From positions 1 through 64,000 of the forward strand of contig JAIBCL010000013.1 in NCBI GenBank assembly GCA_019694165.1: a stretch of DNA of 64,000 bases, read 5' to 3'. Positions 1 through 64,000 of this stretch are shown one piece after another. Made by a program: the position numbers and the translations under genes. The stretch is from Verrucomicrobiaceae bacterium. GTDB taxonomy: Bacteria; Verrucomicrobiota; Verrucomicrobiia; Verrucomicrobiales; Verrucomicrobiaceae. Position 1 is the stretch's first letter. Each line of letters starts with the position of its first letter. The notes beneath the pieces are model-generated. The model was not told the DNA's origin. It ran no database searches and was given only the letters and a program-made list of their open reading frames with translations.

Positions 1-310
1 GCATGCCGAGGACGATGCGTTGGCCTCGTAAAATCCGCGCATCAAACAAACAAACGCAGACTCTCACGAGCTTGCCCTCGCGGCTTAATCCCCGCGACGT
101 CCTTCAGGCGATGTCTGGTAGCCTGAACGACGCCACCACCAGGCTGGCCTGCTGACCGGGCGACCGGGTCGAAGGCGAGATTCAACAGGACGCTGGGTGC
201 GCGGGATTCTGCCGACCGAAGCCTTCGCACCGAGAACAAATGACCGGCTGAGCATGGAGACGCTGCGGTTGACGGCCATTCGGACAGGGGTTCAACTCCC
301 CTCGCCTCCA
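1..310 (+). ncRNA. ssrA: tmRNA (ssrA), 5' end outside window
   Basis: Transfer-messenger RNA, which rescues stalled ribosomes by trans-translation. The short tag reading frame is visible at 56-88: GCA GAC TCT CAC GAG CTT GCC CTC GCG GCT TAA, giving the tag ADSHELALAA. It has the ALAA-type end seen in bacterial tags and the usual GCA resume codon. The 3' end is tRNA-like: a T-arm with stem AGGGG/CCCCT around loop TTCAACT at about 288-304, then the acceptor strand CGCCTCC plus discriminator A ending at 310. The CCA end is not encoded. The 5' acceptor strand and the first pseudoknot lie before base 1. The tag and the T-arm are read directly; the exact structure of the pseudoknots between them was not folded. 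Confidence 0.9.
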
Positions 311-727
311 CTTCTTTGACCGTCCGGGAAGTGGCCTTTGAGAATGAGCAGAGCAAGACATGGAGCAGGAAGTTGATTGCTCATGAACTTGGCGCGCGGT
401 GGGGATCGGGCTGGCGCTGCGCATTGCGGATCTGAAAGTGTGGTCATGCAGGATTTCGCAACGAAAGGTCTGTTGGCTTCGGGCCGGAACAGGAACGAGA
501 ACCATGTCTTGCGGGCAATGACTGTGCGGACGGCATTGTCGCCGCATGACATATGCGGCGGCGGCAAAAGTGGTACGCCGTGCTGGAGACGGCGCACAGC
601 CTGTGCGGCATCACCACCGCGGTCGGTCCAGACCACGATCTTCTCGTTTTCAGAAACACGCGGCCACATGCGTGCCGGCGGACGCAATGGTTGCCAGCGC
701 GGATGCGCTCGCCTACTTTCGGGGCAT
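311..727. other. Non-coding stretch between tmRNA and lipoprotein gene
   Basis: No convincing gene is seen here. An open frame runs through from 377 into the lipoprotein gene, but its translation has no recognisable domain and lacks a signal peptide before the real start at 728. A perfect 8-bp inverted repeat with a 5-nt loop (CGCCGCAT / ATGCGGCG, 540-560) can form a hairpin but has no following T-run. The 3' end of tmRNA is a common integration site for mobile DNA, but no integrase or second copy of the tmRNA 3' end is visible in the window. Confidence 0.5.
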
Positions 728-1372
728 ATGCGATGGCTTGCCCACATCACGCTCGCTCTGTTGGCGTGCCTTGCCGTGCCATCGTGCGGGCTGGTCGGCA
801 AGGGCTTGAACAAGATGCCTTGGAATAAGAAAAAGAAGAACGAGGCGGCGAAACCCGATGACGGACCGCACGTCATCGGCACTGTCGAGCTGGTTAACCC
901 CGAACAACGTTTCGTGCTGATCCGCACCGAGGCAAAAGTCGCCATGCCTGCCGGTCAGGAGTTGACCGTGCTGGATGCTACCGGAGCGCGCTCGAAGGTG
1001 AAGGTGACGCCGGAAAAGAAGCTCGATTTCCTCACCGCGGACATCGTCGAAGGCACGCCTCGTGTAGGGGGCGTGGCGTATTTTCAACTCGATCGGAAGG
1101 CCGTCCCTCCAGCGGACCCAAACAAGCCTGTCACGCCTTCCTCGCCGCCGCCTCCGCCACCCGTCACTCCGTTGGCGCCTCCGGATCAACCGCCGCCCAT
1201 CACGCCCGTCTCGTCTTCCGAGTTTCTCAAGCCGGAGGCCAGTCTGCCGGTGCCACCGCCGCCAGTGCCGAGATCCGCGTCCCCCATCCCGCCGCAACGG
1301 GTGCCTTCGCCACCGGCCGGCAGCGGGATTCCGGTGCCCGGCCAGATCGAGCTTCCGCCTGTCGTACGATGA
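728..1372 (+). CDS. Proline-rich lipoprotein of unknown function
   Basis: A 214-residue predicted lipoprotein. From ATG 728 the protein begins MRWLAHITLALLACLAVPSC, a hydrophobic signal ending in a lipobox-like AVPSC, so the lipidated cysteine would be residue 20. A lysine-rich patch follows (WNKKKKN), then a compact region of about 90 residues (HVIGTVELVNPEQRFVLI...) that looks like a small beta-rich domain. The last ~75 residues are a proline/serine-rich tail with runs of PPPPP that could span the periplasm or cell wall. The open frame extends upstream to 377, but only this start gives a signal peptide. The stop overlaps the start of moeA by 4 nt (ATGA), so the two are probably cotranscribed. 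No function can be assigned. Confidence 0.8.
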   Translation: MRWLAHITLALLACLAVPSCGLVGKGLNKMPWNKKKKNEAAKPDDGPHVIGTVELVNPEQRFVLIRTEAKVAMPAGQELTVLDATGARSKVKVTPEKKLDFLTADIVEGTPRVGGVAYFQLDRKAVPPADPNKPVTPSSPPPPPPVTPLAPPDQPPPITPVSSSEFLKPEASLPVPPPPVPRSASPIPPQRVPSPPAGSGIPVPGQIELPPVVR

Positions 1373-2613
1373 TGACCGAGGAACAAGCTCTGGAGCGGAT
1401 CCTGACGCATGCAGACCGGGGCTCCGTGGCGCTTCTGCCGCTGGCCCAAGCGCTCGATCACTTTTCAGCACAGGAGATTCTGGCATCCGTGCCCAATCCT
1501 CCGTTCGACAATTCGGCCATGGACGGCTACGCACTGCACGTCGGTGACTCGGAAGGCGCTCAGCCACTTCGCGTGAAAGGCGAGCAGCCAGCGGGCCTCG
1601 ACCGCCGCCTCACCGTCGAGCGCGGCTGCGCGATCCGCATTTTCACCGGCGCGCCGCTGCCGCAGGGCACGGATGCCGTGATCATGCAGGAAGACGTGGA
1701 TGTGGAGCGGCGCGATGCCACCACCTGGATACGCTGCCGTGAGCCGGTGACTGAAGGCGAGAACATCCGGCGCGCCGGCGCTGATCTCTGCCGTGGGCAG
1801 CGCATACTTTGCGTGGGCGAGCGTCTCACCCCGGCACGCATCGGCCTGCTGGCCTCGCAGGGCATCGACACTGTCGAAGCAGTGCTGCCACCGCGCGTGG
1901 CGGTGCTCACCACCGGCGACGAGCTGGCGCGCCCTGGTGCCGCGCTCCGCTCCGGCCAGATCCACGATTCGAACGGTCCCATGCTCCACGCGCTGCTCTC
2001 GGCGCACGGCATCAGTGATGTGACCGTGGAGCACTGCGGCGATGAACCGGCCGATACGGAGCGGATGCTCGCCCGCCTGGTGGCAGCGCACGATTTTATC
2101 ATCATCGCGGGCGGCGTCTCCGTCGGCGACAGGGATCAGGTGAAGCCCGCGCTGCGCTCGCTCGGGATCGATCCCGAGCTGTGGCGCGTGCGGATCAAGC
2201 CGGGGAAACCGTTTCTGTACTGCCGCGGTGATACAGCCCGCAGTCACGGCGAAGCCAACGCGGCATTCAAAGCCCCTCCGCGCCAAGTGCATATCTTCGG
2301 CCTGCCGGGGAATCCGGTCTCGGCTTTCGTCACCTTCCATGTCTTCGTGCGTCCAGCGCTGCTGCACCGGCGTGGTGCTTCTGCCGATGAGATCAGACCG
2401 CGAACGGCCCTCGCGGAGATGAGCGCATCACTGACGAACCGGGGCGACCGTCCTCACTACATGCGCGGCAGGATGGCGGATGGGAAGTTCATCACGGTGG
2501 GCACGCAGCAGAGCCATGCCCTCTTCGCGCTGAGCCAGGCAGATGCGCTGCTGCGGCTAGATGCCGATGAGTCCGCCGCCGCTGGAGAGGTCCGGCGCGT
2601 GATTCTCCTCTGA
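1369..2613 (+). CDS. moeA: Molybdopterin molybdenumtransferase MoeA
   Basis: Inserts molybdate into adenylylated molybdopterin in the last step of molybdenum cofactor synthesis, in the cytoplasm. The 414-residue length fits the family (about 390-420). Visible MoeA signatures in order are PPFDNSAMDGYAL near residue 45, IFTGAPLPQGTDAVIMQED near 100, the MoCF-domain segments LTTGDEL near 182 and GGVSVGDRDQ near 247, and the substrate-binding FGLPGNPVSAFVTF near 305, followed by the C-terminal beta-barrel domain. It starts with ATG ATG overlapping the stop of the preceding lipoprotein gene. No other Mo-cofactor genes and no obvious molybdoenzyme are in the window. Confidence 0.95.
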   Translation: MMTEEQALERILTHADRGSVALLPLAQALDHFSAQEILASVPNPPFDNSAMDGYALHVGDSEGAQPLRVKGEQPAGLDRRLTVERGCAIRIFTGAPLPQGTDAVIMQEDVDVERRDATTWIRCREPVTEGENIRRAGADLCRGQRILCVGERLTPARIGLLASQGIDTVEAVLPPRVAVLTTGDELARPGAALRSGQIHDSNGPMLHALLSAHGISDVTVEHCGDEPADTERMLARLVAAHDFIIIAGGVSVGDRDQVKPALRSLGIDPELWRVRIKPGKPFLYCRGDTARSHGEANAAFKAPPRQVHIFGLPGNPVSAFVTFHVFVRPALLHRRGASADEIRPRTALAEMSASLTNRGDRPHYMRGRMADGKFITVGTQQSHALFALSQADALLRLDADESAAAGEVRRVILL

Positions 2614-2759
2614 GAATCCTGCAACGTTTGGACGAGTCCGTCGGCGCGTTTCCACCGCCGGGAAGAAGCGAGGCTCTGCCGCGACTCCCGACGACACGCA
2701 GACTCTCCATTTGCACAGGACGGCCTCCGACGTAATCGGGTGTTGTCACCGTGCCCGTC

Positions 2760-4751
2760 ATGCCGACTCCGTCTTCTTCACCCCACGCCAGCGTTCCCAC
2801 ATCCCACGCTCCCGTCGCCGTAATCGAGAACCTTTACCCGTGCATCGAAGGCGGCAGACATCCGGTGAAGCGGATCGTGGGTGAGCGGCTCGATGTTTTC
2901 GCCGATGTTTTCAAAGACGGCCACGATGTGATTTCCGCCGTGCTCAAGTGGAGGCCCGCCGGCGGCCTGCGCTGGTTTGAAGCGCCCATGCACCATGTGG
3001 ACAATGACCGCTGGACCGGCTCGTGCGCATTTGAAAGCGTGGGCCGCTGGGAATATCAAATCGAGGCATGGGGCGATACGTTCCGCTCGTGGAAGAAATC
3101 CTTCGCCGCGCGCTGTCAGGCGCATGATCCGGACGTGCCCGTGGAGGCGCTGGAGGGGGCGCGATTGTTGCGGGAGGCCGCTATGCGCGCCAAATCCACC
3201 GGCGCGCCTGACGTATGCGCACAGCTCGCCGACATCTCGGAACTCCTGGCGCGGCTGCCGGCGGACGAGTTGCTCGAGGTGCTGCTCTCCGACGAGCTGC
3301 AAACGCTCATCGACCGGCATCCGGACCGCGGCCTGTCGATCTGCTCGCAGACGCTGCGCGTGATCGTCGAGCGTCCGCTGGCGCGCTTCTCGGCATGGTA
3401 CGAGTTCTTCCCGCGGAATGCTGAAGGGCGCGCCGACAAGCACTCCACTTTCCGCGACTGCGTCACCCGGCTCGACGACGCGAAGTCCATGGGCTTCGAC
3501 ATCATCTACTTCCCGCCCATCCACCCCATCGGCGTGACGCACCGCAAAGGGAAAAACAACACGCTCACCGCACTGCCCGGCGATGTCGGCTCGCCCTGGG
3601 CCATCGGCGGCCCCGCAGGCGGGCACTACGACGTGGAGCCGGCGCTCGGCACGATCGACGATTTCGTCTGGCTCGTCGGCGAGGCACGAAAGCGCGGCCT
3701 CGAGATCGCGCTCGACTTTGCGCTGAACTGCTCGCCGGACCATCCCTACGTGAAGACGCATCCCGACTGGTTTTATCAGCGGCCCGACGGCTCCGTCCGC
3801 TACGCCGAGAATCCGCCGAAGAAATATCAGGACATCTATCCGCTGAACTTCCACTGCACCGACTGGCAGAATCTCTGGAGTGAACTCATCAACATCGTCC
3901 TCTTCTGGGCAGACAAGGGCGTGAAGGTCTTTCGTGTGGACAATCCGCACACCAAGCCCGTGGCCTTTTGGGAGCGGCTCATCGCGGAAGTGCAGCGCAA
4001 GGATCCGGACGTGATGTTCCTGTCCGAGGCGTTCACCAAACCGAAGATGATGCAGGTGCTGGGCAAGTCCGGTTTCACGCAGAGCTACACTTACTTCACC
4101 TGGCGTGAATCCCGCGCGGAGCTGCAGGCATACTGCGAGGAACTCACGCGCTCCGACATGCGCTGGTATTACCGGGCGAACTTCTGGCCGAACACGCCCG
4201 ACATCCTGCCCGGCCACCTCCAGAACGCCGGCCCGCAGATGTTCCGCATCCGCGCCGCGCTGGCCGCCACGCTCTCATCATCGTGGGGTCTTTACTCCGG
4301 CTATGAATTCTGCGAAAACGATCCGTATCCCGGCAAGGAGGAGTACAACCACTCCGAAAAGTACGAACTCAAGCAGCGCGACTGGAACGCACCGGGCAAC
4401 ATCAAGGGCTTCATCCGCGAGCTGAACCGCGTGCGCCGCGAGAACGCCGCCATGCAGCTTTACGACAACCTCGTCTTCCACACCGCCGATCACGACAAGA
4501 TCATGTGCTTCTCGCGCTGCACCGAGGATTTCTCCAGCCGCGTGCTGTGCGTGGTGAACATCGACCCGAAGGAGACTGCCTCCTCGAACGTGCATCTCGA
4601 TCTCCCCGCTCTCGGCCTCGACTCCGGCCGTCCCTTCAAGGTCCACGACATGCTCCACGGCAGTTCCTACGAGTGGAGCGGGCGGACGAACTTCGTGTCC
4701 CTGAATCCCAACGGCGTGTCCATGCATCTTTTCCGGGTGGAACAGGTGTAA
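2760..4751 (+). CDS. glgE: Alpha-1,4-glucan:maltose-1-phosphate maltosyltransferase GlgE
   Basis: Adds maltosyl units from alpha-maltose-1-phosphate to alpha-1,4-glucans (GH13_3 family), a cytoplasmic route to glycogen-like glucan. The protein is 663 residues from ATG 2760; GTG 2751 is an alternative three codons upstream. It has an N-terminal beta-sandwich domain (residues ~1-110), a helical insertion, and a catalytic barrel with GFDIIYFPPIHPIG, then FRVDNPHTKP with the nucleophile Asp394 and FLSEAFT with the general acid Glu423. These numbers match those known for Streptomyces GlgE. The usual GH13_3 lysine-rich KGKNN loop is present. glgC lies elsewhere in the window; no treS or glgB is seen. 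The 147-bp stretch before the start shows no clear promoter. Confidence 0.95.
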   Translation: MPTPSSSPHASVPTSHAPVAVIENLYPCIEGGRHPVKRIVGERLDVFADVFKDGHDVISAVLKWRPAGGLRWFEAPMHHVDNDRWTGSCAFESVGRWEYQIEAWGDTFRSWKKSFAARCQAHDPDVPVEALEGARLLREAAMRAKSTGAPDVCAQLADISELLARLPADELLEVLLSDELQTLIDRHPDRGLSICSQTLRVIVERPLARFSAWYEFFPRNAEGRADKHSTFRDCVTRLDDAKSMGFDIIYFPPIHPIGVTHRKGKNNTLTALPGDVGSPWAIGGPAGGHYDVEPALGTIDDFVWLVGEARKRGLEIALDFALNCSPDHPYVKTHPDWFYQRPDGSVRYAENPPKKYQDIYPLNFHCTDWQNLWSELINIVLFWADKGVKVFRVDNPHTKPVAFWERLIAEVQRKDPDVMFLSEAFTKPKMMQVLGKSGFTQSYTYFTWRESRAELQAYCEELTRSDMRWYYRANFWPNTPDILPGHLQNAGPQMFRIRAALAATLSSSWGLYSGYEFCENDPYPGKEEYNHSEKYELKQRDWNAPGNIKGFIRELNRVRRENAAMQLYDNLVFHTADHDKIMCFSRCTEDFSSRVLCVVNIDPKETASSNVHLDLPALGLDSGRPFKVHDMLHGSSYEWSGRTNFVSLNPNGVSMHLFRVEQV

Positions 4752-4812
4752 GGCGGGATTCAGAATGCGGGATACGGCACTGAATCGACGGCATCGCCTC
4801 ATCTACTCCGCC

Positions 4813-6042
4813 ATGCGCACGCTGATCCTTCTCATCCTGCTCGCCGCCATCGGCTGCGTGCTCGATCGCGAGCAGCGCGGCGGCCGTTTCCAGCGCGCGG
4901 ATGACTTGTTTCTCGATTTCCTCGTCGCCAATGCGCGCGAGAGATTTGAAGCCGTTGGCGGCGGCGCGTCCGACCAGGTGGTGTTTGTGCGCATGCGCGA
5001 GGAGGACCGCGCCGAATACGCGAGCTGGCCGCCCGCGCCCCTCGACTGGCAGATGGTGCTCAAAGGGCTGGCACGCTTTGAGCCGGACGTGGTGGTAATC
5101 GCGACGCCGCTCACCTGGGGGCTGCCGGCGCCGGAGTTTGTCTCCCAGGCCGGCCAGGCCTTGCTGCCTTTTCCCAGCGTCGTGATGGCCGTGACCGGAC
5201 GGACGGACACTGGCGAGACCGCCGGCAATGTTGCATCGGCCGGTGCCGCGGCCGTTCTCAAAGAGAATATGCCGGCCATCGCGCATCTCGACGGTGAGGC
5301 CGGACTGCTGCCGCTTTTGCAGGAGATCACGGCACTGCCTGACGAAGGTGTGCGCAGCCAGATGGAACTGGGAATCGTCGTTGCTCCCGCGGACGATCCT
5401 AAGACGCAGCAGCAGCCGCTGCTCGTGCGCTGCGGGGACTTCGTGGCTCCGTCCCTGGTGCTGCAAGCCCTGGCGCGCCACAGCCGGACGCCGTATGCAC
5501 ACCAGAGATTCCGCATCGGCGCGGGAGCGGGCGCACATCTCGGAGGCGGCATCTTCGTGCCGCTTCAGAACGACGGCAGCCTCGCCGTGCGCCCCTCCAC
5601 TGCGGTGGCATCGGTGAATGCGCTGGATTTCATCGCTGGTGATCTGGCGGAAAGCCTGAACGCGGCTGACAAGGCGAAGCTCGGCAGGAACAAGATCATC
5701 GTCGTCGGCATCGACAACGACTCGCCGCACCCCTCCTCCGCACGCATGCAGGCAGGCGCGCTGGCAGCCGTGCTCGCACTGCCGCGCATTCACGCCATCG
5801 GGCAGATCGAGCGCTGGATCGTATGCGCCATCGCAGCCGTGCTCGGCTGCCTGTTGCTGCGTCACCGTGGCGGCAAGGCATTCCGCTCCGGACTGCTGCT
5901 CATCTTCGCCGCGCTCGTCGCGAGTTTCCTGATCTTCCGGTCACAGCTCATGTGGTTCCCTCCAGCCGTGCCGTCCGCCCTTCTCGCTGCCAGCACATTG
6001 TTCGCCATGCTCTTTGGCCGCAAGCCGTCGTCGGCAGCATAG
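4813..6042 (+). CDS. CHASE2-like sensor-domain membrane protein without output domain
   Basis: A 409-residue membrane protein. An N-terminal signal/anchor (MRTLILLILLAAIGCVL) leads into a long extracytoplasmic region. The segment ending NKIIVVGIDND followed by ARMQAGALAAVLALPRI resembles the end of CHASE2 domains (a KIVLIG-type strand, then a helix). Closely spaced hydrophobic segments at the C-terminus (WIVCAIAAVLGCLLL, LLLIFAALVASFLIF, VPSALLAASTLFAMLF) match the three membrane helices that normally follow CHASE2. The protein stops there, with no kinase, cyclase or phosphatase domain. An upstream ATG at 4765 in the same frame would precede the signal, so 4813 is preferred. It may signal through a separate partner; assignment rests on pattern recognition only. 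Confidence 0.65.
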   Translation: MRTLILLILLAAIGCVLDREQRGGRFQRADDLFLDFLVANARERFEAVGGGASDQVVFVRMREEDRAEYASWPPAPLDWQMVLKGLARFEPDVVVIATPLTWGLPAPEFVSQAGQALLPFPSVVMAVTGRTDTGETAGNVASAGAAAVLKENMPAIAHLDGEAGLLPLLQEITALPDEGVRSQMELGIVVAPADDPKTQQQPLLVRCGDFVAPSLVLQALARHSRTPYAHQRFRIGAGAGAHLGGGIFVPLQNDGSLAVRPSTAVASVNALDFIAGDLAESLNAADKAKLGRNKIIVVGIDNDSPHPSSARMQAGALAAVLALPRIHAIGQIERWIVCAIAAVLGCLLLRHRGGKAFRSGLLLIFAALVASFLIFRSQLMWFPPAVPSALLAASTLFAMLFGRKPSSAA

Positions 6043-6119
6043 GTGGCAGTCGGGCGTATCTCTTGACGCAGCCCGGCCACCACCCCGCCGGACGCTCCGA
6101 AGATACCGCATCGAAATGA

Positions 6120-6149
6120 AGGACCTCAGGTTGTTTATCAACCTGTCCT
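6120..6149. repeat. Imperfect palindrome upstream of the DoxX-like gene
   Basis: AGGAC, a 3-nt bulge, then AGGTTG-TTTAT-CAACCT and GTCCT form a nested inverted repeat. It lies about 90 bp upstream of the next start codon and has no T-run, so an operator or RNA hairpin is more likely than a terminator. Function is inferred from position only. Confidence 0.4.
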
Positions 6150-6239
6150 AGACACCTCGTACGCAGGCGAAATATCGCTGGATTTCACCGGCCCGTGCGC
6201 CAATCATCCGGCCCTCCAAAATCCAAACTCGATCCCACC

Positions 6240-6728
6240 ATGTCCGACGCTTCTTGCTGCACGAAATGCCGTTGCGAAATCGCCTTCGCCAATCTCATCC
6301 TCCGCCTTTGGGTCGGCCTGCGCCTCTTCATGGCGGGCATCGACAAGTTCCGGGACAAGGCCACGAAGCTCTACAATTTCTCCGACTGGACCACGTTGAA
6401 GGCGAATGTGAAGCCGCTCTTCGACAACATGACGAAGGAGACTTTTCTCCCTGACATCATGGTGGCCAACTATGTTTTCGTACTCAGCTACGCGCTCATC
6501 ATCGTCGGCGCGTGGGTGATCGTGGGCCTCTTCACACGCCTGAGCCTGTTTGTGGCCGGATTGCTGTTCGTGTCCCTGAGCTTTGGCCTCATGGCGCTGC
6601 CGGACGATGACCAGGCCGTGTTCCGCGGCATCGAGGTGGCGATCACCGCATTCGCGCTCGTGACCGCCTCCCGTCAGCACAACCGCCTCTCGCTCGACGG
6701 TCTGCTCTTCCGCCCGAAGGCGGACTGA
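6240..6728 (+). CDS. DoxX-like integral membrane protein
   Basis: A 162-residue protein with four probable membrane helices (about residues 15-35, 75-95, 100-120 and 125-145 of the product) and the DoxX-like opening ANLILRLWVGLRLFMAGIDKF. The N-terminus carries three cysteines in a short patch (CCTKCRC), a possible metal or disulfide site. DoxX-family proteins are linked to respiratory or redox membrane complexes in other bacteria, but the role is not defined here. ATG 6240 is chosen because the upstream extension in the same frame is charged and unlike the family. The next gene starts 58 bp downstream on the same strand. Confidence 0.7.
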   Translation: MSDASCCTKCRCEIAFANLILRLWVGLRLFMAGIDKFRDKATKLYNFSDWTTLKANVKPLFDNMTKETFLPDIMVANYVFVLSYALIIVGAWVIVGLFTRLSLFVAGLLFVSLSFGLMALPDDDQAVFRGIEVAITAFALVTASRQHNRLSLDGLLFRPKAD

Positions 6729-6786
6729 TGCAAGCCGGCCCTTCCAATCGTACTTCTTCCGTTGAACCCCGATCTACATCGGACTT

Positions 6787-8235
6787 ATGAAGCCATCCCC
6801 CATTCAAACCTCCGCGCCGGCCGCGTTCTCGAACTTCATGGATCGCCGCGGATTCCTCCGGCAGGGCGCCGCCTTTGGCGCGGGTCTCTACCTCGCCACG
6901 AGCAAGAGCGCAGTCGCCCAGGCTGAGAACGCGCAGCGTACGCTGAAGGTAGGCATCGTCGGCTGCGGAGCGCAGGGGCAGCGCCTGCTCGATGCGTGCA
7001 AGGACATCCCCGGCCTCGAATTCGTCGCGGTGTGTGACATCTGGAACTTCAACCGCAACATGGTCATGGGCCGCTTCCGTGGCAGCGCCTCGCAGCCGGC
7101 CCAGTATGAGGACATCGAGGAGATGCTCGCCAAGCAGAAGGACATCGAGTGCGTGATCATCGCCACGCCGGACTTCATGCACGCGCCGCACACGCGCCTG
7201 GCCCTCAAGGCGGGCAAGTCGGTTTACTGCGAGAAGATGATGGCCAACACCATCGAAGCGGCGAAGGACATGGTCCGCGCCCAGCGCGAGACCGGCGGAA
7301 TCCTGCAGATCGGCCATCAGCGCCACAGCAATCCGCGCTACCTCCACCTGCGCGACAATGTGCTGCGCAAGGCGAAGCTGCTCGGCCGCATCACGCACTG
7401 CTACGGTCAGTGGAACCGCGGCGTCTCCGCCAGCCAGGCGCTCGACATGCCGAAGAAGTATGAGATTCCGGCCGACAAGCTCTCAAAGTACGGCTTCGAC
7501 AATGCCTTCCAGTATCGGAACTGGCGCTTCTTCAAGAAGTATGGCGCGGGTCCCATCTCCGACCTCGGCGCGCATCAGATCGATCTTTTCAACTGGTACA
7601 CCGGCAAGACACCCGTGTCCGTGATGGCGCAGGGCGGTGTGGATTACTACGACGGCAAGGATGGCCGTCAGCAGTATGAACTGCCCGACAACGTGATGGC
7701 CATGTACGAATACAAGACGGACGAGGGCACGATGCGCGCCTACTACCAGGTGCTCACCACTTCCGGCTCACAGGGCTACTACGAAAAACTCATGGGCATC
7801 GACGGCTCCGTCGCGTTTTCCGAGAGCCCCACCTACAACCAGATTTACCGCGAGCCGAACGCCCAGTCCTGGGAACCGTTTGCACAGGGAGAGAACCCGC
7901 TCGTCATCCGTGCGGCGGACCAGGTTTATAACAAGTTTTGGGAGAAGCCCAAGCCGTGGACGCGCCCGAAATCCTGGCTCGACGTCAAGAAAGGCGCGGC
8001 CGATGCCCGCGAGAGCAAAGCGCTCGAAAACTGGATTCTTCCGGTGATCCTCTCCCGCCCGCCACATGCGCCGCACCTGGAGAATTTCTTCACCGCCGTG
8101 CGCACGAAAAACCCGGCCATTCTGAACTGCCACGTCGAGGAAGCTTTCCGCACCTGCGTCACCGTACTCAAGTGCTATGAGTCGATGCAAACCGGGAACA
8201 AGGTCGTCTTCAAGCCGGAAGACTTCACCGTCTGA
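6787..8235 (+). CDS. TAT-exported Gfo/Idh/MocA family oxidoreductase
   Basis: An NAD(P)-dependent sugar or cyclitol oxidoreductase-like protein of 482 residues. The N-terminus has a twin-arginine signal (DRRGFLRQGAAFGAGLYLA, residues ~19-37), so it is probably exported folded. The Rossmann domain begins KVGIVGCGAQGQRLLDAC near residue 55. The conserved EK motif (VYCEKMMANT) and a C-terminal domain with GAGPISDLGAHQIDLFNWY complete the family pattern. Exported Gfo/Idh/MocA proteins are abundant in Verrucomicrobiota and Planctomycetota, where several act on glycosides or modified sugars. The substrate here is unknown. The following lipoprotein gene starts 26 bp after its stop, so they are likely one transcript. 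Confidence 0.88.
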   Translation: MKPSPIQTSAPAAFSNFMDRRGFLRQGAAFGAGLYLATSKSAVAQAENAQRTLKVGIVGCGAQGQRLLDACKDIPGLEFVAVCDIWNFNRNMVMGRFRGSASQPAQYEDIEEMLAKQKDIECVIIATPDFMHAPHTRLALKAGKSVYCEKMMANTIEAAKDMVRAQRETGGILQIGHQRHSNPRYLHLRDNVLRKAKLLGRITHCYGQWNRGVSASQALDMPKKYEIPADKLSKYGFDNAFQYRNWRFFKKYGAGPISDLGAHQIDLFNWYTGKTPVSVMAQGGVDYYDGKDGRQQYELPDNVMAMYEYKTDEGTMRAYYQVLTTSGSQGYYEKLMGIDGSVAFSESPTYNQIYREPNAQSWEPFAQGENPLVIRAADQVYNKFWEKPKPWTRPKSWLDVKKGAADARESKALENWILPVILSRPPHAPHLENFFTAVRTKNPAILNCHVEEAFRTCVTVLKCYESMQTGNKVVFKPEDFTV

Positions 8236-8261
8236 TCCACCCGCCATTCTCCAACACAAAA

Positions 8262-9155
8262 ATGAAAAAGACCTCGCTCATCACCCTCGGAGGCATCGCC
8301 GCCTCTCTCGCGGTCACCTCGTGTGATCCGCTCGAACTCGCAAAGGACAAGGCCGCGGCCTCAGCGTCCGCTTCGCCGCCAGCCGTCTCTGCGCCGGCCA
8401 CCCCCGCGCCGGCACCCGCTCCATCCGCGCCGGTGGCCGCAACACCGCCCCCGGCTCCCACGCCTGCACCTGCGCCGACGCCGGCTGCTCCGAAGCCTGC
8501 ACCTGCCACGCCGGCCCCCACACCCGCTGCGTCCCCGGCTCCCGCAGCCGCCGCTCCTAGCGGCGAGCAGGAAATCATCAAGCCCAATTTCCCGAAACCC
8601 ATGTTCATCGGCACTCCCGTGCCTGCCGGCGACATCCCGAACCTTGAGTCCGGCGGCAAACCCGTGCTCGAATTCTCGGCACCGAAGGGCACGGTGAATC
8701 TCGCACTCAAAAAGCCGGTGACGAGTTCCGATCCCGCACCGATCATCGGCGATCTCACACTCGTGACCGATGGTGATGCCGACGGGGCCGACGGCAGCTT
8801 CGTCGAACTCGCCCCCGGCCACCAGTGGGTGCAGATCGACCTCGGTGCTTCGCATCCGATCTGGAAAGTCCTCGCCTGGCACTACCACAAGAACAGCGTG
8901 GTCTATTTCGACATCAATGTGCAGCTCTCGGACGACCCCGAGTTCAAGACCGGGGTGACCTCGATCTACAACAGCGACCACGACAACAGCAGCGGCCTGG
9001 GCGCGGGCAATGACAAGGTCTGGGTGCAGACGAATCACGGCCGCCTCTTCGACGCCAAAGGCGTCAAGGCCCGCTACGTCCGCCTCTACAGCAATGGCAA
9101 CACCGCCAGCGAGTTGAATCACTACTGCGAAGTAGCCGTTTACGGCACGCCATAG
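8262..9155 (+). CDS. Lipoprotein with Pro/Ala linker and discoidin-like C-terminal domain
   Basis: A 297-residue predicted lipoprotein. The signal [21 protein letters not shown] places the lipidated Cys at residue 21. Residues ~30-105 are an extreme alanine/proline linker. The C-terminal ~150 residues begin [13 protein letters not shown] and contain [20 protein letters not shown] and [12 protein letters not shown], the pattern of F5/8 type C (galactose-binding-like) domains that bind carbohydrates. It would be tethered to the outer membrane and display a sugar-binding module. It directly follows the oxidoreductase gene and is followed by a terminator-like hairpin, so it probably ends that transcript. 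Confidence 0.8.
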
Positions 9156-9183
9156 TCGCGGCAGACGCCGGCATCGATTCACG

Positions 9184-9219
9184 AAAAACCGCGCCGGAAG
9201 AACTGGCGGCGGTTTTTTT
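9184..9219 (+). terminator. Rho-independent terminator
   Basis: A-rich 5' arm AAAAACCGCGCC, loop GGAAGAACT and 3' arm GGCGGCGGT merging into seven T residues (9213-9219), with one bulged base in the stem. It lies 28 bp after the stop of the discoidin-like lipoprotein gene and before the sulfatase. Confidence 0.8.
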
Positions 9220-9319
9220 CAATTCCTCGCCCGCCTTCAAGGAGCAGTGCCATGGGGTGCATCCGCCCGTTGAACGTTTGCGGTCCGTCCTGCCGTTCTT
9301 CGTCATCCGTCTTTCCGTC

Positions 9320-10801
9320 ATGAACATTCGACTTCTCGCGCTCTCCACCCTGCTCCTCACCGCCGCTCACGCCGGCGCAAAGCAGCCAAATGTACTCTTC
9401 ATCCTCTGTGATGACCTCCGGCCCTCCGCGCTCGGCTGTTACGGATCGCCTCATGTGAAGACGCCGCACATCGACCGGCTCGCGAATGAAGGCGTGCGCT
9501 TCGAGAACGCTTTCTGCACCACTTCTCTCTGCTCGCCCAGCCGCGCGTCCATCCTCAGCGGCCTCTACGCGCACTCGCACGGCGTGACCAACAACTTCAC
9601 CGAGTATCCGAATGAACTCGCCAGTTTCCCGAAGAACCTCCACGCCGCCGGCTATGAAACCGCCTACATCGGCAAGTGGCACATGGGTGAGGACAACGAC
9701 GCGCCGCGGCCGGGCTTCGACTACTTCGTCACGCACAAGGGCCAGGGAAAGTACTTCGACACCGAGTTCAACCTCAACGGCGCAAAGCGCGAGGTCATCA
9801 AAGGCTACTACACGACCATCGTCACCGACCTGGCGCTTGACTGGCTCGGCAAACGCGACGGCACGAAACCGTGGTGCATGATGATCGGCCACAAGGCGCC
9901 CCACAGTTTCTACACGCCCGAGCCAAAGCATGAGCACGCCTTCGATGACGTGCGTGTCCCCTACCCTGCGTCGGCCTTCAATCTCGAAGGCAAACCGGAC
10001 TGGATCAAAGAACGGCTCCACACATGGCACGGCATCTACGGCCCGCTCTTCGAGTGGCGGAAAAAATTCCCCGACGACCGGCCCGAGGCGGTGAAGGACT
10101 TCGAAAACATGGTGCACGGGTACTGGGGCACCATCCTCAGCGTGGATGACAGCGTCGCACGGCTGCGGGCATGGCTGGAGAAAACCAGACAGCTCGACGA
10201 CACGCTCATCGTCTTCATGGGCGACAACGGCCTGCTCGAAGGCGAACACGGCATGGTGGACAAACGCACGGCGCATGAGCCGTCGCTGCGCATTCCGATC
10301 ATCGCGCGCTACCCCGGGCTCGTGCCCGCGGAAAAGCCGCAGGTCATCAAGCAGATGGCGCTGACCATCGACATCGCGCCGAGCATTCTCGAACTCACCG
10401 GCGCGCCTGCTCTGCCGGCTATCCACGGTAAATCGTGGGTGAAACTCGTGCGTACTGGTGATCCGGCGTGGCGCAAATCGTGGTTCTACGAGTGCAACTA
10501 CGAAAAGCAGTTCCCCTACACGCCGAACGTCCGCGCCGTGCGCACCGACGGCTGGCTCTACGCGCACTACCCGCACGGTGACGGCAAACCCGACCGCCAC
10601 AAGGCCGAACTCTATGATCTGAACAACGATCCGCTCGAACTCAAAAACCTCGTCGATGATGAAAAGCACGCCGGCCGGCTGGCGGAGCTTCAGGCCGAGC
10701 TGCTACGCCTCATGAAAACCACCGGCGTTACTCCCCAGAGCGATAAAATGCCGCTCGACGAAGGCATCAAGAAAGAGCTTCCGGATCAGAAGATCAGGTA
10801 G
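9320..10801 (+). CDS. Secreted sulfatase (formylglycine type)
   Basis: Hydrolyses sulfate esters, probably on a polysaccharide. The protein has 493 residues from ATG 9320, which gives the signal peptide [20 protein letters not shown]; the same frame is open further upstream but without a signal. Sulfatase motifs are the metal-binding [12 protein letters not shown] near residue 25, the formylglycine motif CSPSR (in [15 protein letters not shown]), GKWHMGEDN, the second metal site [13 protein letters not shown], and a C-terminal [16 protein letters not shown] typical of iduronate-sulfatase-like members. The cysteine type needs a maturase, which is not in this window. A terminator-like hairpin separates it from the preceding genes, and the next gene is convergent. 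Confidence 0.92.
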
Positions 10802-10982
10802 GCGATCCGGCACGGGCACGGATCGCTGCAAAGGCACCGGCACCATGACTGCGTCCCTGCGCGAAACAAGCCGGCCCCTTTCCACGCAGAGTGGTCGAGA
10901 CCGGCTGCAATGCCTGATCTGACGCAGCCCGCGTCCGTCCGCACTCAATGAGAGCATCAGGCAGGGGTCGCCGTTTTCAGGT

Positions 10983-12848
10983 TCACGGCTTTTTCACCGC
11001 AGCTGGCTTGGCAGGGGGAGGCGTACCGGCTTTGTTGTCGGCCGGTTTGGGAGCCGGCGGCTGGGTCGCCGGCTTCGCGGCGGCAGCGGGCGCGGGGACT
11101 GGTTTCTTGTCATCCTTTTTCGCAGCGGGCGGCGGAGCAGCCGGCTTCTTGTCATCTTTCTTCGCCGCAGGTGCGGGCGGCGGCGCGGCAGGAGGCGGAG
11201 CGGTGAGTTTTGCGATCTCGGCTTCGGAGAGACCCACGTTCACCTTCAGACCGGGAACCTTGCCTTCGAGCGCTTTGGCACCGCCCTGTGTCACACCGGT
11301 CTGCCACACAAAGAGTTTCTTCAGCGCCTTCGCTCCTTCGAGCTTCGCAATGCCACCGTCGGTCACCTTCGTACCGTAGAGATTGAGGTATTCGAGCGAC
11401 TTCAAGCCGCCGAGCTTCGCGATGCCCGCATCGCTCACCTTCGTGTTTTCCAGGTGCACACGCTCGAGGTTCGTCATCTTCGCGAGAGTGCCCAGGCCGG
11501 CATCACTCAACTGACTGCGGGCGAGGTCCACCCAAAGCACCTGCGCCGCGATGGGTTCGAGCAGCGCGAGTTCCTTGTCGCCAAACTTCTCTGCCGCATT
11601 GATTACGCTGAGGCGAAGCTGCTCCGTGTCCTGTGCGAGAGGCATGAGCGAGGCGTTGAGCGCGGTCATCTTTGCAGCGACCTCGGCGACAACCTTCTTC
11701 TCAGCATCCGTCAACGGTTTGGCCTTGGCCTTCTCGATTTTCGCCAAAGCTCCGGCGTCGGCTTTCGGCAGGCCTTTGGCGAGAAGACCCGCAAGGATGC
11801 CCTCGATGGCGGGCGTCTTGGCAGCGGCGGCGACCGTCTGCGTATCCGACGCGCCGTTCTGAATCCACCACGCGAGTATCTGGCACTCCTGCGGGGTGAT
11901 CTGCTTTTCGTCGGTCGGCGGCATGTGTTCGTCGTCGTCCTTCGGCAGAAGGATGCGCTTCATCATCAGGCTTTCCTTGGGCTTGCCGGCGACGACCGTC
12001 GTCGCGCCGTCGCTGCCGCCCTTCATGATCGAGGCGAAGTCGTGCATCTGCAGCTTGCCCTTTTTCTTCTCCGTTCCGTGGCAGGAGACGCACTTGGCCG
12101 CGACGATGGGCGCGATCACATCCTTGTAAACGACAGCCTTCGCCGCGATGGCTGGATCAAGCTTCGCCGTGGTGGTGGTGGCTGCCGAAGCCGCGGGAGC
12201 AGCCGCCGGCTTCGCGCCGGCAGCAGCGTCAGACTTCGCAGGAGCCGCCGCCGGCGTCTTGCTAGCTGCCACGGCCACGGGCTTCGCATCATCTTCGGCC
12301 GTCCAGCCGATGTTCACATGCACGCCCGGGAGCTTCGCCTTCAACTGAGCCACGCCGGCCTTCGTCACGCCGGTCTGCCACAAATAGAGAGCCTTGAGCT
12401 TGCCGAGGCCGGCGAGCTTTTGCACGCCGGCGTCCGTGACCTTCGTGCCGTAGAGATTCAGATACTCGAGTTCGGCAAGGCCCTTGAGTTGATCCAAGCC
12501 GGCATCGGTGACGCCCGTGTTCTCCAGATGAAGCTCCTTGAGATTCTTCATCGAGGCGACGGAGGCGAGCCCCTTGTCGGTGACCTTCGTGCGCGCGAGA
12601 TCGAGCGAGACGACCTTGTCCGCGAGCGGTGCGAGGGGCGCCAGCTTCGCATCGTCAAAATCCTTCGCCACATTTAGCGCCGTGAACCGGTAGTCCTTCG
12701 CATCCGCCGAAACGGGCAGCAGCGATGCGCCGGTGGCATTGATCTTGTCAACGGCCTGAGTCAGCGCGGGATCGGCCGGCTTGTCGGCACCGCGCGCGCA
12801 GAGGGCCGCGACAAAGAGGAGGCATGGGATGAGAGGACGTGTCTTCAT
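10983..12848 (-). CDS. LRR - PSCyt1 c-type cytochrome - LRR protein
   Basis: A 621-residue exported protein with an internally duplicated plan. After a signal peptide (MKTRPLIPCLLFVAALCARG) come about four leucine-rich repeats (residues ~75-180, with KNLKELHLENTGVTDAGL-type units) and an Ala/Pro linker. A planctomycete-type cytochrome c domain follows, with heme motif CVSCH at 253-257 and a probable axial Met in DDEHMPP near 309. A second LRR block (about 430-550) is very similar to the first, with EYLNLYGTKVTDAG-like segments in both. The tail is Lys/Pro/Ala-rich (KKDDKKPAAPPP repeated). It is probably a periplasmic redox or protein-binding protein. It lies 40 bp downstream of another PSCyt1 gene and is likely cotranscribed with it. 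Confidence 0.85.
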   Translation of the reverse strand: MKTRPLIPCLLFVAALCARGADKPADPALTQAVDKINATGASLLPVSADAKDYRFTALNVAKDFDDAKLAPLAPLADKVVSLDLARTKVTDKGLASVASMKNLKELHLENTGVTDAGLDQLKGLAELEYLNLYGTKVTDAGVQKLAGLGKLKALYLWQTGVTKAGVAQLKAKLPGVHVNIGWTAEDDAKPVAVAASKTPAAAPAKSDAAAGAKPAAAPAASAATTTTAKLDPAIAAKAVVYKDVIAPIVAAKCVSCHGTEKKKGKLQMHDFASIMKGGSDGATTVVAGKPKESLMMKRILLPKDDDEHMPPTDEKQITPQECQILAWWIQNGASDTQTVAAAAKTPAIEGILAGLLAKGLPKADAGALAKIEKAKAKPLTDAEKKVVAEVAAKMTALNASLMPLAQDTEQLRLSVINAAEKFGDKELALLEPIAAQVLWVDLARSQLSDAGLGTLAKMTNLERVHLENTKVSDAGIAKLGGLKSLEYLNLYGTKVTDGGIAKLEGAKALKKLFVWQTGVTQGGAKALEGKVPGLKVNVGLSEAEIAKLTAPPPAAPPPAPAAKKDDKKPAAPPPAAKKDDKKPVPAPAAAAKPATQPPAPKPADNKAGTPPPAKPAAVKKP

Positions 12849-12888
12849 AGGTTGGCGACGGGTTTGTTTGGGGGGACTGACTAAACGC

Positions 12889-14064
12889 TCACTTCTTCAA
12901 GAGACTCTCGACGAGGGGTTTGATTTTTTCGGGGAACTTTGCGTCTCTCACCTTGAGCGTGTTCGATGCGCCCTCCTTGATCCACCAGTGGAGCAGTTCG
13001 GTCTCCTCGGGTGTCATCTGGTCTTTGCCCTCGGGCGGCATGTGGTCGTCATCGTCGATGGGCAGCTTCACGCGGCTGATGGCCAGGCTCTCATCGGCCT
13101 TGCCCGGTATGATGGTCTTGCCGGGATCACCCTCGCCGCCTTTGAGCGCCAACTCGTACGTGTCCATGCGCAGATCTCCTTTCGACTTCGCCTCGTTGTG
13201 ACACTTGTTGCACTTGGTCTCCAGCACCGGCAGCACGACGTGCTGGAAGACCAGCTTCGAATCATCCGCAGCCAAATTTCCACCGCCCGTCGCCGCAGGC
13301 TGCGGCGCTGGCGTACCGGAGGGCACGGGAGCGGAAGGCGCGGCAGGTGGTGGGGCGGTCGTCGCCCCGGGAGCGATGGTTGGCGCGGGTGCTTTGGGTG
13401 CTTCAGGCTCGTGCTTCGGCTTCTCGACAAAACCCAGCATCGTTTTCTCAAAACTCACCATCGGCCCCTTGAGCGCAGGCGGTGCGAACTCGGTGAGGAA
13501 CTTGTTTCCATGCGACATGTTGCCGCCGAAATGCGCGCCGAGGCTCAGAAAGCCCAGCGAAAGGACAAACAAGATGCGATAGCAGTCCATCAACCCACCG
13601 TGCCCGGAACCCATGGCCGAGATGCGAAGCGTCAGGGCGAGGAGGATGCCGGCCGTGGCCGCGATGCCGATCGCCTGGTGCAGAATGTAGTTCCCGCCTT
13701 CGTAGCCGCCTTCACGGGAAAGCAGGATGCCGACGAGCACGCCAGCCACGGCACCGGCCGCGCCGACCAGCAAGGTGAGCAGCGCTGCGGCGCCGAATTT
13801 CTCCTCATTCTTCCTGCTCAGGCACGCCAGCTCGAAAACCACGAGCAGGACCAGTGCGCCCACCGGGATGTGAACGACGATCGGGTGAAACCGGCCGATG
13901 AACAAGATGCTCTCCGCCGCCTTCGGCGCGTCCTTCGCCGGGTGAAACACGGGCGGATACATCAGCAACCCGAGGATGAACACCACGATCAGGAGAAGGG
14001 CGATCACCCATGCACCCACGTAAGACTTGTGTTCGGATGAGGTGGAATCGAGCTTTTGCGACAT
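12889..14064 (-). CDS. Membrane-anchored PSCyt1 c-type cytochrome with DUF2231-like domain
   Basis: A 391-residue membrane protein from ATG 14064. The N-terminal part has about five membrane helices and the sequence GRFHPIVVHIPVGALVLL, typical of DUF2231-like membrane domains with histidines near the membrane. A Pro/Ala-rich linker (residues ~215-262) leads to a PSCyt1 cytochrome domain with CNKCH at 285-289 and DDDDHMPPEG near 335. A short helical tail follows. The design suggests quinol-side or periplasmic electron transfer with the LRR cytochrome encoded directly downstream. The partner and substrate are unknown. An in-frame start at 14127 would add 21 unlikely residues. Confidence 0.82.
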   Translation of the reverse strand: MSQKLDSTSSEHKSYVGAWVIALLLIVVFILGLLMYPPVFHPAKDAPKAAESILFIGRFHPIVVHIPVGALVLLVVFELACLSRKNEEKFGAAALLTLLVGAAGAVAGVLVGILLSREGGYEGGNYILHQAIGIAATAGILLALTLRISAMGSGHGGLMDCYRILFVLSLGFLSLGAHFGGNMSHGNKFLTEFAPPALKGPMVSFEKTMLGFVEKPKHEPEAPKAPAPTIAPGATTAPPPAAPSAPVPSGTPAPQPAATGGGNLAADDSKLVFQHVVLPVLETKCNKCHNEAKSKGDLRMDTYELALKGGEGDPGKTIIPGKADESLAISRVKLPIDDDDHMPPEGKDQMTPEETELLHWWIKEGASNTLKVRDAKFPEKIKPLVESLLKK

Positions 14065-14260
14065 AAAGAAGTGGGGATGGCAGCGGGAGTGAAACAAAGA
14101 AAGCAACGCGCAACGGTGAAAATTCACCGTTGGCCGTCATTGTCAGAAAAACGCATCGTTTCCAGCGGATAATTCATCCACCCTGTGGCTGCATCTTGGC
14201 AGAAGCAGGGCGTGGCGTGCGCACCAGTCCACCACCACTTCTTCGCCACTGGGGATCTGA
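14065..14260. other. Promoter-side intergenic DNA
   Basis: This stretch lies upstream of the minus-strand cytochrome gene. No gene and no consensus promoter is recognised in it. It ends at the first base of the MITE-like element's left target repeat (TGA, 14258-14260). Confidence 0.4.
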
Positions 14261-14556
14261 GAGCCTGTCCGGTAAATCACTCGAACCACGAGAACTCTAC
14301 CCCTCACCCCAGCCCTCTCCCACAGGGAGAGTGAGCAAAACGAGCTGCCGCTCGAATGACAAAATACTATTCTCGTTGTGGCGCGGGAGCGCCCTTGTCT
14401 CCCTCTCCCCTGGGGAACCGAGCGACAGCGAGATGGCTGGAGAAGATGCTTCAAAAGAAGTCCAGCAAAGGGCTGGGGTGAGGGGGACGTTTCTGTTTGC
14501 TCTCACGCTTTCGTTTGCCTGGCTAAGATGATTCAGGGCATTTGCCGGACAGGCTC
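14261..14556. mobile_element. MITE-like element with 17-bp terminal inverted repeats
   Basis: 296 bp bounded by GAGCCTGTCCGGTAAAT (14261-14277) and its inverted copy ATTTGCCGGACAGGCTC (14540-14556), with one mismatch. The ends are flanked by TGA on both sides (14258-14260 and 14557-14559), consistent with a 3-bp TNA-type target duplication. Inside is a second perfect 16-bp inverted repeat, CCCCTCACCCCAGCCC (14300-14315) against GGGCTGGGGTGAGGGG (14470-14485). There is no transposase. IS5-family transposases are a plausible source from the end sequence and duplication, but this is inference. The right end touches the 3' end of the neighbouring sulfatase gene. Confidence 0.75.
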
Positions 14557-14564
14557 TGATGCCC

Positions 14565-15962
14565 TCACGCCTTGGTCTTCCTTTTCTTTTTCCCCTTGCC
14601 CGATGCAGCAGGCACCGCCGAGTCATCATGCAAGCCATCAAGCGCATGTTGCAGTTTCTCGCGGGCGGACTTCACCGCGGCATCGTCGGTGTCCGCCGGC
14701 ACGGCGACTTGCTTCCACGGCGCATCGCTCATGTCGAAGATATCTCCTTTGCCAGTGAGCTTCCATTTATCGGTACGCACATAGCGATCCTCGCGGAGCT
14801 GGACGTAGGCCCACTCGCGCGGCGTGCCCTTCTGTCCGTGGAGCTGTGGCGCGAAGCTGTGGCCGTCGATCTTCCGCGTCGTCGGCAGCGGTGTGCCGGC
14901 GAGTTCGGCAAAGGTCGGCAGCATGTCGGTGAAATCACGCAGCTCGTGAGTAATTACGCCTGCGGGAGTGGTGCCCGGCCAGTTTGCAATGAGCGGCACT
15001 CGGCTGCCGCCTTCGTTGGTCTGTGACTTTCTGCCATCGACTGAGCGACCGTTCACTGTGCCGATGGGCACGCTACCATTATCACCAGTGAAGACGATGA
15101 GCGTCTTCTCGCGCAGGTGCAACGCATCGAGCTTTGCCACGATCTGGCCGACGAGCTTGTCGAGATACGCGATGTTGTCCGCGTAGAGCGAGTCGAGACC
15201 GGGCACGCCCTTCCCTTTGCCTTTCTGTTTCTCATTGCTCTTCGTCTTGCTGTCAGGCGTGCGCTGGATGGGCGAGTGGATGAGCGGCGTGGGATAATAG
15301 ACGAAGAACGGATCCGACTGATGCCGCGTGACGAAGTCGAGCACGAACTCCTGCAACACATCCGGCCCGTATTTGCCTTCGCGATCCGGCAGCGGCTTGC
15401 CGTTGAGATTGTAATCTGGATCCCAATAGCGCGATCCTTTCACCTTCTCGCCGTCGGGGCCGCGCTTCTTCTTTTTGCCCGCCTTGCGCTCGCTGCCCTC
15501 GCCTTCTTCCGGCTGGCCCGCGCCCCAGATCAGAAATTCATCGAAGCCCCACTTCGCGCCGTCTTCCTTCGTCGTGAAGTAGCTAAGCTGGCGCCATTTC
15601 CCCGCTACGGCGGTCGTGTAGCCCGCCTGTTTCATGAGTTGCGCCACGCAGCCATCCTTTTCCGGAGTCGCCTGCGCGCCGAGGCCATTGTCCTTCACGC
15701 CGGTGCGAAACGCATACCGCCCCGTCATCAACATCGCCCGCGACGGCGCACAAAGCGGCGCGGCGAAACAGGTGTCGAACAGCGTGCCTCCCTTCGCCAG
15801 CGCATCAATGTTCGGCGTCTTGTAGATTCCTCCCGTGCAACCAAAGCCCGGCAAACCGATGTCATCCGCGAGGATGAAGATGATGTTCGGCTTTTCAGCG
15901 GCGGATGCGAGTTGACCGCAAAGAAACACAAGGAGCGCAAAGAGGGTGAGGAGGTGCTTCAT
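14565..15962 (-). CDS. Secreted sulfatase with lysine-rich tail
   Basis: A formylglycine-dependent sulfatase of 465 residues. ATG 15962 gives the signal peptide MKHLLTLFALLVFLCGQLASA. Motifs are PNIIFILADDIGLPG (metal site), LCAPSRAMLMTGRYAFRTG (formylglycine Cys in CAPSR), VAGKWRQL, and VFTGDNGSVPIGT (second metal site). Lysine-rich insertions are unusual: an internal AGKKKKRGPDG segment near residue 175 and a C-terminal end GKGKKKRKTKA. It follows a related sulfatase by 83 bp on the same strand and shares the WAYVQLREDRY-type C-terminal segment with it, so the two probably arose by duplication. The natural substrate is not evident. Confidence 0.9.
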   Translation of the reverse strand: MKHLLTLFALLVFLCGQLASAAEKPNIIFILADDIGLPGFGCTGGIYKTPNIDALAKGGTLFDTCFAAPLCAPSRAMLMTGRYAFRTGVKDNGLGAQATPEKDGCVAQLMKQAGYTTAVAGKWRQLSYFTTKEDGAKWGFDEFLIWGAGQPEEGEGSERKAGKKKKRGPDGEKVKGSRYWDPDYNLNGKPLPDREGKYGPDVLQEFVLDFVTRHQSDPFFVYYPTPLIHSPIQRTPDSKTKSNEKQKGKGKGVPGLDSLYADNIAYLDKLVGQIVAKLDALHLREKTLIVFTGDNGSVPIGTVNGRSVDGRKSQTNEGGSRVPLIANWPGTTPAGVITHELRDFTDMLPTFAELAGTPLPTTRKIDGHSFAPQLHGQKGTPREWAYVQLREDRYVRTDKWKLTGKGDIFDMSDAPWKQVAVPADTDDAAVKSAREKLQHALDGLHDDSAVPAASGKGKKKRKTKA

Positions 15963-16045
15963 GGTATGGGTGAAGAATTGGAGTGATGGAGGCATCCGGG
16001 GGCTTGGTCAGCGGCCGAAGCGAGGCATCGAAGCGCTCGTTGCCA

Positions 16046-17383
16046 TCACTGTTGCACCGTTGCCGCTCCGGCGGCGGCTTTTCTTTTCCCCTTCCCTTTG
16101 CCCATTTTCTTTTTCCTCTTTCCATCGCCTTCACCAGCACCGGCCGTTTTGCCACCGGCGGGATTGAGATCGGCGAGAACTTTGGTGAGCCGTTCGCGAG
16201 CGGACTTGCTGGCGTCTGTGTCGGCAGTGGCGGCGACGAGTTTCTCAACGAAAGGCGCATCGCTCATGTCGAACAGCTCAGCTTTTTCATTCATCTTCCA
16301 GCCTTGCTCGCGCACAAACCAGTGAGCACCGAGCTGGACGTAGGCCCACTGGCGCGGCGTGCCTTTTTCACCGCGAAGCTGCGGCGCGAAGGTGATGCCA
16401 TCGTATTTGAAGCCGGCTGGCAGCGTGGCAGCGCCTAGTTCGCAAAAGGTCGTGTGGAGATCGGCGAAGCTGATGATGTCCTTCGACACCGCACCGGCGG
16501 GCGTGGTGCCGGGCCAGCTCGCGATGAAGGGCACGCGCGAGCCGCCTTCGAGCATGGAGGCCTTGCAGCCATTGATCACGCGACCGCCGATGGATGACGG
16601 ACGACCGTGCGCCGTGCCGTTGTCACCGGAGAAGCAAAGGAGCGTCTTGTCGCGAATGCCGAGCTTCTCGAGTTCCGCCACGATGCCGCCGACCTGCTTG
16701 TCCATGTAAGCGATGTTGTCTTCGTAGAAATCACCCTTTTGCTGCTTCGAGTCCGGCGTGCGCACGATGGGCGAGTGAACGAGATGCAGCGCGTAGTAGA
16801 GGTAGAAGGGGCCGTCTTTGTGACGGTTGATGAAGTCGAGGCTGAAGGCGTGGATTTGATCCGGGTTGTATTGCTTGTCCGCCGTCTTGATCGTCTCGCC
16901 GTTCTTGATCACGCTCGTCTCCCAATACCAGCCGCCGGCGGTAGGATCGGTCATGTATTCGTCAAAGCCCCAGTCCTTCGGCGTCTCGCCCACCTGCCGC
17001 CATTTGCCGGATTGGCCCGTGGTGTAACCGGCCTGCTTGAGAACCTTCGCCACAGGTTGCTCGTCCGCTGACTTCGCACCTTGGCCGCCTTTGCCCCACG
17101 AGCCATTCGTCAGTCCGCCCGTGCGAAAGGCGTAGCGACCCGTGTTCAACAAACAACGCGACGGACCGCAAAGCGGCGCGGCATAGCACGTCTCGAACCG
17201 CGTGCCCGATGCAGCGAGCTTGTCGATGTTCGGCGTCTTGTGCGCATCGGAACCGTAGCAGCTCACGCCGTCGAGCCCGAGGTCATCAGCGAGGATAAAG
17301 ATGATGTTTGGCTTTGTCGCCGCCGCGTTGAGCGACGAGGCGAAGATGAAGATCGAGACGAGCGCGAGCGGGATGTGTTTCAT
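16046..17383 (-). CDS. Secreted sulfatase with lysine-rich tail (paralogue)
   Basis: A formylglycine-dependent sulfatase of 445 residues from ATG 17383 (an in-frame ATG at 17395 is also possible). The signal peptide is MKHIPLALVSIFIFASSLNA. Motifs are PNIIFILADDLGLDG, LCGPSRCLLNTGRYAFRTG with formylglycine Cys in CGPSR, SGKWRQVGE, and CFSGDNGTAHGR. The C-terminus is strongly basic (KRKKKMGKGKGKRKAAAG). It is collinear with the downstream sulfatase gene and similar throughout, but the glycine-rich central loops differ. It lies 138 bp after the YHYH-protein gene on the same strand and probably belongs to the same expression unit. Confidence 0.9.
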   Translation of the reverse strand: MKHIPLALVSIFIFASSLNAAATKPNIIFILADDLGLDGVSCYGSDAHKTPNIDKLAASGTRFETCYAAPLCGPSRCLLNTGRYAFRTGGLTNGSWGKGGQGAKSADEQPVAKVLKQAGYTTGQSGKWRQVGETPKDWGFDEYMTDPTAGGWYWETSVIKNGETIKTADKQYNPDQIHAFSLDFINRHKDGPFYLYYALHLVHSPIVRTPDSKQQKGDFYEDNIAYMDKQVGGIVAELEKLGIRDKTLLCFSGDNGTAHGRPSSIGGRVINGCKASMLEGGSRVPFIASWPGTTPAGAVSKDIISFADLHTTFCELGAATLPAGFKYDGITFAPQLRGEKGTPRQWAYVQLGAHWFVREQGWKMNEKAELFDMSDAPFVEKLVAATADTDASKSARERLTKVLADLNPAGGKTAGAGEGDGKRKKKMGKGKGKRKAAAGAATVQQ

Positions 17384-17521
17384 GGAGCGATGCATTAATG
17401 AAGTGTGGGGACGAGAGGTTCTCGTCTTTTCTGTCGGCGAGGCTTGAGATGACACGGTGGAGGAACGAAAAAACGCACGACCACTCTTGCGCGCACCGCC
17501 ATGGGCTGCGCACTGCATCGA

Positions 17522-18469
17522 TCAAAACGGGAACGGCCCGCGCAAGGCACGCTCAAGCGCTTCGTCGGGATCACCACCACCACGAGAGCCACCTTGACCT
17601 CCGCCGGGGCCGCGGAAACCGGGACCGCCGCGCCGTGGGCCGCCGCCTCCGGGCGGCGGGCCACGCTTTTGAAAACTCTCATCGCCCGTGCCCTTCCACA
17701 TGCGCGGGATGAAGGGGAACTGCTCGGTGATGTAATAGTGGTAGATGCCCTGCGGAAACTCCGGCGTCGCACCAAAGCGGCCGTTACACTCGTCGAGATC
17801 ACCCAGACCGGCCTTGTATTCGTAGTCGGCCACGAAGGTGCCGTCCGCGTTGCCGCCGGGACCGCCGTTGCGAGGCGTGCCCTTGGGCTGGTAGCTGCTC
17901 TTCACCTTGCGCAACTCGCTCTTCGCGTCCTTCGCATCTGCGTAAGCCCATGGGCCGTAGATGGGAAATCCATCGGCGGCCCAGCCGAGCAAGGCCATCG
18001 CTGGCTTGCCGCCGGTGAGTTTGTTCACCAGCTCGTTCGGCATGCCGTGGTAGTGATAGGCACCGGTAGGTTGCACATGCGCGTTGCTCCCATCAACGCC
18101 GAGGTCGATGCCGCCGCCGAGCGGTTCGTATTGCCAGCCGGATGCGCGGTCACCCTGCCACCACTCGGCGGCGTTGGGATCGAACGGCACGCCGTTCACC
18201 GCTACACCAAACGACGCCATGCCGATGGGCGTGGGCTGCGCGGCGACCTTCGGCTCGGCGGGCACATTAAAGGCATAGGCCTGCTCGCTGATCGTGTTCG
18301 GGCAATGCCGGTTCGGGAACTGGCCGACGTCGTGCGACGGGATGCCGTTCGACGTGATCTGCCGCACGCCATCGCGCACCTTGATGAGCACGGCGGTGCG
18401 GATGTCGGGCTGGAGCGCGAGCGCCGTAGTAACGGCGGTGAGGGAGCAAAGGAGGACTCGTGGTTTCAT
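17522..18469 (-). CDS. Secreted YHYH-domain protein with Gly/Arg-rich tail
   Basis: A 315-residue exported protein. After a short signal (MKPRVLLCSLTAVTTALA) it contains the YHYH-domain landmarks CPNTISEQAYAFNVP, the naming motif AYHYHGMP near residue 140, LLGWAADGFPIYGPW, and GDLDECNGRFG followed by GIYHYYITEQFPF. YHYH proteins occur widely in marine and PVC bacteria, often near sulfatases and cytochromes; their biochemical role is not established to my knowledge. The last ~45 residues are a Gly/Pro/Arg-rich low-complexity tail (PPPGGGGPRRGGPG type). The gene starts 6 bp after the GT-C-like gene, indicating translational coupling. Confidence 0.85.
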   Translation of the reverse strand: MKPRVLLCSLTAVTTALALQPDIRTAVLIKVRDGVRQITSNGIPSHDVGQFPNRHCPNTISEQAYAFNVPAEPKVAAQPTPIGMASFGVAVNGVPFDPNAAEWWQGDRASGWQYEPLGGGIDLGVDGSNAHVQPTGAYHYHGMPNELVNKLTGGKPAMALLGWAADGFPIYGPWAYADAKDAKSELRKVKSSYQPKGTPRNGGPGGNADGTFVADYEYKAGLGDLDECNGRFGATPEFPQGIYHYYITEQFPFIPRMWKGTGDESFQKRGPPPGGGGPRRGGPGFRGPGGGQGGSRGGGDPDEALERALRGPFPF

Positions 18470-18475
18470 GGCTGA

Positions 18476-20389
18476 TCAATTGTTGCGCGGCTGGTTCTTG
18501 TAACGATAGACTTCGCGGGTGCTGGCAAGAAAGAGGCCGGGCAAGGTGGCGACGTGCTCGAACTGCCGCGCGTCGTCGATGATGGCGACGATGTCGGGAA
18601 AATACATCACGGCCCAAGCCTTGTGACCGAAGTTCACGAAGAGCTTCTTGCCCTCCTTGTCCGCGCGCGCCATCAACGCGCGCAGCTCATCACCCTTAGC
18701 GATCTTGATCTGCCCCGGATCATACGCCTCCGAGGTGAAAGCGAAGGCCACGGTGATCACGTCCTTGTCGTAATCCGGGTGCCGCGGATTCGTGATCGTG
18801 CGCGTGAGCGCGACGGACTCGCGGCAGGGCTCGATGGGGTGTTGCGTGAGCAGGCGACGCTCTTGAGAGGTAGCGGTTTGAAGGGCGAGAATTGGCAGAA
18901 AAATCAGCTTTGAACGCAATCGCTCCTTGGATGTGAGTTCACGATTTCCATCAAACGGCTCCACTCGACTGAAAAAGGCGGCAGCAACCATGAGAAACCC
19001 CGGGAAATAGGGAATCAGATACCAGTGGTAAGGCCGAATGTGCGAGTGCGCTTGGTGCAATAGCATCAGCAGCGGAGCTCCGAAGACAATGATCAGCAGC
19101 CAACGGCGGCGGCTCTCGTTCCACAACTCACGCACTCCGGCGAAGAACGCCATGATCACCGCAACGACGATCAATGGCGCACCGATGAAGAGGGCAGACG
19201 AACCGCCCTGCGGATGCGTCCACGCATTGCACAGCGGATTCGCCGCATCCCACGGATACCACGGAATGCCGGAGATAACGTAGCACGCCGCATCCAGAAA
19301 CCACGGACCGTCCATCTTCCCCTCCAGCGTTTTTTGCGAGAGGAACTCGAAGAGCTGCGGCAGGCACGGCGCCTCAAGCGCGACGATGAGCATCAGGGAC
19401 ATCACGTTCGCGACGGCCCAGCGCGTCGCCAGCACGAGGCGGTCTTCCCTGGCTCGATCACGTGCGGTCACGATGATCGCCAGCGCGGCGAGATGGAAGG
19501 TCACGAGGAAATAGACCAGGCCAAAGTAAGTCCAAAAGGCGTGGAACTGCGCGAGGCTGAGCAGCAGCCACCACTTCCACCGCCCCGTCTGCAACGCGCG
19601 CCCGAGCAGCGCGATCATGAGCGGCAGATACATCAGCACGAAGCCGTAGCCACGCGCATCGACGCCGAAGCGCACGAACCATGGATGCAGGATGTAGCCA
19701 AAGGCCAACAGCACCGCGCCATTCCCAAAGCCCCACACGCGGCAGGCCCACACGAGCGTGAGGATCGAGAGCAATCCGGCGACATAAACTGGCAGACGAA
19801 TGAGCGTCTCGCTGAACCACGGATCGGTCGGAGCGCTGCCTTGCTTGAAGAACGTGTCATGCACCGCACGCGCGACGACGGTGTAGCCGATGTGATTGGT
19901 CGGCTTGCGGAAGCTCCAGAATGTCGTCAGCCACGACTGCTTCTCAAATACCAGCTTGCCGTTCGCATCGCGCTCCACTTCATCGGCGATGAGTCGGCGG
20001 CCCGTGTACTCCTCGTCGCCCCAGAGCGAGTGGCTGAGTCGCGGCGCATTTTGCACTGCGGCGATGCCGATGACGCCGACGAGGATGATCTTCTCCCACT
20101 TCACCAACGGCCGCGACGGCGCCTCTTCCTTCCATCGGTCGCTGAGCTTCCGCCTCGCGAGCGGCGTCAGTGCCACGAGCACGGCGGCCAGTCCGATGTT
20201 TGCGACCAATCCCTTCCACAGCCACGGCGCCACATACCACGTCACTGGCACCGACTTGCCCGCCGCGATCCGCTCGGCGATGCGCTTCTCCGCCTTCACC
20301 GGCCGGCCCACACAAAGGAACACGACAATCAACGCCAGCAGCACGGAGGCCGTGATGCAGAAGTAGCGGTTGCGAAGGAGATTTGCCAA
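18476..20389 (-). CDS. Multi-pass membrane protein, GT-C glycosyltransferase-like
   Basis: A 637-residue protein with roughly ten to twelve hydrophobic segments, beginning with CITASVLLALIVVFLCVG. A first-loop acidic pair in SLWGDEEYTG (D125, E126) resembles the catalytic DE/DD motif of GT-C lipid-linked sugar transferases such as family GT39/GT83. The C-terminal ~130 residues form a soluble domain. The best start is a TTG at 20389, as no ATG precedes the first membrane helix; this start is uncertain. The likely role is transfer of a lipid-linked sugar to an exported acceptor. The YHYH gene follows after 6 bp. rimO is divergent on the other side. Confidence 0.6.
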   Translation of the reverse strand: MANLLRNRYFCITASVLLALIVVFLCVGRPVKAEKRIAERIAAGKSVPVTWYVAPWLWKGLVANIGLAAVLVALTPLARRKLSDRWKEEAPSRPLVKWEKIILVGVIGIAAVQNAPRLSHSLWGDEEYTGRRLIADEVERDANGKLVFEKQSWLTTFWSFRKPTNHIGYTVVARAVHDTFFKQGSAPTDPWFSETLIRLPVYVAGLLSILTLVWACRVWGFGNGAVLLAFGYILHPWFVRFGVDARGYGFVLMYLPLMIALLGRALQTGRWKWWLLLSLAQFHAFWTYFGLVYFLVTFHLAALAIIVTARDRAREDRLVLATRWAVANVMSLMLIVALEAPCLPQLFEFLSQKTLEGKMDGPWFLDAACYVISGIPWYPWDAANPLCNAWTHPQGGSSALFIGAPLIVVAVIMAFFAGVRELWNESRRRWLLIIVFGAPLLMLLHQAHSHIRPYHWYLIPYFPGFLMVAAAFFSRVEPFDGNRELTSKERLRSKLIFLPILALQTATSQERRLLTQHPIEPCRESVALTRTITNPRHPDYDKDVITVAFAFTSEAYDPGQIKIAKGDELRALMARADKEGKKLFVNFGHKAWAVMYFPDIVAIIDDARQFEHVATLPGLFLASTREVYRYKNQPRNN

Positions 20390-20528
20390 AGCGGGCGCGG
20401 GTTTGAGAGCAGGCGCACCATCGTGAAGCGGGAACGCAAAAGATCAAACTGCCGGTGATGGCTCCCGTTCACGCGCCGACTCGATGTTCGCTGGCGTGTC
20501 TCCCCGAACTGGCTACCGTGCGCGCCCC

Positions 20529-21899
20529 ATGATCAAAGTCGGCCTCGTTTCACTCGGTTGCGCGAAGAACCTCATCGACTCGGAGATCATGATCGGCCAC
20601 CTGCAGCAGGCTGGCATGGTCATGACGCCCGAGGCGGAACTGGCCGACGTGCTGATCGTGAACACCTGCTCCTTCATCGACATGGCGAAGAAGGAAAGCA
20701 TCGGCGCGATTCACGAGGCGGTCGATGCCCGTGATGAATCGAAAAAGAGCAGGAAGCAGAAGATCATCGTCGCCGGTTGTCTCTCACAGCGATTCGCACA
20801 GGAGCTGCCGAACCTGATGCCGGAGGTGGATGCGTTCATCGGTCTCGACCAAGTCACGCAGGTGGCGCCGATCATCGAGAAGCTCTTGGGCAGGACGGAC
20901 CAACCACAGCAGGAGAACCTCGTGACCGAGAAGCCGCGCTACGTCCCGGACTACGACACGCCACGTTTCCGGCTCACGCCGCGGCACTTTGCGTATGTAA
21001 AGATCGCCGAGGGCTGCAATCATCCGTGCTCGTTTTGCATCATCCCGAAGATTCGCGGACAGCATCGGAGCCGCACACAGGAGTCGGTGGTCAAGGAGGT
21101 GAAGCAACTGGTCAAGAGCGGGGTCAAGGAGATCAATCTGATCTCGCAGGACACGACTTATTTCGGAATGGACCGATGGGAGGGGCAACGACCGAATCCG
21201 CGCAGCGGTGTGGACAGCGGGCGCGGCGAGTCCTTGTCATCGCTGATTCGCGAGCTGAACGGGATCAAGGGTGACTTCTGGATACGCCTGCTCTACACGC
21301 ATCCGGCACACTGGAGTGACGAACTCATCCAGACCATCGCCGAATGCGAAAAGGTGGCGCGCTACATCGACATGCCGCTCCAGCACATCAGCGACCACAT
21401 GCTGACGCTGATGAAGAGGGAGACAAACGGCGCCTACATCCGGGATCTCGTGAAACGCATCCGCGCCGGCGTCCCGGACATAGCGATCCGTACTACGTTC
21501 ATCGTCGGTTTTCCTGGCGAAACGCAGGCAGACTTCAACGAACTCATCCGCTTCATCGAGGACACGCGCTTCGAGCGGGCCGGCGTGTTCAATTACTCAC
21601 AGGAAGAAGGCACCCGCGCGGCGAAGATGGACGGACAAATCCATCACATGACCCGCAAGAGCCGCTGGAACGAGGCGATGCGCGCCATCCAGCGCGGTGT
21701 CGAGAGCTTCAATCGCAGCATGGCGGGCCGCACGGTCCGCGTGCTGGTCGAAGAACCTGGCGTGGCACGAGGCCAGATGGATGCGCCCGACATCGACACG
21801 ACGGTGTTCGTGAGCAAGAGGCTGCCGGTCGGGCAATTTGCAGACGTCAAGATCAAGGACTGGCGGGGGTATGACTTGGTGGCGGAGGGCGAAGGATGA
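20529..21899 (+). CDS. rimO: Ribosomal protein S12 methylthiotransferase RimO
   Basis: A radical-SAM enzyme that adds a methylthio group to the conserved aspartate of ribosomal protein S12. The protein has 456 residues from ATG 20529. It has the N-terminal MTTase domain (VGLVSLGCAKNLIDSE with a first cluster cysteine, then NTCSFI and AGCLSQR), the radical-SAM cluster motif CNHPCSFC near 163-170, and a C-terminal TRAM-like domain. The SLGCAKN start distinguishes RimO from MiaB. Its target gene rpsL is also in this window and keeps the target Asp89. An insertion rich in Gly/Arg near residue 220 (GQRPNPRSGVDSGRG) is unusual. Confidence 0.95.
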   Translation: MIKVGLVSLGCAKNLIDSEIMIGHLQQAGMVMTPEAELADVLIVNTCSFIDMAKKESIGAIHEAVDARDESKKSRKQKIIVAGCLSQRFAQELPNLMPEVDAFIGLDQVTQVAPIIEKLLGRTDQPQQENLVTEKPRYVPDYDTPRFRLTPRHFAYVKIAEGCNHPCSFCIIPKIRGQHRSRTQESVVKEVKQLVKSGVKEINLISQDTTYFGMDRWEGQRPNPRSGVDSGRGESLSSLIRELNGIKGDFWIRLLYTHPAHWSDELIQTIAECEKVARYIDMPLQHISDHMLTLMKRETNGAYIRDLVKRIRAGVPDIAIRTTFIVGFPGETQADFNELIRFIEDTRFERAGVFNYSQEEGTRAAKMDGQIHHMTRKSRWNEAMRAIQRGVESFNRSMAGRTVRVLVEEPGVARGQMDAPDIDTTVFVSKRLPVGQFADVKIKDWRGYDLVAEGEG

Positions 21900-22021
21900 A
21901 TGACCCATGCGGAAGGGTGGACGGGTGATCGACCGCTGATTGCTTCCGGCTATTGAGCCGGGCGGGACGATTCTCCCGGTTGCTCTCAAAACTCGTCTTT
22001 TCACTCGTCGTTCGTTCGGAG

Positions 22022-22399
22022 TCATCCGTGCTTGAACCGGATGTCCTTCACCGCCCGCCGGCCGAGCTTCTCGTTCAGGCGTTTCAAAATCTTCGCCTTC
22101 TCCATCATCAGCGCGTGATGGACCGTCGGCTGAATCATGCGGACGGAGAGCACATTGCGGCTGATGCTGTCAGGCGCGGTCTGGGCGGCCAAGAAGCCGC
22201 CGACCACCGAGCGCCACGCGGCGGCGATCTCCTCCATCTGGAGCCGCTCACCGATGCCGCACTGCTCCACGATCTTGGCGGCGAGATCGGCCACATTTGC
22301 CAGCGGATTGTCCATCAGAGGGCCGTCCGGCACGCCTCGCCACTCCGCGATCAGGGCGTGACGCCTGCGCTGGGCGGCTGTGGGTTTCCGTGACGACAT
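22022..22399 (-). CDS. DciA-like DUF721 protein
   Basis: A 125-residue protein with the DUF721 pattern: a basic N-terminus (SSRKPTAAQRRRHAL), a central EEIAAAWRSVVGGFLAAQT and a C-terminal VKDIRF. DUF721 includes DciA, the helicase loader found in bacteria that lack DnaC/DnaI, so a role in loading DnaB is likely but not proved here. ATG 22399 is chosen because the open frame upstream reads as low-quality sequence. It lies 158 bp downstream of the hisA gene on the same strand, with a hairpin between them. Confidence 0.65.
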   Translation of the reverse strand: MSSRKPTAAQRRRHALIAEWRGVPDGPLMDNPLANVADLAAKIVEQCGIGERLQMEEIAAAWRSVVGGFLAAQTAPDSISRNVLSVRMIQPTVHHALMMEKAKILKRLNEKLGRRAVKDIRFKHG

Positions 22400-22550
22400 G
22401 GGGCGACGATAGCGCAGCTTTGCCGATTGTCGTGACGATGCACCGGGAGGATGATCGTCGAATGCGACGGACTGCTCACCCGTTCGCGCGCGCACGAATT
22501 GATGCTCCGTGTCCGTCGGGACGGAAGAATTTCACCGTCAGGCCAATCCT

Positions 22551-22571
22551 CGCCGGATCACACATCCGGCG
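22551..22571 (-). terminator. Hairpin at the 3' end of hisA (possible terminator)
   Basis: A perfect 8-bp inverted repeat, CGCCGGAT / ATCCGGCG with a 5-nt loop, overlaps the hisA stop codon. No T-run follows on the minus strand, so it may act with Rho or as a 3'-end stabiliser rather than as an intrinsic terminator. Confidence 0.35.
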
Positions 22572-23367
22572 CTAATGAAGTCTCGTGGCCGTCACTGCGG
22601 CAGACGCGTCGGTTGAATTCGACGCATTCACGATATGTCACGCCGGCTCCGCCAAAAATATCGAGAGCACTGCCGATGGTGACGTCGACGCGGCCGGCAC
22701 TCAGTTCTTCGACGCGGCGCAAATCTTCGAGCGAGCGGGCGCCACCTGCATAGGTGACGGGAAGCTTGCCCCAAGCGCCGAGGTGGGTGACGAGGGCTGG
22801 GTCGATGCCCTGGCACTTTCCTTCGACATCGACGGCGTGGATGAGGAATTCGGCGCAATGCGAGGCGAGATGATCGAGCGTGGCATGATCGACCGCGAGG
22901 TCTGTCAGCGTCTGCCAGCGGTTCATGGCGACGGTCCAGCCCCCGGAAGTGGCCTTGCAGCTCAGGTCAATGACGAGCCGCTCTGTGCCAACGGCGGCGA
23001 CAAGAGCCTCCAGATTTCCGGCTTGAAAACGTCCCTGCTTGTCAAAGAGCCAGCTGGTGACGATGACATGGCTGGCACCGGCCTCGAGCCACGCGGCGGC
23101 TTTGTCAGCGGTAATGCCACCCCCGATCTGCAGGCCTCCAGGGAAAGCGGCCAGGGCCGCGCGCGCGGCGGCTTCATTGCCAGCGTTGAGCATGATGACG
23201 TGGCCGCCGCGCAGGTCATCGGCACGGTACAGGGCGGCAAAGGAAGCGGCATCGCGGTCGCTGACGAAATTGGTCTTGAGTGCCGCGCCAGAGTCGGACA
23301 GGGAGGAACCGACGATCTGCTTCACCCGGCCCTCGTGCAGGTCGATGCAAGGGCGGAAACGCGTCAT
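22558..23367 (-). CDS. hisA: Eukaryote-type HisA (ProFAR isomerase)
   Basis: Phosphoribosylformimino-5-aminoimidazole carboxamide ribotide isomerase, the fourth step of histidine synthesis. The 269-residue barrel opens RFRPCIDLHEGRVKQIVG, contains the phosphate-binding GGLQIGGGIT and VTYAGGARSLEDL, and ends with GSALDIFGG. The long spacing and the segment LVIDLSCK...WTVAMNRWQ match the yeast HIS6/plant-type branch rather than the usual bacterial HisA. The catalytic Asp of PCIDL is present; LIHAVDVEG occupies the second catalytic region. Its ATG overlaps the map stop by 4 nt (ATGA), so it is expressed with the ribosomal/secY operon. No other his gene is nearby. Confidence 0.85.
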   Translation of the reverse strand: MTRFRPCIDLHEGRVKQIVGSSLSDSGAALKTNFVSDRDAASFAALYRADDLRGGHVIMLNAGNEAAARAALAAFPGGLQIGGGITADKAAAWLEAGASHVIVTSWLFDKQGRFQAGNLEALVAAVGTERLVIDLSCKATSGGWTVAMNRWQTLTDLAVDHATLDHLASHCAEFLIHAVDVEGKCQGIDPALVTHLGAWGKLPVTYAGGARSLEDLRRVEELSAGRVDVTIGSALDIFGGAGVTYRECVEFNRRVCRSDGHETSLAPDV

Positions 23368-24191
23368 GACAGAGCAGAAACGGGCAGCGGAGTGAGATCA
23401 GCCAGGCCCGCCGGGAACATGCGGCCGCGCGCGGTGAGAATCTCGGGCTCGCCGGTGGTGATGAGCACGACGTGCTCATAGTGGGCGGAAGGCTTGCGGT
23501 CCTGGGTGATGACGGTCCACTTGTCCGCGAGGATGCGCGTCTTGTCGGTGCCCATGTTCACCATCGGCTCGATGGCGAGCGTCATGCCGGCCTTGAGCCG
23601 GGGCCGCTCGCCTTTTTTCCCGTAGTTCGGCACCTGTGGCTCTTCGTGCAGCTTGCGCCCCACGCCGTGGCCGACGAACTCGCGCACGACGGTGTAGCCG
23701 TGCTTGCTCACATGCTCTTCGACGGAGGCGCACAGGTCACCCAGCATGTGCCCGTCCCGCGCATGTTGAATGGCGACGTGAAGGGACTCCTCGGTGGCGG
23801 CCAGGAGCTTGAGCGTGGCCTCGGCCACCTTGCCGACGGGAACCGTGAGCGCATTGTCACCGACCCAGCCGTCATGGAAAATGCCGACGTCGATCTTCAC
23901 CACGTCACCCTCCTGAATGACGCGGCTGCCACCGATGCCGTGAACGACCTCTTCATTGACGGAGATGCAGATGTTTCCGGGGAAGCCGCGGTAGCCGAGA
24001 AAGGCGCTCTTGCAGCCGCGCGCTTTCATCTCCGCAGCGGCAAACCGGTCGATCTGCGCTGTGGTGGCACCGGCATGGACTTCGACGGCGGTCTTCAGCA
24101 GGATGTCGCGCGCCACCTCGCAGGAACGGCGGATGCAGTCCTGCTGTGAGCCGTGTCGGACGGGGATGCGGCCAGCGTCGAAGAAACCCAT
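23364..24191 (-). CDS. map: Methionine aminopeptidase, type I
   Basis: Removes the initiator methionine from nascent proteins in the cytoplasm. The 275-residue product is close to the usual ~260. The five metal ligands are all visible in order: Asp in VVKIDVGIFHDG, Asp in WVGDNAL, His in EFVGHGVGR, Glu in LAIEPMVNMG, and Glu in AHYEHVVLI. The catalytic His lies in NEEVVHGIG. The map-after-secY order is the classic one at the end of the spc operon. It starts 49 bp after secY and is translationally coupled to hisA. Confidence 0.95.
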   Translation of the reverse strand: MGFFDAGRIPVRHGSQQDCIRRSCEVARDILLKTAVEVHAGATTAQIDRFAAAEMKARGCKSAFLGYRGFPGNICISVNEEVVHGIGGSRVIQEGDVVKIDVGIFHDGWVGDNALTVPVGKVAEATLKLLAATEESLHVAIQHARDGHMLGDLCASVEEHVSKHGYTVVREFVGHGVGRKLHEEPQVPNYGKKGERPRLKAGMTLAIEPMVNMGTDKTRILADKWTVITQDRKPSAHYEHVVLITTGEPEILTARGRMFPAGLADLTPLPVSALS

Positions 24192-24240
24192 GATTCAGGG
24201 AAGATGGCGGCACGCCGGACAGGCACGTCGCGCGGACGCA

Positions 24241-25749
24241 TCAGTGATGCGGGGCCTTCATGAGCAGGTAGCTCACACCGATGAGGGTGACGATGGCGAT
24301 GCCCACCCACATCCAGGCGATGGTGGCGGGGTTTGCCACTTTGCCAGTCTGCTGGAGGCGGTCGAAACGTCCGCGGATGCGGCCTTTGCGCAGGAAGCCG
24401 TCGTAATGGCTCTGCAGCAGGTGTGTCTCGATCTGCTTCATCACGTCAAGCACGACACCCACGAGAATGAGCAGGCTGGTGCCGCCGAAGAATTGTGCCG
24501 TGCGCGGAGCGATGTTCAGCACACGGCTGAGGATGCCGGGCATCACGTAGAGGAGGGTGAGGAAGATGGCACCGGCGAAGGTGAGGCGGCTCATCGTGAA
24601 GTCGAGGAAGTCGGCCGTCGGCTTGCCTGGCCGGATGCCAGGAATGTAGCCGCCGCCTTTTTTCAGATCCTCGGAAATCTGGGTGGGCTGGAACATGGTG
24701 GCCACCCAGAAGTAGCTGAAGAAGAAGATGAGCGCGCCGGACAGGGTGTAGTAGATGGGCCCTGTGTTGATGGCCTGGGTGAAATCGTTCACCCATTTCG
24801 TTTCGGGCATCAACGAACTGAGAATCTGCGTCGGGAAAAGCAGAATGGCCTGCGCGAAGATGATGGGCATGACACCGGAGTAATTGATCTTCAGCGGCAG
24901 GTACTGAGTCTGGCCGCCATATACCTTTCTGCCCACGACGCGCTTGGCATATTGAATCACGATTCGCCTCTGTGCCTGCGTCAGGGCGATGACACCCGCA
25001 ATGACGAGGATGAGCAAGCCCACGAGCAACACCAGGAGGACGGCATCCTTCGCCTGTGCATTCTGGCCGCCGACGAAAGTCTGCCACACCTGGACGAGCG
25101 CACCGGGCAGCGCCGATACGATGTTTACGCAAATGAGCAGGGACACGCCGTTGCCAATGCCACGCTCGGTGATCATCTCACCAAGCCACATCATGAGCAT
25201 GGTGCCGGCGGTAATGGTGGCCACCGTGGTGACGATGAAACCGAAGCCGTAGTCAGGCACGAGCGGCTGACCCATTTGCTTGATGGTGTCCGCCAACCCC
25301 GAGAGGAAAATGTTCTGGCCCGGATTCTTCAGGGAGCGGGCGAGCAGGTAGCCCTGAAAGATGCAGAGCGCGATGGTGGCGACGCGTGTGTACTGATTGA
25401 TCTTCTGCCGTCCGCCGTCCTCCCGCGCCATCTTGCTGAGCTTCGGCACCACGGCTGTGAGGAGCTGCAGCATGATGGAGGCGCTGATGTAAGGCATGAT
25501 GCCCAGCGCGAAGATGGCGCAGTTCTCCAGACCGCCGCCGCTGAAGACGTTCAAGAGCGCCGCCACGGCGGCCGCTCCGCCTTCGCTGGCCTGGGAACGG
25601 TTGTAAATCCATTGGCGAAGCACCTCTGGGTTCACCCCCGGAAGCGTGATGGCGGTGCCCACGCGGACGATCACAATCAACGCCAGGGTGTAAAAAATGC
25701 GCGCCCGCAAGTCGGGAACTTTGAGGCTGTTAACGAAGGCTGAAATCAT
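24241..25749 (-). CDS. secY: Protein translocase subunit SecY
   Basis: The channel subunit of the Sec translocon in the inner membrane, 502 residues, with about ten hydrophobic helices. ATG 25749 gives the expected start MISAFVNSLKVPDLRARIFYTL; a longer open frame upstream is translated noise. Visible SecY landmarks are RVGTAITLPGVNPEVL in TM1 and the plug area, LMMWLGEMITERGIGNG, AQRRIVIQYAKRVVG in the cytoplasmic loop, and PLKINYSGVMPIIFA. The extra Ser/Gly-rich stretch after TM1 (SQASEGGAAAVAALLNVFSG) is in the plug region. It follows rplO by 85 bp with no adk gene between secY and map. Confidence 0.96.
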   Translation of the reverse strand: MISAFVNSLKVPDLRARIFYTLALIVIVRVGTAITLPGVNPEVLRQWIYNRSQASEGGAAAVAALLNVFSGGGLENCAIFALGIMPYISASIMLQLLTAVVPKLSKMAREDGGRQKINQYTRVATIALCIFQGYLLARSLKNPGQNIFLSGLADTIKQMGQPLVPDYGFGFIVTTVATITAGTMLMMWLGEMITERGIGNGVSLLICVNIVSALPGALVQVWQTFVGGQNAQAKDAVLLVLLVGLLILVIAGVIALTQAQRRIVIQYAKRVVGRKVYGGQTQYLPLKINYSGVMPIIFAQAILLFPTQILSSLMPETKWVNDFTQAINTGPIYYTLSGALIFFFSYFWVATMFQPTQISEDLKKGGGYIPGIRPGKPTADFLDFTMSRLTFAGAIFLTLLYVMPGILSRVLNIAPRTAQFFGGTSLLILVGVVLDVMKQIETHLLQSHYDGFLRKGRIRGRFDRLQQTGKVANPATIAWMWVGIAIVTLIGVSYLLMKAPHH

Positions 25750-25834
25750 AAATCCGTGACTGTGGTGAGTGTGCCGCTGACGGGATACATGCAGCCCGGC
25801 GGCCGCCGCCGCGCGCGCGGGCTCGGCGCCATAA

Positions 25835-26278
25835 TTACGCAGCGATGGAGCCGCCCGCTTTTTCGATCTTTGCCCGCGCCGGCACGCTGATGAGCAAACC
25901 TTGGAAGGCCAGCTTGCGCGTGATGTCCCCGTCGCCAAGCACCTTCACCTTGTCGCAGGTGCGGTTCACGAGACCCGCCTCGCACAATGCCTGATGCGTG
26001 ACGGTCGCGCCGTCCTGGAACACGGCGTCAAGCTGGCCGACGTTCACAATCTCGATCTTGTCGCGGAACATGGAATTGTTAAAGCCCTTCTTCGGCAGTC
26101 GGCGATGCAGCGGCATCTGACCTCCCTCGAAGCCGGGACGGATGGAGTGACCTGAGCGGGCGTGCTGGCCCTTGTTCCCGCGGCAGGAGGTCTTGCCGTG
26201 GCCGGAGCTTTCTCCGCAGCCGACGCGCTTGCGGCGCTTGACGGATCCGGGGCGAGGTTTGAGGTCGTGGAGTCTCAT
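25835..26278 (-). CDS. rplO: 50S ribosomal protein L15
   Basis: A large-subunit protein of 147 residues from ATG 26278, starting MRLHDLKPRPGSVKRRKRVG and containing GHGKTSCRGNKGQHARSG and GFEGGQMPLHRRLPKKGF, all classic L15 segments. An in-frame GTG at 26317 would add 13 residues that are not part of the family. Neither start has a strong ribosome binding site. The 143 bp between rpsE and this gene contain no rpmD (L30), which normally sits there. Confidence 0.95.
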   Translation of the reverse strand: MRLHDLKPRPGSVKRRKRVGCGESSGHGKTSCRGNKGQHARSGHSIRPGFEGGQMPLHRRLPKKGFNNSMFRDKIEIVNVGQLDAVFQDGATVTHQALCEAGLVNRTCDKVKVLGDGDITRKLAFQGLLISVPARAKIEKAGGSIAA

Positions 26279-26421
26279 GGGGGTGGGGCTTGAAGTTGGT
26301 TTGTTGGCTTGGGACACTGACGATTGTCGGAATGCCTGATCAAGGGTGAAAGACGCACCTCGTTGTTCCGCATGTGGTTCAGGGATTCAATTCGTCATTC
26401 GTCACTCTGAAACTGTCATTC

Positions 26422-26952
26422 CTACAGCGCCTTGCGCTCCTTGATTTCCTTGCCGCGGGCACGGAGAATCTCATCGCGGGGACGCAGGGCGGAGAGCGCC
26501 TGCATGGTGGCTTTCACGACGTTGGCGTGGTTGCTGGAACCGAATGACTTGCCGATCACGTCACGCACCCCGACGGCTTCGAGCACGGCGCGCGCACCGC
26601 CGCCGGCGATGATGCCAGTGCCGGGCGATGCGGGCTTGAGCATGATGCGGCCTCCGCCGTGCTCGCCGAGGACTTCATGCGGGATGGTGTTGTTGTTGAG
26701 GACCACCTTGACCATCGCCTTGCGCGAGGCCTCGGTGGCCTTCTTGATGGCGTCGGCCACTTCGTTGGCCTTGCCAAACCCGAGTCCGACGCGGCCCTGA
26801 CGGTCGCCCGCGACGACGAGCGCGCTGAAGCTGAAACGGCGTCCGCCTTTGACGACCTTGGCGCAACGGTTGATGTGCACGACCTTCTCGGCCGTGTCGC
26901 CGCCGCGGCTGTCGTTCTCTGCGCCTTCGCCCGGAATGTTGTTTTCTGCCAT
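26422..26952 (-). CDS. rpsE: 30S ribosomal protein S5
   Basis: A small-subunit protein involved in decoding accuracy, 176 residues. It shows the S5 double-stranded-RNA-binding opening VVHINRCAKVVKGGRRFSFSALVVAGD and the C-terminal domain GVGFGKA-like GLGFGKANEVADAI, HGGGRIMLKPASPGTGIIAGG and GSSNHANVVKATM. An acidic 20-residue N-terminal extension (IPGEGAENDSRGGD) is present. It follows rplR by 17 bp. Confidence 0.96.
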   Translation of the reverse strand: MAENNIPGEGAENDSRGGDTAEKVVHINRCAKVVKGGRRFSFSALVVAGDRQGRVGLGFGKANEVADAIKKATEASRKAMVKVVLNNNTIPHEVLGEHGGGRIMLKPASPGTGIIAGGGARAVLEAVGVRDVIGKSFGSSNHANVVKATMQALSALRPRDEILRARGKEIKERKAL

Positions 26953-26969
26953 AGTGTGTATGCCTCGGA

Positions 26970-27326
26970 TTAGAACTTCAGACCCTTTTCACGCGCCGCA
27001 TCGGCCAGCGCCTTGACCTTGCCGTGATACTTCACACCGCCGCGGTCGAAGACCACGCTCGTGACGCCGCCCTGCTGCGCGCGCTCGGCAATGAGTTCGC
27101 CCACCTTGGTGGCTGTGGCCACGTTCGCCTTGCCGCCTGCGAGCGCCTTCTCCTTCGTGGAAACGGCGCAGAGCGTGCGGTGCGTGTCGTCGTTGATGAC
27201 CTGGGCGTAAACGTTCTTGTTGGAAAAGAACACTGCGAGACGCGGACGCTCCGCGGTGCCGCGCACTTTTCTGCGGATGCGCGTATGGATGCGCTCGCGG
27301 ATTTCCTTGCGATTGATGACTGCCAT
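26970..27326 (-). CDS. rplR: 50S ribosomal protein L18
   Basis: A 5S-rRNA-binding protein of 118 residues. It shows [35 protein letters not shown] near the start and [28 protein letters not shown] at the end, both diagnostic of L18. It lies 18 bp after rplF. Length is normal. Confidence 0.96.
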
Positions 27327-27344
27327 GATGCGGTTCCTCCTCGT

Positions 27345-27884
27345 TTACTTGACGCTCTTGCCGGCCTTCCGGCGGATGTGCTCGCCCACATAGCGGACGC
27401 CCTTCGCCTTGTAGGGCTCCGGCGGATAGTAGCCCCGGATGTCGGCGGCCACCTGCCCGACCCTCTGCTTGTCGGTGCCCTCAATGGCGATCTTGGTGTT
27501 CTCCGTGACGGTTATCTTGATGCCCTCGGGGATCGGGTGCAGCACCTCGTGCGAGTGGCCGAGGCTCAGGTCGATGTTTTTTCCTTTCACCGCAGCACGG
27601 AATCCCACGCCGTGGATCTCGAGATCCTTCCGATAGCCCTGGCTGACGCCATGCACCATGTTTGAGATCAATCGCTGGGAGGTGCCATGCATGGCGCGCA
27701 CGCGACGGTCCTCGGAGAGCCGCGTGACGCTCACTTCCTTGCCCTCGGCCTTCACATTGACACCGGCCGGCAGGGTCCAGTTGAGCTTGCCCTTGGGTCC
27801 CTCGACCAGCACGTTGCGATCCGCGCCAACCTTTACGGAAACCTTGTCCGGGAGTTGAATGATTTGCTTGCCTACTCGTGACAT
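27345..27884 (-). CDS. rplF: 50S ribosomal protein L6
   Basis: 179 residues, normal length. It opens SRVGKQIIQLPDKVSVKVG and ends with the L6 signature PPEPYKAKGVRYVGEHIRRKAGKSVK. The two duplicated L6 folds are evident from the paired beta-rich halves. It follows rpsH by 24 bp. Confidence 0.96.
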   Translation of the reverse strand: MSRVGKQIIQLPDKVSVKVGADRNVLVEGPKGKLNWTLPAGVNVKAEGKEVSVTRLSEDRRVRAMHGTSQRLISNMVHGVSQGYRKDLEIHGVGFRAAVKGKNIDLSLGHSHEVLHPIPEGIKITVTENTKIAIEGTDKQRVGQVAADIRGYYPPEPYKAKGVRYVGEHIRRKAGKSVK

Positions 27885-27908
27885 GGGGTTGTCTCCTTTG
27901 TCTTTGTA

Positions 27909-28307
27909 TTACCAGATTGTTGCCAGCAGTTCACCGCCGAGCTTGGATTTCCTCGCCTTTGCGCCGGTCATGATGCCGCGTGAAGTGGACAGGATGGCAA
28001 TGCCGAGACCGCCGAGAACCTTCGGAATCTCGTCGCAACCCACGTACGTGCGGATGCCCGGTTTCGACACGCGCTTGAGATTGCGGATCACGGGCTTCTT
28101 GCCTTCGAACTTGAGCTTCAGCTTCAAGCGCGGGTGCTTGTTCTTCGTATCGACTTCGTAAGCCCACAGGTAGCCCTCCTCCTGCAGGATGCGGGATATC
28201 TCCGCCTTGATCTTGGAGAACGGGGCGTACACCTCCTCGTGCCCTGAGGCCGCGGCATTGCGGATGCGGGTGAGGAAATCGGCGATGGGGTCAATGAGTG
28301 CGCTCAT
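27909..28307 (-). CDS. rpsH: 30S ribosomal protein S8
   Basis: 132 residues beginning SALIDPIADFLTRIRNAAASG, with the C-terminal signature ILSTSRGIMTGAKARKSKLGGELLATIW. It binds the central domain of 16S rRNA. It starts 24 bp after rplE, leaving no room for rpsN (S14), which usually sits between L5 and S8. Confidence 0.96.
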   Translation of the reverse strand: MSALIDPIADFLTRIRNAAASGHEEVYAPFSKIKAEISRILQEEGYLWAYEVDTKNKHPRLKLKLKFEGKKPVIRNLKRVSKPGIRTYVGCDEIPKVLGGLGIAILSTSRGIMTGAKARKSKLGGELLATIW

Positions 28308-28331
28308 GAAAATGCAATTCGGTTGGCTGGA

Positions 28332-28946
28332 TTACGCGGCGGCCTCCTCGGCGCCTTCGCTGCCGGCGCCGCCCTGCTCGCCAGGCTTCTTCTGCTGGGC
28401 CATGCGCTTGCGGAAGGGCATGCCCAGGGCACGCAGCAGTTCCCGCGCGTGATCGTCGTTGTCGGTCGAAGTGACAAACGTCACATCAAAGCCGAGGGAG
28501 CGCTTCACCTTGTCGAGTTCGATCTCAGGGAAAATCGACTGGTCTGCGATGCCGAGCGTGTAGTTGCCACGACCGTCGAAGGCGCGGGGGGCGACACCAC
28601 GGAAGTCACGGATGCGGGGCATGGCCGTCTTCACCAGCCGCATCAGGAAATCGTACATTTTGTTGCCACGCAGCGTGACTTTCACACCGACGGCTTCACC
28701 TGCACGCAGCTTGAAGCTGGCGATGGCCTTTTTCGAGAAGGTGGTCATGGGCTTCTGACCGGTGATGGCCATCACCTCGTTCGTAGCGTCTTCGATGGCC
28801 TGCTTGCGCTCGCCCTGTGAACCGATGGAGCAGTTCACCACGATCTTTTCGAGGCGCGGCACTTCGTGCACGTTCTTGAGCGCGAGCTGCTTCTGCAAGG
28901 CATCACGCAGCTTCTCTTTATACAGTTTTTTGAGTTCGGGTTCCAT
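28332..28946 (-). CDS. rplE: 50S ribosomal protein L5
   Basis: A 5S-rRNA-associated protein, 204 residues, longer than the usual ~180. The conserved parts are NVHEVPRLEKIVVNCSIGSQGE, PMTTFSKKAIASFKLRAGEAVGVKVTLRG and FDGRGNYTLGIADQSIFPEIELDKV. The extra length is a C-terminal tail after GMPFRKRM that is Gly/Glu/Ala-rich (QGGAGSEGAEEAAA). A 91-bp gap separates it from rplX. Confidence 0.96.
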   Translation of the reverse strand: MEPELKKLYKEKLRDALQKQLALKNVHEVPRLEKIVVNCSIGSQGERKQAIEDATNEVMAITGQKPMTTFSKKAIASFKLRAGEAVGVKVTLRGNKMYDFLMRLVKTAMPRIRDFRGVAPRAFDGRGNYTLGIADQSIFPEIELDKVKRSLGFDVTFVTSTDNDDHARELLRALGMPFRKRMAQQKKPGEQGGAGSEGAEEAAA

Positions 28947-29037
28947 TGCGGGGTCTTGTTGCGCCGCCTTTCCTCCGCGGGCACCGGGGGAGACTCACCG
29001 GCGCGGATGGCGGAGGGGGAGGCATGTTGCCTGACAG

Positions 29038-29337
29038 CTATTTCTTTTCAACCTTCTTCTTTTTCTTCTCCGGCTTCGCGTCCGCGTCCTTCTTCGCCGT
29101 CTTCTTCTCCACCAGCTTTACATTTGAGATGTGAATGGGTCCCTCCTTCTCAATGATGCCGCCCTGCGGCTTGTCCTGGGACGGGCGGACCGTCTTCTTG
29201 ATCATGCGCACGCCTTCGATGAGCACGCGGCCCTTCGCCGGTTGCACTTCCAGCACGGTGCCCTGCGCACCCTTGTGGGCGCCGGAGATCACGACCACAA
29301 GGTCGCCTTTCTTTACATGGGTCTTGATGCGGCTCAT
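29038..29337 (-). CDS. rplX: 50S ribosomal protein L24
   Basis: An early-assembling large-subunit protein of 99 residues. It has the KOW motif [20 protein letters not shown] and [18 protein letters not shown]. The last ~20 residues are almost all Lys/Glu/Asp ([19 protein letters not shown] type), a charged tail beyond the usual fold. Its ATG overlaps the rplN stop by 4 nt. Confidence 0.95.
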
Positions 29338-29702
29338 AGCACTTCGGGGGCGAGGGAAACGATTTTCATGAAATTCTTGTCGCGCAGCTCGCGGGCCACG
29401 GGGCCGAAGATACGGCTGCCGCGCGGATTGTTGTCCTTGTCGATGATGACGATGGCGTTCTTGTCGAAGCGCAGGATCGAGCCGTCAGAACGGCGGATCG
29501 GCGCCGCGGTGCGCACGACGACGGCACGCACCACCTCGCCTTTCTTCACGGCACCGGTCGGATTCGACTCACGGATGTGCGCCGTGATGATGTCGCCCAC
29601 ATGGGCGTAGCGGCTGTTCTTCTTGCCGAGCACGCCGATCATCTTCGCCATGCGCGCGCCGGTGTTGTCAGCCACCTGCAGGGTTGATTCCATCTGGACC
29701 AT
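29334..29702 (-). CDS. rplN: 50S ribosomal protein L14
   Basis: 122 residues, exact family length. It begins [20 protein letters not shown] and contains GGKNSR-like [18 protein letters not shown] and [29 protein letters not shown]. It overlaps rplX by 4 nt and follows rpsQ by 49 bp. Confidence 0.97.
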
Positions 29703-29751
29703 GATTGAGTTCCTCCGTGTATGGGTTGGTTGGGACTGGCGTCGCTCGCGG

Positions 29752-30039
29752 CTAGTGCTTGAGCACCTCCGCCAGATTCCAGCACTTGAGCTTGCTCAGC
29801 GGACGGGTTTCGACGATGCGCACCTTGTCGCCCACCTTTGCCTCTTCCTTTTCATCGTGTGCGTAGAACTTCGAGGTCATGCGCACGATCTTCTTGTACT
29901 TCGGGTGCGGCACGCGGCGCTCCACCTCGACCACGATGGTCTTGTTCATCTTGTCGGACACGACCACTCCGACGCGGGTCTTCCTCACGCCTTGTTTGGT
30001 TTCCGTCCCGGGTGCCGGTGCTGTTGCTGCCTCGCTCAT
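29752..30039 (-). CDS. rpsQ: 30S ribosomal protein S17
   Basis: 95 residues with an Ala/Pro-rich N-terminal extension of about 15 residues. The core is [20 protein letters not shown], then [19 protein letters not shown] and [18 protein letters not shown], the OB-fold signature of S17. It follows rpmC by 37 bp. Confidence 0.95.
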
Positions 30040-30076
30040 CGTCTGTTTCCTCTCGTCGGTTTGAAATGTTCAGGCC

Positions 30077-30286
30077 TCATGCCGCGGCGGGTGCCGCCGC
30101 CTTGGTGCGCTCGCTGATGATCGTCTCGATGCGCGCCACGTCGCGGCGCAGCAGGCGCAGGCGTGCCGGATTCTCGAGCTGGCCGCTCTGCTGCTGCACG
30201 CGCATGTTCAGCATCTCGTGCTTGATCTCGCGGCGCTTCGTCGAGAGTTCCTCGACGGTCAGTTCACGGAGTTCCTTGATCTTCAT
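30077..30286 (-). CDS. rpmC: 50S ribosomal protein L29
   Basis: 69 residues in the two-helix L29 form, starting MKIKELRELTVEELSTKRRE and containing LNMRVQQQSGQLENPARLRLLRRDVARIETII. It sits near the peptide exit tunnel. It has a short Ala-rich end. It follows rplP by 32 bp. Confidence 0.95.
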   Translation of the reverse strand: MKIKELRELTVEELSTKRREIKHEMLNMRVQQQSGQLENPARLRLLRRDVARIETIISERTKAAAPAAA

Positions 30287-30318
30287 GGTGCGTGGTGGGG
30301 TTGGGAAAACGGTGGTTC

Positions 30319-30738
30319 TTAGTGAGCGCCGTGACGGGCGATGAAGCGCGTGCGGATGCCGATCTTCGCGGCAGCCAGACGGCAGGCGTCACGCGCCGTG
30401 GCCTCATTCACGCCGGAGATTTCAAAGAGCACCGTTCCGGGAAAAATCACCGCCACCCAAAACTCAGGCGATCCCTTGCCCTTGCCCATGCGCGTTTCCG
30501 GAGGGCGCGCCGTGACCGGCTTGTGCGGGAAGATGCGGATGAAGACCTTGCCCTTGCGCTTCAAGAAGCGGGTGATGGCCACGCGGCAGGCTTCAATCTG
30601 GTTGTTCTTCAGCCAGCCGCGATCCAGCGACTGGAGGCCGAACTCGCCAAAGTCGATTTTGTTTCCACGGGTGGCATTGCCGGCGCGGCTGCCGCGCTGG
30701 CTTTTGCGAAATTTTGTTCTGCTGGGCAATAGGGCCAT
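30319..30738 (-). CDS. rplP: 50S ribosomal protein L16
   Basis: 139 residues, family length. It opens [20 protein letters not shown], with [47 protein letters not shown] and a conserved [14 protein letters not shown]. It lies 47 bp after rpsC. Confidence 0.96.
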
Positions 30739-30785
30739 GATTCAGATTCTCCTTTTCTCGTGTGACAAAAATTCCATCCGGTTCC

Positions 30786-31592
30786 TTACTCGGCGGCCGC
30801 CTCGGGCACGTCAACAGGCGGTGCCTCAGGCGCGGGAGTCGGGGCGCGACGTCCGCGCTGACCCACTCCGCCGCGGGGTCCAATGCCGCCCGGCCCCGGT
30901 GCCCCGCGATCCTCGCGTTCACGACGTGGGCGACGCTCACCCTGCGGGCGCGTCACGCCGCCTTCGCCCGCGTTTCCGCGGTTCAACCAGCATTTCACGC
31001 CGATGACGCCATACACAGTCTTGGCTTCGGTGGTGCCGTAGTCGATGGGGATGCGCAGCGTCTGCAGCGGCACTTTTCCCTGGCGGTACCACTCGGCACG
31101 CGCGATGTCAGCGCCGCCGAGACGACCCGCGCAACGAATACGGATGCCGTCGGCGCCCATGTCCATGGCGGTCTGCACCGCACGCTTCATCGCACGGCGG
31201 AAGGAAATCCGCCGCTCAAGCTGCACCGCCACCGTTTCAGCAACGAGCTGCGCATCGAGTTCAGGATGCTTGATTTCAAAAATGTCGATCTTCACCTGCT
31301 TGCCGCCGCACATCTCGGAGATCTTCTGGCTCATCACATCGATCTCCTGGCCTTTGCGGCCGATGACGAGACCCGGGCGGGCGGTGTGCAACGTTACGCG
31401 CACTTGGTTCCACGCACGCTCGATGACGATCTTCGAGAGCGCTGCGGCGGAAAGCTTTTCTTTGAGGAACGCGCGGATCGCCAGATCGCTGTGCAGCGAG
31501 TCGGCGAATTCCTTCTCAGGAGCATACCACTTGGAGCGCCAGTCTTTGCTGACGGCGAGGCGGAAACCGATTGGATTGACTTTCTGACCCAT
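30786..31592 (-). CDS. rpsC: 30S ribosomal protein S3 with extended C-terminus
   Basis: 268 residues against a usual ~210-235. It has the N-terminal MGQKVNPIGFRLAVSKDWRSKWYA, the KH-domain motif RPGLVIGRKGQEID and the C-terminal domain GLVAETVAVQLERRISFRRAMK and CAGRLGGADIARAEWYRQGKVPLQTLR. After about residue 215 there is a long Arg/Gly/Pro-rich tail ending in PAPEAPPVDVPEAAAE. It follows rplV by 39 bp. Confidence 0.96.
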   Translation of the reverse strand: MGQKVNPIGFRLAVSKDWRSKWYAPEKEFADSLHSDLAIRAFLKEKLSAAALSKIVIERAWNQVRVTLHTARPGLVIGRKGQEIDVMSQKISEMCGGKQVKIDIFEIKHPELDAQLVAETVAVQLERRISFRRAMKRAVQTAMDMGADGIRIRCAGRLGGADIARAEWYRQGKVPLQTLRIPIDYGTTEAKTVYGVIGVKCWLNRGNAGEGGVTRPQGERRPRREREDRGAPGPGGIGPRGGVGQRGRRAPTPAPEAPPVDVPEAAAE

Positions 31593-31631
31593 AGCTTGTG
31601 ATTTCTCGTGCGGTGTCGGTGTGAGCGGCGG

Positions 31632-32102
31632 TTAGTCTTCTTTCTTCGCGGCAGGTTTCTTTGCGGCCGCCTTCTTTGCCGGGGCCTTCTTGGCGGCTGC
31701 CGTCTTCTTCGCCGCCGGCTTTTCCTCGGGCTCGGCGACGGGCTCGGGTGCCTCTTCCTTTGTCTCCGCGGTCTTCGCCGCGACGATCACTGTGATGTGG
31801 CACATGCGCTTCTTGATCGGTGCCGCGGAGCCGCGGGCGCGGGGCATGATGCGCTTGAGCGCCGGACCATCCGTAGCGACCGCAGAGACGACGACGAGGT
31901 CCTCTGCGTCCATCTCATGATTATGCTCGGCGTTGGCTATGGCAGAGCGCAACGTCTTGCCGATGAGGAAGGCAGCCTTCTTGGGCGTGAAGTCCAGGAC
32001 GCTGAGCGCCTGAGACACCGGCATCCCGGTGATGGCGCGGGTCACCTCACGAGCCTTTTGCGACGACATGCGCGCGTATTTCAATACCGATTTCACCTGC
32101 AT
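31632..32102 (-). CDS. rplV: 50S ribosomal protein L22 with histone-like tail
   Basis: 156 residues against a usual ~110-120. The L22 core is VKSVLKYARMSSQKAREVTRAITGMPVSQALSVLDFTPKKAAFLIGKTLRSAIANAEHN and AAPIKKRMCHITVIV. The ~45-residue C-terminal extension starts acidic (TKEEAPEPVAEPEEKPA) and becomes a histone H1-like Lys/Ala/Pro repeat (AAKKAPAKKAAAKKPAAKK). It starts 12 bp after the inserted coiled-coil gene, so the two are cotranscribed. Confidence 0.96.
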   Translation of the reverse strand: MQVKSVLKYARMSSQKAREVTRAITGMPVSQALSVLDFTPKKAAFLIGKTLRSAIANAEHNHEMDAEDLVVVSAVATDGPALKRIMPRARGSAAPIKKRMCHITVIVAAKTAETKEEAPEPVAEPEEKPAAKKTAAAKKAPAKKAAAKKPAAKKED

Positions 32103-32114
32103 AACCTGTTGCTG

Positions 32115-32927
32115 TTAAAAAGTTCTGTTCGCCTCCACCTTGCCGCGATCCCCCACCTTGACCGGATCAGCTGGATTCACGACCTCCTGCACCACCGCGC
32201 CGCTCACGCCCTTGCGCACGTCGGTCACAAACACGCGCCCGACCGTCTTCTCGCCGCGGGTGATTTCGAAAGGCATGCCCGGCTTCACGCCATCACGGGA
32301 GCCTACATCGAGGATGGCCACGCCAAACTCTGGCTTCATGCTCACTACCCGGGCCTCGTGCAGGCTCTTGGCCGCCTTCCCTTCATCGCCGGCGGCGACA
32401 TTGTTTGCCGCGCGCAGCACCTGATCACCCTTCGCCAGAGCAGTTTCGAGCGTCCTCCTGGCCTCTGCATCCGAATTCTGGGCGGTCTTGGCAAACACCA
32501 TCGAAGCCTCCGCCAGCCCGACGAGCGAATCCGAAAGCTTCTTCTTCTGATCAGTCACGATGCGCAGGTCGCTCAATGCACCGAGCAGCCGCTCCTGCAC
32601 CTGATCGGTGGAATTCTCGAGCGCACCGATGCCGAGCCCTTCGAGCAGCCCGCGCAGCCGCTCATGATTGTCCTTGAGCTGGACCACCTCCGCATTGGCC
32701 GCCGCAGTGCCCTGCGCGAGCGCCACATTTTGCTCCTTCGCGGCGGCGAGCTGCTTCTCAAGCTCCTGTATCTTCGCATGGGCCACTTGGAGGGTGGTTT
32801 GCAGTTCAAGCAGCTCGATCTTCCCGTCAAACGGCGCCGGCTGCTGTGCCCTCACACCGCCACAACACGCCGCCGCCGCGACAAGGAGCGCGGAAGGCAG
32901 GCTGCAAATGGAACGGAGGGTGAACAT
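32115..32927 (-). CDS. Exported coiled-coil protein inserted in the S10 operon
   Basis: A 270-residue non-ribosomal protein sitting between rpsS and rplV, where no gene is normally found. ATG 32927 gives a signal peptide (MFTLRSICSLPSALLVAAAAC to about Ala27); a TTG three codons upstream is an alternative. Residues ~35-100 form a heptad-like coiled coil (ELLELQTTLQVAHAKIQELEKQL). A second helical block follows. The C-terminal ~75 residues (PEFGVAILDVGSRDGVKPGMPFEITRGEKTVGRVFVTDV) look like the beta-barrel domain found at the end of MreC or FlgT-like proteins. The likely location is periplasmic. Spacing is 52 bp after rpsS and 12 bp before rplV. No function is recognised. Confidence 0.85.
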   Translation of the reverse strand: MFTLRSICSLPSALLVAAAACCGGVRAQQPAPFDGKIELLELQTTLQVAHAKIQELEKQLAAAKEQNVALAQGTAAANAEVVQLKDNHERLRGLLEGLGIGALENSTDQVQERLLGALSDLRIVTDQKKKLSDSLVGLAEASMVFAKTAQNSDAEARRTLETALAKGDQVLRAANNVAAGDEGKAAKSLHEARVVSMKPEFGVAILDVGSRDGVKPGMPFEITRGEKTVGRVFVTDVRKGVSGAVVQEVVNPADPVKVGDRGKVEANRTF

Positions 32928-32979
32928 GGGCTGCAAACGGAAGCGGAAAATATTATGTGTGGCGTATTCGAAACTGGAA

Positions 32980-33261
32980 CTACTTCGACACCTTCGCCGT
33001 GTGCGCGCCGTGCGCCTTGAAAATGCGGGTCAGCGCAAATTCTCCAAGCCGGTGGCCGACCATGTTTTCCGTGGCGTACACGGACACAAAATCCTTGCCG
33101 TTGTGCACGAGGAACGTGTGGCCGACGAGATCAGGCGTGATCATCGAACTGCGCGCCCAGGTTTTGATCGGCTTTTTCGGACCGCCGGAGGCGTTGATCT
33201 TGTCCACCTTGTCGAGCAAGGCTTGCTGGACGAACGGACCTTTTTTCAGAGAACGTGCCAT
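32980..33261 (-). CDS. rpsS: 30S ribosomal protein S19
   Basis: 93 residues, normal length. It contains [21 protein letters not shown], then [51 protein letters not shown]. It binds 16S rRNA in the head of the small subunit. It follows rplB by 36 bp. Confidence 0.96.
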
Positions 33262-33297
33262 GATGTGGAATCAGGTGAGGTGTCGATGGGTGAGCTG

Positions 33298-34137
33298 CTA
33301 CTTCTTCGCGCGGCGATCCTGCACGATGAACTTGGTGGTGGCCTTCTTCTTGTGGCGGGTCTTCTCGCCCTTCGCGTGGCCCCAAGGACTGAGCAGGTGC
33401 TGGCGTCCGCCACCGGACTTCGAGCGGCCTTCGCCGCCGCCGTTCGGGTGGTCGATGGGGTTCATGCACATGCCGCGCACCGTCGGGCGGATGCCGCGCC
33501 AGCGCGTGCGACCGGCCTTGCCGCTGACGACATTCATGTGCTCGACATTGCCCACCTGACCGATGGTGGCGTAGCACTCGGCGTTGATCTTGCGGATCTC
33601 TCCGGACGGCATCTTTACCAGCGCATAGTCACCCTCACGGTTGGAGAGGATGGCGGCCTGGCCGGCGGCGCGCGCGGCGACTCCGCCGCGCCCTTGGATC
33701 AGTTCGATATTGTGGATGGAAGTGCCGAGCGGGATCTTGCGCAGCGGAAGCGCATTGCCCACCTCGGGAGCGGCCTTCTCGCCAGCCATCACCATCGCGC
33801 CCACCTGAAGATTGTTCGGGGCGAGGATGTAGCTCTTCTGACCATCCTTGTACTCGACCAGGGCAATGCGTGCGGAGCGGTTCGGATCGTATTCGATGCC
33901 GATGACCTTCGCCGCCTCATCGTGACGAGCACGCTTGAAGTCGATGAGACGGTAGCGCTGTACATGACCGCCGCCGATGTGACGGCAGGTGATGCGGCCA
34001 GTGTTGTTCCGGCCGCCGCTCTTGCGCAGCGCCACGGTGAGGCTCTTCTGCGGCTCATGCTTGGTGATCTCCTCGAAGGAGTTCCACTGCTTGTAGCGAT
34101 TCGAAGGCGTGTTGGGTTTGAATGTTTTGAGCGCCAT
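33298..34137 (-). CDS. rplB: 50S ribosomal protein L2
   Basis: 279 residues, family length. It contains [31 protein letters not shown], a central [13 protein letters not shown] and the signature [26 protein letters not shown] with the His needed for peptidyl-transferase-centre function. It lies 44 bp after rplW. Confidence 0.97.
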
Positions 34138-34181
34138 GACGTTGGATGGGCTGAAGGGTTCTGACGAAGCGGCGGCCGGTG

Positions 34182-34466
34182 TTACACGAGATCAATCTTC
34201 TCACCGGCCTTGAGGCGGACGACGGCTTTTTTCCAATGGTTGGTGCGCCCGTAGTCGGCACGGCGCTCGCGACGGGCCTTGCCGAAAAAGTTCGCCGTGC
34301 GCACGGCGGTCACCGTTTTGCCAAAGAGTTTCTCGACGGCCTGCTTGATCTCGATCTTGTTGGCCTTCGGATCGACGACGAACACGTATTCGTTGTTCTG
34401 CTCGCCGAGCAGGGTGGCCTTCTCGCTGAGACGAATGGTTTTGATGACGGAGTGAAGGTCTTTCAT
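34182..34466 (-). CDS. rplW: 50S ribosomal protein L23
   Basis: 94 residues from ATG 34466, starting [20 protein letters not shown]. It contains [34 protein letters not shown] strong AGGAGG lies 12 bp upstream inside the end of rplD, and one base separates the rplD stop from this ATG. A longer in-frame start inside rplD is rejected because of this ribosome binding site. Confidence 0.95.
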
Positions 34467-34467
34467 A

Positions 34468-35073
34468 TCAGGCGGTCCTCCTGGCGAGGGTTTCGAGCGA
34501 GTCACTGGTAACCAGCACCTTGTCGAAATTGAGCAGGTGCTCGGCGTTTACGTCGTCGGGGGAGATGAGCTGCACGGCCTGCACGTTGCGGCCTGCGCGG
34601 AAGGTCGGTTCGTCGAACTTGCCAACGATCAAAATCTTGCGCGCATCGCTCAGGCCCTTCACGGAAGAAACGAAGCTCTTCGTCTTGCCGTCCGGAATTG
34701 CAAACGCGCCGATGGTAAGCACATCGCCATCGTTGATGCGGGCGGTCAACGCCGTGCGGAAGGCGAGCTTTTTCACCTTCTTCGGGATGGTCTTGGAGTA
34801 GTCGCGGGGTTTGGGCCCCCAGGCGACACCGCCACCAACCCAGATCGGAGAACGCCGGGATCCCATGCGCGCATTGCCCGTGCCCTTTTGATTCCAGAGC
34901 TTCTTGCCGCTGCCACGCACGGCACCGCGGCCCTTGGTGGAGGCGGTACCTGCGCGCCGGTTCGCGCGGTAGGCCACCACGGTGTTGTGCAGCGCCTGAG
35001 CGCCCTTGTAACCCTCCACGAGGTTCAGGTTCGCCGCCTTTGCGGCATCGGGGGAAAGTGTGTTTGCAGCCAT
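34468..35073 (-). CDS. rplD: 50S ribosomal protein L4
   Basis: 201 residues, normal length. It shows L4 features such as AYRANRRAGTASTKGRGAVRGSGKKLWNQKGTGNARMGSRRSPIWVGGGVAWGPKPRDYS, the loop that reaches the exit tunnel. In E. coli L4 also represses its own operon; nothing here tests that. It has a good AGGAGG site and lies 15 bp after rplC. Confidence 0.96.
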   Translation of the reverse strand: MAANTLSPDAAKAANLNLVEGYKGAQALHNTVVAYRANRRAGTASTKGRGAVRGSGKKLWNQKGTGNARMGSRRSPIWVGGGVAWGPKPRDYSKTIPKKVKKLAFRTALTARINDGDVLTIGAFAIPDGKTKSFVSSVKGLSDARKILIVGKFDEPTFRAGRNVQAVQLISPDDVNAEHLLNFDKVLVTSDSLETLARRTA

Positions 35074-35088
35074 GTCTGGGTCCTCCTG

Positions 35089-35742
35089 TTACTTCGCGGC
35101 GGGCGCGGGTTTCTTCTTTGCCGGGCGCACGATGACGATGCTGCCCTTGTTCCCCGGCACCGCGCCGCTGATGAGCAGCACGCCGTCTTCCGGGCGGCTC
35201 TGCACCACCGTGAGATTCTGCACCGTGCGGCGGTCCACGCCGTCGTGGCCGGGCATCTTTTGATTCTTCCACACCAGACCCGGCGTAAGGCGGCAACCGA
35301 TGGAGCCGGAGCGACGGTGCATCATGTGGCCGTGCGTGGCAGGCTGGCCACCGAAATTGTGGCGCTTCATCACGCCCTGGAAACCCTTGCCCTTCGTGGT
35401 GCCGATCACATCGACGTGCTGGCCGTTGGCAAACAGACCGGCACCCAGCTCGGCATCCGCCGCTGGAAGCTGCTCATCAGAGCCCACGCGGAACTCACGC
35501 AGGATGGTCTTCGGCGTGCTGCCGTGCTTCTTGAAGTGGCCGAGCGCCGGCTTGGTCATGCGCTTTTCCTTCTGGTCGTTGAAGCCCACCTGGATGGCGG
35601 AGTAGCCGTCCTTTCCGGCGCTCTGCTTCACCTGCACGATCTTGTTTCCCGCGACGTCCACGACGGTCACGCAAATGGCCTCGCCCTTGTCATTATAGAC
35701 CTGGGTCATGCCGAGTTTTCTGCCGATCAATCCAATGCTCAT
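35089..35742 (-). CDS. rplC: 50S ribosomal protein L3
   Basis: 217 residues. It opens MSIGLIGRKLGMTQVYNDKG and contains VIGTTKGKGFQGVMKRHNFGGQPATHGHMMHRRSGSIGCRLTPGLVWKNQKMPGH, the central L3 extension reaching the peptidyl-transferase centre. The end is a Lys/Pro/Ala-rich tail. A strong AGGAGG precedes the ATG. It follows rpsJ by 38 bp. Confidence 0.96.
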   Translation of the reverse strand: MSIGLIGRKLGMTQVYNDKGEAICVTVVDVAGNKIVQVKQSAGKDGYSAIQVGFNDQKEKRMTKPALGHFKKHGSTPKTILREFRVGSDEQLPAADAELGAGLFANGQHVDVIGTTKGKGFQGVMKRHNFGGQPATHGHMMHRRSGSIGCRLTPGLVWKNQKMPGHDGVDRRTVQNLTVVQSRPEDGVLLISGAVPGNKGSIVIVRPAKKKPAPAAK

Positions 35743-35780
35743 GTTCTGGTCCTCCTGCGTTGAGTTCCTCCTCGTCCCGA

Positions 35781-36089
35781 TCAGATGCGGATGGTGATGT
35801 CCACGCCCGAGGGCAGGTTCAGCTTCTTCAATTCGTCCACCGTGCGGCTCGTCGGATCGACGATGTCCAGCAGGCGCTTGTACGTGCGGATTTCAAACTG
35901 GTCCATCGACTTCTTGTCGATGTGCGGCGAGCGGTTCACCGTGAATTTCTCGATGCGCGTCGGCAGCGGAATGGGGCCCGCAACACGCGCGCCCGTGCGC
36001 TTGGCGGTCTCGACGATGTCGGCCGTGGATTTGTCGAGCACACGATGGTCGTAGGCGCGAAGTCGGATTCGGATGCGCTGGTTGTTCAT
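35781..36089 (-). CDS. rpsJ: 30S ribosomal protein S10
   Basis: 102 residues, exact family length. It contains [73 protein letters not shown]. It is the first gene of the S10 block and is only 39 bp after fusA, so tuf, which often separates them, is not here. Confidence 0.97.
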
Positions 36090-36128
36090 GGTTTGTCTCC
36101 CGCGTAAAAATGAATGGTTCGATAAAAA

Positions 36129-38285
36129 TCAGGCACGAGCGGCAGTGCCGCCACGCTGCTCGACGATTTGGTCAACGATCTGCTGCGGCACCTGCTCGAA
36201 GTGCGAGGGCTGCATGGAGTAGCTCGCGCGGCCCGAGGACAGCGTGCGGATGGCCGTTGAATAGCCGAACATCTCGGCGAGCGGCACTTCGGCCTTGAGG
36301 ATTGCCGTGGCACCGCGGCTGTCCATGCCCTGAATCTTGCCGCGACGGCGGTTGAGGTCGCCCATGATGTCGCCCTGGTAGTCTTCCGGCGTGGTGCACT
36401 CCACGGCCATGATCGGCTCCAGCAGGATGCACTTGGCCTTCTTGAGCGCGTCCTTCACGGCGAAGATGCCGGCCATCTTGAAGGCGTTTTCATTCGAGTC
36501 CACATCGTGGCTCGAGCCGTCGATGAGGTCGATGTGAAGATCGATCACCGGATAGCCGGCAATGACTCCGTTCAGCGCCGCTTCGATGCAGCCGGCCTTC
36601 GCGGGATTGATGAATTCCTTCGGAATCGTGCCGCCGACGACTTTGTTCTCGACCACAACTCCCGAGCCCTTCTCGCCGGGGCGGATCTTGATGATGACGT
36701 GACCATACTGGCCGCGGCCACCCGACTGCTTGATGAGCTTGCCCTCGCCGTCGGCTTCCTTGGTGAGCGTCTCGCGGTAGGCGATCTGCGGCTTGCCGGT
36801 GTTCGTCTCGACCTTGTGTTCGCGCTTGAGGCGGTCGCAGAGAATTTCGAGGTGAAGCTCGCCCATGCCCGCGATGATGGTCTGGCCCGTTTCCTCGTCG
36901 GTCTTGACGAAGAACGTGGGGTCTTCTTCCGACAGGCGCTGGAGCGCATTGCCCATCTTCTCCTGGTCACCCTTCGTTTTCGGCTCCACCGCCATCGAAA
37001 TGACCGGCTCAGGGAAGGTCGGCGGCTCGAGCTGCACTTCGAGGCTTTCGTCGCAAAAGGTGTCACCCGTGCGCACGTCCTTCACGCCGACCAGCGCGGC
37101 GATGTCACCTGAGTAGCAGGTCTCAATGTCCTTGTGGACGTTCGCTTGAATCTGGATGAGGCGGCCCACGCGCTCGCTCTTGCGGGTGCGCGGATTGTAG
37201 ATCGTGTCGCCCTTTGACACCTTGCCGGAATACACACGGAAGAAGACGAGGCGGCCGAACTTGTCCGACCACAGCTTGAATCCGAGGGCGATGAACTTGC
37301 CGTTGTCGTCCGGAATGGCCTCGATCTTGTTCTCAGGCTCGTCCACGACGCTGCCCTGCTGCGGCGGGATGTCGAGCGGACCCGGCAGGTAGTCGATGAC
37401 GGCGTCGATGAGATACTGCACACCCTTGTTCTTGAATGCGGAACCACCGGCCATCGGAATGATCTTGTTCGCGATCACGGCGCGGCGCAGGCCGGCCTTC
37501 AGTTCGACCGGACCGATGGGCTTCTCTTCGAGATAAAGCATGCCCAGCTCGTCATCGGCACTGCACACCGCGTCGAGCAGTTCATCATAGGCAGCCTTGC
37601 CTGTGGTCACTTCGGCGCCTTCGAGTGAGCGGACGGAGTATTTCGAACCAAACTTCTCGTCGTCGGAATAGATGATCGCCTTCTGGTTCACCACGTCGAT
37701 CTGGCCGATGAGATTGTCCTCGGCGCCGATGGGGATGAGAATGGGATAAGCGGGAGCGCCGAGCTTGTGACGCACGTCCTTCACCACATTTTCGAAGTTC
37801 GCGCCCGTGCGGTCCATCTTGTTCACGAAGGCGATGCGCGGCACTCCATACTTTTCCGCCTGGCGGTAGACCGTCTCCGACTGCGGCTGCACGCCGGCCA
37901 CACCGCAGAGCACGAAGATCGCGCCATCCAGCACGCGCAGGGAGCGCTCCACCTCGGCGGTGAAGTCCACGTGACCAGGGGTGTCGATGATGTTCACGCG
38001 GATGTCCTCCATCTCGCGCGACTTGTAAACGCCTTCTTCCTTGAGCTGCTTCCACTTCGCCGTGACGGCGGCCGAGGTGATCGTGATGCCGCGCTCCTTC
38101 TCCTGCTCCATCCAGTCCGTCGTCGCCGCGCCGTCATGCACCTCGCCGATCTTGTGGATCATGCCGGTGTAAAACAGAATGCGCTCCGTGAGCGTCGTCT
38201 TGCCCGCGTCAATGTGCGCGCAGATGCCGATGTTGCGCGTGCGCTCGAGGGGGAATTCGCGGTTGGGTGAGTTGGGGTTGGACAT
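36129..38285 (-). CDS. fusA: Elongation factor G
   Basis: The GTPase that drives ribosomal translocation, 718 residues. The G motifs are visible: NIGICAHIDAGKTTLTERILF (G1, near residue 18), ERGITITSAA (G2), VNIIDTPGHVDFT (G3) and AFVNKMDRTGA (G4). Domain II through V segments follow, including HIKIRPGEKGSG-like VIIKIRPGEKGSG and MGDLNRRRGKIQGMDSRG. The C-terminus contains YSTAIRTLSSGRASYSMQPSHF. It is the only EF-G in this window. The gene follows rpsG by 51 bp. Confidence 0.97.
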   Translation of the reverse strand: MSNPNSPNREFPLERTRNIGICAHIDAGKTTLTERILFYTGMIHKIGEVHDGAATTDWMEQEKERGITITSAAVTAKWKQLKEEGVYKSREMEDIRVNIIDTPGHVDFTAEVERSLRVLDGAIFVLCGVAGVQPQSETVYRQAEKYGVPRIAFVNKMDRTGANFENVVKDVRHKLGAPAYPILIPIGAEDNLIGQIDVVNQKAIIYSDDEKFGSKYSVRSLEGAEVTTGKAAYDELLDAVCSADDELGMLYLEEKPIGPVELKAGLRRAVIANKIIPMAGGSAFKNKGVQYLIDAVIDYLPGPLDIPPQQGSVVDEPENKIEAIPDDNGKFIALGFKLWSDKFGRLVFFRVYSGKVSKGDTIYNPRTRKSERVGRLIQIQANVHKDIETCYSGDIAALVGVKDVRTGDTFCDESLEVQLEPPTFPEPVISMAVEPKTKGDQEKMGNALQRLSEEDPTFFVKTDEETGQTIIAGMGELHLEILCDRLKREHKVETNTGKPQIAYRETLTKEADGEGKLIKQSGGRGQYGHVIIKIRPGEKGSGVVVENKVVGGTIPKEFINPAKAGCIEAALNGVIAGYPVIDLHIDLIDGSSHDVDSNENAFKMAGIFAVKDALKKAKCILLEPIMAVECTTPEDYQGDIMGDLNRRRGKIQGMDSRGATAILKAEVPLAEMFGYSTAIRTLSSGRASYSMQPSHFEQVPQQIVDQIVEQRGGTAARA

Positions 38286-38336
38286 GGAATCGAACAGGAT
38301 GACGGGTCGGAACCAGGAGGATGTGATCGAATCGGA

Positions 38337-38810
38337 TTAGAAGCGGAAATGTGCAAAGGCGCGGTTTGCCTGCGCCTGCTTGTGGACGTCGTCGCGCTTG
38401 CGCACGGCGTTCCCCTGCCCTTGCGAGGCGTCCCTGAGTTCATTGGCCAGCGCCACATGCATCGGCGTGCCTTTGCGGGAGCGGGCGAAACCGATGATCC
38501 AGCGCATCGCCAGCGACTCCTGGCGGCCCGGTGAAACTTCGAGCGGCACCTGATACGTCGCTCCACCCACACGGCGGGCCTTCACTTCCACACGAGGCTT
38601 GGCATTGTCGATGGCGCGGGTGAACAGCTCCAGCGGATCCACCGCCTCGCCCTTTTCGTTGAGCTTCTCGATGGCGGAGTACACGATGCGCTCGGCCAGC
38701 GACTTCTTGCCGCTCGCCATCACACGGTTGATCAAATGCGCCACGATCTCGCTGTCGTAGCGCGAGTCCTTCGTGACCTCCTTGTCATAAACTCTTTTTC
38801 TGCGTGCCAT
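38337..38810 (-). CDS. rpsG: 30S ribosomal protein S7
   Basis: 157 residues, normal length. It begins MARRKRVYDKEVTKDSRYDS and contains VMASGKKSLAERIVYSAIEKLNEK, ALDNAKP-like AIDNAKPRVEVKARRVGGATYQVPLEV and a C-terminal NAVRKRDDVHKQAQANRAFAHFRF. It organises the 16S rRNA head. It lies 42 bp after rpsL. Confidence 0.97.
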   Translation of the reverse strand: MARRKRVYDKEVTKDSRYDSEIVAHLINRVMASGKKSLAERIVYSAIEKLNEKGEAVDPLELFTRAIDNAKPRVEVKARRVGGATYQVPLEVSPGRQESLAMRWIIGFARSRKGTPMHVALANELRDASQGQGNAVRKRDDVHKQAQANRAFAHFRF

Positions 38811-38852
38811 AACTCGACGGGGATGCTGAGGTGGATGAAAAAATCAAGACTG

Positions 38853-39266
38853 CTATTTCTTGCCCTTCGCGCCGGCTGCGGCTGCCGCGGCACCGGCCTT
38901 CGGACGCTTCGCACCGTACTTGGAGCGGCCACGGCGGCGCTTTTCCACACCCAGGCAGTCCAGCGTGCCGCGCACAATGTGGTAGCGCACACCCGGTAGG
39001 TCCTTCACGCGTCCGCCGCGCACCAGCACGATGGAGTGCTCCTGGAGATTGTGCCCTTCACCGCCGATGTAGGCGATCACCTCGAAGCCGTTCGTGAGGC
39101 GGACCTTTGCCACTTTCCGGAGAGCCGAGTTCGGCTTCTTCGGCGTGCGGGTCATCACCTGAAGGCAAACGCCGCGACGCTGCGGGCACTTGGTCAGGGC
39201 CGGAGACTTCGATTTGGCCGACTTGTCGCTGCGGCCATGTCTTACGAGTTGGTTGATCGTGGGCAT
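38853..39266 (-). CDS. rpsL: 30S ribosomal protein S12
   Basis: A decoding-centre protein, 137 residues from ATG 39266 ([11 protein letters not shown]). It contains Lys43 in [11 protein letters not shown] and Lys88 and Asp89 in [13 protein letters not shown]. Lys43 and Lys88 are the residues whose change gives streptomycin resistance in other bacteria; both are wild type here. Asp89 is the target of RimO, which is also encoded in this window. The C-terminal tail is Ala/Gly/Lys-rich ([12 protein letters not shown]). It is the first gene of the whole ribosomal run, with a promoter about 185 bp upstream. Confidence 0.97.
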
Positions 39267-39386
39267 GTTTGGTGTTGCGCGGAGATTTCCCTCCCTGAGG
39301 ATCGCGGCACCAAACGACAAAGAAGCAATGCAACCACCCCTGTGGTCAAATTGCGCTTCTTATCCGGAGCTGCTACCCGATAGGAG

Positions 39387-39407
39387 AAGCCGGCACGAGT
39401 CCGGCTT
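39387..39407 (-). promoter_or_regulatory. Leader hairpin before rpsL
   Basis: A perfect 7-bp stem, AAGCCGG / CCGGCTT with a 7-nt loop, in the ~180-nt leader between the promoter and rpsL. It could be a regulatory leader structure or only a stabilising hairpin; no known ribosomal-protein binding motif is recognised. Confidence 0.4.
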
Positions 39408-39450
39408 GGAAACCCATCCTCCCAGAGAGAGGGGGGGTCGAGGGGCGCGC

Positions 39451-39478
39451 ATTATATGGGGTCGCTCAAACCTGACAA
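39451..39478 (-). promoter_or_regulatory. Sigma-70-type promoter of the ribosomal operon
   Basis: On the minus strand TTGTCA (-35, 39478-39473), a 16-bp spacer and a perfect TATAAT (-10, 39456-39451) are present. It directs transcription toward rpsL about 185 bp downstream. The surrounding 39267-39729 DNA holds no gene; mpl diverges on the other side. Confidence 0.75.
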
Positions 39479-39729
39479 ATGGTTTTTCGTCGATTTGCGA
39501 AAATTTTTCACACCGGTGCAAACAAGAGAGAAAGCCCGGACGTGATCGCCCATCGCGGAGGACATGTGCAGTCGGTCCCCTCCCTCGCCAAGGCACCCCC
39601 TTCCCCGACATCCGTCCGCCGCACCGTGTCCCGTCGCAAATGGCAAAAGGCATCCACTGCTGCTTTGCAATCACCGCCCACATGCGCATGATGCGCGCCC
39701 CGCCGTCTCCCGGCGAGCGGTTCCCCTCC

Positions 39730-41163
39730 ATGTCCAAGTCCTCCTCCACGTCCAAATCCACTCCAATGCTGAAATCGAAGCCGAAGGCCAAGCACTTCCA
39801 CTTCATCGGCATCTGCGGCACCGCGATGGGTTCCACCGCGCTCGCCTTGCGCGCGCAGGGGCACAAGATCACCGGCTCCGACGGCACGGTGTATCCGCCC
39901 ATGTCCACGCTGCTCGAGTCCAGCGGCATCGAGCTTTTCAGCGGCTACAAGCCGGAGAACCTGCCCGCCGGCGCGGACATCTACATCGTCGGCAATGCCG
40001 TCTCGCGCGGGAATCCGGAGCTGGAGGAGCTGCTCAACCGCAAGCTGCCCTACACCTCGCTGGCAGAGGCGCTCGAGCACGAGGTCATCCAGGGAAGGCG
40101 CAGCTTCGTCGTCAGCGGCACGCATGGGAAGACCACCACCACCTCGCTGCTCGCCTGGCTCTTCGAGAGCGCGGGGAAGCAGCCCGGCTTCATGATCGGC
40201 GGCGTCCCGGAGAATTTTCCCGTCGGCGCGCGCTTCACCAGCTCCGACATCTTCGTCATCGAAGGCGACGAGTACGACACCGCCTACTTCGACAAGCGCT
40301 CGAAGTTCCTCCACTACCTGCCCGAGTGCGCCATCGTGAACAACATCGAGTTCGACCACGCGGACATCTTCAAGGACATCGACGAGATCGTGCTCTCCTT
40401 CACCCGCTTCGTGAACCTCGTGCCGCAGAACGGCCACATCTACGTCAATGGCGACGACGCCAACTGCCTCCGCCTCATCGAGAAAAGCCCCGCGCCGATC
40501 TCGAAGGTCGGCACCGGCGAGGCGAACGACTTCCGCATCCGCATCACCGGCATGACGCCGGAGAGCACCACCTTCGATCTCAATGGCGCATCCTTCACCG
40601 TGCCGATGATCGGCGAGTTCAATGCGCGCAATGCCGCCATGTGCGTGTGCGCAGCGCGCTTCGGCGGACTCACCGATGACGAGATCCGCGCCGGCATGTC
40701 CTCCTTCAAAGGCGTGCGCCGCCGCCAGCAGGAGCGCGGCGAGGTGAATGGCATCACCATCATCGACGACTTCGGCCACCATCCCACGGCGCTGCGCGAG
40801 ACGCTCCGCGGTCTGCGCCAGCGCTATCCCGGCCGCCGCCTGTGGGCCGTCTTCGAGCCGCGCTCAAACACCAGCCGCCGCAATGTGCTGCAGTACGAAC
40901 TCATCGAGGCCCTCAAGGAGGCTGACGGCTCCGTCATCGCCGCCATCAACGCGCCGGAGAAAGTCGCGCCCGAGGCGCGTCTGAACCCGGACGCCGTCGT
41001 GCTCGCCGTCACCGCCGCCGGTCGCGAGAGCTGGTACGAGCCCACGACGGATGCCATCATCGACAAGCTCAAGGAGCGCTGCAAAAGCGGCGATGTGATC
41101 ATCATCTTCAGCAACGGCGGCTTCGACGGCATCCACGGGAAGCTCATCGAGCGGCTGAAGTAG
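39730..41163 (+). CDS. mpl: UDP-MurNAc:murein peptide ligase Mpl
   Basis: Attaches recycled L-Ala-gamma-D-Glu-meso-Dap to UDP-MurNAc in the cytoplasm, part of cell-wall recycling. The protein has 477 residues from ATG 39730; an ATG at 39766 is an alternative. It opens KHFHFIGICGTAMGSTALAL (UDP-binding Rossmann fold), has the ATP-binding loop GTHGKTTTTS near 130 and GDEYDTAYFDKRSKFLHY, a stretch characteristic of Mpl rather than MurC. The C-terminal domain contains IIDDFGHHPTALRETL. The frame is open far upstream but without ligase sequence. An M14 peptidase gene resembling murein amidase lies 3.3 kb downstream. Confidence 0.92.
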   Translation: MSKSSSTSKSTPMLKSKPKAKHFHFIGICGTAMGSTALALRAQGHKITGSDGTVYPPMSTLLESSGIELFSGYKPENLPAGADIYIVGNAVSRGNPELEELLNRKLPYTSLAEALEHEVIQGRRSFVVSGTHGKTTTTSLLAWLFESAGKQPGFMIGGVPENFPVGARFTSSDIFVIEGDEYDTAYFDKRSKFLHYLPECAIVNNIEFDHADIFKDIDEIVLSFTRFVNLVPQNGHIYVNGDDANCLRLIEKSPAPISKVGTGEANDFRIRITGMTPESTTFDLNGASFTVPMIGEFNARNAAMCVCAARFGGLTDDEIRAGMSSFKGVRRRQQERGEVNGITIIDDFGHHPTALRETLRGLRQRYPGRRLWAVFEPRSNTSRRNVLQYELIEALKEADGSVIAAINAPEKVAPEARLNPDAVVLAVTAAGRESWYEPTTDAIIDKLKERCKSGDVIIIFSNGGFDGIHGKLIERLK

Positions 41164-41324
41164 GACGGCAGGAGAGCGAGGTCGTCGGACAATGTCGGGA
41201 TGACCAAACGTCGAAGCCGACCGGTCGAGTGCGGCGGGGAGCGGGTCGTTCGCTCAAGCGGCATCATCGCCCCACCGCCCGGCTGTTGGGGGGATCGGAC
41301 GTGGGAAGGCCTTCGGACCTCAGC

Positions 41325-41354
41325 AGGACGAGCGGGCTTCGCCACACTCGTCCT
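41325..41354. repeat. REP-like palindrome between convergent genes
   Basis: AGGACGAG (41325-41332) pairs perfectly with CTCGTCCT (41347-41354), enclosing a second small stem GGC-TTC-GCC. It overlaps the stop codon of the STAND gene and lies between two convergent genes, so it may act as a bidirectional terminator or a dispersed palindromic repeat. No other copy was found by eye in the window. Confidence 0.5.
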
Positions 41355-44256
41355 ACGTTCCAAACGCGTGTTCGAGCTGGGCGAACAGGTTGGCCAGTTG
41401 CGGATCAAAGTGCAGCCCGCGCTGCTTCATGCCGCGCAGCACCTCGTAGCAGGCCCGCAGCTCGCGCCCGGCCATCGCTTCGTCGCCGCTCTTGTTCGCG
41501 AACTGGTAGAGCTTGAAGTGCGACACGGACAAATCGCGCTGCCACTCGGCGTTGGCCGGGTCACTTTGGGCGAGGCGTTGGGCGATGGCCTTGGCGTCGG
41601 TGAACCATCGCAAGCCGGCGGGCAGATCGCCCTGGGCGATGGCGAGGTCGCCGAGCTTGTTGAGCGACACGGACAAATCGCGCTGCCACCCGGCGTTGGC
41701 CGGGTCGCTCTGGGCGAGGCGTTGGAGAATGCCGTGGCACTCGGTGTGCCAGCGCAAGGCGGCGGGCAGATCGCCCTGGGCGATGGCGAGGTCGCCGAGC
41801 TTCTCCAGCGACACGGACAAATCGCGCTGCCACCCGGCGTTGGCCGGGTCGCTCTGGGCGAGGCGTTGGGCGATGTCCAAGTCCTCGGTGAACCAGCGCA
41901 AGGCGGCGGGCAGATCGCCCTGGGCGATGGCAAGGCCGCCCAGCTTGTTGAGCGACACGGACAAATCGCGCTGCCACCCGGCGTTGGCCGGGTCGCTCTG
42001 GGCGAGGCGTTGGAGAATGCCGTGGCACTCGGTGTGCCAGCGCAAGGCGGCGGGCAGATCTCCCTGGGCGATGGCGAGGTCGCCCAGCTTGTTGAGCGAC
42101 ACGGACAAATCGCGCTGCCACGCGGCGTTGGCCGGGTCGCTCTGGGCGAGGCGTTGGAGAATGCCGTGGCACTCGGTGTGCCAGCGCAAGGCGGCGGGCA
42201 GATCTCCCTGGGCGATGGCGAGGTCGCCCAGCTTGTTGAGCGACACGGACAAATCGCGCTGCCACGCGGCGTTGGCCGGGTCGCTCTGGGCGAGGCGTTG
42301 GGCCTGTTCATGCACTTGCTCGGCGAAGCCTCGGGCATCGGGCAGTGTCCGATAGATCACGAGCTTCTCGGTGACGAAGATCGCATCGTTGATCAGCGAG
42401 GCATGGGGTTGGTCGCTTGATTGCAGTCGATGTGGCAGCCCGTTCATCAGCGCTGCCAGTTCCCATGCCTGCGGTGCCTCTTGCTGGCGATAGACGACAT
42501 CTGCTCGCTGACCGAGATACGCATCAAGCACTGGCACCACTTCCTTTGCATGCTCCCCCACATGCGCCGCCACCAGCCGATGCACGCGCGCGATCTCCGG
42601 TTCGTCGCTGGTGGTGAGCAGGCGCAGGCCGGTGAGCTGGCGCTGCACGGACTGCCAGGGATCGCTGCCGAAGTCGCCGGGCTGGGCAAGCTCGGCAAAC
42701 TTCTGCATCGTCAGCTCGCGCAACCAAGGCCAGGGCACGCAGTCGGGCGGGAGCTGGGTGGCGAGGTGCAGTGCGTAGCGCGCGGGCGGGCTGAGGCGTT
42801 GCTGGGTTTGATCCAGGATGTGGCCGAGCAGCTTCGTCTGGTGCAGGAGCGCGGCTTTGACCTCGTCATCGCTGGCGACCATGCGGTCGATGCTGATGAG
42901 GCCCAGGCGCTCCAGGTCGGCGAGGAAGGCGACGGGTGTGACCTCCGGGTGCAGACCGAGGAACACGGCCACCTGCTCCACCGCCAGCGTGAAGCCGCCG
43001 AGCGCGCGCACGATCTGCCGCGCGGCCAGCTCCTGGGCGGCATCCGCAAACAACGGTGTGCCGTGCTCCAGGTCGGTGATGCGGCCTGCGGCATCGCGCG
43101 GCGGCTGGTGATCGCGGAGGAGCGCGAGCGCGGTGTCGTCATCCAGCGCATCGACGGCGACGAGGCCGAGCCGGTCCTTCTGCCCTTTCAAATCCAGCCG
43201 CGTGGTGGCGACGATGCGCAGCCAGCCCGCGCCCATGCCGCCGGGCAGTGTGGCGAGTTGCGCCGGGCTGAGGAGGTCGGGCTCGGAGACATTGTCCAGC
43301 AGGATGAGGCAGGCGGCGCCGCGATCAGGATCACGCTCCGCCACGGTCTGCGATCTGGCTTTGAGATGCGCGAGCACGCCGCGACCGAGCAGCGCGGCAT
43401 CGTTCTTCTCCGCCTCGCTCGGCGTGAAGCCCAGCTCGCGCTCCCAGGCGAGTTTGCCAATGAGCGGCAGCAGTTCCTTCGCGTGCTCGGCACCGAGCGA
43501 CCACAGACCCGCCGGGTAGCTGTCCGCAAAGCTGTGCGCGTAGGCCACGGCGAGTTCGGTCTTGCCCATGCCGCCGAGTCCCTGCACGGCGGTGACCACA
43601 CCGATGCGCCCGAGGCCGAGGCTCTCATGCAGCAGGCGCAGCTCCTCGGTGCGGCCGAGGAAGTGCGGGTTCTGCCAGCGCAGGTTCCCCGGTGCGGACA
43701 TGGCGCGGCGCGCGCGCTGCATCCGCTCCCACAGCGTGGCACCGAGCGCGGCCAGACGTGCCTTCACATCCTCGCGCTGCAAGGCCTGCGGTCCTTCTTT
43801 GAACCAGGGGCGCACGTCGGTGTAGTTGTGCCGCATCAACTGCTCGTGCCAGTCGCGGGCGATCTTTTGCTCGTCCGCCGCGCCGGGCACTTCGATGAAG
43901 TAAACCTGCGCGATGCTGTCGCTGCCCATGAGCTGATGCACCTGACGGCGCACGTATTCGCGGAACTCCCACTCGCAGCAGGTGCTCTTGAAGTAGTCGG
44001 GCGAAAGGCAGACGAGCAGGATCTTCGAGGACTGCAAGGCACCGAGGATGCGATGCCGCCAGTCGTCGGCATCCTTGATCTCCTGGGTGTCAAAGAAGAT
44101 GCGCAACGGCGCCGTGCTGAACTTGCGATGGTCCTGCCAGATGTGATCCTTCAACGCAGTGACCCAGCCGGAGGCGTTGTCCTTCCGTGAGTAGGAGATG
44201 AACAGATCATACTGCGTGGGCGTGGCCCCGGTGGTGATGGGAGGAGCGTCAGGCAT
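41353..44256 (-). CDS. TIR - NB-ARC - TPR repeat STAND protein
   Basis: A 967-residue cytoplasmic protein with the plan of immune STAND NTPases. Residues ~15-160 are a TIR domain (QYDLFISYSRKDN; the CEWEFREYV segment near 94-102 carries the probable catalytic Glu for NAD cleavage). The NB-ARC ATPase follows, with P-loop GLGGMGKT at 226-233, Walker B-like ACLILLDNVSE near 315-325, RIVATTRLD near 348 and a GLPL-like ALGGFTLAVEQ. Residues ~640-915 are 48-residue TPR-like repeats (PANAxWQRDLSVSLNKLGDLAIAQGDLPAALRW). A short helical tail ends the protein. The likely role is sensing of phage or stress through the repeats and killing by the TIR domain; this is inferred from family knowledge. Confidence 0.88.
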   Translation of the reverse strand: MPDAPPITTGATPTQYDLFISYSRKDNASGWVTALKDHIWQDHRKFSTAPLRIFFDTQEIKDADDWRHRILGALQSSKILLVCLSPDYFKSTCCEWEFREYVRRQVHQLMGSDSIAQVYFIEVPGAADEQKIARDWHEQLMRHNYTDVRPWFKEGPQALQREDVKARLAALGATLWERMQRARRAMSAPGNLRWQNPHFLGRTEELRLLHESLGLGRIGVVTAVQGLGGMGKTELAVAYAHSFADSYPAGLWSLGAEHAKELLPLIGKLAWERELGFTPSEAEKNDAALLGRGVLAHLKARSQTVAERDPDRGAACLILLDNVSEPDLLSPAQLATLPGGMGAGWLRIVATTRLDLKGQKDRLGLVAVDALDDDTALALLRDHQPPRDAAGRITDLEHGTPLFADAAQELAARQIVRALGGFTLAVEQVAVFLGLHPEVTPVAFLADLERLGLISIDRMVASDDEVKAALLHQTKLLGHILDQTQQRLSPPARYALHLATQLPPDCVPWPWLRELTMQKFAELAQPGDFGSDPWQSVQRQLTGLRLLTTSDEPEIARVHRLVAAHVGEHAKEVVPVLDAYLGQRADVVYRQQEAPQAWELAALMNGLPHRLQSSDQPHASLINDAIFVTEKLVIYRTLPDARGFAEQVHEQAQRLAQSDPANAAWQRDLSVSLNKLGDLAIAQGDLPAALRWHTECHGILQRLAQSDPANAAWQRDLSVSLNKLGDLAIAQGDLPAALRWHTECHGILQRLAQSDPANAGWQRDLSVSLNKLGGLAIAQGDLPAALRWFTEDLDIAQRLAQSDPANAGWQRDLSVSLEKLGDLAIAQGDLPAALRWHTECHGILQRLAQSDPANAGWQRDLSVSLNKLGDLAIAQGDLPAGLRWFTDAKAIAQRLAQSDPANAEWQRDLSVSHFKLYQFANKSGDEAMAGRELRACYEVLRGMKQRGLHFDPQLANLFAQLEHAFGT
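41520..42310 (-). repeat. 144-bp tandem repeats encoding TPR-like units
   Basis: The same landmark, GCGACACGGACAAATCGCGC, starts at 41520 (first base differing in context), 41664, 41808, 41952, 42096 and 42240, exactly 144 bp apart. Each unit encodes 48 residues. The two at the N-terminal side are nearly identical in DNA, and the outer copies diverge more. The repeats keep frame. Confidence 0.9.
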
Positions 44257-44372
44257 GGCGGGAGATACGCTGAGACGGCGCTGAATTGCAAAGCGAAGCT
44301 GCGCGCAATGCCCTGCGCCACGCCCTCTTCCCGCGCACGAGCCGGGCCGACTTCACCACGCCCGGGCCGTGC

Positions 44373-44524
44373 CAGGGCTTACGCATGAACCGAAAGCGCA
44401 AGCCTCAAATCTACGATTTGCCCCGCAGATTCAGAATTCCACAAATGGGTTCAGAAGAACTCCAATCCGTGGTTGTCCTGAATCCGTGGGAATTCACTCA
44501 GAAGCAATTCATGCGTAAACCCTG
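44373..44524. mobile_element. MITE-like element with 17-bp inverted repeats and 8-bp target duplication
   Basis: 152 bp bounded by CAGGGCTTACGCATGAA (44373-44389) and TTCATGCGTAAACCCTG (44508-44524), inverted with one mismatch. GGCCGTGC flanks both sides exactly (44365-44372 and 44525-44532), an 8-bp target duplication. The inside has further partial inverted repeats around GAATTCCAC / GTGGGAATTC. There is no coding capacity for a transposase. The CAGGG ends and 8-bp duplication recall ISAs1-type elements, but this is from memory. Its right end contains the ATG at 44511 that may start the next gene. Confidence 0.8.
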
Positions 44525-45341
44525 GGCCGTGCGACGGCGGACTTCTGTTTCCTTGCGCCCGCGAAGGTCCTCACCCAAGATCGCGCGCTTGAAATGGCTG
44601 ACCAATCACCGCTGCCACGACTACGCGCACCTCGCGGAGCGGTGGCTTCGCGTGGCTAAGCGCGCGGGCATCGAGGCGCGTGAGTTTGCCAAGGCCGCGT
44701 CGATCCCGCTGCTGATGCTGGAGTCTCGCGCGGCGGCGGCGGGAGAGACGCTCGTCTATTTGTCGTCCGGCGTACACGGTGATGAAGCGGGCTCGGCGTG
44801 CGGCCTTCTCGCGTGGGCGGAGGCAAACGTCGCCCTGCTGAAGAAAGAGGCATTTCTCATCTTTCCGTGCCTGAATCCGCAGGGCCTCATGCTGAACACG
44901 CGCGCGGACCATCGCGGCCTCGATCTAAACCGCAGGTTTCACCTCGCCGATGACGAAGTATGCGGCCCCTGGCAGCGCGCGGTGGCAAACCGGTGCATGA
45001 AGCTCGGCCTGTGCCTGCACGAGGACTACGATGCACAGGGCGCTTACGTTTATGAACTGGGCGGACAGAAGACCGCGATGAGTCCGCCGCTTTTGAAGAA
45101 GGTGTCACGCATCTTGCCGCTCGATCCGCGGACGGACATTGACGGACGGGCCGCTGCGCGTGGCGTGATCCGGCCTCGACGCATTCCGAAAACCTTGCCA
45201 GGCATGCCGGAGGCGATCGAGCTGCATCGGCGCGGCTGCCAGGTGACGCTGACGTTTGAGACGCCATCCGAGGCGGCGCTGGAACTTCGCATTGCCGCGC
45301 ACCAGGCCTTCATCACCTCCGCCATTGAGAAGATCGCATGA
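44511..45341 (+). CDS. M14 metallopeptidase, murein-peptide-amidase-like
   Basis: A zinc carboxypeptidase-fold protein, 276 residues from ATG 44511. The zinc-site motif is SGVHGDEAGSACG (His and Glu ligands), followed by FPCLNPQGLML, RGLDLNRRFH and LCLHEDYDAQG (third ligand region), and a C-terminal TFETPSE with the probable catalytic Glu. This pattern is shared with MpaA and the succinylglutamate desuccinylase branch. The frame is open back to 44286, but the upstream part lies in and before a MITE-like element, and the ATG chosen lies inside the element's right end. The original start may have been lost. The next gene overlaps by 4 nt. The proximity of mpl favours a cell-wall peptide role. 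Confidence 0.7.
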   Translation: MRKPWAVRRRTSVSLRPRRSSPKIARLKWLTNHRCHDYAHLAERWLRVAKRAGIEAREFAKAASIPLLMLESRAAAAGETLVYLSSGVHGDEAGSACGLLAWAEANVALLKKEAFLIFPCLNPQGLMLNTRADHRGLDLNRRFHLADDEVCGPWQRAVANRCMKLGLCLHEDYDAQGAYVYELGGQKTAMSPPLLKKVSRILPLDPRTDIDGRAAARGVIRPRRIPKTLPGMPEAIELHRRGCQVTLTFETPSEAALELRIAAHQAFITSAIEKIA

Positions 45342-46294
45342 CCGCCGCGCGCGCCATCGTCATCGCCACCGGTTGCGCGCTGCTGGCGGGCTGCGCGCAC
45401 ATCAAGCCCGGGGCGATGCATCCCGCGCTCGGCAGCGCGGAGTGGACAAGCTACGACGGCAAGACCATGCCCTGCCGCGCGACGCTGCCGCCGCTCGGGA
45501 CGAAGCTCCAGGGCGTGGTGATCACCGTTCACGGGCTGAGCGGCGCAGCGTCCGATTTTTGGCTGCTGCACGAGCGCCTGCCGCCGCGTGGCTACGCGGT
45601 GTACGGTTACGAGCTGCGCGGCCAGGGGCACGATGCGGACGTGGCCGCGCGCGGTGACATCCGCTCGTCCGCGCAGTGGCTCCGTGATCTGGAAACCTTC
45701 CACCTGCTGGTGAAGCAGCGGCATCCAAAGGCAAAAGTCTTCTGGTATGGCGAGAGCCTCGGCAGTCTCATCGCGCTGCACACCGCGGCATCGCGCCTGC
45801 GCACGTCCGACGATCCCGACGGCCTCATCCTCGCCTCGCCCGTCGCAGGCCTGCGCGTGGCGGTCTCCGATTTCAAGAAATGGCTGCTCAAGACGGCGGC
45901 CGCGCTCACGCCGCGCCAGCGCTACACGCTGGGTGATCTGGCCGGCGTGGATGAGAACCGCATCCACGTCACCAGCACCAGCACGCACGGCGGGCAGATG
46001 GCCAGGACTCCGCATCACGTGGAGAACTTCACGCTGCGCCTGCTCGGCGAGATCGGCCATCTCATGGACCACAACCCGCAGGCGGCGGCACGCATCCGCA
46101 TGCCCGTGCTTTTTCTGGCCTCGCCAAACGACGTGCTCTCTTCGCCAGACCAGGTGCAGGCCCTTTTCGGCCAGATCGGCTCGGAGAAAAGGACGCTGCA
46201 CTGGTACACGCGCTCCTATCACCTGCTGCTGCACGATGTGCAGCACGATGACGTGGCGGCGGATGTGCTGAGGTGGCTGGGGCGGAGGCGGTGA
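45338..46294 (+). CDS. Alpha/beta hydrolase lipoprotein (monoacylglycerol-lipase-like)
   Basis: 318 residues. The N-terminal signal IVIATGCALLAGC gives a lipidated Cys near residue 19. The hydrolase fold shows VVITVHGLSGAASDFWLLHERL (oxyanion-loop HG), YELRGQGHDAD, nucleophile elbow FWYGESLGSLIAL (Ser in GESLG), and later MPVLFLASPNDVLSSPDQ with the Asp and HLLLHDV with the His. It would hydrolyse lipid or ester substrates in the periplasm. It starts by 4-nt overlap with the peptidase gene. Confidence 0.8.
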   Translation: MTAARAIVIATGCALLAGCAHIKPGAMHPALGSAEWTSYDGKTMPCRATLPPLGTKLQGVVITVHGLSGAASDFWLLHERLPPRGYAVYGYELRGQGHDADVAARGDIRSSAQWLRDLETFHLLVKQRHPKAKVFWYGESLGSLIALHTAASRLRTSDDPDGLILASPVAGLRVAVSDFKKWLLKTAAALTPRQRYTLGDLAGVDENRIHVTSTSTHGGQMARTPHHVENFTLRLLGEIGHLMDHNPQAAARIRMPVLFLASPNDVLSSPDQVQALFGQIGSEKRTLHWYTRSYHLLLHDVQHDDVAADVLRWLGRRR

Positions 46295-46318
46295 ATGTGG
46301 AATGATGAACGACGAACG

Positions 46319-47062
46319 ATGAAGCCATCCATGAGCGCCAGCGACCGGTTGATCGATGCGGCAAGGGAATTGCGTGATGCACTGCGGCCGCTGCGCTTTG
46401 CCGAGCCGGTGACGCATGTCTATTGCCCGCTGGAATACGCATGGGCATCGCACGAAATGTACCTGCGCCGATTCGGCGGCTCGCAGAAGAAGGTGGTCCT
46501 GCTCGGCATGAACCCCGGACCGTTCGGCATGGCGCAGACGGGCGTGCCCTTCGGCGAGATCGCCGCCGTGCGCGACTGGATGGGCATCCGTGCACCGGTG
46601 GGGCATCCTGAGCACGAGCATCCGAAGCGCCGCATCATCGGCTTCGACTGCCCGCAGTCCGAGGTCAGCGGGCGGCGTCTGTGGGGTCTCTTCGCCTCCC
46701 GCTTCGGCATGGCGGATGCATTTTTCAAAGACCACTTCGTGGCGAACTACTGCCCGCTCGTCTTCATGGAGACGTCCGGAAAAAACTTCACGCCCGACAA
46801 GCTCCCAGCGCGCGAGATGGAGCAGGTGAATGCGGCGTGCGACGCGCACCTGCGCAGCGTGATCGAGACGCTCGAACCCGAATGGCTGATCGGCGTGGGC
46901 GGCTACGCGGAGGAGCGCGCGCGCACCGCGCTGGGATCGAAGTCACAAATCAAAATCGGCCGCATCCTGCATCCCAGCCCCGCCAGCCCCCTGGCGAATC
47001 GCGACTGGGCCGGCGAGGCGACGAAGCAACTGGTGAAGCTCGGCGTGTGGAGCGTGAGATGA
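46319..47062 (+). CDS. SMUG1-type uracil-DNA glycosylase
   Basis: A base-excision repair enzyme that removes uracil and oxidised pyrimidines, 247 residues. It contains LLGMNPGPFGMAQTGVPFGE, the family-3 (SMUG) catalytic motif with Asn, and the second motif LHPSPASPLANRDW. Other matching segments are GFDCPQSEVSGRRLWG and NYCPLVFM. The family is scattered in bacteria and often horizontally acquired. ATG 46319 is preferred; an in-frame ATG at 46295 directly follows the previous stop. It is in the same direction as the peptidase and lipase genes. Confidence 0.85.
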   Translation: MKPSMSASDRLIDAARELRDALRPLRFAEPVTHVYCPLEYAWASHEMYLRRFGGSQKKVVLLGMNPGPFGMAQTGVPFGEIAAVRDWMGIRAPVGHPEHEHPKRRIIGFDCPQSEVSGRRLWGLFASRFGMADAFFKDHFVANYCPLVFMETSGKNFTPDKLPAREMEQVNAACDAHLRSVIETLEPEWLIGVGGYAEERARTALGSKSQIKIGRILHPSPASPLANRDWAGEATKQLVKLGVWSVR

Positions 47063-47153
47063 TCGTCCGGGAAATCCTCCGGTTGTCACCCGCCAGACAA
47101 GCGCCAAGCGGCCTGATGACACACTCGCGCCACGCCGGGCGGGCGCGGATGGA

Positions 47154-49352
47154 TCAGTCAAACTTCTTCACGTCGTGGATCTCCCACGTCATCGAGTCAC
47201 GGCGCAGGCCGTTTTCCTTCCACCAGCGGCCGCTCATGTTCTCGAAGGGCATGATCCAGCGCGTGGCGGTCTTCGCATTGCCGGCGGCGTCCGTGTTCGG
47301 GGAGAGTGAGGAGGAGATCTTGATGATCTCGCGGATGTTGCCGAAGCTGACGCGCCACTTCAAACCGGTGTTGGCGTCGGCAGGCTTCGGCGCGGCCATG
47401 CGGCCGGCGATGCTTTCGTTGAGGTTCTTCGACGTGCCGAAGATGAACAACTGGTCGTTCACCGATGCGCACGGCAGCAGGTCCTCCGTGGCAAGCGGGA
47501 TGGGGTAGAACCAGGTGGTGATGCCGTTTTTCTCCGCCGACATCGGCGCCGGGACGGGAATCGGTGTGGGCGAGGGGATGGCGGCGAACATGCGCTTGAG
47601 CGAGGCCTCCATGGCCGTCCAGTTCGTGCCGATGAGCGGGCGGTCCAGCACCGAGTGCACGCCGGCGATGCGCACCATCTTCTTCTCCGCGGCCTCGGGT
47701 GGCAGGCCGGGCAGGCCGCCGAGTTTTCCGCCGAGGTCCAGCACCAGCGCCTGCTCGGTGCCGAGCGCCTTTTCGTCGATGGTCTTGGAGCCGTGGTAGA
47801 AGTTCACCAGCTCGGGGATCACGGACTTGTCGATCATCTCAAACATCATGCCGCCCTGCGGACCGCCGAGGCCTTTCTTGACGATCTCGCCGGCAAGATA
47901 GTGGACGAGTTCCAGCCACGACTCGGTGTATGCCCGGCCGGTGGCGGAGAATTCGGGATTCGTGTGGTAATTGAAGCCCAACACGAGGCCCGGATCATCG
48001 AGCAACGGGGCAAACTTCAGCGGACGGGCCGTGTCGAACATCTCCGTCTCGAGGCCGCCGAAGCTCTCGACGTGCAGGCCCTGGTCCCACCAGCCGACGG
48101 CGACGGCGTTCGAAAACGTGCGCTTGTAGAGCTTCTTCTCCAGCGCGCCCATCTCGGCGAGGCGCGGCTCGAGTCCGGCGGCGAGACTGCCAAAAATCTC
48201 GCTGCCCTTCAAGCCGGCGACGAGCCCACGCAGCATGGGCTGCATGGGCTGGTCCGATGCCATCGACTGCATCACGGCGGCATCTGCCGAGGCAAGGAGC
48301 AGCACGTCCTTGCCGGCGTAGGGCAGCACTTTGTCGAATTCGGATTTTGCCAGCAGCGAGTTCTCCGGCTTGTCGGCAAACTCGAGGTGCGAGACATCCG
48401 GCCCGAGCGCGATGATCACATGGCCGGCCGCGCTGCCGAACGCCCAGGCAAGAGTCTTGGCCTGCAATTCATCGAGCGCCTTCGCTATCACGGGTCTCGG
48501 GCTGTCGGCTCCGGGCTTGTCGGGAATGCCATCGACCAGCTTCTTCTTCAACTCGTCGGTGAGAAACTGTTTCACGGGAAGCTCGAAGCACTTGAACTTG
48601 CCGCCCAGCGCGGTCGTGACTTCGCTGGTCTTGGCGTTCTTCGACATCTCCGCGAGCTTGTCCGCGGGGAGGAGTTGCTTGAGCAGCTCGTCGGGCTTCT
48701 CCGTCTTTACGCCGAAGATGAGCGGCGGGATTTTCAGTCCGCCAACCAAGTCCGCAGCGCGCTTGAGGAGCTTCGGGTCAGCCAGCAGCGCCCGGGCGAT
48801 CTTCTCAGGCTCCGATGCGGCCGCGGGGACGGCACCGCCGGCGGCGCCACCCGCAAGCGGACTGCCCGCCATGATGCCGCGATAGGTGATCTCCGTGTAC
48901 ACTTCCGAGAACTCGCGAAGTCCGGCCAGCGCTGGACCCGCGCCTTTGCACAGGGCGACGAAGACATCATCCCCCCAGAGCTTCTTGAACGAATCCGAAG
49001 CGGGCGCGGCGGGCTTTCCGGCGGCGGGCACCTTGTCGTCGATGAACGAACTCACGTCCTTCCAGAAAGCTGTCTTCTTCGCGGCATCGAGATGCGCCTT
49101 TAGATTGGCGCTGCCGACGTAGAGTTCCGTGCTCTTCGGCAGATGCCCGGCGAATCCGAGCTTCGCTGCGTGAGCGGCGATTCCGGATGCCTGCGCCGGG
49201 GCGCCTGGAGCGGCCGCCGGGGCTTTTTCCGCTGCGGCTGCGGGTGCCGCAGCCGAACCCGGCGGCGACTGTTTTTTGCCACAGCCGGAGAGGGCGAGGG
49301 CAAGGAGGGGAATGGAGGCGACCGCGAGAAACCGAGAGTATGAGCGCTTCAT
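47154..49352 (-). CDS. Large lipoprotein of unknown function
   Basis: 732 residues with the signal SRFLAVASIPLLALALSGC (Cys near residue 24) and an Ala/Pro linker (residues ~30-60). The rest is a long soluble region with alternating helices and strands, for example LPKSTELYVGSANLKAHLDAAKKTAFW and a C-terminal TWEIHDVKKFD. The opening LPKSTELYVGSAN resembles DUF3352-type surface proteins, but I cannot confirm this. It has no catalytic motif that I recognise. It is followed on the same strand, upstream, by glgC, and on the other side by the convergent SMUG gene. It is probably an outer-membrane lipoprotein. Confidence 0.7.
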   Translation of the reverse strand: MKRSYSRFLAVASIPLLALALSGCGKKQSPPGSAAAPAAAAEKAPAAAPGAPAQASGIAAHAAKLGFAGHLPKSTELYVGSANLKAHLDAAKKTAFWKDVSSFIDDKVPAAGKPAAPASDSFKKLWGDDVFVALCKGAGPALAGLREFSEVYTEITYRGIMAGSPLAGGAAGGAVPAAASEPEKIARALLADPKLLKRAADLVGGLKIPPLIFGVKTEKPDELLKQLLPADKLAEMSKNAKTSEVTTALGGKFKCFELPVKQFLTDELKKKLVDGIPDKPGADSPRPVIAKALDELQAKTLAWAFGSAAGHVIIALGPDVSHLEFADKPENSLLAKSEFDKVLPYAGKDVLLLASADAAVMQSMASDQPMQPMLRGLVAGLKGSEIFGSLAAGLEPRLAEMGALEKKLYKRTFSNAVAVGWWDQGLHVESFGGLETEMFDTARPLKFAPLLDDPGLVLGFNYHTNPEFSATGRAYTESWLELVHYLAGEIVKKGLGGPQGGMMFEMIDKSVIPELVNFYHGSKTIDEKALGTEQALVLDLGGKLGGLPGLPPEAAEKKMVRIAGVHSVLDRPLIGTNWTAMEASLKRMFAAIPSPTPIPVPAPMSAEKNGITTWFYPIPLATEDLLPCASVNDQLFIFGTSKNLNESIAGRMAAPKPADANTGLKWRVSFGNIREIIKISSSLSPNTDAAGNAKTATRWIMPFENMSGRWWKENGLRRDSMTWEIHDVKKFD

Positions 49353-49394
49353 AGCGCGGAACTCATCGGAGCAGGCGCCATGCTCGTCAACGAA

Positions 49395-50717
49395 TCAAAT
49401 CCATGTCCCGGCCGGAATGACGGTATCCTTCGGGATGACGAGGATGCCGTCACGGATGCAGAAGAGCTTCTCGTCCATGTGCGCGGGCTTGCCACCGGGG
49501 GTGATGACGACGTTGTCGCCGATGTGCACGTTCTTGTCGATGATGGTGCGCTCGATGCGGCAATTCCGCCCGATGCCCGGAGGCGGGCGGGTGTTGTCGC
49601 GGTGCGCGGCGCCAGCATAGTAGTCGGCGCCCATGATGATGCTCTCGCGGATGGTGGTGCCGGTCTCGACGATGGAGCGCACGCCGAGGATGGCGGTCTC
49701 GATGTGCGCATCGCTGATGATGCAGCCGTCGGAGATGAGCGCCTCACGGATGGCTGCGCCATTGATCTTGGTGGCCGGCAGGAAGCGGGCGTGGGTGTAG
49801 ATGGGCGCGAGGGAGTCGAAGAAGTCGTACTGCGGCACCAGGCGGCAGAGATCGAGATTTGCCTCGAAGAAGGAGCGGATGGTGCCGATGTCCTCCCAGT
49901 AGCCCTGGAAGTTGTAGGCGCACACGCGGTGCTTCTTGATCATGGCGGGGATGATGTCCTTGCCGAAGTCGTTGAAGTCGTTGTCCAGCGCATCGATCAG
50001 TGCGGCGCGGTTGAAGACGTAGATGCCCATCGATGCCTGGAAGTGCGGCTCCTGCTCGGCGAGGCCGAGATTGCGCACCGTCTCGAGGGGCATGCGGAAT
50101 TTTTCCAGCACGGCGGGGTCCTTCGGCTTCTCGACGAACTCATGGATCAGCCCCTCGGCGTCGCTCTGCATGATGCCGAACGACTTCGCGCGCGCCTCGT
50201 CACACGGCAGGGTGGCGATGGTGATGTCCGCCTTGCTCGCGAGGTGCTGCGTCATGACCTTGCGGAAGTCCATGCGGTAGAGCTGGTCGCCGCTGAGGAT
50301 GAGAAAGTAGTCCCAGTTCCCCTGGAGGAAGGTCTTGATGTTCTGGCGCACGGCATCGGCGGTGCCCTGGTACCACTCGGTGCCCTCGGGCGTCTGCTGC
50401 GCTGCGAGGATCTCGACGAAGCTGCGGCCGAAGAGGTCGAACTTGTAGGCGCGCGAGATGTGGCGGTTGAGCGAGGCGCTGTTGTACTGCGTGAGCACAT
50501 AGACCTGGCGCACGCCGGAGTTGATGCAGTTGCTGATGGGGATGTCCACCAAGCGGTACTTGCCCGCCAGCGGCACGGCGGGCTTGGCGCGGTCCTTCGT
50601 GAGCGGGAAAAGGCGCGTGCCGGCGCCGCCGCCCATGATGATGCCCAGGGTGTGGCGGCTCAGGATGGATTCGGTTTCAAAGCGGTTCACGGGGGCGGAG
50701 GGGTCAAGAGAGGACAT
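49395..50717 (-). CDS. glgC: Glucose-1-phosphate adenylyltransferase GlgC
   Basis: Makes ADP-glucose from ATP and glucose-1-phosphate, the committed step of bacterial glycogen synthesis. The protein has 440 residues from ATG 50717. The nucleotidyltransferase domain has IIMGGGAGTRLFPLTKDRAKPAVPLAGKYRLVD (near residue 27), YQGTADAVRQN, ILSGDQLYRMD, FVEKPKDP and FNDFGKDIIPAMI. The left-handed beta-helix follows (INGAAIREALISDGCII). The frame continues upstream but without family sequence. Together with glgE it indicates two inputs to glucan synthesis in this organism. Confidence 0.95.
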   Translation of the reverse strand: MSSLDPSAPVNRFETESILSRHTLGIIMGGGAGTRLFPLTKDRAKPAVPLAGKYRLVDIPISNCINSGVRQVYVLTQYNSASLNRHISRAYKFDLFGRSFVEILAAQQTPEGTEWYQGTADAVRQNIKTFLQGNWDYFLILSGDQLYRMDFRKVMTQHLASKADITIATLPCDEARAKSFGIMQSDAEGLIHEFVEKPKDPAVLEKFRMPLETVRNLGLAEQEPHFQASMGIYVFNRAALIDALDNDFNDFGKDIIPAMIKKHRVCAYNFQGYWEDIGTIRSFFEANLDLCRLVPQYDFFDSLAPIYTHARFLPATKINGAAIREALISDGCIISDAHIETAILGVRSIVETGTTIRESIIMGADYYAGAAHRDNTRPPPGIGRNCRIERTIIDKNVHIGDNVVITPGGKPAHMDEKLFCIRDGILVIPKDTVIPAGTWI

Positions 50718-50905
50718 GAGATGATGCGGATGCGGTTCAGTCTGCAACGAAACGGGCGGAAGCTCAGAGGCAAACGGTCCTTTCGCAGCCTTGTTGCCAC
50801 CGCGCAAGATCGGAACAAGTTTTCCATGAAACAACAATTTCAAGCGGGGCGTTTCCTCGCGCGCTGCGCACCACGCCAAGCACACCCAAATCCCCCCCGC
50901 CGACC

Positions 50906-51886
50906 ATGAAACTACCAGCCATCCGTTTTCCCAAGCTGGCGCCTGCCTTGGCGCTGGCAGCGATGTCCGCCCTTCCTCTCCACGCGAAGGTCGATTTCGA
51001 GAAACAAGTGCTGCCCTTCCTCAAGGAGCGCTGCTTTGACTGCCATCAGGCTCCGCGCACCGAGAACGGCAAACTCAAGAAACCGAAGGCGGACCTGCGC
51101 CTGGACGATCCGGTCGAGTTCATGAAAGGCGGCGAGAACGGTGTCGTCGTGACGCCGAAGTCGTCGTCCAAAAGCCCCATCTTCGAGTCCGTCACGCTGC
51201 CGAAGGATGACGACAAGCACATGCCGCCGAAGGGCGATCCGCTAGCACCGGCCGAGATCGCGCTGCTGCGAAACTGGATCGACGAAGGCGCGGACTTCGG
51301 CACATGGGGCAAGCCGCCCGGTGCGGCGTCGAAGGATGCCTTCGCCGAAGCCAAGCCCGTCGAGACCAAGCCCCGCGAGCATGACTTGTTTTACGCGAAG
51401 CTCGCGCAGGGCCTCAAGCCGCTGACCGAGGCGCAGATCAAGGAAGCCGGGAAAGGCGGTGCGCAGGTGTTTCAATTGAAACCCGACGGCGGACTGGTGC
51501 GCGCCGACTTCCTGACGGGAGTCTCCGTCTGCACCGACGAGAAGCTCGCCGTGCTCCTGCCAATCAAGGAAAACATCGCCCAGCTCGATCTCGGGCGCAC
51601 CAAGATCACCGACGCCGGCATCAAGACCATCGCGCAGCTCCCGCGTCTCGTGCAGCTCGATCTCCGCCAGACTGCGGTGACGGATGCCGGCCTCGAGCCG
51701 CTCACAAAGCTCAAGAACCTCCAGTCGCTCAACCTTTACGGCACGCAGGTCACCGATGCCGGACTCAAACAGCTCGCCGCCATCAAAAGCCTGAAAACCG
51801 TGTACCTCTGGGGCAGCAAGGCCACCGACGCAGGCGCCAAGCAACTGACGGCTTCGATCAAAGGCGTGAAGGTGGTGTTGAAGTAG
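50906..51886 (+). CDS. PSCyt1 cytochrome c - leucine-rich repeat protein
   Basis: 326 residues. After an N-terminal signal (LAPALALAAMSALPLHA) comes a PSCyt1 cytochrome domain with heme motif CFDCH at 43-47 and the usual KHMPPKGD near 105. The C-terminal half has about four leucine-rich repeats with LDLGRTKITDAGIKTIAQL-like units. This is the same combination as the 621-residue protein at 10983-12848 but with a single LRR block and the order cytochrome then LRR. The product should be periplasmic. It is divergent from glgC, with a 188-bp shared promoter region. The function of PSCyt1-LRR proteins is not established. Confidence 0.85.
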   Translation: MKLPAIRFPKLAPALALAAMSALPLHAKVDFEKQVLPFLKERCFDCHQAPRTENGKLKKPKADLRLDDPVEFMKGGENGVVVTPKSSSKSPIFESVTLPKDDDKHMPPKGDPLAPAEIALLRNWIDEGADFGTWGKPPGAASKDAFAEAKPVETKPREHDLFYAKLAQGLKPLTEAQIKEAGKGGAQVFQLKPDGGLVRADFLTGVSVCTDEKLAVLLPIKENIAQLDLGRTKITDAGIKTIAQLPRLVQLDLRQTAVTDAGLEPLTKLKNLQSLNLYGTQVTDAGLKQLAAIKSLKTVYLWGSKATDAGAKQLTASIKGVKVVLK

Positions 51887-51898
51887 CGAAGCCTCGCC

Positions 51899-52603
51899 TC
51901 AGTCGCGCCTGAACAACTCGCGGAAGAACCCGCCCGTGCGGCGCCCGGCGTCCTCCGTCCAGTTCCAAGCGCGGCGGACTTCGGCCTTGACTCGCTTTGC
52001 CGCGCGCGCGCCTTCGGACTCGGGAGTCGGCGGCGGGCGCGATCCCGCCGCGGGCTGTTTCGGCGTCCAGTCCTGCGACTTCAAAACACCCGTCTCCGCC
52101 GAGACCACACAGAAGCCCACCTCGTAGCCGCCCGCGTCCTGCAGTGCCAGGCCCCACTCCGGCTCGCCCGTCTGCTCATCGGCCGCAAGCTGGTAATCCA
52201 CCAGGGCAAAGTCCACCTGCGCCCCCGCCGCCGCCTTCGCCGCCGTCTCGCGCGCGAGTCGTGAGTTCCACCCCACCTTCGTGAGATCCACCACCCGTGG
52301 CGGCACGCGCTTGAGTGCTTTGTCCCCTCCGCCGGGCGAGGCCACCCAACGCCCGTCCGTCCTCACCACGATGCTGCGCACGAGCTTGCCCGCCCGGTGG
52401 GGATCGCGCGAATACACCGTCCACTGCACCGGGTCCGTCGCATTCGCTCCCGCGCGGACGAGCACGACGTTCCGCGCGGCGGCGTCACCAAACTCCTTCG
52501 CCATCGCCGTGCCGATTTCAGGATTCGCCGCAGCCGGGGCGATCACGCCGAGAGTACCCAGCGCGACCGCGCTGCCAATGATGAGTAACGACCGTGGTTT
52601 CAT
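51899..52603 (-). CDS. Secreted protein of unknown function
   Basis: 234 residues from ATG 52603, with the signal LLIIGSAVALGTLGVIAPAAA. The body contains ARNVVLVRAGANATDPVQWTVYSRDP and GEPEWGLALQDAGGYEVGFCVVSAETGVLKSQ. The C-terminal third becomes Arg/Ala-rich with an amphipathic helix-like end (RAAKRVKAEVRRAWNWTEDAG). No domain is recognised. It is convergent with the PSCyt1-LRR gene, with 12 bp between the stops. Confidence 0.7.
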   Translation of the reverse strand: MKPRSLLIIGSAVALGTLGVIAPAAANPEIGTAMAKEFGDAAARNVVLVRAGANATDPVQWTVYSRDPHRAGKLVRSIVVRTDGRWVASPGGGDKALKRVPPRVVDLTKVGWNSRLARETAAKAAAGAQVDFALVDYQLAADEQTGEPEWGLALQDAGGYEVGFCVVSAETGVLKSQDWTPKQPAAGSRPPPTPESEGARAAKRVKAEVRRAWNWTEDAGRRTGGFFRELFRRD

Positions 52604-53204
52604 GATGGTGGTATTCAAGGTACAAACGCCATCGCCGCAGGCAACGACGCATTTGCCGGCCGTCGCTCCGCGGATTCCTCGCATCAACCGCCCTTCGATC
52701 CCCAGCCGGAATTGGAAGCGAGGCCAGGCATAAAGCTCCATCCTTTTGGTGGCAGGCAACGATGCACGAGTCCGCGCGCAGGCTCATCGTCCCGTCCTCG
52801 AACTCATCCGCACCGGCGTCATGGCCGACGGTTGCGCGCAGGTCGTTGATCCCAGGCCGATTATCCAACGGCTACGGGCGGGACTATCGGATTCGGCGCA
52901 TCTCCATGGAATTGGTCATCAACAAGACGGCGGGCCGCATCGTGTTGCTCAACGTCGTTCACGATGACGAGGGCACGGCGTCGAACCTCGCGCCCGGTGG
53001 CGGGCGCATCTGTGTGAGCGTGACGAACTCACCGTCTATCTTCACTTTGTCGGCCAGCCCGTCCCGGTCACAACTGTCACCAGTCCACAGGCGATGATCG
53101 CGCCGCCCGATGTCCGACCTTGAAACCGATTGATGCGTATCCGAGCGGTTGCGGGCTGCCTCTCCAGCTCACATCATCCCTTTCCAGATCAAACTCACCA
53201 CCCC
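52604..53204. other. Intergenic stretch with possible gene remnant
   Basis: No intact gene is supported. Two in-frame pieces look protein-like: an open frame around 52900-53020 (reading SMELVINKTAGRIVLLNVVH) and a second frame at 52983-53123 (containing ERDELTVYLHFVGQPVPVTT and ending at TGA 53121). Their overlap in different frames suggests a degraded gene, but the family is not recognised. The remainder holds no clear signal. Confidence 0.3.
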
Positions 53205-54083
53205 ATGCTCCGCATCACTTTCGTCATCGCCTCGCTCGCCTTCAGCGGCGCCACACTCGCGCAACGCGTCGCCACACCTGCAGAAGCACCGGCCACGCTG
53301 AAGACCGAGTTTGATCTCGTGTATGGCAAGACGCCCGAGCAGGAGCTGAAGCTCGACATTTACCGCCCGAAGAGCGACGCCGTGCTGCCCGCGTGTGTGC
53401 TGGTGCATGGCGGCGGCTGGACCGGCGGCGACAAGGAACGCTTTCGCGCGCTCGGCTTCGCGCTCGCGGAGAAAGGCTACGTCGTCGCGAATGTCGAATA
53501 CCGTCTCGCCGGTGCCGCGAAGTATCCGGCGGCTGTGCAGGATTGCAGCCTCGCTGTGCGCTGGGTGCGTGCGAACGCGACGCGCTTCGGTCTCGATCCG
53601 AAACGCATCGGCGCGTGGGGCGGCAGCGCAGGCGGACATCTCGTTGGCCTGCTCGCCGCCGCGCCGGAGCATTTCCTCACGCCCCAGTTGAAAGACGTCT
53701 CCGCCGCCGTGCAGGCCACCTGCATCATGGCCGGCCCCACCGACCTCACGAACGCGACCTTCGTCGAGTCGCTACGCAAGGCGAAGGAGAAGAGCAACAG
53801 CTACACGTGGTTCGGCAAGCTCTACGACGACGCGCCCGACCTCTATCGCGACGCCTCACCGCTCACCCACTTCACGAAAACCACCGGCCCCATCCTCTTT
53901 CTCACCGGCGACCTCGACAACCCCGCCCGCGACGAAGCCGCCATCGAAAAGCTCAAATCCCTCGGCGTGCCCACGAAACAAACCATCCTCAAAGACGCCA
54001 AACACGGCTGCTGGATGCAAAAGCCGTGGTTCGAGCAATGCGTGGCGGCGGTGGATGGGTGGTTCAAGGGGCATTTGAGGTAA
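53205..54083 (+). CDS. Secreted alpha/beta hydrolase (carboxylesterase/BD-FAE-like)
   Basis: 292 residues from ATG 53205 with signal MLRITFVIASLAFSGATLA. It has the esterase plan: CVLVHGGGWTGGDKERF (oxyanion HGGG), YRLAGAAKYPAAVQDC, nucleophile elbow GAWGGSAGGHLVGLLAA (Ser in GGSAGG), GPILFLTGDLDNPA with the acidic member, and DAKHGCW with the His. The family deacetylates or de-esterifies plant and algal polysaccharides. It fits with the nearby SGNH-like, sulfatase and secreted genes as a polysaccharide-processing locus. Confidence 0.85.
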   Translation: MLRITFVIASLAFSGATLAQRVATPAEAPATLKTEFDLVYGKTPEQELKLDIYRPKSDAVLPACVLVHGGGWTGGDKERFRALGFALAEKGYVVANVEYRLAGAAKYPAAVQDCSLAVRWVRANATRFGLDPKRIGAWGGSAGGHLVGLLAAAPEHFLTPQLKDVSAAVQATCIMAGPTDLTNATFVESLRKAKEKSNSYTWFGKLYDDAPDLYRDASPLTHFTKTTGPILFLTGDLDNPARDEAAIEKLKSLGVPTKQTILKDAKHGCWMQKPWFEQCVAAVDGWFKGHLR

Positions 54084-54105
54084 TGGGTATCGAAATCCCG
54101 GAGTG

Positions 54106-54132
54106 TTGACGAGGCTCCTTTTGTGATAAACA
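54106..54132 (+). promoter_or_regulatory. Possible promoter before the ImmA/IrrE gene
   Basis: TTGACG (54106-54111) and, 15 bp downstream, TAAACA (54127-54132) resemble -35 and -10 boxes, with the start codon 12 bp further on. The spacing is short, so this is tentative. Because the possible start point is near the ATG, translation may be leaderless. Confidence 0.3.
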
Positions 54133-54144
54133 TCGCTCACCTCC

Positions 54145-55296
54145 ATGCCGCGAGTTCAAATACAGCCACAACTTATCAACTGGGCGTGCGAACGTTCAGG
54201 CTTGGAGATGTCAGTATTGACGAGTCGTTTCCCGAGGCTTGAAGAGTGGAAGAGCGGCCAACTACAGCCCACCCTGAAACAGGTGGAAGACCTGGCGCGA
54301 GCCACGCTCACTCCGATTGGATGGCTGTTCCTGCCGAAACCGCCGACTGAGCCTCTACCTGTTCCTGATTTTCGCACCGTTGGTGACCGTCCCGTCAAAC
54401 GACCTAGCGCTGCACTGCTCGAGACGATCTATGCGATGCAGAGACGGCAGGAATGGTTGCGTGACCACTTGGTCGAAGACGGGGAAGAGCCTGTGCCGTT
54501 CGTGGGAAGCGTAACTCTTTCTACCTCGCCAACACACGCGGCCACCGTGATTCGCGAGACACTTGGCATCGTGGATGGCTGGGCTGAAGAGCATTCCACA
54601 TGGGAAGGAGCACTACTTGGTCTGCGTCGAGCCTCCGAAGCAGTCGGCATCATCGTCGTTATCAACGGAATCGTCGGTAACAACACACACCAAGCTCTCG
54701 ATCCAGCAGAGTTTCGAGGCTTCGTCCTCTGTGACTCCTACGCGCCGTTGATTTTTATCAACGGTGCAGATGCCAAGTCCGCCCAGATGTTCACCTTGGC
54801 CCACGAGATTGCTCATTTGTGGTTGGGAAAGGATGGGGTTTTCAATCTTCCGAACCTTCAAGCGTCTAGTGATGCGGTGGAGACCTTTTGCAATCGGGTG
54901 GCTGCCGAAGTGCTTATTCCATCAGTCGAGCTGCTGCGTTGCTGGCCGGAAGAGAAAAGCAAAGCCGAGCCTTTTCAGGCGTTGGCCAGAAGATTCAAAG
55001 TGAGTCCGCTGGTCGCCGCCCGTCGAGTGCTGGACAGTGGTCTCATCGAGCGCGCTGTGTTCCTTCGCTTCCTAAAGGAGTATGAGGAAGACGAGCGCCG
55101 GAAGGCGGCCAAGAAGTCATCTGGCGGAGATTTCTACAAAACTCAGGAGACTCGCATCGGCAGAAGATTCGGCCTCGCAGTGATTCGCGCTGCAAGGGAA
55201 GGACGATTGCTTTATCGCGACGCCTATCGACTGACAGGGCTCTCGGCGAAAACATTCGACCAGTATGCGGAGGGACTGGGGATCAAAGCATCATGA
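54145..55296 (+). CDS. ImmA/IrrE family metallopeptidase
   Basis: A 383-residue cytoplasmic zinc protease-like protein. The N-terminal ~60 residues (LINWACERSGLEMSVLTSRFPRLEEWKSGQLQPTLKQVEDLA) look like an HTH-like segment common in this branch. The protease core has FTLAHEIAHLWLG with HEIAH at 220-224, and a downstream ETFCNRVAAEVLIP with the third ligand Glu. A C-terminal extension has ARRFKVSPLVAARRVLDSG. Relatives cleave phage or mobile-element repressors or serve in toxin-antitoxin-like pairs. Its stop overlaps the next gene (ATGA), the standard arrangement with DUF4411. Confidence 0.85.
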   Translation: MPRVQIQPQLINWACERSGLEMSVLTSRFPRLEEWKSGQLQPTLKQVEDLARATLTPIGWLFLPKPPTEPLPVPDFRTVGDRPVKRPSAALLETIYAMQRRQEWLRDHLVEDGEEPVPFVGSVTLSTSPTHAATVIRETLGIVDGWAEEHSTWEGALLGLRRASEAVGIIVVINGIVGNNTHQALDPAEFRGFVLCDSYAPLIFINGADAKSAQMFTLAHEIAHLWLGKDGVFNLPNLQASSDAVETFCNRVAAEVLIPSVELLRCWPEEKSKAEPFQALARRFKVSPLVAARRVLDSGLIERAVFLRFLKEYEEDERRKAAKKSSGGDFYKTQETRIGRRFGLAVIRAAREGRLLYRDAYRLTGLSAKTFDQYAEGLGIKAS

Positions 55297-55808
55297 GTTC
55301 GGACGCGACCAAGTTTGTCCTTGATGCGAACGTCTTTATCCAGGCGAAGCGCCGGTTCTACCCTTTCGCGGTTTGCCCTGGATTCTGGGATGCTCTGGCC
55401 TGGCATCAGAATCAGGGGATCCTATGCAGTATCGACAAGGTGCGCGCGGAGCTTGAGATAGGCGGAGATGAACTCTGGGATTGGGCCAGGGATGTCTTTG
55501 ATGTTCGAGGGTTTCGTGACACCGCCACCGCCACTGCTGAATACGGTCAAATGGTTGCGTGGGTTGAAGCTCAATCGCAGTTCAATATGGCAGCTAAATC
55601 AGAATTCATGAATGTCGCTGATGGATGGCTTGCTGCGTATGCAAAACATGTCGGCTTCACGCTGGTGACTCTGGAAGAGCATAAGCCTGATGCCAAAAGC
55701 AAGGTTCCCTTGGTCAACGTGTGCAAGGCATTTGATGTCACCACCATCACTCCTTTCGAAATGCTGCGCAGTCTCGGAGTGAATCTGACGTGGTCTCCAC
55801 CTTCATGA
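55293..55808 (+). CDS. DUF4411 PIN-like protein
   Basis: 171 residues. It begins with a PIN-like strand FVLDANVFIQAK carrying an acidic residue, then a second acidic helix (SIDKVRAELEIGGDELWDWA) and VADGWLAAYAK followed by TLVTLEEHKPDAK...VPLVNVCKAFDV. This is the DUF4411 pattern, thought to be a PIN-fold nuclease partner of an ImmA/IrrE protease. The 4-nt overlap with the protease gene supports them acting together. Target and trigger are not known from the sequence. Confidence 0.8.
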   Translation: MSSDATKFVLDANVFIQAKRRFYPFAVCPGFWDALAWHQNQGILCSIDKVRAELEIGGDELWDWARDVFDVRGFRDTATATAEYGQMVAWVEAQSQFNMAAKSEFMNVADGWLAAYAKHVGFTLVTLEEHKPDAKSKVPLVNVCKAFDVTTITPFEMLRSLGVNLTWSPPS

Positions 55809-55923
55809 TCGGCGTAAGAGTGGTGCCAGGTGGTTGCGTCCGGTATTGATGGTCGTGCTTGGTGATCTGCCCGTGTCGCATTTCACCCAGCCTTTCTCGC
55901 CAGAATCGGTGAAGTCGGCGGCT

Positions 55924-57768
55924 ATGAGAAGCATGACGTTCACTCGCTCCTTCTTGTCCGCATTCCACATCAGCATCACTGCGGCTCACGCGGCGGTTGC
56001 GCCCAAGAAGCCCGTCGAATTGCCGCGCAGTCCAGTTTGCGACCTGGTGCGTTTCATGGCCGCAGCGGGATCGGAGCAAGCGATGGTCGGAGGTGTGTTT
56101 GAAGGTTCCAACACGTTGCAAACTGAAGGCTTCGTTAAGATCGGAGAGATCAAGGCCGTTCCGAAGGCTGGTGAGTGGACGGAGCTGAAGCTCGACAACG
56201 CGCAGGTGTATCGCTGGCTGCAGTATCGCGGGCCGAAGGGTGTGCCGATGAAGCTGGCGGAGGTGGCTTTCTTCTCAGGTGAGCGGAAGCTCAGCGGCGT
56301 TGGCCTGTCATATAGCTTGCCTACTGACACCGGCGGACCACGAAAGAATGCGTTCGATGACAATCCGAAGACGGTCTTCGAGTCGAGCGCTGATGAGGGA
56401 GGCATCGTGGGCGTCGATTTGCGTGATCAGGCAACGGGACGCACGCCGTGGTTTGCTCCCGCGCCTATGCAGCCATCCAAGGATCCAGCTTCGACCTTCG
56501 TGACGCTGCATAAGGCTCCGCTGAAGGTGGAGATCCGCTCCGCGCCGGAGAACGCGGTGATCCGCTACACGCTGGATGGCTCGTGGCCGAGCGAGACGAA
56601 CGGCATCATTTATCGCGAACCCATCGTGATCGAGCGCACGACGACGCTGCAGGCGGTGAGCTTCCTCGCAGGCCATGCCGCGAGCCCGCCGATGGTGGCG
56701 ACGTATTTGATGAAGGACTCGGTGAAGCCCGGCCTCAGCACTTTTCACTGGGGCAACAGCCTCACGCAGACCACGAGCCAGCTCGCGCCCATCATTCGCA
56801 CGAGCGGACACATGCATCGCAGCGCCATCTTTGCGCGACCCGGAGCGTGGACGAAGGAGCTTTGGGACATCGGCCTTGTGCAGGAAAAAGATCGCGCCAT
56901 GGGCCTGTGGAATGCCTTGGACCATCTTGATCACGTCACCGTGCAGCCGCGCGATTTCGACATCGCGGAGGAGGCGGGCTACGACATCAAGTTCTTCAAC
57001 ATGGCGCGCGAGAAATCGCCCGACGTGCAGCCCTGGCTCTACTGCGAGTGGACGGAGTGGAAGCGTCTGCGCCCGACCGATCTGGGGAAGGTGCCGAGCC
57101 GTCAGATGAAGAAGACTTTTCCCGCGCTGACGTGGGAGGAATCCATGGGCGCGATGCTGCTCTACATGGAGGATTTGCAAAGCGAGGTCTGCGATCACTA
57201 CACGACCGGCAAACGCCCGCGTGTGCTGCCCACGGCGCTCGCGATGGGCTGGATCAGAAACATGATCGACCACGGCCAACTCCCCGGCATCGCGAAAGGT
57301 TCGTTCTATCCGCTGCTCTTTGCCGACCAAGTGCATCCCACCACCAATCCGCTCGGCAACGTGCACGGCAACGGCGGCTACCTCGTCGATCTCACGTGGT
57401 TCGCCGCCTTCTACGGCGAATCACCCGAAGGCCAGATCCTTCCCATCGGCACCACGTTCACGAAGGAACGGAATGCCATCATCCAGCGCCTCGCCTGGGA
57501 CGTGATCGCGAACTACCCCGACTGCGGCCTCTACCGCGAAGGCACCGAGACCTGCGGAAAACCTGAGTTCACCAGCGATGGCAAAACGATCACGCTCAAG
57601 TCCAGCACGCCCGGCGCGTGGTTCCGCTACACCCTCGACGGCACCGAGCCGACACGCACCCGCGGCTACGTCTATTGCGGCGCTATCAGCGAGCAGCCCG
57701 GCATCCAGCTCAAAGTCATCGCTTACAAGAGCGGGATGAAGGACAGTGTCGTAGTGGATGGAAAGTGA
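55924..57768 (+). CDS. Secreted SGNH-like hydrolase with chitobiase C-terminal-type domains
   Basis: 614 residues from ATG 55924. The signal is FTRSFLSAFHISITAAHAA. Residues ~50-130 look like a discoidin-like sugar-binding region (KAGEWTELKLDNAQVYRWLQYRG). Two copies of a chitobiase-C-terminal-like domain are visible, one in the middle (IRYTLDGSWPSETNGIIY) and one at the end (FRYTLDGTEPTRTRGYVY). Between them is an SGNH/GDSL-type block with GNSLT near residue 277 and a DQVHP motif near 467, the usual Ser and Asp/His positions. The role is probably polysaccharide de-esterification or debranching. It is followed after 49 bp by a sulfatase. Confidence 0.65.
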   Translation: MRSMTFTRSFLSAFHISITAAHAAVAPKKPVELPRSPVCDLVRFMAAAGSEQAMVGGVFEGSNTLQTEGFVKIGEIKAVPKAGEWTELKLDNAQVYRWLQYRGPKGVPMKLAEVAFFSGERKLSGVGLSYSLPTDTGGPRKNAFDDNPKTVFESSADEGGIVGVDLRDQATGRTPWFAPAPMQPSKDPASTFVTLHKAPLKVEIRSAPENAVIRYTLDGSWPSETNGIIYREPIVIERTTTLQAVSFLAGHAASPPMVATYLMKDSVKPGLSTFHWGNSLTQTTSQLAPIIRTSGHMHRSAIFARPGAWTKELWDIGLVQEKDRAMGLWNALDHLDHVTVQPRDFDIAEEAGYDIKFFNMAREKSPDVQPWLYCEWTEWKRLRPTDLGKVPSRQMKKTFPALTWEESMGAMLLYMEDLQSEVCDHYTTGKRPRVLPTALAMGWIRNMIDHGQLPGIAKGSFYPLLFADQVHPTTNPLGNVHGNGGYLVDLTWFAAFYGESPEGQILPIGTTFTKERNAIIQRLAWDVIANYPDCGLYREGTETCGKPEFTSDGKTITLKSSTPGAWFRYTLDGTEPTRTRGYVYCGAISEQPGIQLKVIAYKSGMKDSVVVDGK

Positions 57769-57817
57769 TTCGTTGTGCCGACGAAGGGACGCCGCTTGTC
57801 CGCACGTATCGCCTCGC

Positions 57818-59296
57818 ATGACATCGCTTCGGTTTCTCCCGCTCCTTTTGATCACTGTCTGCTGCGCCGCAGCGGAGCCTTCGCGGCCTAACATCCTTTT
57901 CATCTACACCGATGATCAAAGCCAGCGCACGCTCGGCTGCTATCGCGATGAAGGCGCGTGGCCGTGGGTGCGCACGCCGAACATCGACCGGCTCGCGGCA
58001 GAAGGCGTGCGCTTTACCACGGCCTACGGTGCATCGTGGTGCTCGCCGAGCCGCGCGTGCGTGCTCACCGGACGGCTGCCGCACGGCATTCACGGCCTGC
58101 ATTTGACCGGTGTGTCGAGCAAAGGCGAAGTCTATGATCCACAGACGATGGCGTTCTGGCCGCGTGAGCTGCGCCAGAGCGGCTACACCACGGCGCACAT
58201 CGGCAAGTGGCATCTCGGTCAAAACGGCGGCTACGGCGGGCTGTGGGATCACTCGGTGATGTGGGATCAGAACGTGACCAAAGGCGACTGGTATAACGAT
58301 CAGGACCTCGCCATCGATGGTGCGCCGAAGAAGATGGTGCCGGGATATTCGACCGATGTCTTCACGCGCTTCGCCTCCGACTTTATCCGGCGCAAGCATG
58401 ACAAACCCTGGCTGCTCTGGCTCTGCTACAATGCGCCGCATCTGCCGAACACGACGCATCCTCGCCATGCATCGCTCTACACTGATGCCAGGGTGGACAC
58501 GCCCGTCGATGTCTTCGGTCCGCGTCCGGAAAAGCCCGCCTACATGCGCGACTACGCGATGTTCAAACAAGCCGACGACGGCTCACCGCGCTACGGTGGC
58601 AAGACGCTGCCCGAAACCGTGCGCGCCTACAACCGGCTCGTCAGCGCCCTGGACGAAGGCGTGGGTGAGCTGCGTCTCGCGTTGGAAGAAACGCAGCAGC
58701 TCGAACGCACGCTCATCGTGTTCACTTCTGATCAAGGGTTTGCCTGGGGCGAGCACGGCTTCGCGTGGAAGGTGGGGCCGTATGATGCCTGCCTGCGCAT
58801 GCCGCTCATCTTCCGCCTGCCTGGAGAGGTCGTGCGCGGTGGCGTGTGCAAGCAACCTGCGACCATCGTGGACGTGCCCGCGACGTTGCTCAGCTTCGCA
58901 CAGGTGAAGGTGCCGTGGGAACTTCACGGTCACGATCTTCGTCCGCTCCTGCGCGATCCGCAGTCCGGCAGCGACCGCCCAGTGATGATGGAACACATCG
59001 GCCTCCGCTTCGGCGACGCGCGTTCCGAAGATGTGTCGAGCAAAGAAGTCACGCCGAAGAACTATGTGCCCTGGTGGCAGTTCCTCCGCCAAGGCCGCTT
59101 CAAATATGTGAGCACGTTGGTGCCGAGCGAGATCGAAGAACTCTATGATCTGCAAACCGATCCGCAGGAGTTGAAGAATCTCGCGCTTGATCCATCGCAT
59201 CGTGACACCCTCGACGCCTGTCGCGCGAAACTGCACGCGGAGTTGAAGCGCACGCAGGCCGGCCCGGTGTTTCAGCCGTTGGAGCCAAAAAGGTGA
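57818..59296 (+). CDS. Secreted sulfatase (formylglycine type)
   Basis: 492 residues from ATG 57818 with signal MTSLRFLPLLLITVCCAAA. Motifs are PNILFIYTDDQSQRTLGCY (metal site), SWCSPSRACVLTGRLPHGIH (formylglycine Cys in CSPSR), HIGKWHLGQNGG, VFTSDQGFAWGEHGF (second metal site), and ELYDLQTDPQELKNLALD at the end. This is a separate subfamily from the two basic-tailed sulfatases but similar to the one at 9320. It lies 49 bp after the SGNH-like gene, so the pair are probably coexpressed. Confidence 0.92.
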   Translation: MTSLRFLPLLLITVCCAAAEPSRPNILFIYTDDQSQRTLGCYRDEGAWPWVRTPNIDRLAAEGVRFTTAYGASWCSPSRACVLTGRLPHGIHGLHLTGVSSKGEVYDPQTMAFWPRELRQSGYTTAHIGKWHLGQNGGYGGLWDHSVMWDQNVTKGDWYNDQDLAIDGAPKKMVPGYSTDVFTRFASDFIRRKHDKPWLLWLCYNAPHLPNTTHPRHASLYTDARVDTPVDVFGPRPEKPAYMRDYAMFKQADDGSPRYGGKTLPETVRAYNRLVSALDEGVGELRLALEETQQLERTLIVFTSDQGFAWGEHGFAWKVGPYDACLRMPLIFRLPGEVVRGGVCKQPATIVDVPATLLSFAQVKVPWELHGHDLRPLLRDPQSGSDRPVMMEHIGLRFGDARSEDVSSKEVTPKNYVPWWQFLRQGRFKYVSTLVPSEIEELYDLQTDPQELKNLALDPSHRDTLDACRAKLHAELKRTQAGPVFQPLEPKR

Positions 59297-59383
59297 GGCC
59301 GCGCCTCCGACGTCCGGTCGATACGGCGCGCGCTGAGGATTTGGAACCGAAACGCCCTTGGTCACTGCGTATTCCAGTTCATC

Positions 59384-60646
59384 ATGCGCTTGTTACTGAC
59401 TTGTTGTTCGCTCTTCGCCGCCGCCCTCGCTCCGACACCGTTGTTTGCAGCAGATGCCTCTGCTCCAGCTTGGAAGGACATGCCCACCCTTCAGATGAAG
59501 GGCGGGCTGAGAGTGTTCTGGGATGTCGGCGGTGACCGCACTGGCGAGAATCGCAAGCAGGCGATGGCGCATGGCTTTGAGAGCGTGTCGTTGCTCGGCA
59601 CTTACTCTGACTATCCGGGCAACCAGAAGCAGGCCATCCAGGCAGGCAAAGGCGACACGCACAGCAATCCGTGGCTGAAGCCGGATTACTTCGAGAGCAT
59701 CATCAAACGCAACATCGACCAGCGAGGCAATGACGGCGCGATCTTCGTGCATGACATCGAGTTTGGTTTCGAGGAGGACGCGAGCAAAGCCTGGGAGAAT
59801 CCCGCAGCGAAGACGGCCTCAGGCGCGAAGAACATCGAGGAGTTCACCGCCGCCTACTTCCGCGAATGGGCCTCGTGGTATGCGCTGCCGTGCAAGTGGG
59901 CTAAGGAGCATTACCCGCAGACGCCCGTCGGCATCTATGGCCCGCAGCCGTTTCGTCGCGACTACTGGGGCGTGGCGGGCAAGACCGCGCAGCAGATCGA
60001 CGGCACGCATCGCATGGATCACGAACTGTGGCAGCACATCGATCCCTTCGTCGATTTCTACATCGCCAGCGTTTACTTCTTCTACGAGCAGCCCGGCTCC
60101 ATCTACTACCTCGCCTCGAACATTGAGGAGAACGTCCAGCGCACGCGCCAGTTCGGCGACAAGCCCGTCTATGCTTACGAATGGCTGCGCTACCACGACT
60201 CCAACAAGGACCTCAAAGGCCAGGAGCTGTCGCCGTGGCTCGTCGAAGCCATGGCCGTCGTGCCCTACTTCAGCGGCGCACGCGGCGTGGTGCTCTGGGG
60301 CTGGGAACCCAAAGCCACCGGCCAGCCCTACCAACAACTCCCGCTCTACCTCCGCAGCCTCAGCCGCATCGCCAAACACTCCGAACAACTCGGTAAAGCC
60401 CAGCTCATCATCGACGAACCCGCCCCTCTGCTCTGGAAGGAAAAACGCCCCCTCGTCCGCAAACTCCGCGTCAGTGACCATGAATGGTTCGTCCTCGCCC
60501 TCAACCCGCATCAAAACGACGCCACCACCTCACACACGCCCGTCACCTGCGGCTTGCAAACCCTGAACCTCGAACTCCGAGGCCGCCACACGGAGATTTA
60601 TCACATCACGAACGGTAAGGCGGAGCGCGTGGAGATGGGGGAGTGA
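59384..60646 (+). CDS. Secreted protein of unknown function (barrel-like)
   Basis: 420 residues with signal MRLLLTCCSLFAAALAPTPLFA. The body alternates strand and helix segments as in TIM barrels (AIFVHDIEFGFEED, PVGIYGPQPF, DKPVYAYEWLRYHD, ARGVVLWGWEPK) and ends with a beta-rich C-terminal module (HEWFVLALNP...). Acidic residues follow the strand ends, as in glycoside hydrolases, and hyaluronidase-like or related folds are possible, but no family is recognised. It follows the sulfatase by 87 bp on the same strand and is likely part of the same polysaccharide locus. Confidence 0.65.
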   Translation: MRLLLTCCSLFAAALAPTPLFAADASAPAWKDMPTLQMKGGLRVFWDVGGDRTGENRKQAMAHGFESVSLLGTYSDYPGNQKQAIQAGKGDTHSNPWLKPDYFESIIKRNIDQRGNDGAIFVHDIEFGFEEDASKAWENPAAKTASGAKNIEEFTAAYFREWASWYALPCKWAKEHYPQTPVGIYGPQPFRRDYWGVAGKTAQQIDGTHRMDHELWQHIDPFVDFYIASVYFFYEQPGSIYYLASNIEENVQRTRQFGDKPVYAYEWLRYHDSNKDLKGQELSPWLVEAMAVVPYFSGARGVVLWGWEPKATGQPYQQLPLYLRSLSRIAKHSEQLGKAQLIIDEPAPLLWKEKRPLVRKLRVSDHEWFVLALNPHQNDATTSHTPVTCGLQTLNLELRGRHTEIYHITNGKAERVEMGE

Positions 60647-60656
60647 TCGACGACGA

Positions 60657-61123
60657 TCAAACCCACTGCTCGCCCACGGAAGCGCAGACTTCCTTCAGCA
60701 ACTCGACACCGAACCAGCAGTCACCCTTCTCCTGCAAATCGCGGATGATGGGTGCCACCGCGCTGATCAGCTTGCGTTGCCTGGCCAGCACGATGAGCCC
60801 GAGGCAACCGGTGACTCGCAAGCCATGCTGCATGGCCAGCCGACGGCCAAGGCGCTCATCCATGAGCAACGTGTCGGGCTGAATCTCCAATGCCAGCGCG
60901 ATGGCTTCCGTTTCTCCGGGATCGAGATCAGCTTCGCTGACGCTGGATGGAATCCTTTGAGGTGCCATCACCTCTACCCATTCTGGCAACGCTTCGTGTG
61001 CTCTCAGAAGTTCCGATTCGACGGCTGGTGGAACTACCACCCGATGGAAATGACTCGCAACAGCTCACCATGCCCAGCGAGGATCAAGGCCGACAACGGC
61101 GAAGTGTCGCTGATGACGATCAT
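60657..61123 (-). pseudogene. DUF3368 PIN-like toxin, frameshifted
   Basis: The gene starts at ATG 61123 with MIVISDTSPLSALILAGHGE, a typical DUF3368/PIN N-terminus with its acidic Asp6, but meets an in-frame TAG at 61036-61034. The remaining family sequence (VVVPPAVESELLRAHEALPE, LDPGETEAIALALEIQPDTLLMDERLGRRLA, GCLGLIVLARQRKLI) continues in another frame from about 61060 to the stop at 60657. A single lost base near 61040-61060 would explain it. The start overlaps the UPF0175 gene by 4 nt. Either it is a real pseudogene or there is a sequencing error. Confidence 0.8.
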
Positions 61124-61374
61124 GCACCCGCCTTTGCGTTCAGTTCCGCGATCGCACGAAGGTCATCAGCGAACTCATCACGGTCATAGTGAAGAGGAAC
61201 CCGCCGCCGAGCCAGCTCACGCCGCATCTCGGCCTGCGACACACCGGCGATCGCAGCCGCCTGCCCCAAGGTCACCTCTTCAGCGGCGAACGCACCTATC
61301 GCTAGAAGTAGCTTCGCCTGCGAAGGCTGCATCGTGCGCTCAAGCGCGGAAGGGGGTGGCACGGTGATGGTCAT
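61120..61374 (-). CDS. UPF0175 family antitoxin-like protein
   Basis: 84 residues from ATG 61374. It contains MQPSQAKLLLAIGAFAAEEVTLGQAAAIAGVSQAEMRRELARRRVPLHYDRDEFADDL, the UPF0175 pattern: an HTH-like helix pair ending with the RRxVPLHYDxDEFxxDL signature. UPF0175 genes are regularly paired with DUF3368 toxin genes. Its stop overlaps the toxin start (ATGA). With the toxin frame broken, this may be an orphan antitoxin. Confidence 0.85.
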   Translation of the reverse strand: MTITVPPPSALERTMQPSQAKLLLAIGAFAAEEVTLGQAAAIAGVSQAEMRRELARRRVPLHYDRDEFADDLRAIAELNAKAGA

Positions 61375-61525
61375 GTGGCATGGGCTTGCCATTCGGGGGA
61401 CGATTGGCAGCTGGTGATGCGAAACCTGCCGGTGCCGATGGTGAAGTAAGTCGTGGCCTGATCCAAACCATGGTTTTCACCTTGCTTGAGGACTCATTCC
61501 TGCGCTGGATGATGATCAGCGCTTC

Positions 61526-61628
61526 GTGAAACCCCAACCCACCTCTTCATCAGCTACGCCAGACCAGCGACACCGAGCGCCAGCGCGTCCGGGCCTTCGC
61601 TGAACGGCTACGGTCGAGTGGCATCAGC
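61526..61628 (+). other. Out-of-frame N-terminal part of the SEFIR domain
   Basis: THLFISYAR, the typical start of a TIR/SEFIR domain, is encoded at 61537-61563 in one frame, and TSDTERQRVRAFAERLRSSGISVILD continues at 61563 onward in the frame of the next gene. A one-base loss at about 61563 joins them. The only nearby start, GTG at 61526, is in a third frame. There is no start codon in the THLF frame after its upstream stop at 61513. Confidence 0.65.
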
Positions 61629-63083
61629 GTGATCCTCGATCAGTTTCTTCTTGATGCCAAAGCGGGTGGACCTCCCGAAGACTGGGCGAAGTGGAGAGCG
61701 GATCAGGCAAATCAAACCGAGCGAGTCATCATCATCGGCAGCGAATCGTGGTTCCTTTGCTACGATGGCAAACAACCACCCGGCACTGGCCTTGGAGCCG
61801 CCTGTGAGGCACGCAATCTTCGTCGCCGCATCTATCGAAACGCAGGCATCAATGAAGACATCCGCGTTGTGATCTTCGATGAAGCGTCTGCCCAGCACAT
61901 CTCCGCTGACCTCGAACTCTACCACCGCTTCCACGCCGACCGCGATTTCGACAACATCCTCCGCTGGCTGAACGATGCCGAGCAGAATGGCAAGGGAATG
62001 AAGGCAAAGGAATGTCAGAACATGGCTCCCCATTCCTTTGCCCCCATTCCTTTGCCATCATTCAGTCCCCGCTCGAATCTCCCCACCATCCAGCGCTTCT
62101 TCGATCGCGAAACCGAACTCGCCAAGCTCCTCCCCGACCTCCATCCCGACGCCACAGGCTGGGGAGCGCTCATTGATGGCCCCGGCGGCATGGGCAAGAC
62201 CACCCTGGCCATCCGCGCCGCCGAGCTGGCCGCGCCCGGCCACTTCGACGACATCGTCTTCCTCTCCGCCAAGCAGACCGCCATGGACCCGCATGGCCCG
62301 CACGACGAAAGCCCCTTCGCCGTCAGCGGCTTCACCCAGATGCTCGACGCCATCGCCCGACGGCTCCAGAAGCCCGAGATCACCCAGGCCCCCGCCGACG
62401 AGCGCCCGCGCCTCCTAATCGACGCCCTCACCGGCACCCGCACCCTCCTCGTCCTCGACAACCTCGAAACCCTCACCGACGCCGACCAGCGCAGCCTCTT
62501 CGCCTTCCTCAGTCACCTCCCGCGCACCTGCAAAGCCCTCCTCACCAGCCGCCCCCTCGTCATCGCCACCGGCAGACGGCTCAAACTCCAGCAGCTCGAC
62601 CAAGCCGCCGCCCTCCAGACCCTCGCCGACATCGCCCGCGACAACCCCGCTCTCGCCGCCGCCCCCGAGCCCGACCGCCTCCGCCTCATCACCCAGACCG
62701 GCGGCAACACCCTCCTCCTCACCTGGACTGCCTGGCAGGTCGGCAGCGGCTACTGCACCACCATCGCCGACGCCCTCGCCCACCTACGCAGTTGCCCGCA
62801 GGGCAATGATCCCCTCCAGTTCATCTTCGGCGACCTCCTCGCCCGCTTCACCCCAGAGGAAGAGCGCATCGTCGCCACCCTCAGCTACCCCACCGAACCC
62901 ATCCCCGTCACCGCCATCGCCGAGATCAGCGGCGTCGATGAACCCACCACCCGCCGCGCCCTCAAGCTCCTCACCAACCGTTCCATCGTCCTCCCCCAGG
63001 AAGGCGAAGAAAAATACGCCCTCGTCCCGATGGTGGCTGAGTTCATCCGCCATGCGCGGCCTGATATGGTGAAGCAAATGTGA
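61629..63083 (+). CDS. SEFIR - NB-ARC ATPase, N-terminus damaged
   Basis: 484 residues from GTG 61629. The N-terminal ~110 residues are the rest of a SEFIR domain (GISVILDQFLLDAKAGG, ERVIIIGSESWFLCYDG, GLGAACEARNLRRRIYRN). The NB-ARC-like ATPase has P-loop GPGGMGKTT near 184-192, Walker B-like LLVLDNLETLTD and ALLTSRPLV. A winged-helix-like segment ends it (LSYPTEPIPVTAIAEISGVDEPTTRRALKLL). It has no repeat sensor domain at the C-terminus, unlike usual STAND proteins. Because the SEFIR start is out of frame, the product may be truncated and inactive, or the gene may be a pseudogene. Similar genes form part of anti-phage NTPase systems. Confidence 0.7.
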   Translation: MILDQFLLDAKAGGPPEDWAKWRADQANQTERVIIIGSESWFLCYDGKQPPGTGLGAACEARNLRRRIYRNAGINEDIRVVIFDEASAQHISADLELYHRFHADRDFDNILRWLNDAEQNGKGMKAKECQNMAPHSFAPIPLPSFSPRSNLPTIQRFFDRETELAKLLPDLHPDATGWGALIDGPGGMGKTTLAIRAAELAAPGHFDDIVFLSAKQTAMDPHGPHDESPFAVSGFTQMLDAIARRLQKPEITQAPADERPRLLIDALTGTRTLLVLDNLETLTDADQRSLFAFLSHLPRTCKALLTSRPLVIATGRRLKLQQLDQAAALQTLADIARDNPALAAAPEPDRLRLITQTGGNTLLLTWTAWQVGSGYCTTIADALAHLRSCPQGNDPLQFIFGDLLARFTPEEERIVATLSYPTEPIPVTAIAEISGVDEPTTRRALKLLTNRSIVLPQEGEEKYALVPMVAEFIRHARPDMVKQM

Positions 63084-63186
63084 GATCGGCTTGCTGATTG
63101 ATCGTCTGCTCGAATTTGGATTCACCTTTGTATCTTGCCACTGAGTTAGGGGGGCTGCCTCATTTTGACATCATTACGGCACCGAC

Positions 63187-64000
63187 TCATTGGGTGGGAA
63201 GAAAAAGTCTGAACTCTTTAAGACTTTCATCGCTCGTATATCGCAAACGAGATGCATCACCTGTCCGCTCAGCGACTCTCAATGCTATTTGAACGCCCAT
63301 CCAAAAATCCTCCTTATCGCCGATTATCTCATCAGCCATCTCACGAGCGGACAGATCTAAATCTGGGTAACCTGACGAATCAGATAAGCGAAGCAATAAA
63401 CTCTGTGTGCCATGTCGAGTCGCTAGCGAGCAGGTAAGGGAAACCAATTTCTTGCCGCCCTTGGGACATTTGAATCTCTCAATCCTCTCTGCCCCCGCAA
63501 TTGCGAGTCCCAGAACTGCACAACCGAATAACAATCGATCAACTGCAACGTTTGGTGCCTCTGTCCACGGTGTGCACATGAATTCGATTCCCGGAAATTG
63601 TGACTTCATGAACGAGAGCACGTCATTCGCAAGCGCTGTGGGGTCGGCAACCACATCACGCTTAATCACCATGTCAGCACGACTAGTTGATTGGAGCGCT
63701 TTTTCATCTCCCGATCCCATGCGCGTCAGTTCTGAATCGCCAAAATTCAGTAATCGAATTGCATACCGTAATGTCTCGAACACAAATTGTTCAGTCGCAG
63801 TAGGAATGGACGCCAAGTGACCAACCCAGCCTGGAAGAAATCGTGAAACGATAATGTCGCGGCTGAGACGGCGAAGGTAAGCGCGATGGACGTCAAAGAA
63901 GAACCCTCTCACTCCAATAATTGATTTTGAGTTATCCAGGAGCCGATGTTTGATTACAACAACACGCCGCCTCTTACCATCTTTCGGTTGGTTCCATTCT
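63187..64000 (-). CDS. Unrecognised protein, partial (5' end outside window)
   Basis: The frame is open from the window edge (its first visible residues read EWNQPKDGKRRRVVVIKHRL) to the stop at 63187; a GTG at 63912 is an internal alternative start. About 270 residues are visible, with a helical middle and CPKGGKKLVSLTCSLATRHGTQ near the end. No family is recognised. The DNA is AT-richer than most of the window and codon use is less GC-biased, which suggests acquired DNA. Confidence 0.6.
   Translation of the reverse strand, partial: EWNQPKDGKRRRVVVIKHRLLDNSKSIIGVRGFFFDVHRAYLRRLSRDIIVSRFLPGWVGHLASIPTATEQFVFETLRYAIRLLNFGDSELTRMGSGDEKALQSTSRADMVIKRDVVADPTALANDVLSFMKSQFPGIEFMCTPWTEAPNVAVDRLLFGCAVLGLAIAGAERIERFKCPKGGKKLVSLTCSLATRHGTQSLLLRLSDSSGYPDLDLSAREMADEIIGDKEDFWMGVQIALRVAERTGDASRLRYTSDESLKEFRLFLPTQ

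Follow-up and report, generated by a model that had tools for sequence, protein, structure and literature searches.

How single-gene bacterial STAND receptors change what they sense is a largely open question. It is raised by a gene in the window, which here means the whole 64,000-nucleotide stretch of Verrucomicrobiaceae DNA that was analysed, on contig C56 of a 7.8-Mb draft genome in 66 contigs. The sensor encoded by this gene seems to change as short stretches of DNA are copied, reordered and exchanged, and only a few of its codons vary freely. The gene and its N-terminal parts are as follows.

41353–44256, minus strand: TIR – NB-ARC-type STAND NTPase – TPR receptor gene, an open reading frame of 967 residues with an ATG start at 44256
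43942–44202, minus strand: TIR domain, residues 19–105 by TIR_2, with E97 lining up with the C-x-x-E Glu of plant TIR domains
42559–43674, minus strand: STAND NTPase region, residues 195–566, with the P-loop GLGGMGKT at 226–233 and DNV, TTR and HRL motifs

The TIR domain is detected by the Pfam models TIR_2 (E 1.7e-11, 45.1 bits against a cut-off of 28) and TIR (24.2 bits against 21.3). E97 is invariant across seven aligned relatives, and its counterpart in the plant C-x-x-E motif is the catalytic Glu. The TIR domain thus appears to carry an NADase-type active-site signature, and NAD cleavage is a prediction from it. The Pfam NB-ARC model gives no match to the window protein itself at E 0.1, and AAA_16 reaches E 0.005 and 17.8 bits, against a cut-off of 32.6. 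NB-ARC matches five of the seven relatives, the best at 9.9e-13. The NTPase region also matches NCBIfam FxSxx_TPR (E 4e-23), though under the cut-off of that family. Residues G228, G229, G231, K232 and T233 of the P-loop are invariant in all seven, as are TTR and HR. Membership of the STAND/NB-ARC class is therefore indicated through the relatives, the P-loop and the STAND motifs. A profile of the seven relatives compared with solved structures finds the plant TIR-NLR Roq1, the bacterial STAND protein AfsR, plant TIR domains and the TPRs of kinesin light chain.

The C-terminal region matches TPR_12 (57.3 bits) and TPR_10 (54.4 bits), both above the Pfam cut-offs. AF2 models the last 374 residues from sequence alone with a pLDDT of 89.6, rising to about 95 in the array, where each unit forms two helices of about 20 residues; helix A occupies positions 10–29, and helix B starts at position 33 and continues into the following unit. 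Among solved structures, those closest in fold to the array are designed consensus TPRs and TPR superhelices that bind ligands, LGN (TM 0.70) being one. In the full-length AF2 model, built from two sequences, pLDDT is mostly below 50 outside the array, so the placement of the N-terminal domains rests on sequence. The Pfam matches, the modelled array and the profile matches of the relatives bear out the preliminary description, in which the repeats were TPR-like and held the presumed sensor position of a TIR-STAND protein.

The array itself consists of the following parts, numbered in the direction of the protein.

42154–42297, minus strand: TPR unit 1, type A, helix B ending HTECHGILQ
42010–42153, minus strand: TPR unit 2, 144/144 bp identical to unit 1
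41866–42009, minus strand: TPR unit 3, type B, FTEDLDIAQ
41722–41865, minus strand: TPR unit 4, type A helix B, with its own variant LEKLG in helix A
41578–41721, minus strand: TPR unit 5, type C, FTDAKAIAQ
41434–41577, minus strand: half unit 6, repeat-like for the first 19 or so residues, then degenerate and running into the C-terminal cap
41356–41433, minus strand: C-terminal cap (GMKQRGLHFDP...), with similar caps in two receptors from another genome, G048a and G048b

Tandem Repeats Finder reports one strong array in the window, at 41520–42301, with a period of 144, 5.4 copies, 92% matches, no indels and a score of 1315 that far outranks every other array there. Consistently, the landmark RLAQSDPANA occurs six times in the 967-residue protein at a spacing of exactly 48 residues. 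Six landmarks 144 bp apart had been read earlier as six near-identical 48-residue units. The spacing and the near-identity hold, but only five units are full length (42297–41578), and the sixth (41577–41434) is repeat-like for about half its length and then gives way to the cap; five units and a half thus cover 41434–42297 at a spacing of 144 bp. Protein identity among the five full units is 83–100%, units 1, 2 and 4 being 96–100% identical. The array shows the more than 85% repeat identity over at least 100 residues by which NLRs with high internal repeat conservation are recognised.

The identity extends to the DNA, as had been proposed. The alignment of the units places full-unit pairs 0–17 bp apart; units 1 and 2 do not differ, and all other pairs differ at 6–17 bp, are 88–96% identical and have a dS of 0.09–0.14. 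At an offset of 144 bp, exact repetition extends over 179 bp at most. Where units share a residue for which a synonymous choice exists, the same codon is used in 372 of 402 cases (93%); when codons were redrawn 2000 times from the rest of the gene, the mean agreement was 49% and the maximum 59%. Since 93% agreement stands against 49% expected, the identity lies at the DNA level and not in the protein alone. Protein constraint cannot account for it, and recent duplication or homogenisation can. A recent expansion of the 144-bp array is thus well supported by the codon agreement together with the identity of units 1 and 2 and the 88–96% identity of the other pairs, in line with the recent duplication first suggested.

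The unit types are in the order A A B A' C. Codons 35–48, which encode the HTECHGILQ end of helix B, show no base difference among units 1, 2 and 4, and codons 11 and 31 of unit 4 match those of units 3 and 5. In the simplest history, two units were duplicated together and A was then copied once more, recently; exchange within units may also have contributed.

The number of units is less secure than their identity. The count of five units in the window is uncertain because the assembly is a draft and the repeats are near the read length. The comparison of unit number within the species covers one genome, so that we infer gain or loss of units in this species from the sequence of the array; the one same-genus genome examined has no match to the receptor gene. 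Unit gain and loss probably occurs as a process in bacteria, as seen in Streptomyces, where a TPR gene of plasmid pGBA1 has one identical 138-bp unit fewer than that of pGBA1N from the same strain, the genes being otherwise identical; this difference may be assembly-derived, and the array is only distantly related to that of the window. The two loci are 3914–5737 and 3914–5599, and the extra unit is present in pGBA1N and three S. albidoflavus plasmids relative to pGBA1. The Streptomyces gene, whose 138-bp units are near-identical, adjoins recombinase and Tn3 transposase genes, and a second array of identical 126-bp units is present. Sinorhizobium plasmids with TIR-TPR genes were set aside as evidence on unit number, as they apparently represent one plasmid in several isolates and have weak unit matches. 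In the Verrucomicrobiaceae genomes, arrays lie at contig ends in G035 (four ends) and G433, and gaps fall inside arrays in G446 and G433, as expected of repeats that short reads do not span. Fungal NLR repeat arrays are likewise not recovered from short reads (PMC12222747), and unit counts of such genes in short-read genomes are not to be trusted.

Amino-acid change within the unit is concentrated at a few positions. Across eight genes, mean change per unit position is far more uneven than in a per-gene permutation (p < 0.0002). The most variable positions are 25, 21, 11, 45, 43, 47, 22 and 39, of which codons 11, 21, 22 and 25 lie in helix A and codons 39, 43, 45 and 47 in helix B; positions 14, 20, 24, 27, 30, 31, 32 and 46 show no change in any of the eight genes. 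A pN/pS estimate at the six most variable positions was discarded as circular, the positions having been chosen on the same data. It was replaced by a leave-one-out version, in which the eight most variable positions were taken from the other genes and pN/pS was then scored in the gene left out. At positions learned in this way, the window gene has a pN of 0.26 and a pS of 0.00, and the rest of the unit has a pN of 0.039 and a pS of 0.106. In seven of the eight genes pN is higher than pS at these learned sites, narrowly so in G048a and G436; the comparison is a count of sites, the per-gene numbers are small, and some of the eight genes are related or come from one genome and hence are not fully independent. 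By direct reading, the array of a second receptor of the same genome, on contig C43, likewise has most of its variation at the helix A N/E position and at the end of helix B. Recurring amino-acid change at the same positions is suggestive of diversifying selection.

By register, unit positions 21 and 25 correspond to helix A positions 5 and 9 of the TPR numbering, which in TPR proteins contact ligands on the concave side. This register suggests that the hypervariable sites of the window receptor lie on the concave face, and the selected sites of fungal NLR TPRs are likewise on the concave side (PMC4986451).

The array is not tied to one kind of receptor. The C43 paralogue (G000:C43, 3002–3664) is a second TIR-STAND receptor with a near-identical array, whose period is 153 (51 residues; 94% matches by Tandem Repeats Finder); its core is 50% identical to that of the window receptor, yet the array types differ (48 against 51 residues). 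Another paralogue in the genome, on C19, has a 126-bp period of 42 residues. Conversely, the TIR-NTPase gene G048a has a core only 34% identical and the same 48-residue unit type. Array type thus does not follow the receptor core. The 48-residue type also occurs in G048b and G449, whose N-terminal parts were classed as DUF4062-like on visual inspection of the sequence, in an NTPase gene from G005, and in genes of G030, G035, G436 and G446 that begin with other N-terminal parts. Units of Methylobacterium and Thauera plasmid genes belong to the same wider 48-residue family.

Its distribution is patchy. A strict profile search gives strong matches to the array type in 9 of 68 family genomes. Unit counts were taken from an HMM scan, an initial regular-expression scan having given many false positives. 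The whole-protein search of named GTDB contigs returned a single relative, a Myxococcales MAG with the nearest core (55%) and a diverged array; a search across the phylum added three genomes. No relative was found among viral contigs, and together with the plasmid search this leaves a phage or plasmid origin of the receptor gene unsupported.

Within genes the units are homogenised. Those of the window share 0.83 nucleotide identity with one another, their average identity to the units of any other gene does not exceed 0.74, and the nearest neighbour of every window unit is another unit of its own gene. Within-gene identity is mostly 0.82–0.94, the lower values being 0.75 in G030, 0.73 in G035c and 0.54 in G048b. 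Between genes, the G048 TIR gene and its DUF4062-like companion have 487 bp in common at 86%, reaching the end of the frame; in the DUF4062-like gene the match starts partway through a unit, and the units upstream of it have diverged. The units at the four G035 contig ends resemble one another about as closely as units within one gene, though some of these ends may belong to one broken gene. The preliminary description contained neither the exchange of units between receptors nor the hypervariable positions that the genes have in common, nor the accessory insertion site described below. A broader picture can be offered tentatively, and it has somewhat less than an even chance of being right: 48-residue TPR units and capped array ends may form a common, interchangeable stock in the family and recombine between receptors whose N-terminal modules differ (TIR-NB-ARC, DUF4062-like and others), with hypervariable codons under diversifying selection, as a bacterial counterpart of the fungal het-type repeat-shuffling repertoire.

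The receptor gene occupies an interval defined by comparison with relatives.

41164–44374, no strand assigned: accessory slot between a Mur ligase (mpl-like) gene and an AspA-like gene

In seven relatives (G002, G003, G007, G012, G038, G039 and G041) the Mur ligase and AspA-like matches are 19–105 bp apart, and in the same-genus genome G001 (G001:C56, 785–3400) the interval holds an AAA_15/AAA_21 ATPase gene and a UPF0175 gene, followed by a probable PIN-toxin-like frame. Because the slot is empty in seven relatives and holds other genes in G001, it is an accessory site; it is possibly an integration spot for defence or toxin-antitoxin genes. A scan of the neighbours recognises no defence island around the receptor gene, the neighbours being housekeeping genes. 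Matches to PADLOC models are weak (PDC-S66, 28.7 bits over the TIR part; ThsB, also weak), and none is a strong match to a known anti-phage system protein with partners.

Taken together, the gene probably encodes an accessory intracellular receptor of immune type, a TIR-NB-ARC-TPR protein of the plant-NLR-like STAND class, whose TPR solenoid is the presumed sensor and evolves by recombination of 144-bp repeats, by change at few variable codons and by exchange of array ends. We infer the immune role from the architecture and the relatives. A foreign or altered protein, such as a phage or other non-self protein, would bind in the groove of the C-terminal solenoid; the NTPase would then open and oligomerise, driven by NTP, and the clustered TIR domains would consume NAD or make a signal nucleotide, an output that would stop or kill the cell. 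Sensing, assembly, TIR output, cell death or arrest and the triggers are all modelled on known STAND and NLR proteins (PMC7159879, PMC10907252). On the evolutionary side, the array has expanded recently and been homogenised within the gene, in this reading by recombination between the 144-bp DNA repeats, and single-unit and probably two-unit duplications are visible in the order A A B A' C. The hypervariable helix codons change residue in an otherwise conserved unit, and array ends pass between receptors that differ in their N-terminal parts. Unit number, unit order and the hypervariable positions could thereby each shift the specificity of the sensor.

The near-identity of the units might instead be a mutational by-product, GC-rich repeats recombining readily and the array being tolerated without selection for sensor diversity. 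The extension of within-gene homogenisation to synonymous sites would fit this, as would the homogenised arrays of several related genes with unrelated N-terminal parts. However, a by-product sits poorly with amino-acid change at the same codons in eight genes, with positions 14, 20, 24, 27, 30–32 and 46 never changing, and with the leave-one-out excess of pN over pS, even allowing for its narrowness in G048a and G436 and the partial dependence of the genes; we regard it as rather unlikely. A concern of another kind is that the unit count, and perhaps the identity of units 1 and 2, reflects collapse or false expansion during assembly. The draft state of the genome, units about as long as a short read, the 179-bp exact repeat, the broken or gapped arrays of G035, G433 and G446 and the known unreliability of short-read NLR arrays (PMC12222747) all lend it some weight. 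Against it, the window contig runs through the array, and since units 3, 4 and 5 differ from one another and the frame is continuous, the repetition is real; complete plasmid records also hold similar arrays. An artefact of this kind is unlikely.

The protein could also be a signalling or regulatory STAND protein, like AfsR or the TPR proteins linked to FxSxx peptides, and not an immune receptor. FxSxx_TPR (NF040586) is its best NCBIfam match (E 4e-23), AfsR is among the profile matches, and no defence genes adjoin the receptor gene. But the FxSxx_TPR score is 81.8 bits, far under the cut-off of 300, the scanned neighbours include no peptide-processing or MoxR-vWA genes, and no DNA-binding domain was found in the receptor. 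The N-terminal TIR domain with its conserved Glu, the patchy presence of strong array-type matches in the family and the accessory slot also argue against a regulatory protein, which we consider improbable.

An immune-type receptor with a recombining TPR sensor would have several known counterparts, fungal NLRs and cyanobacterial STAND propellers being the closest. Dyrka et al. 2014 (PMC4986451) described fungal NLRs whose TPR, ANK or WD repeats are highly conserved internally. They resemble the window receptor in their tripartite layout of effector, NTPase and repeats, in repeats more than 85% identical, in change confined to few helix positions, in suspected repeat exchange between genes and in the pairing of various effector domains with one repeat type. 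They differ in being fungal, in their other effectors and in that repeat number polymorphism has been measured there; their TPR units were modelled on kinesin light chain, and the window units have 48 residues. In cyanobacteria, STAND proteins with near-identical WD40 blades are known (WRAP; Dunin-Horkawicz et al. 2014, as described in PMC9218822). According to that description, WRAP proteins share with the window receptor a bacterial STAND ATPase, an association with TIR and very recently amplified C-terminal repeats, and have been proposed to serve innate immunity with fast turnover; their repeats, however, are beta-propeller blades and their TIR is on a partner protein, whereas the window receptor has a TPR solenoid and carries its TIR in the same chain.

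TIR-AP-ATPase-TPR proteins are part of the bacterial FxSxx / VMAP ternary conflict systems (Kaur et al. 2020, PMC7159879). They have a TIR domain, an NB-ARC-like AP-ATPase and C-terminal TPRs in common with the window receptor, which matches FxSxx_TPR in sequence. Unlike it, they are coupled to peptide-processing and vWA-MoxR genes, none of which is seen among the neighbours scanned, and the score of the match is far below the cut-off. Plant TIR-NLRs such as Roq1, RPP1 and L6 share the order of TIR and NB-ARC, profile homology and the C-x-x-E motif, but have leucine-rich repeats in place of TPRs. Near-identical repeat arrays in NLR-like proteins are thus already known from fungi and from cyanobacterial WD40 proteins with STAND and TIR, as is the TIR-AP-ATPase-TPR architecture in bacteria. 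A non-exhaustive literature search found no description of bacterial TIR-NB-ARC proteins that have near-identical TPR arrays and exchange units with other classes of receptor. A sensor that changes by copying, reordering and exchange of units would mean that bacteria, too, diversify receptors in a way studied in fungi. This reading predicts that unit counts differ among strains and that the ligand changes when units or the named residues are swapped.

The surroundings of the gene offer some further observations. Directly upstream of the receptor gene, at 44375–44522, is a dispersed element about 148 bp long, which overlaps the 5' part of the mechanically called AspA-like open reading frame. 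It has terminal inverted repeats, GGGCTTACGCATGAA ... TTCATGCGTAAACCC, with one mismatch, and looks like a MITE; at least 40 genomic places are listed, including this one, the others being 86–99% identical. It is present on one side of the receptor gene only and hence gives no evidence of having moved it. The genes of the genome include a planctomycete-type cytochrome domain and sulfatases, a content that may point to the Planctomycetes-Verrucomicrobia group. The window itself begins inside a tmRNA gene (Rfam RF00023, 121 bits), of which it contains the truncated part at positions 1–313.
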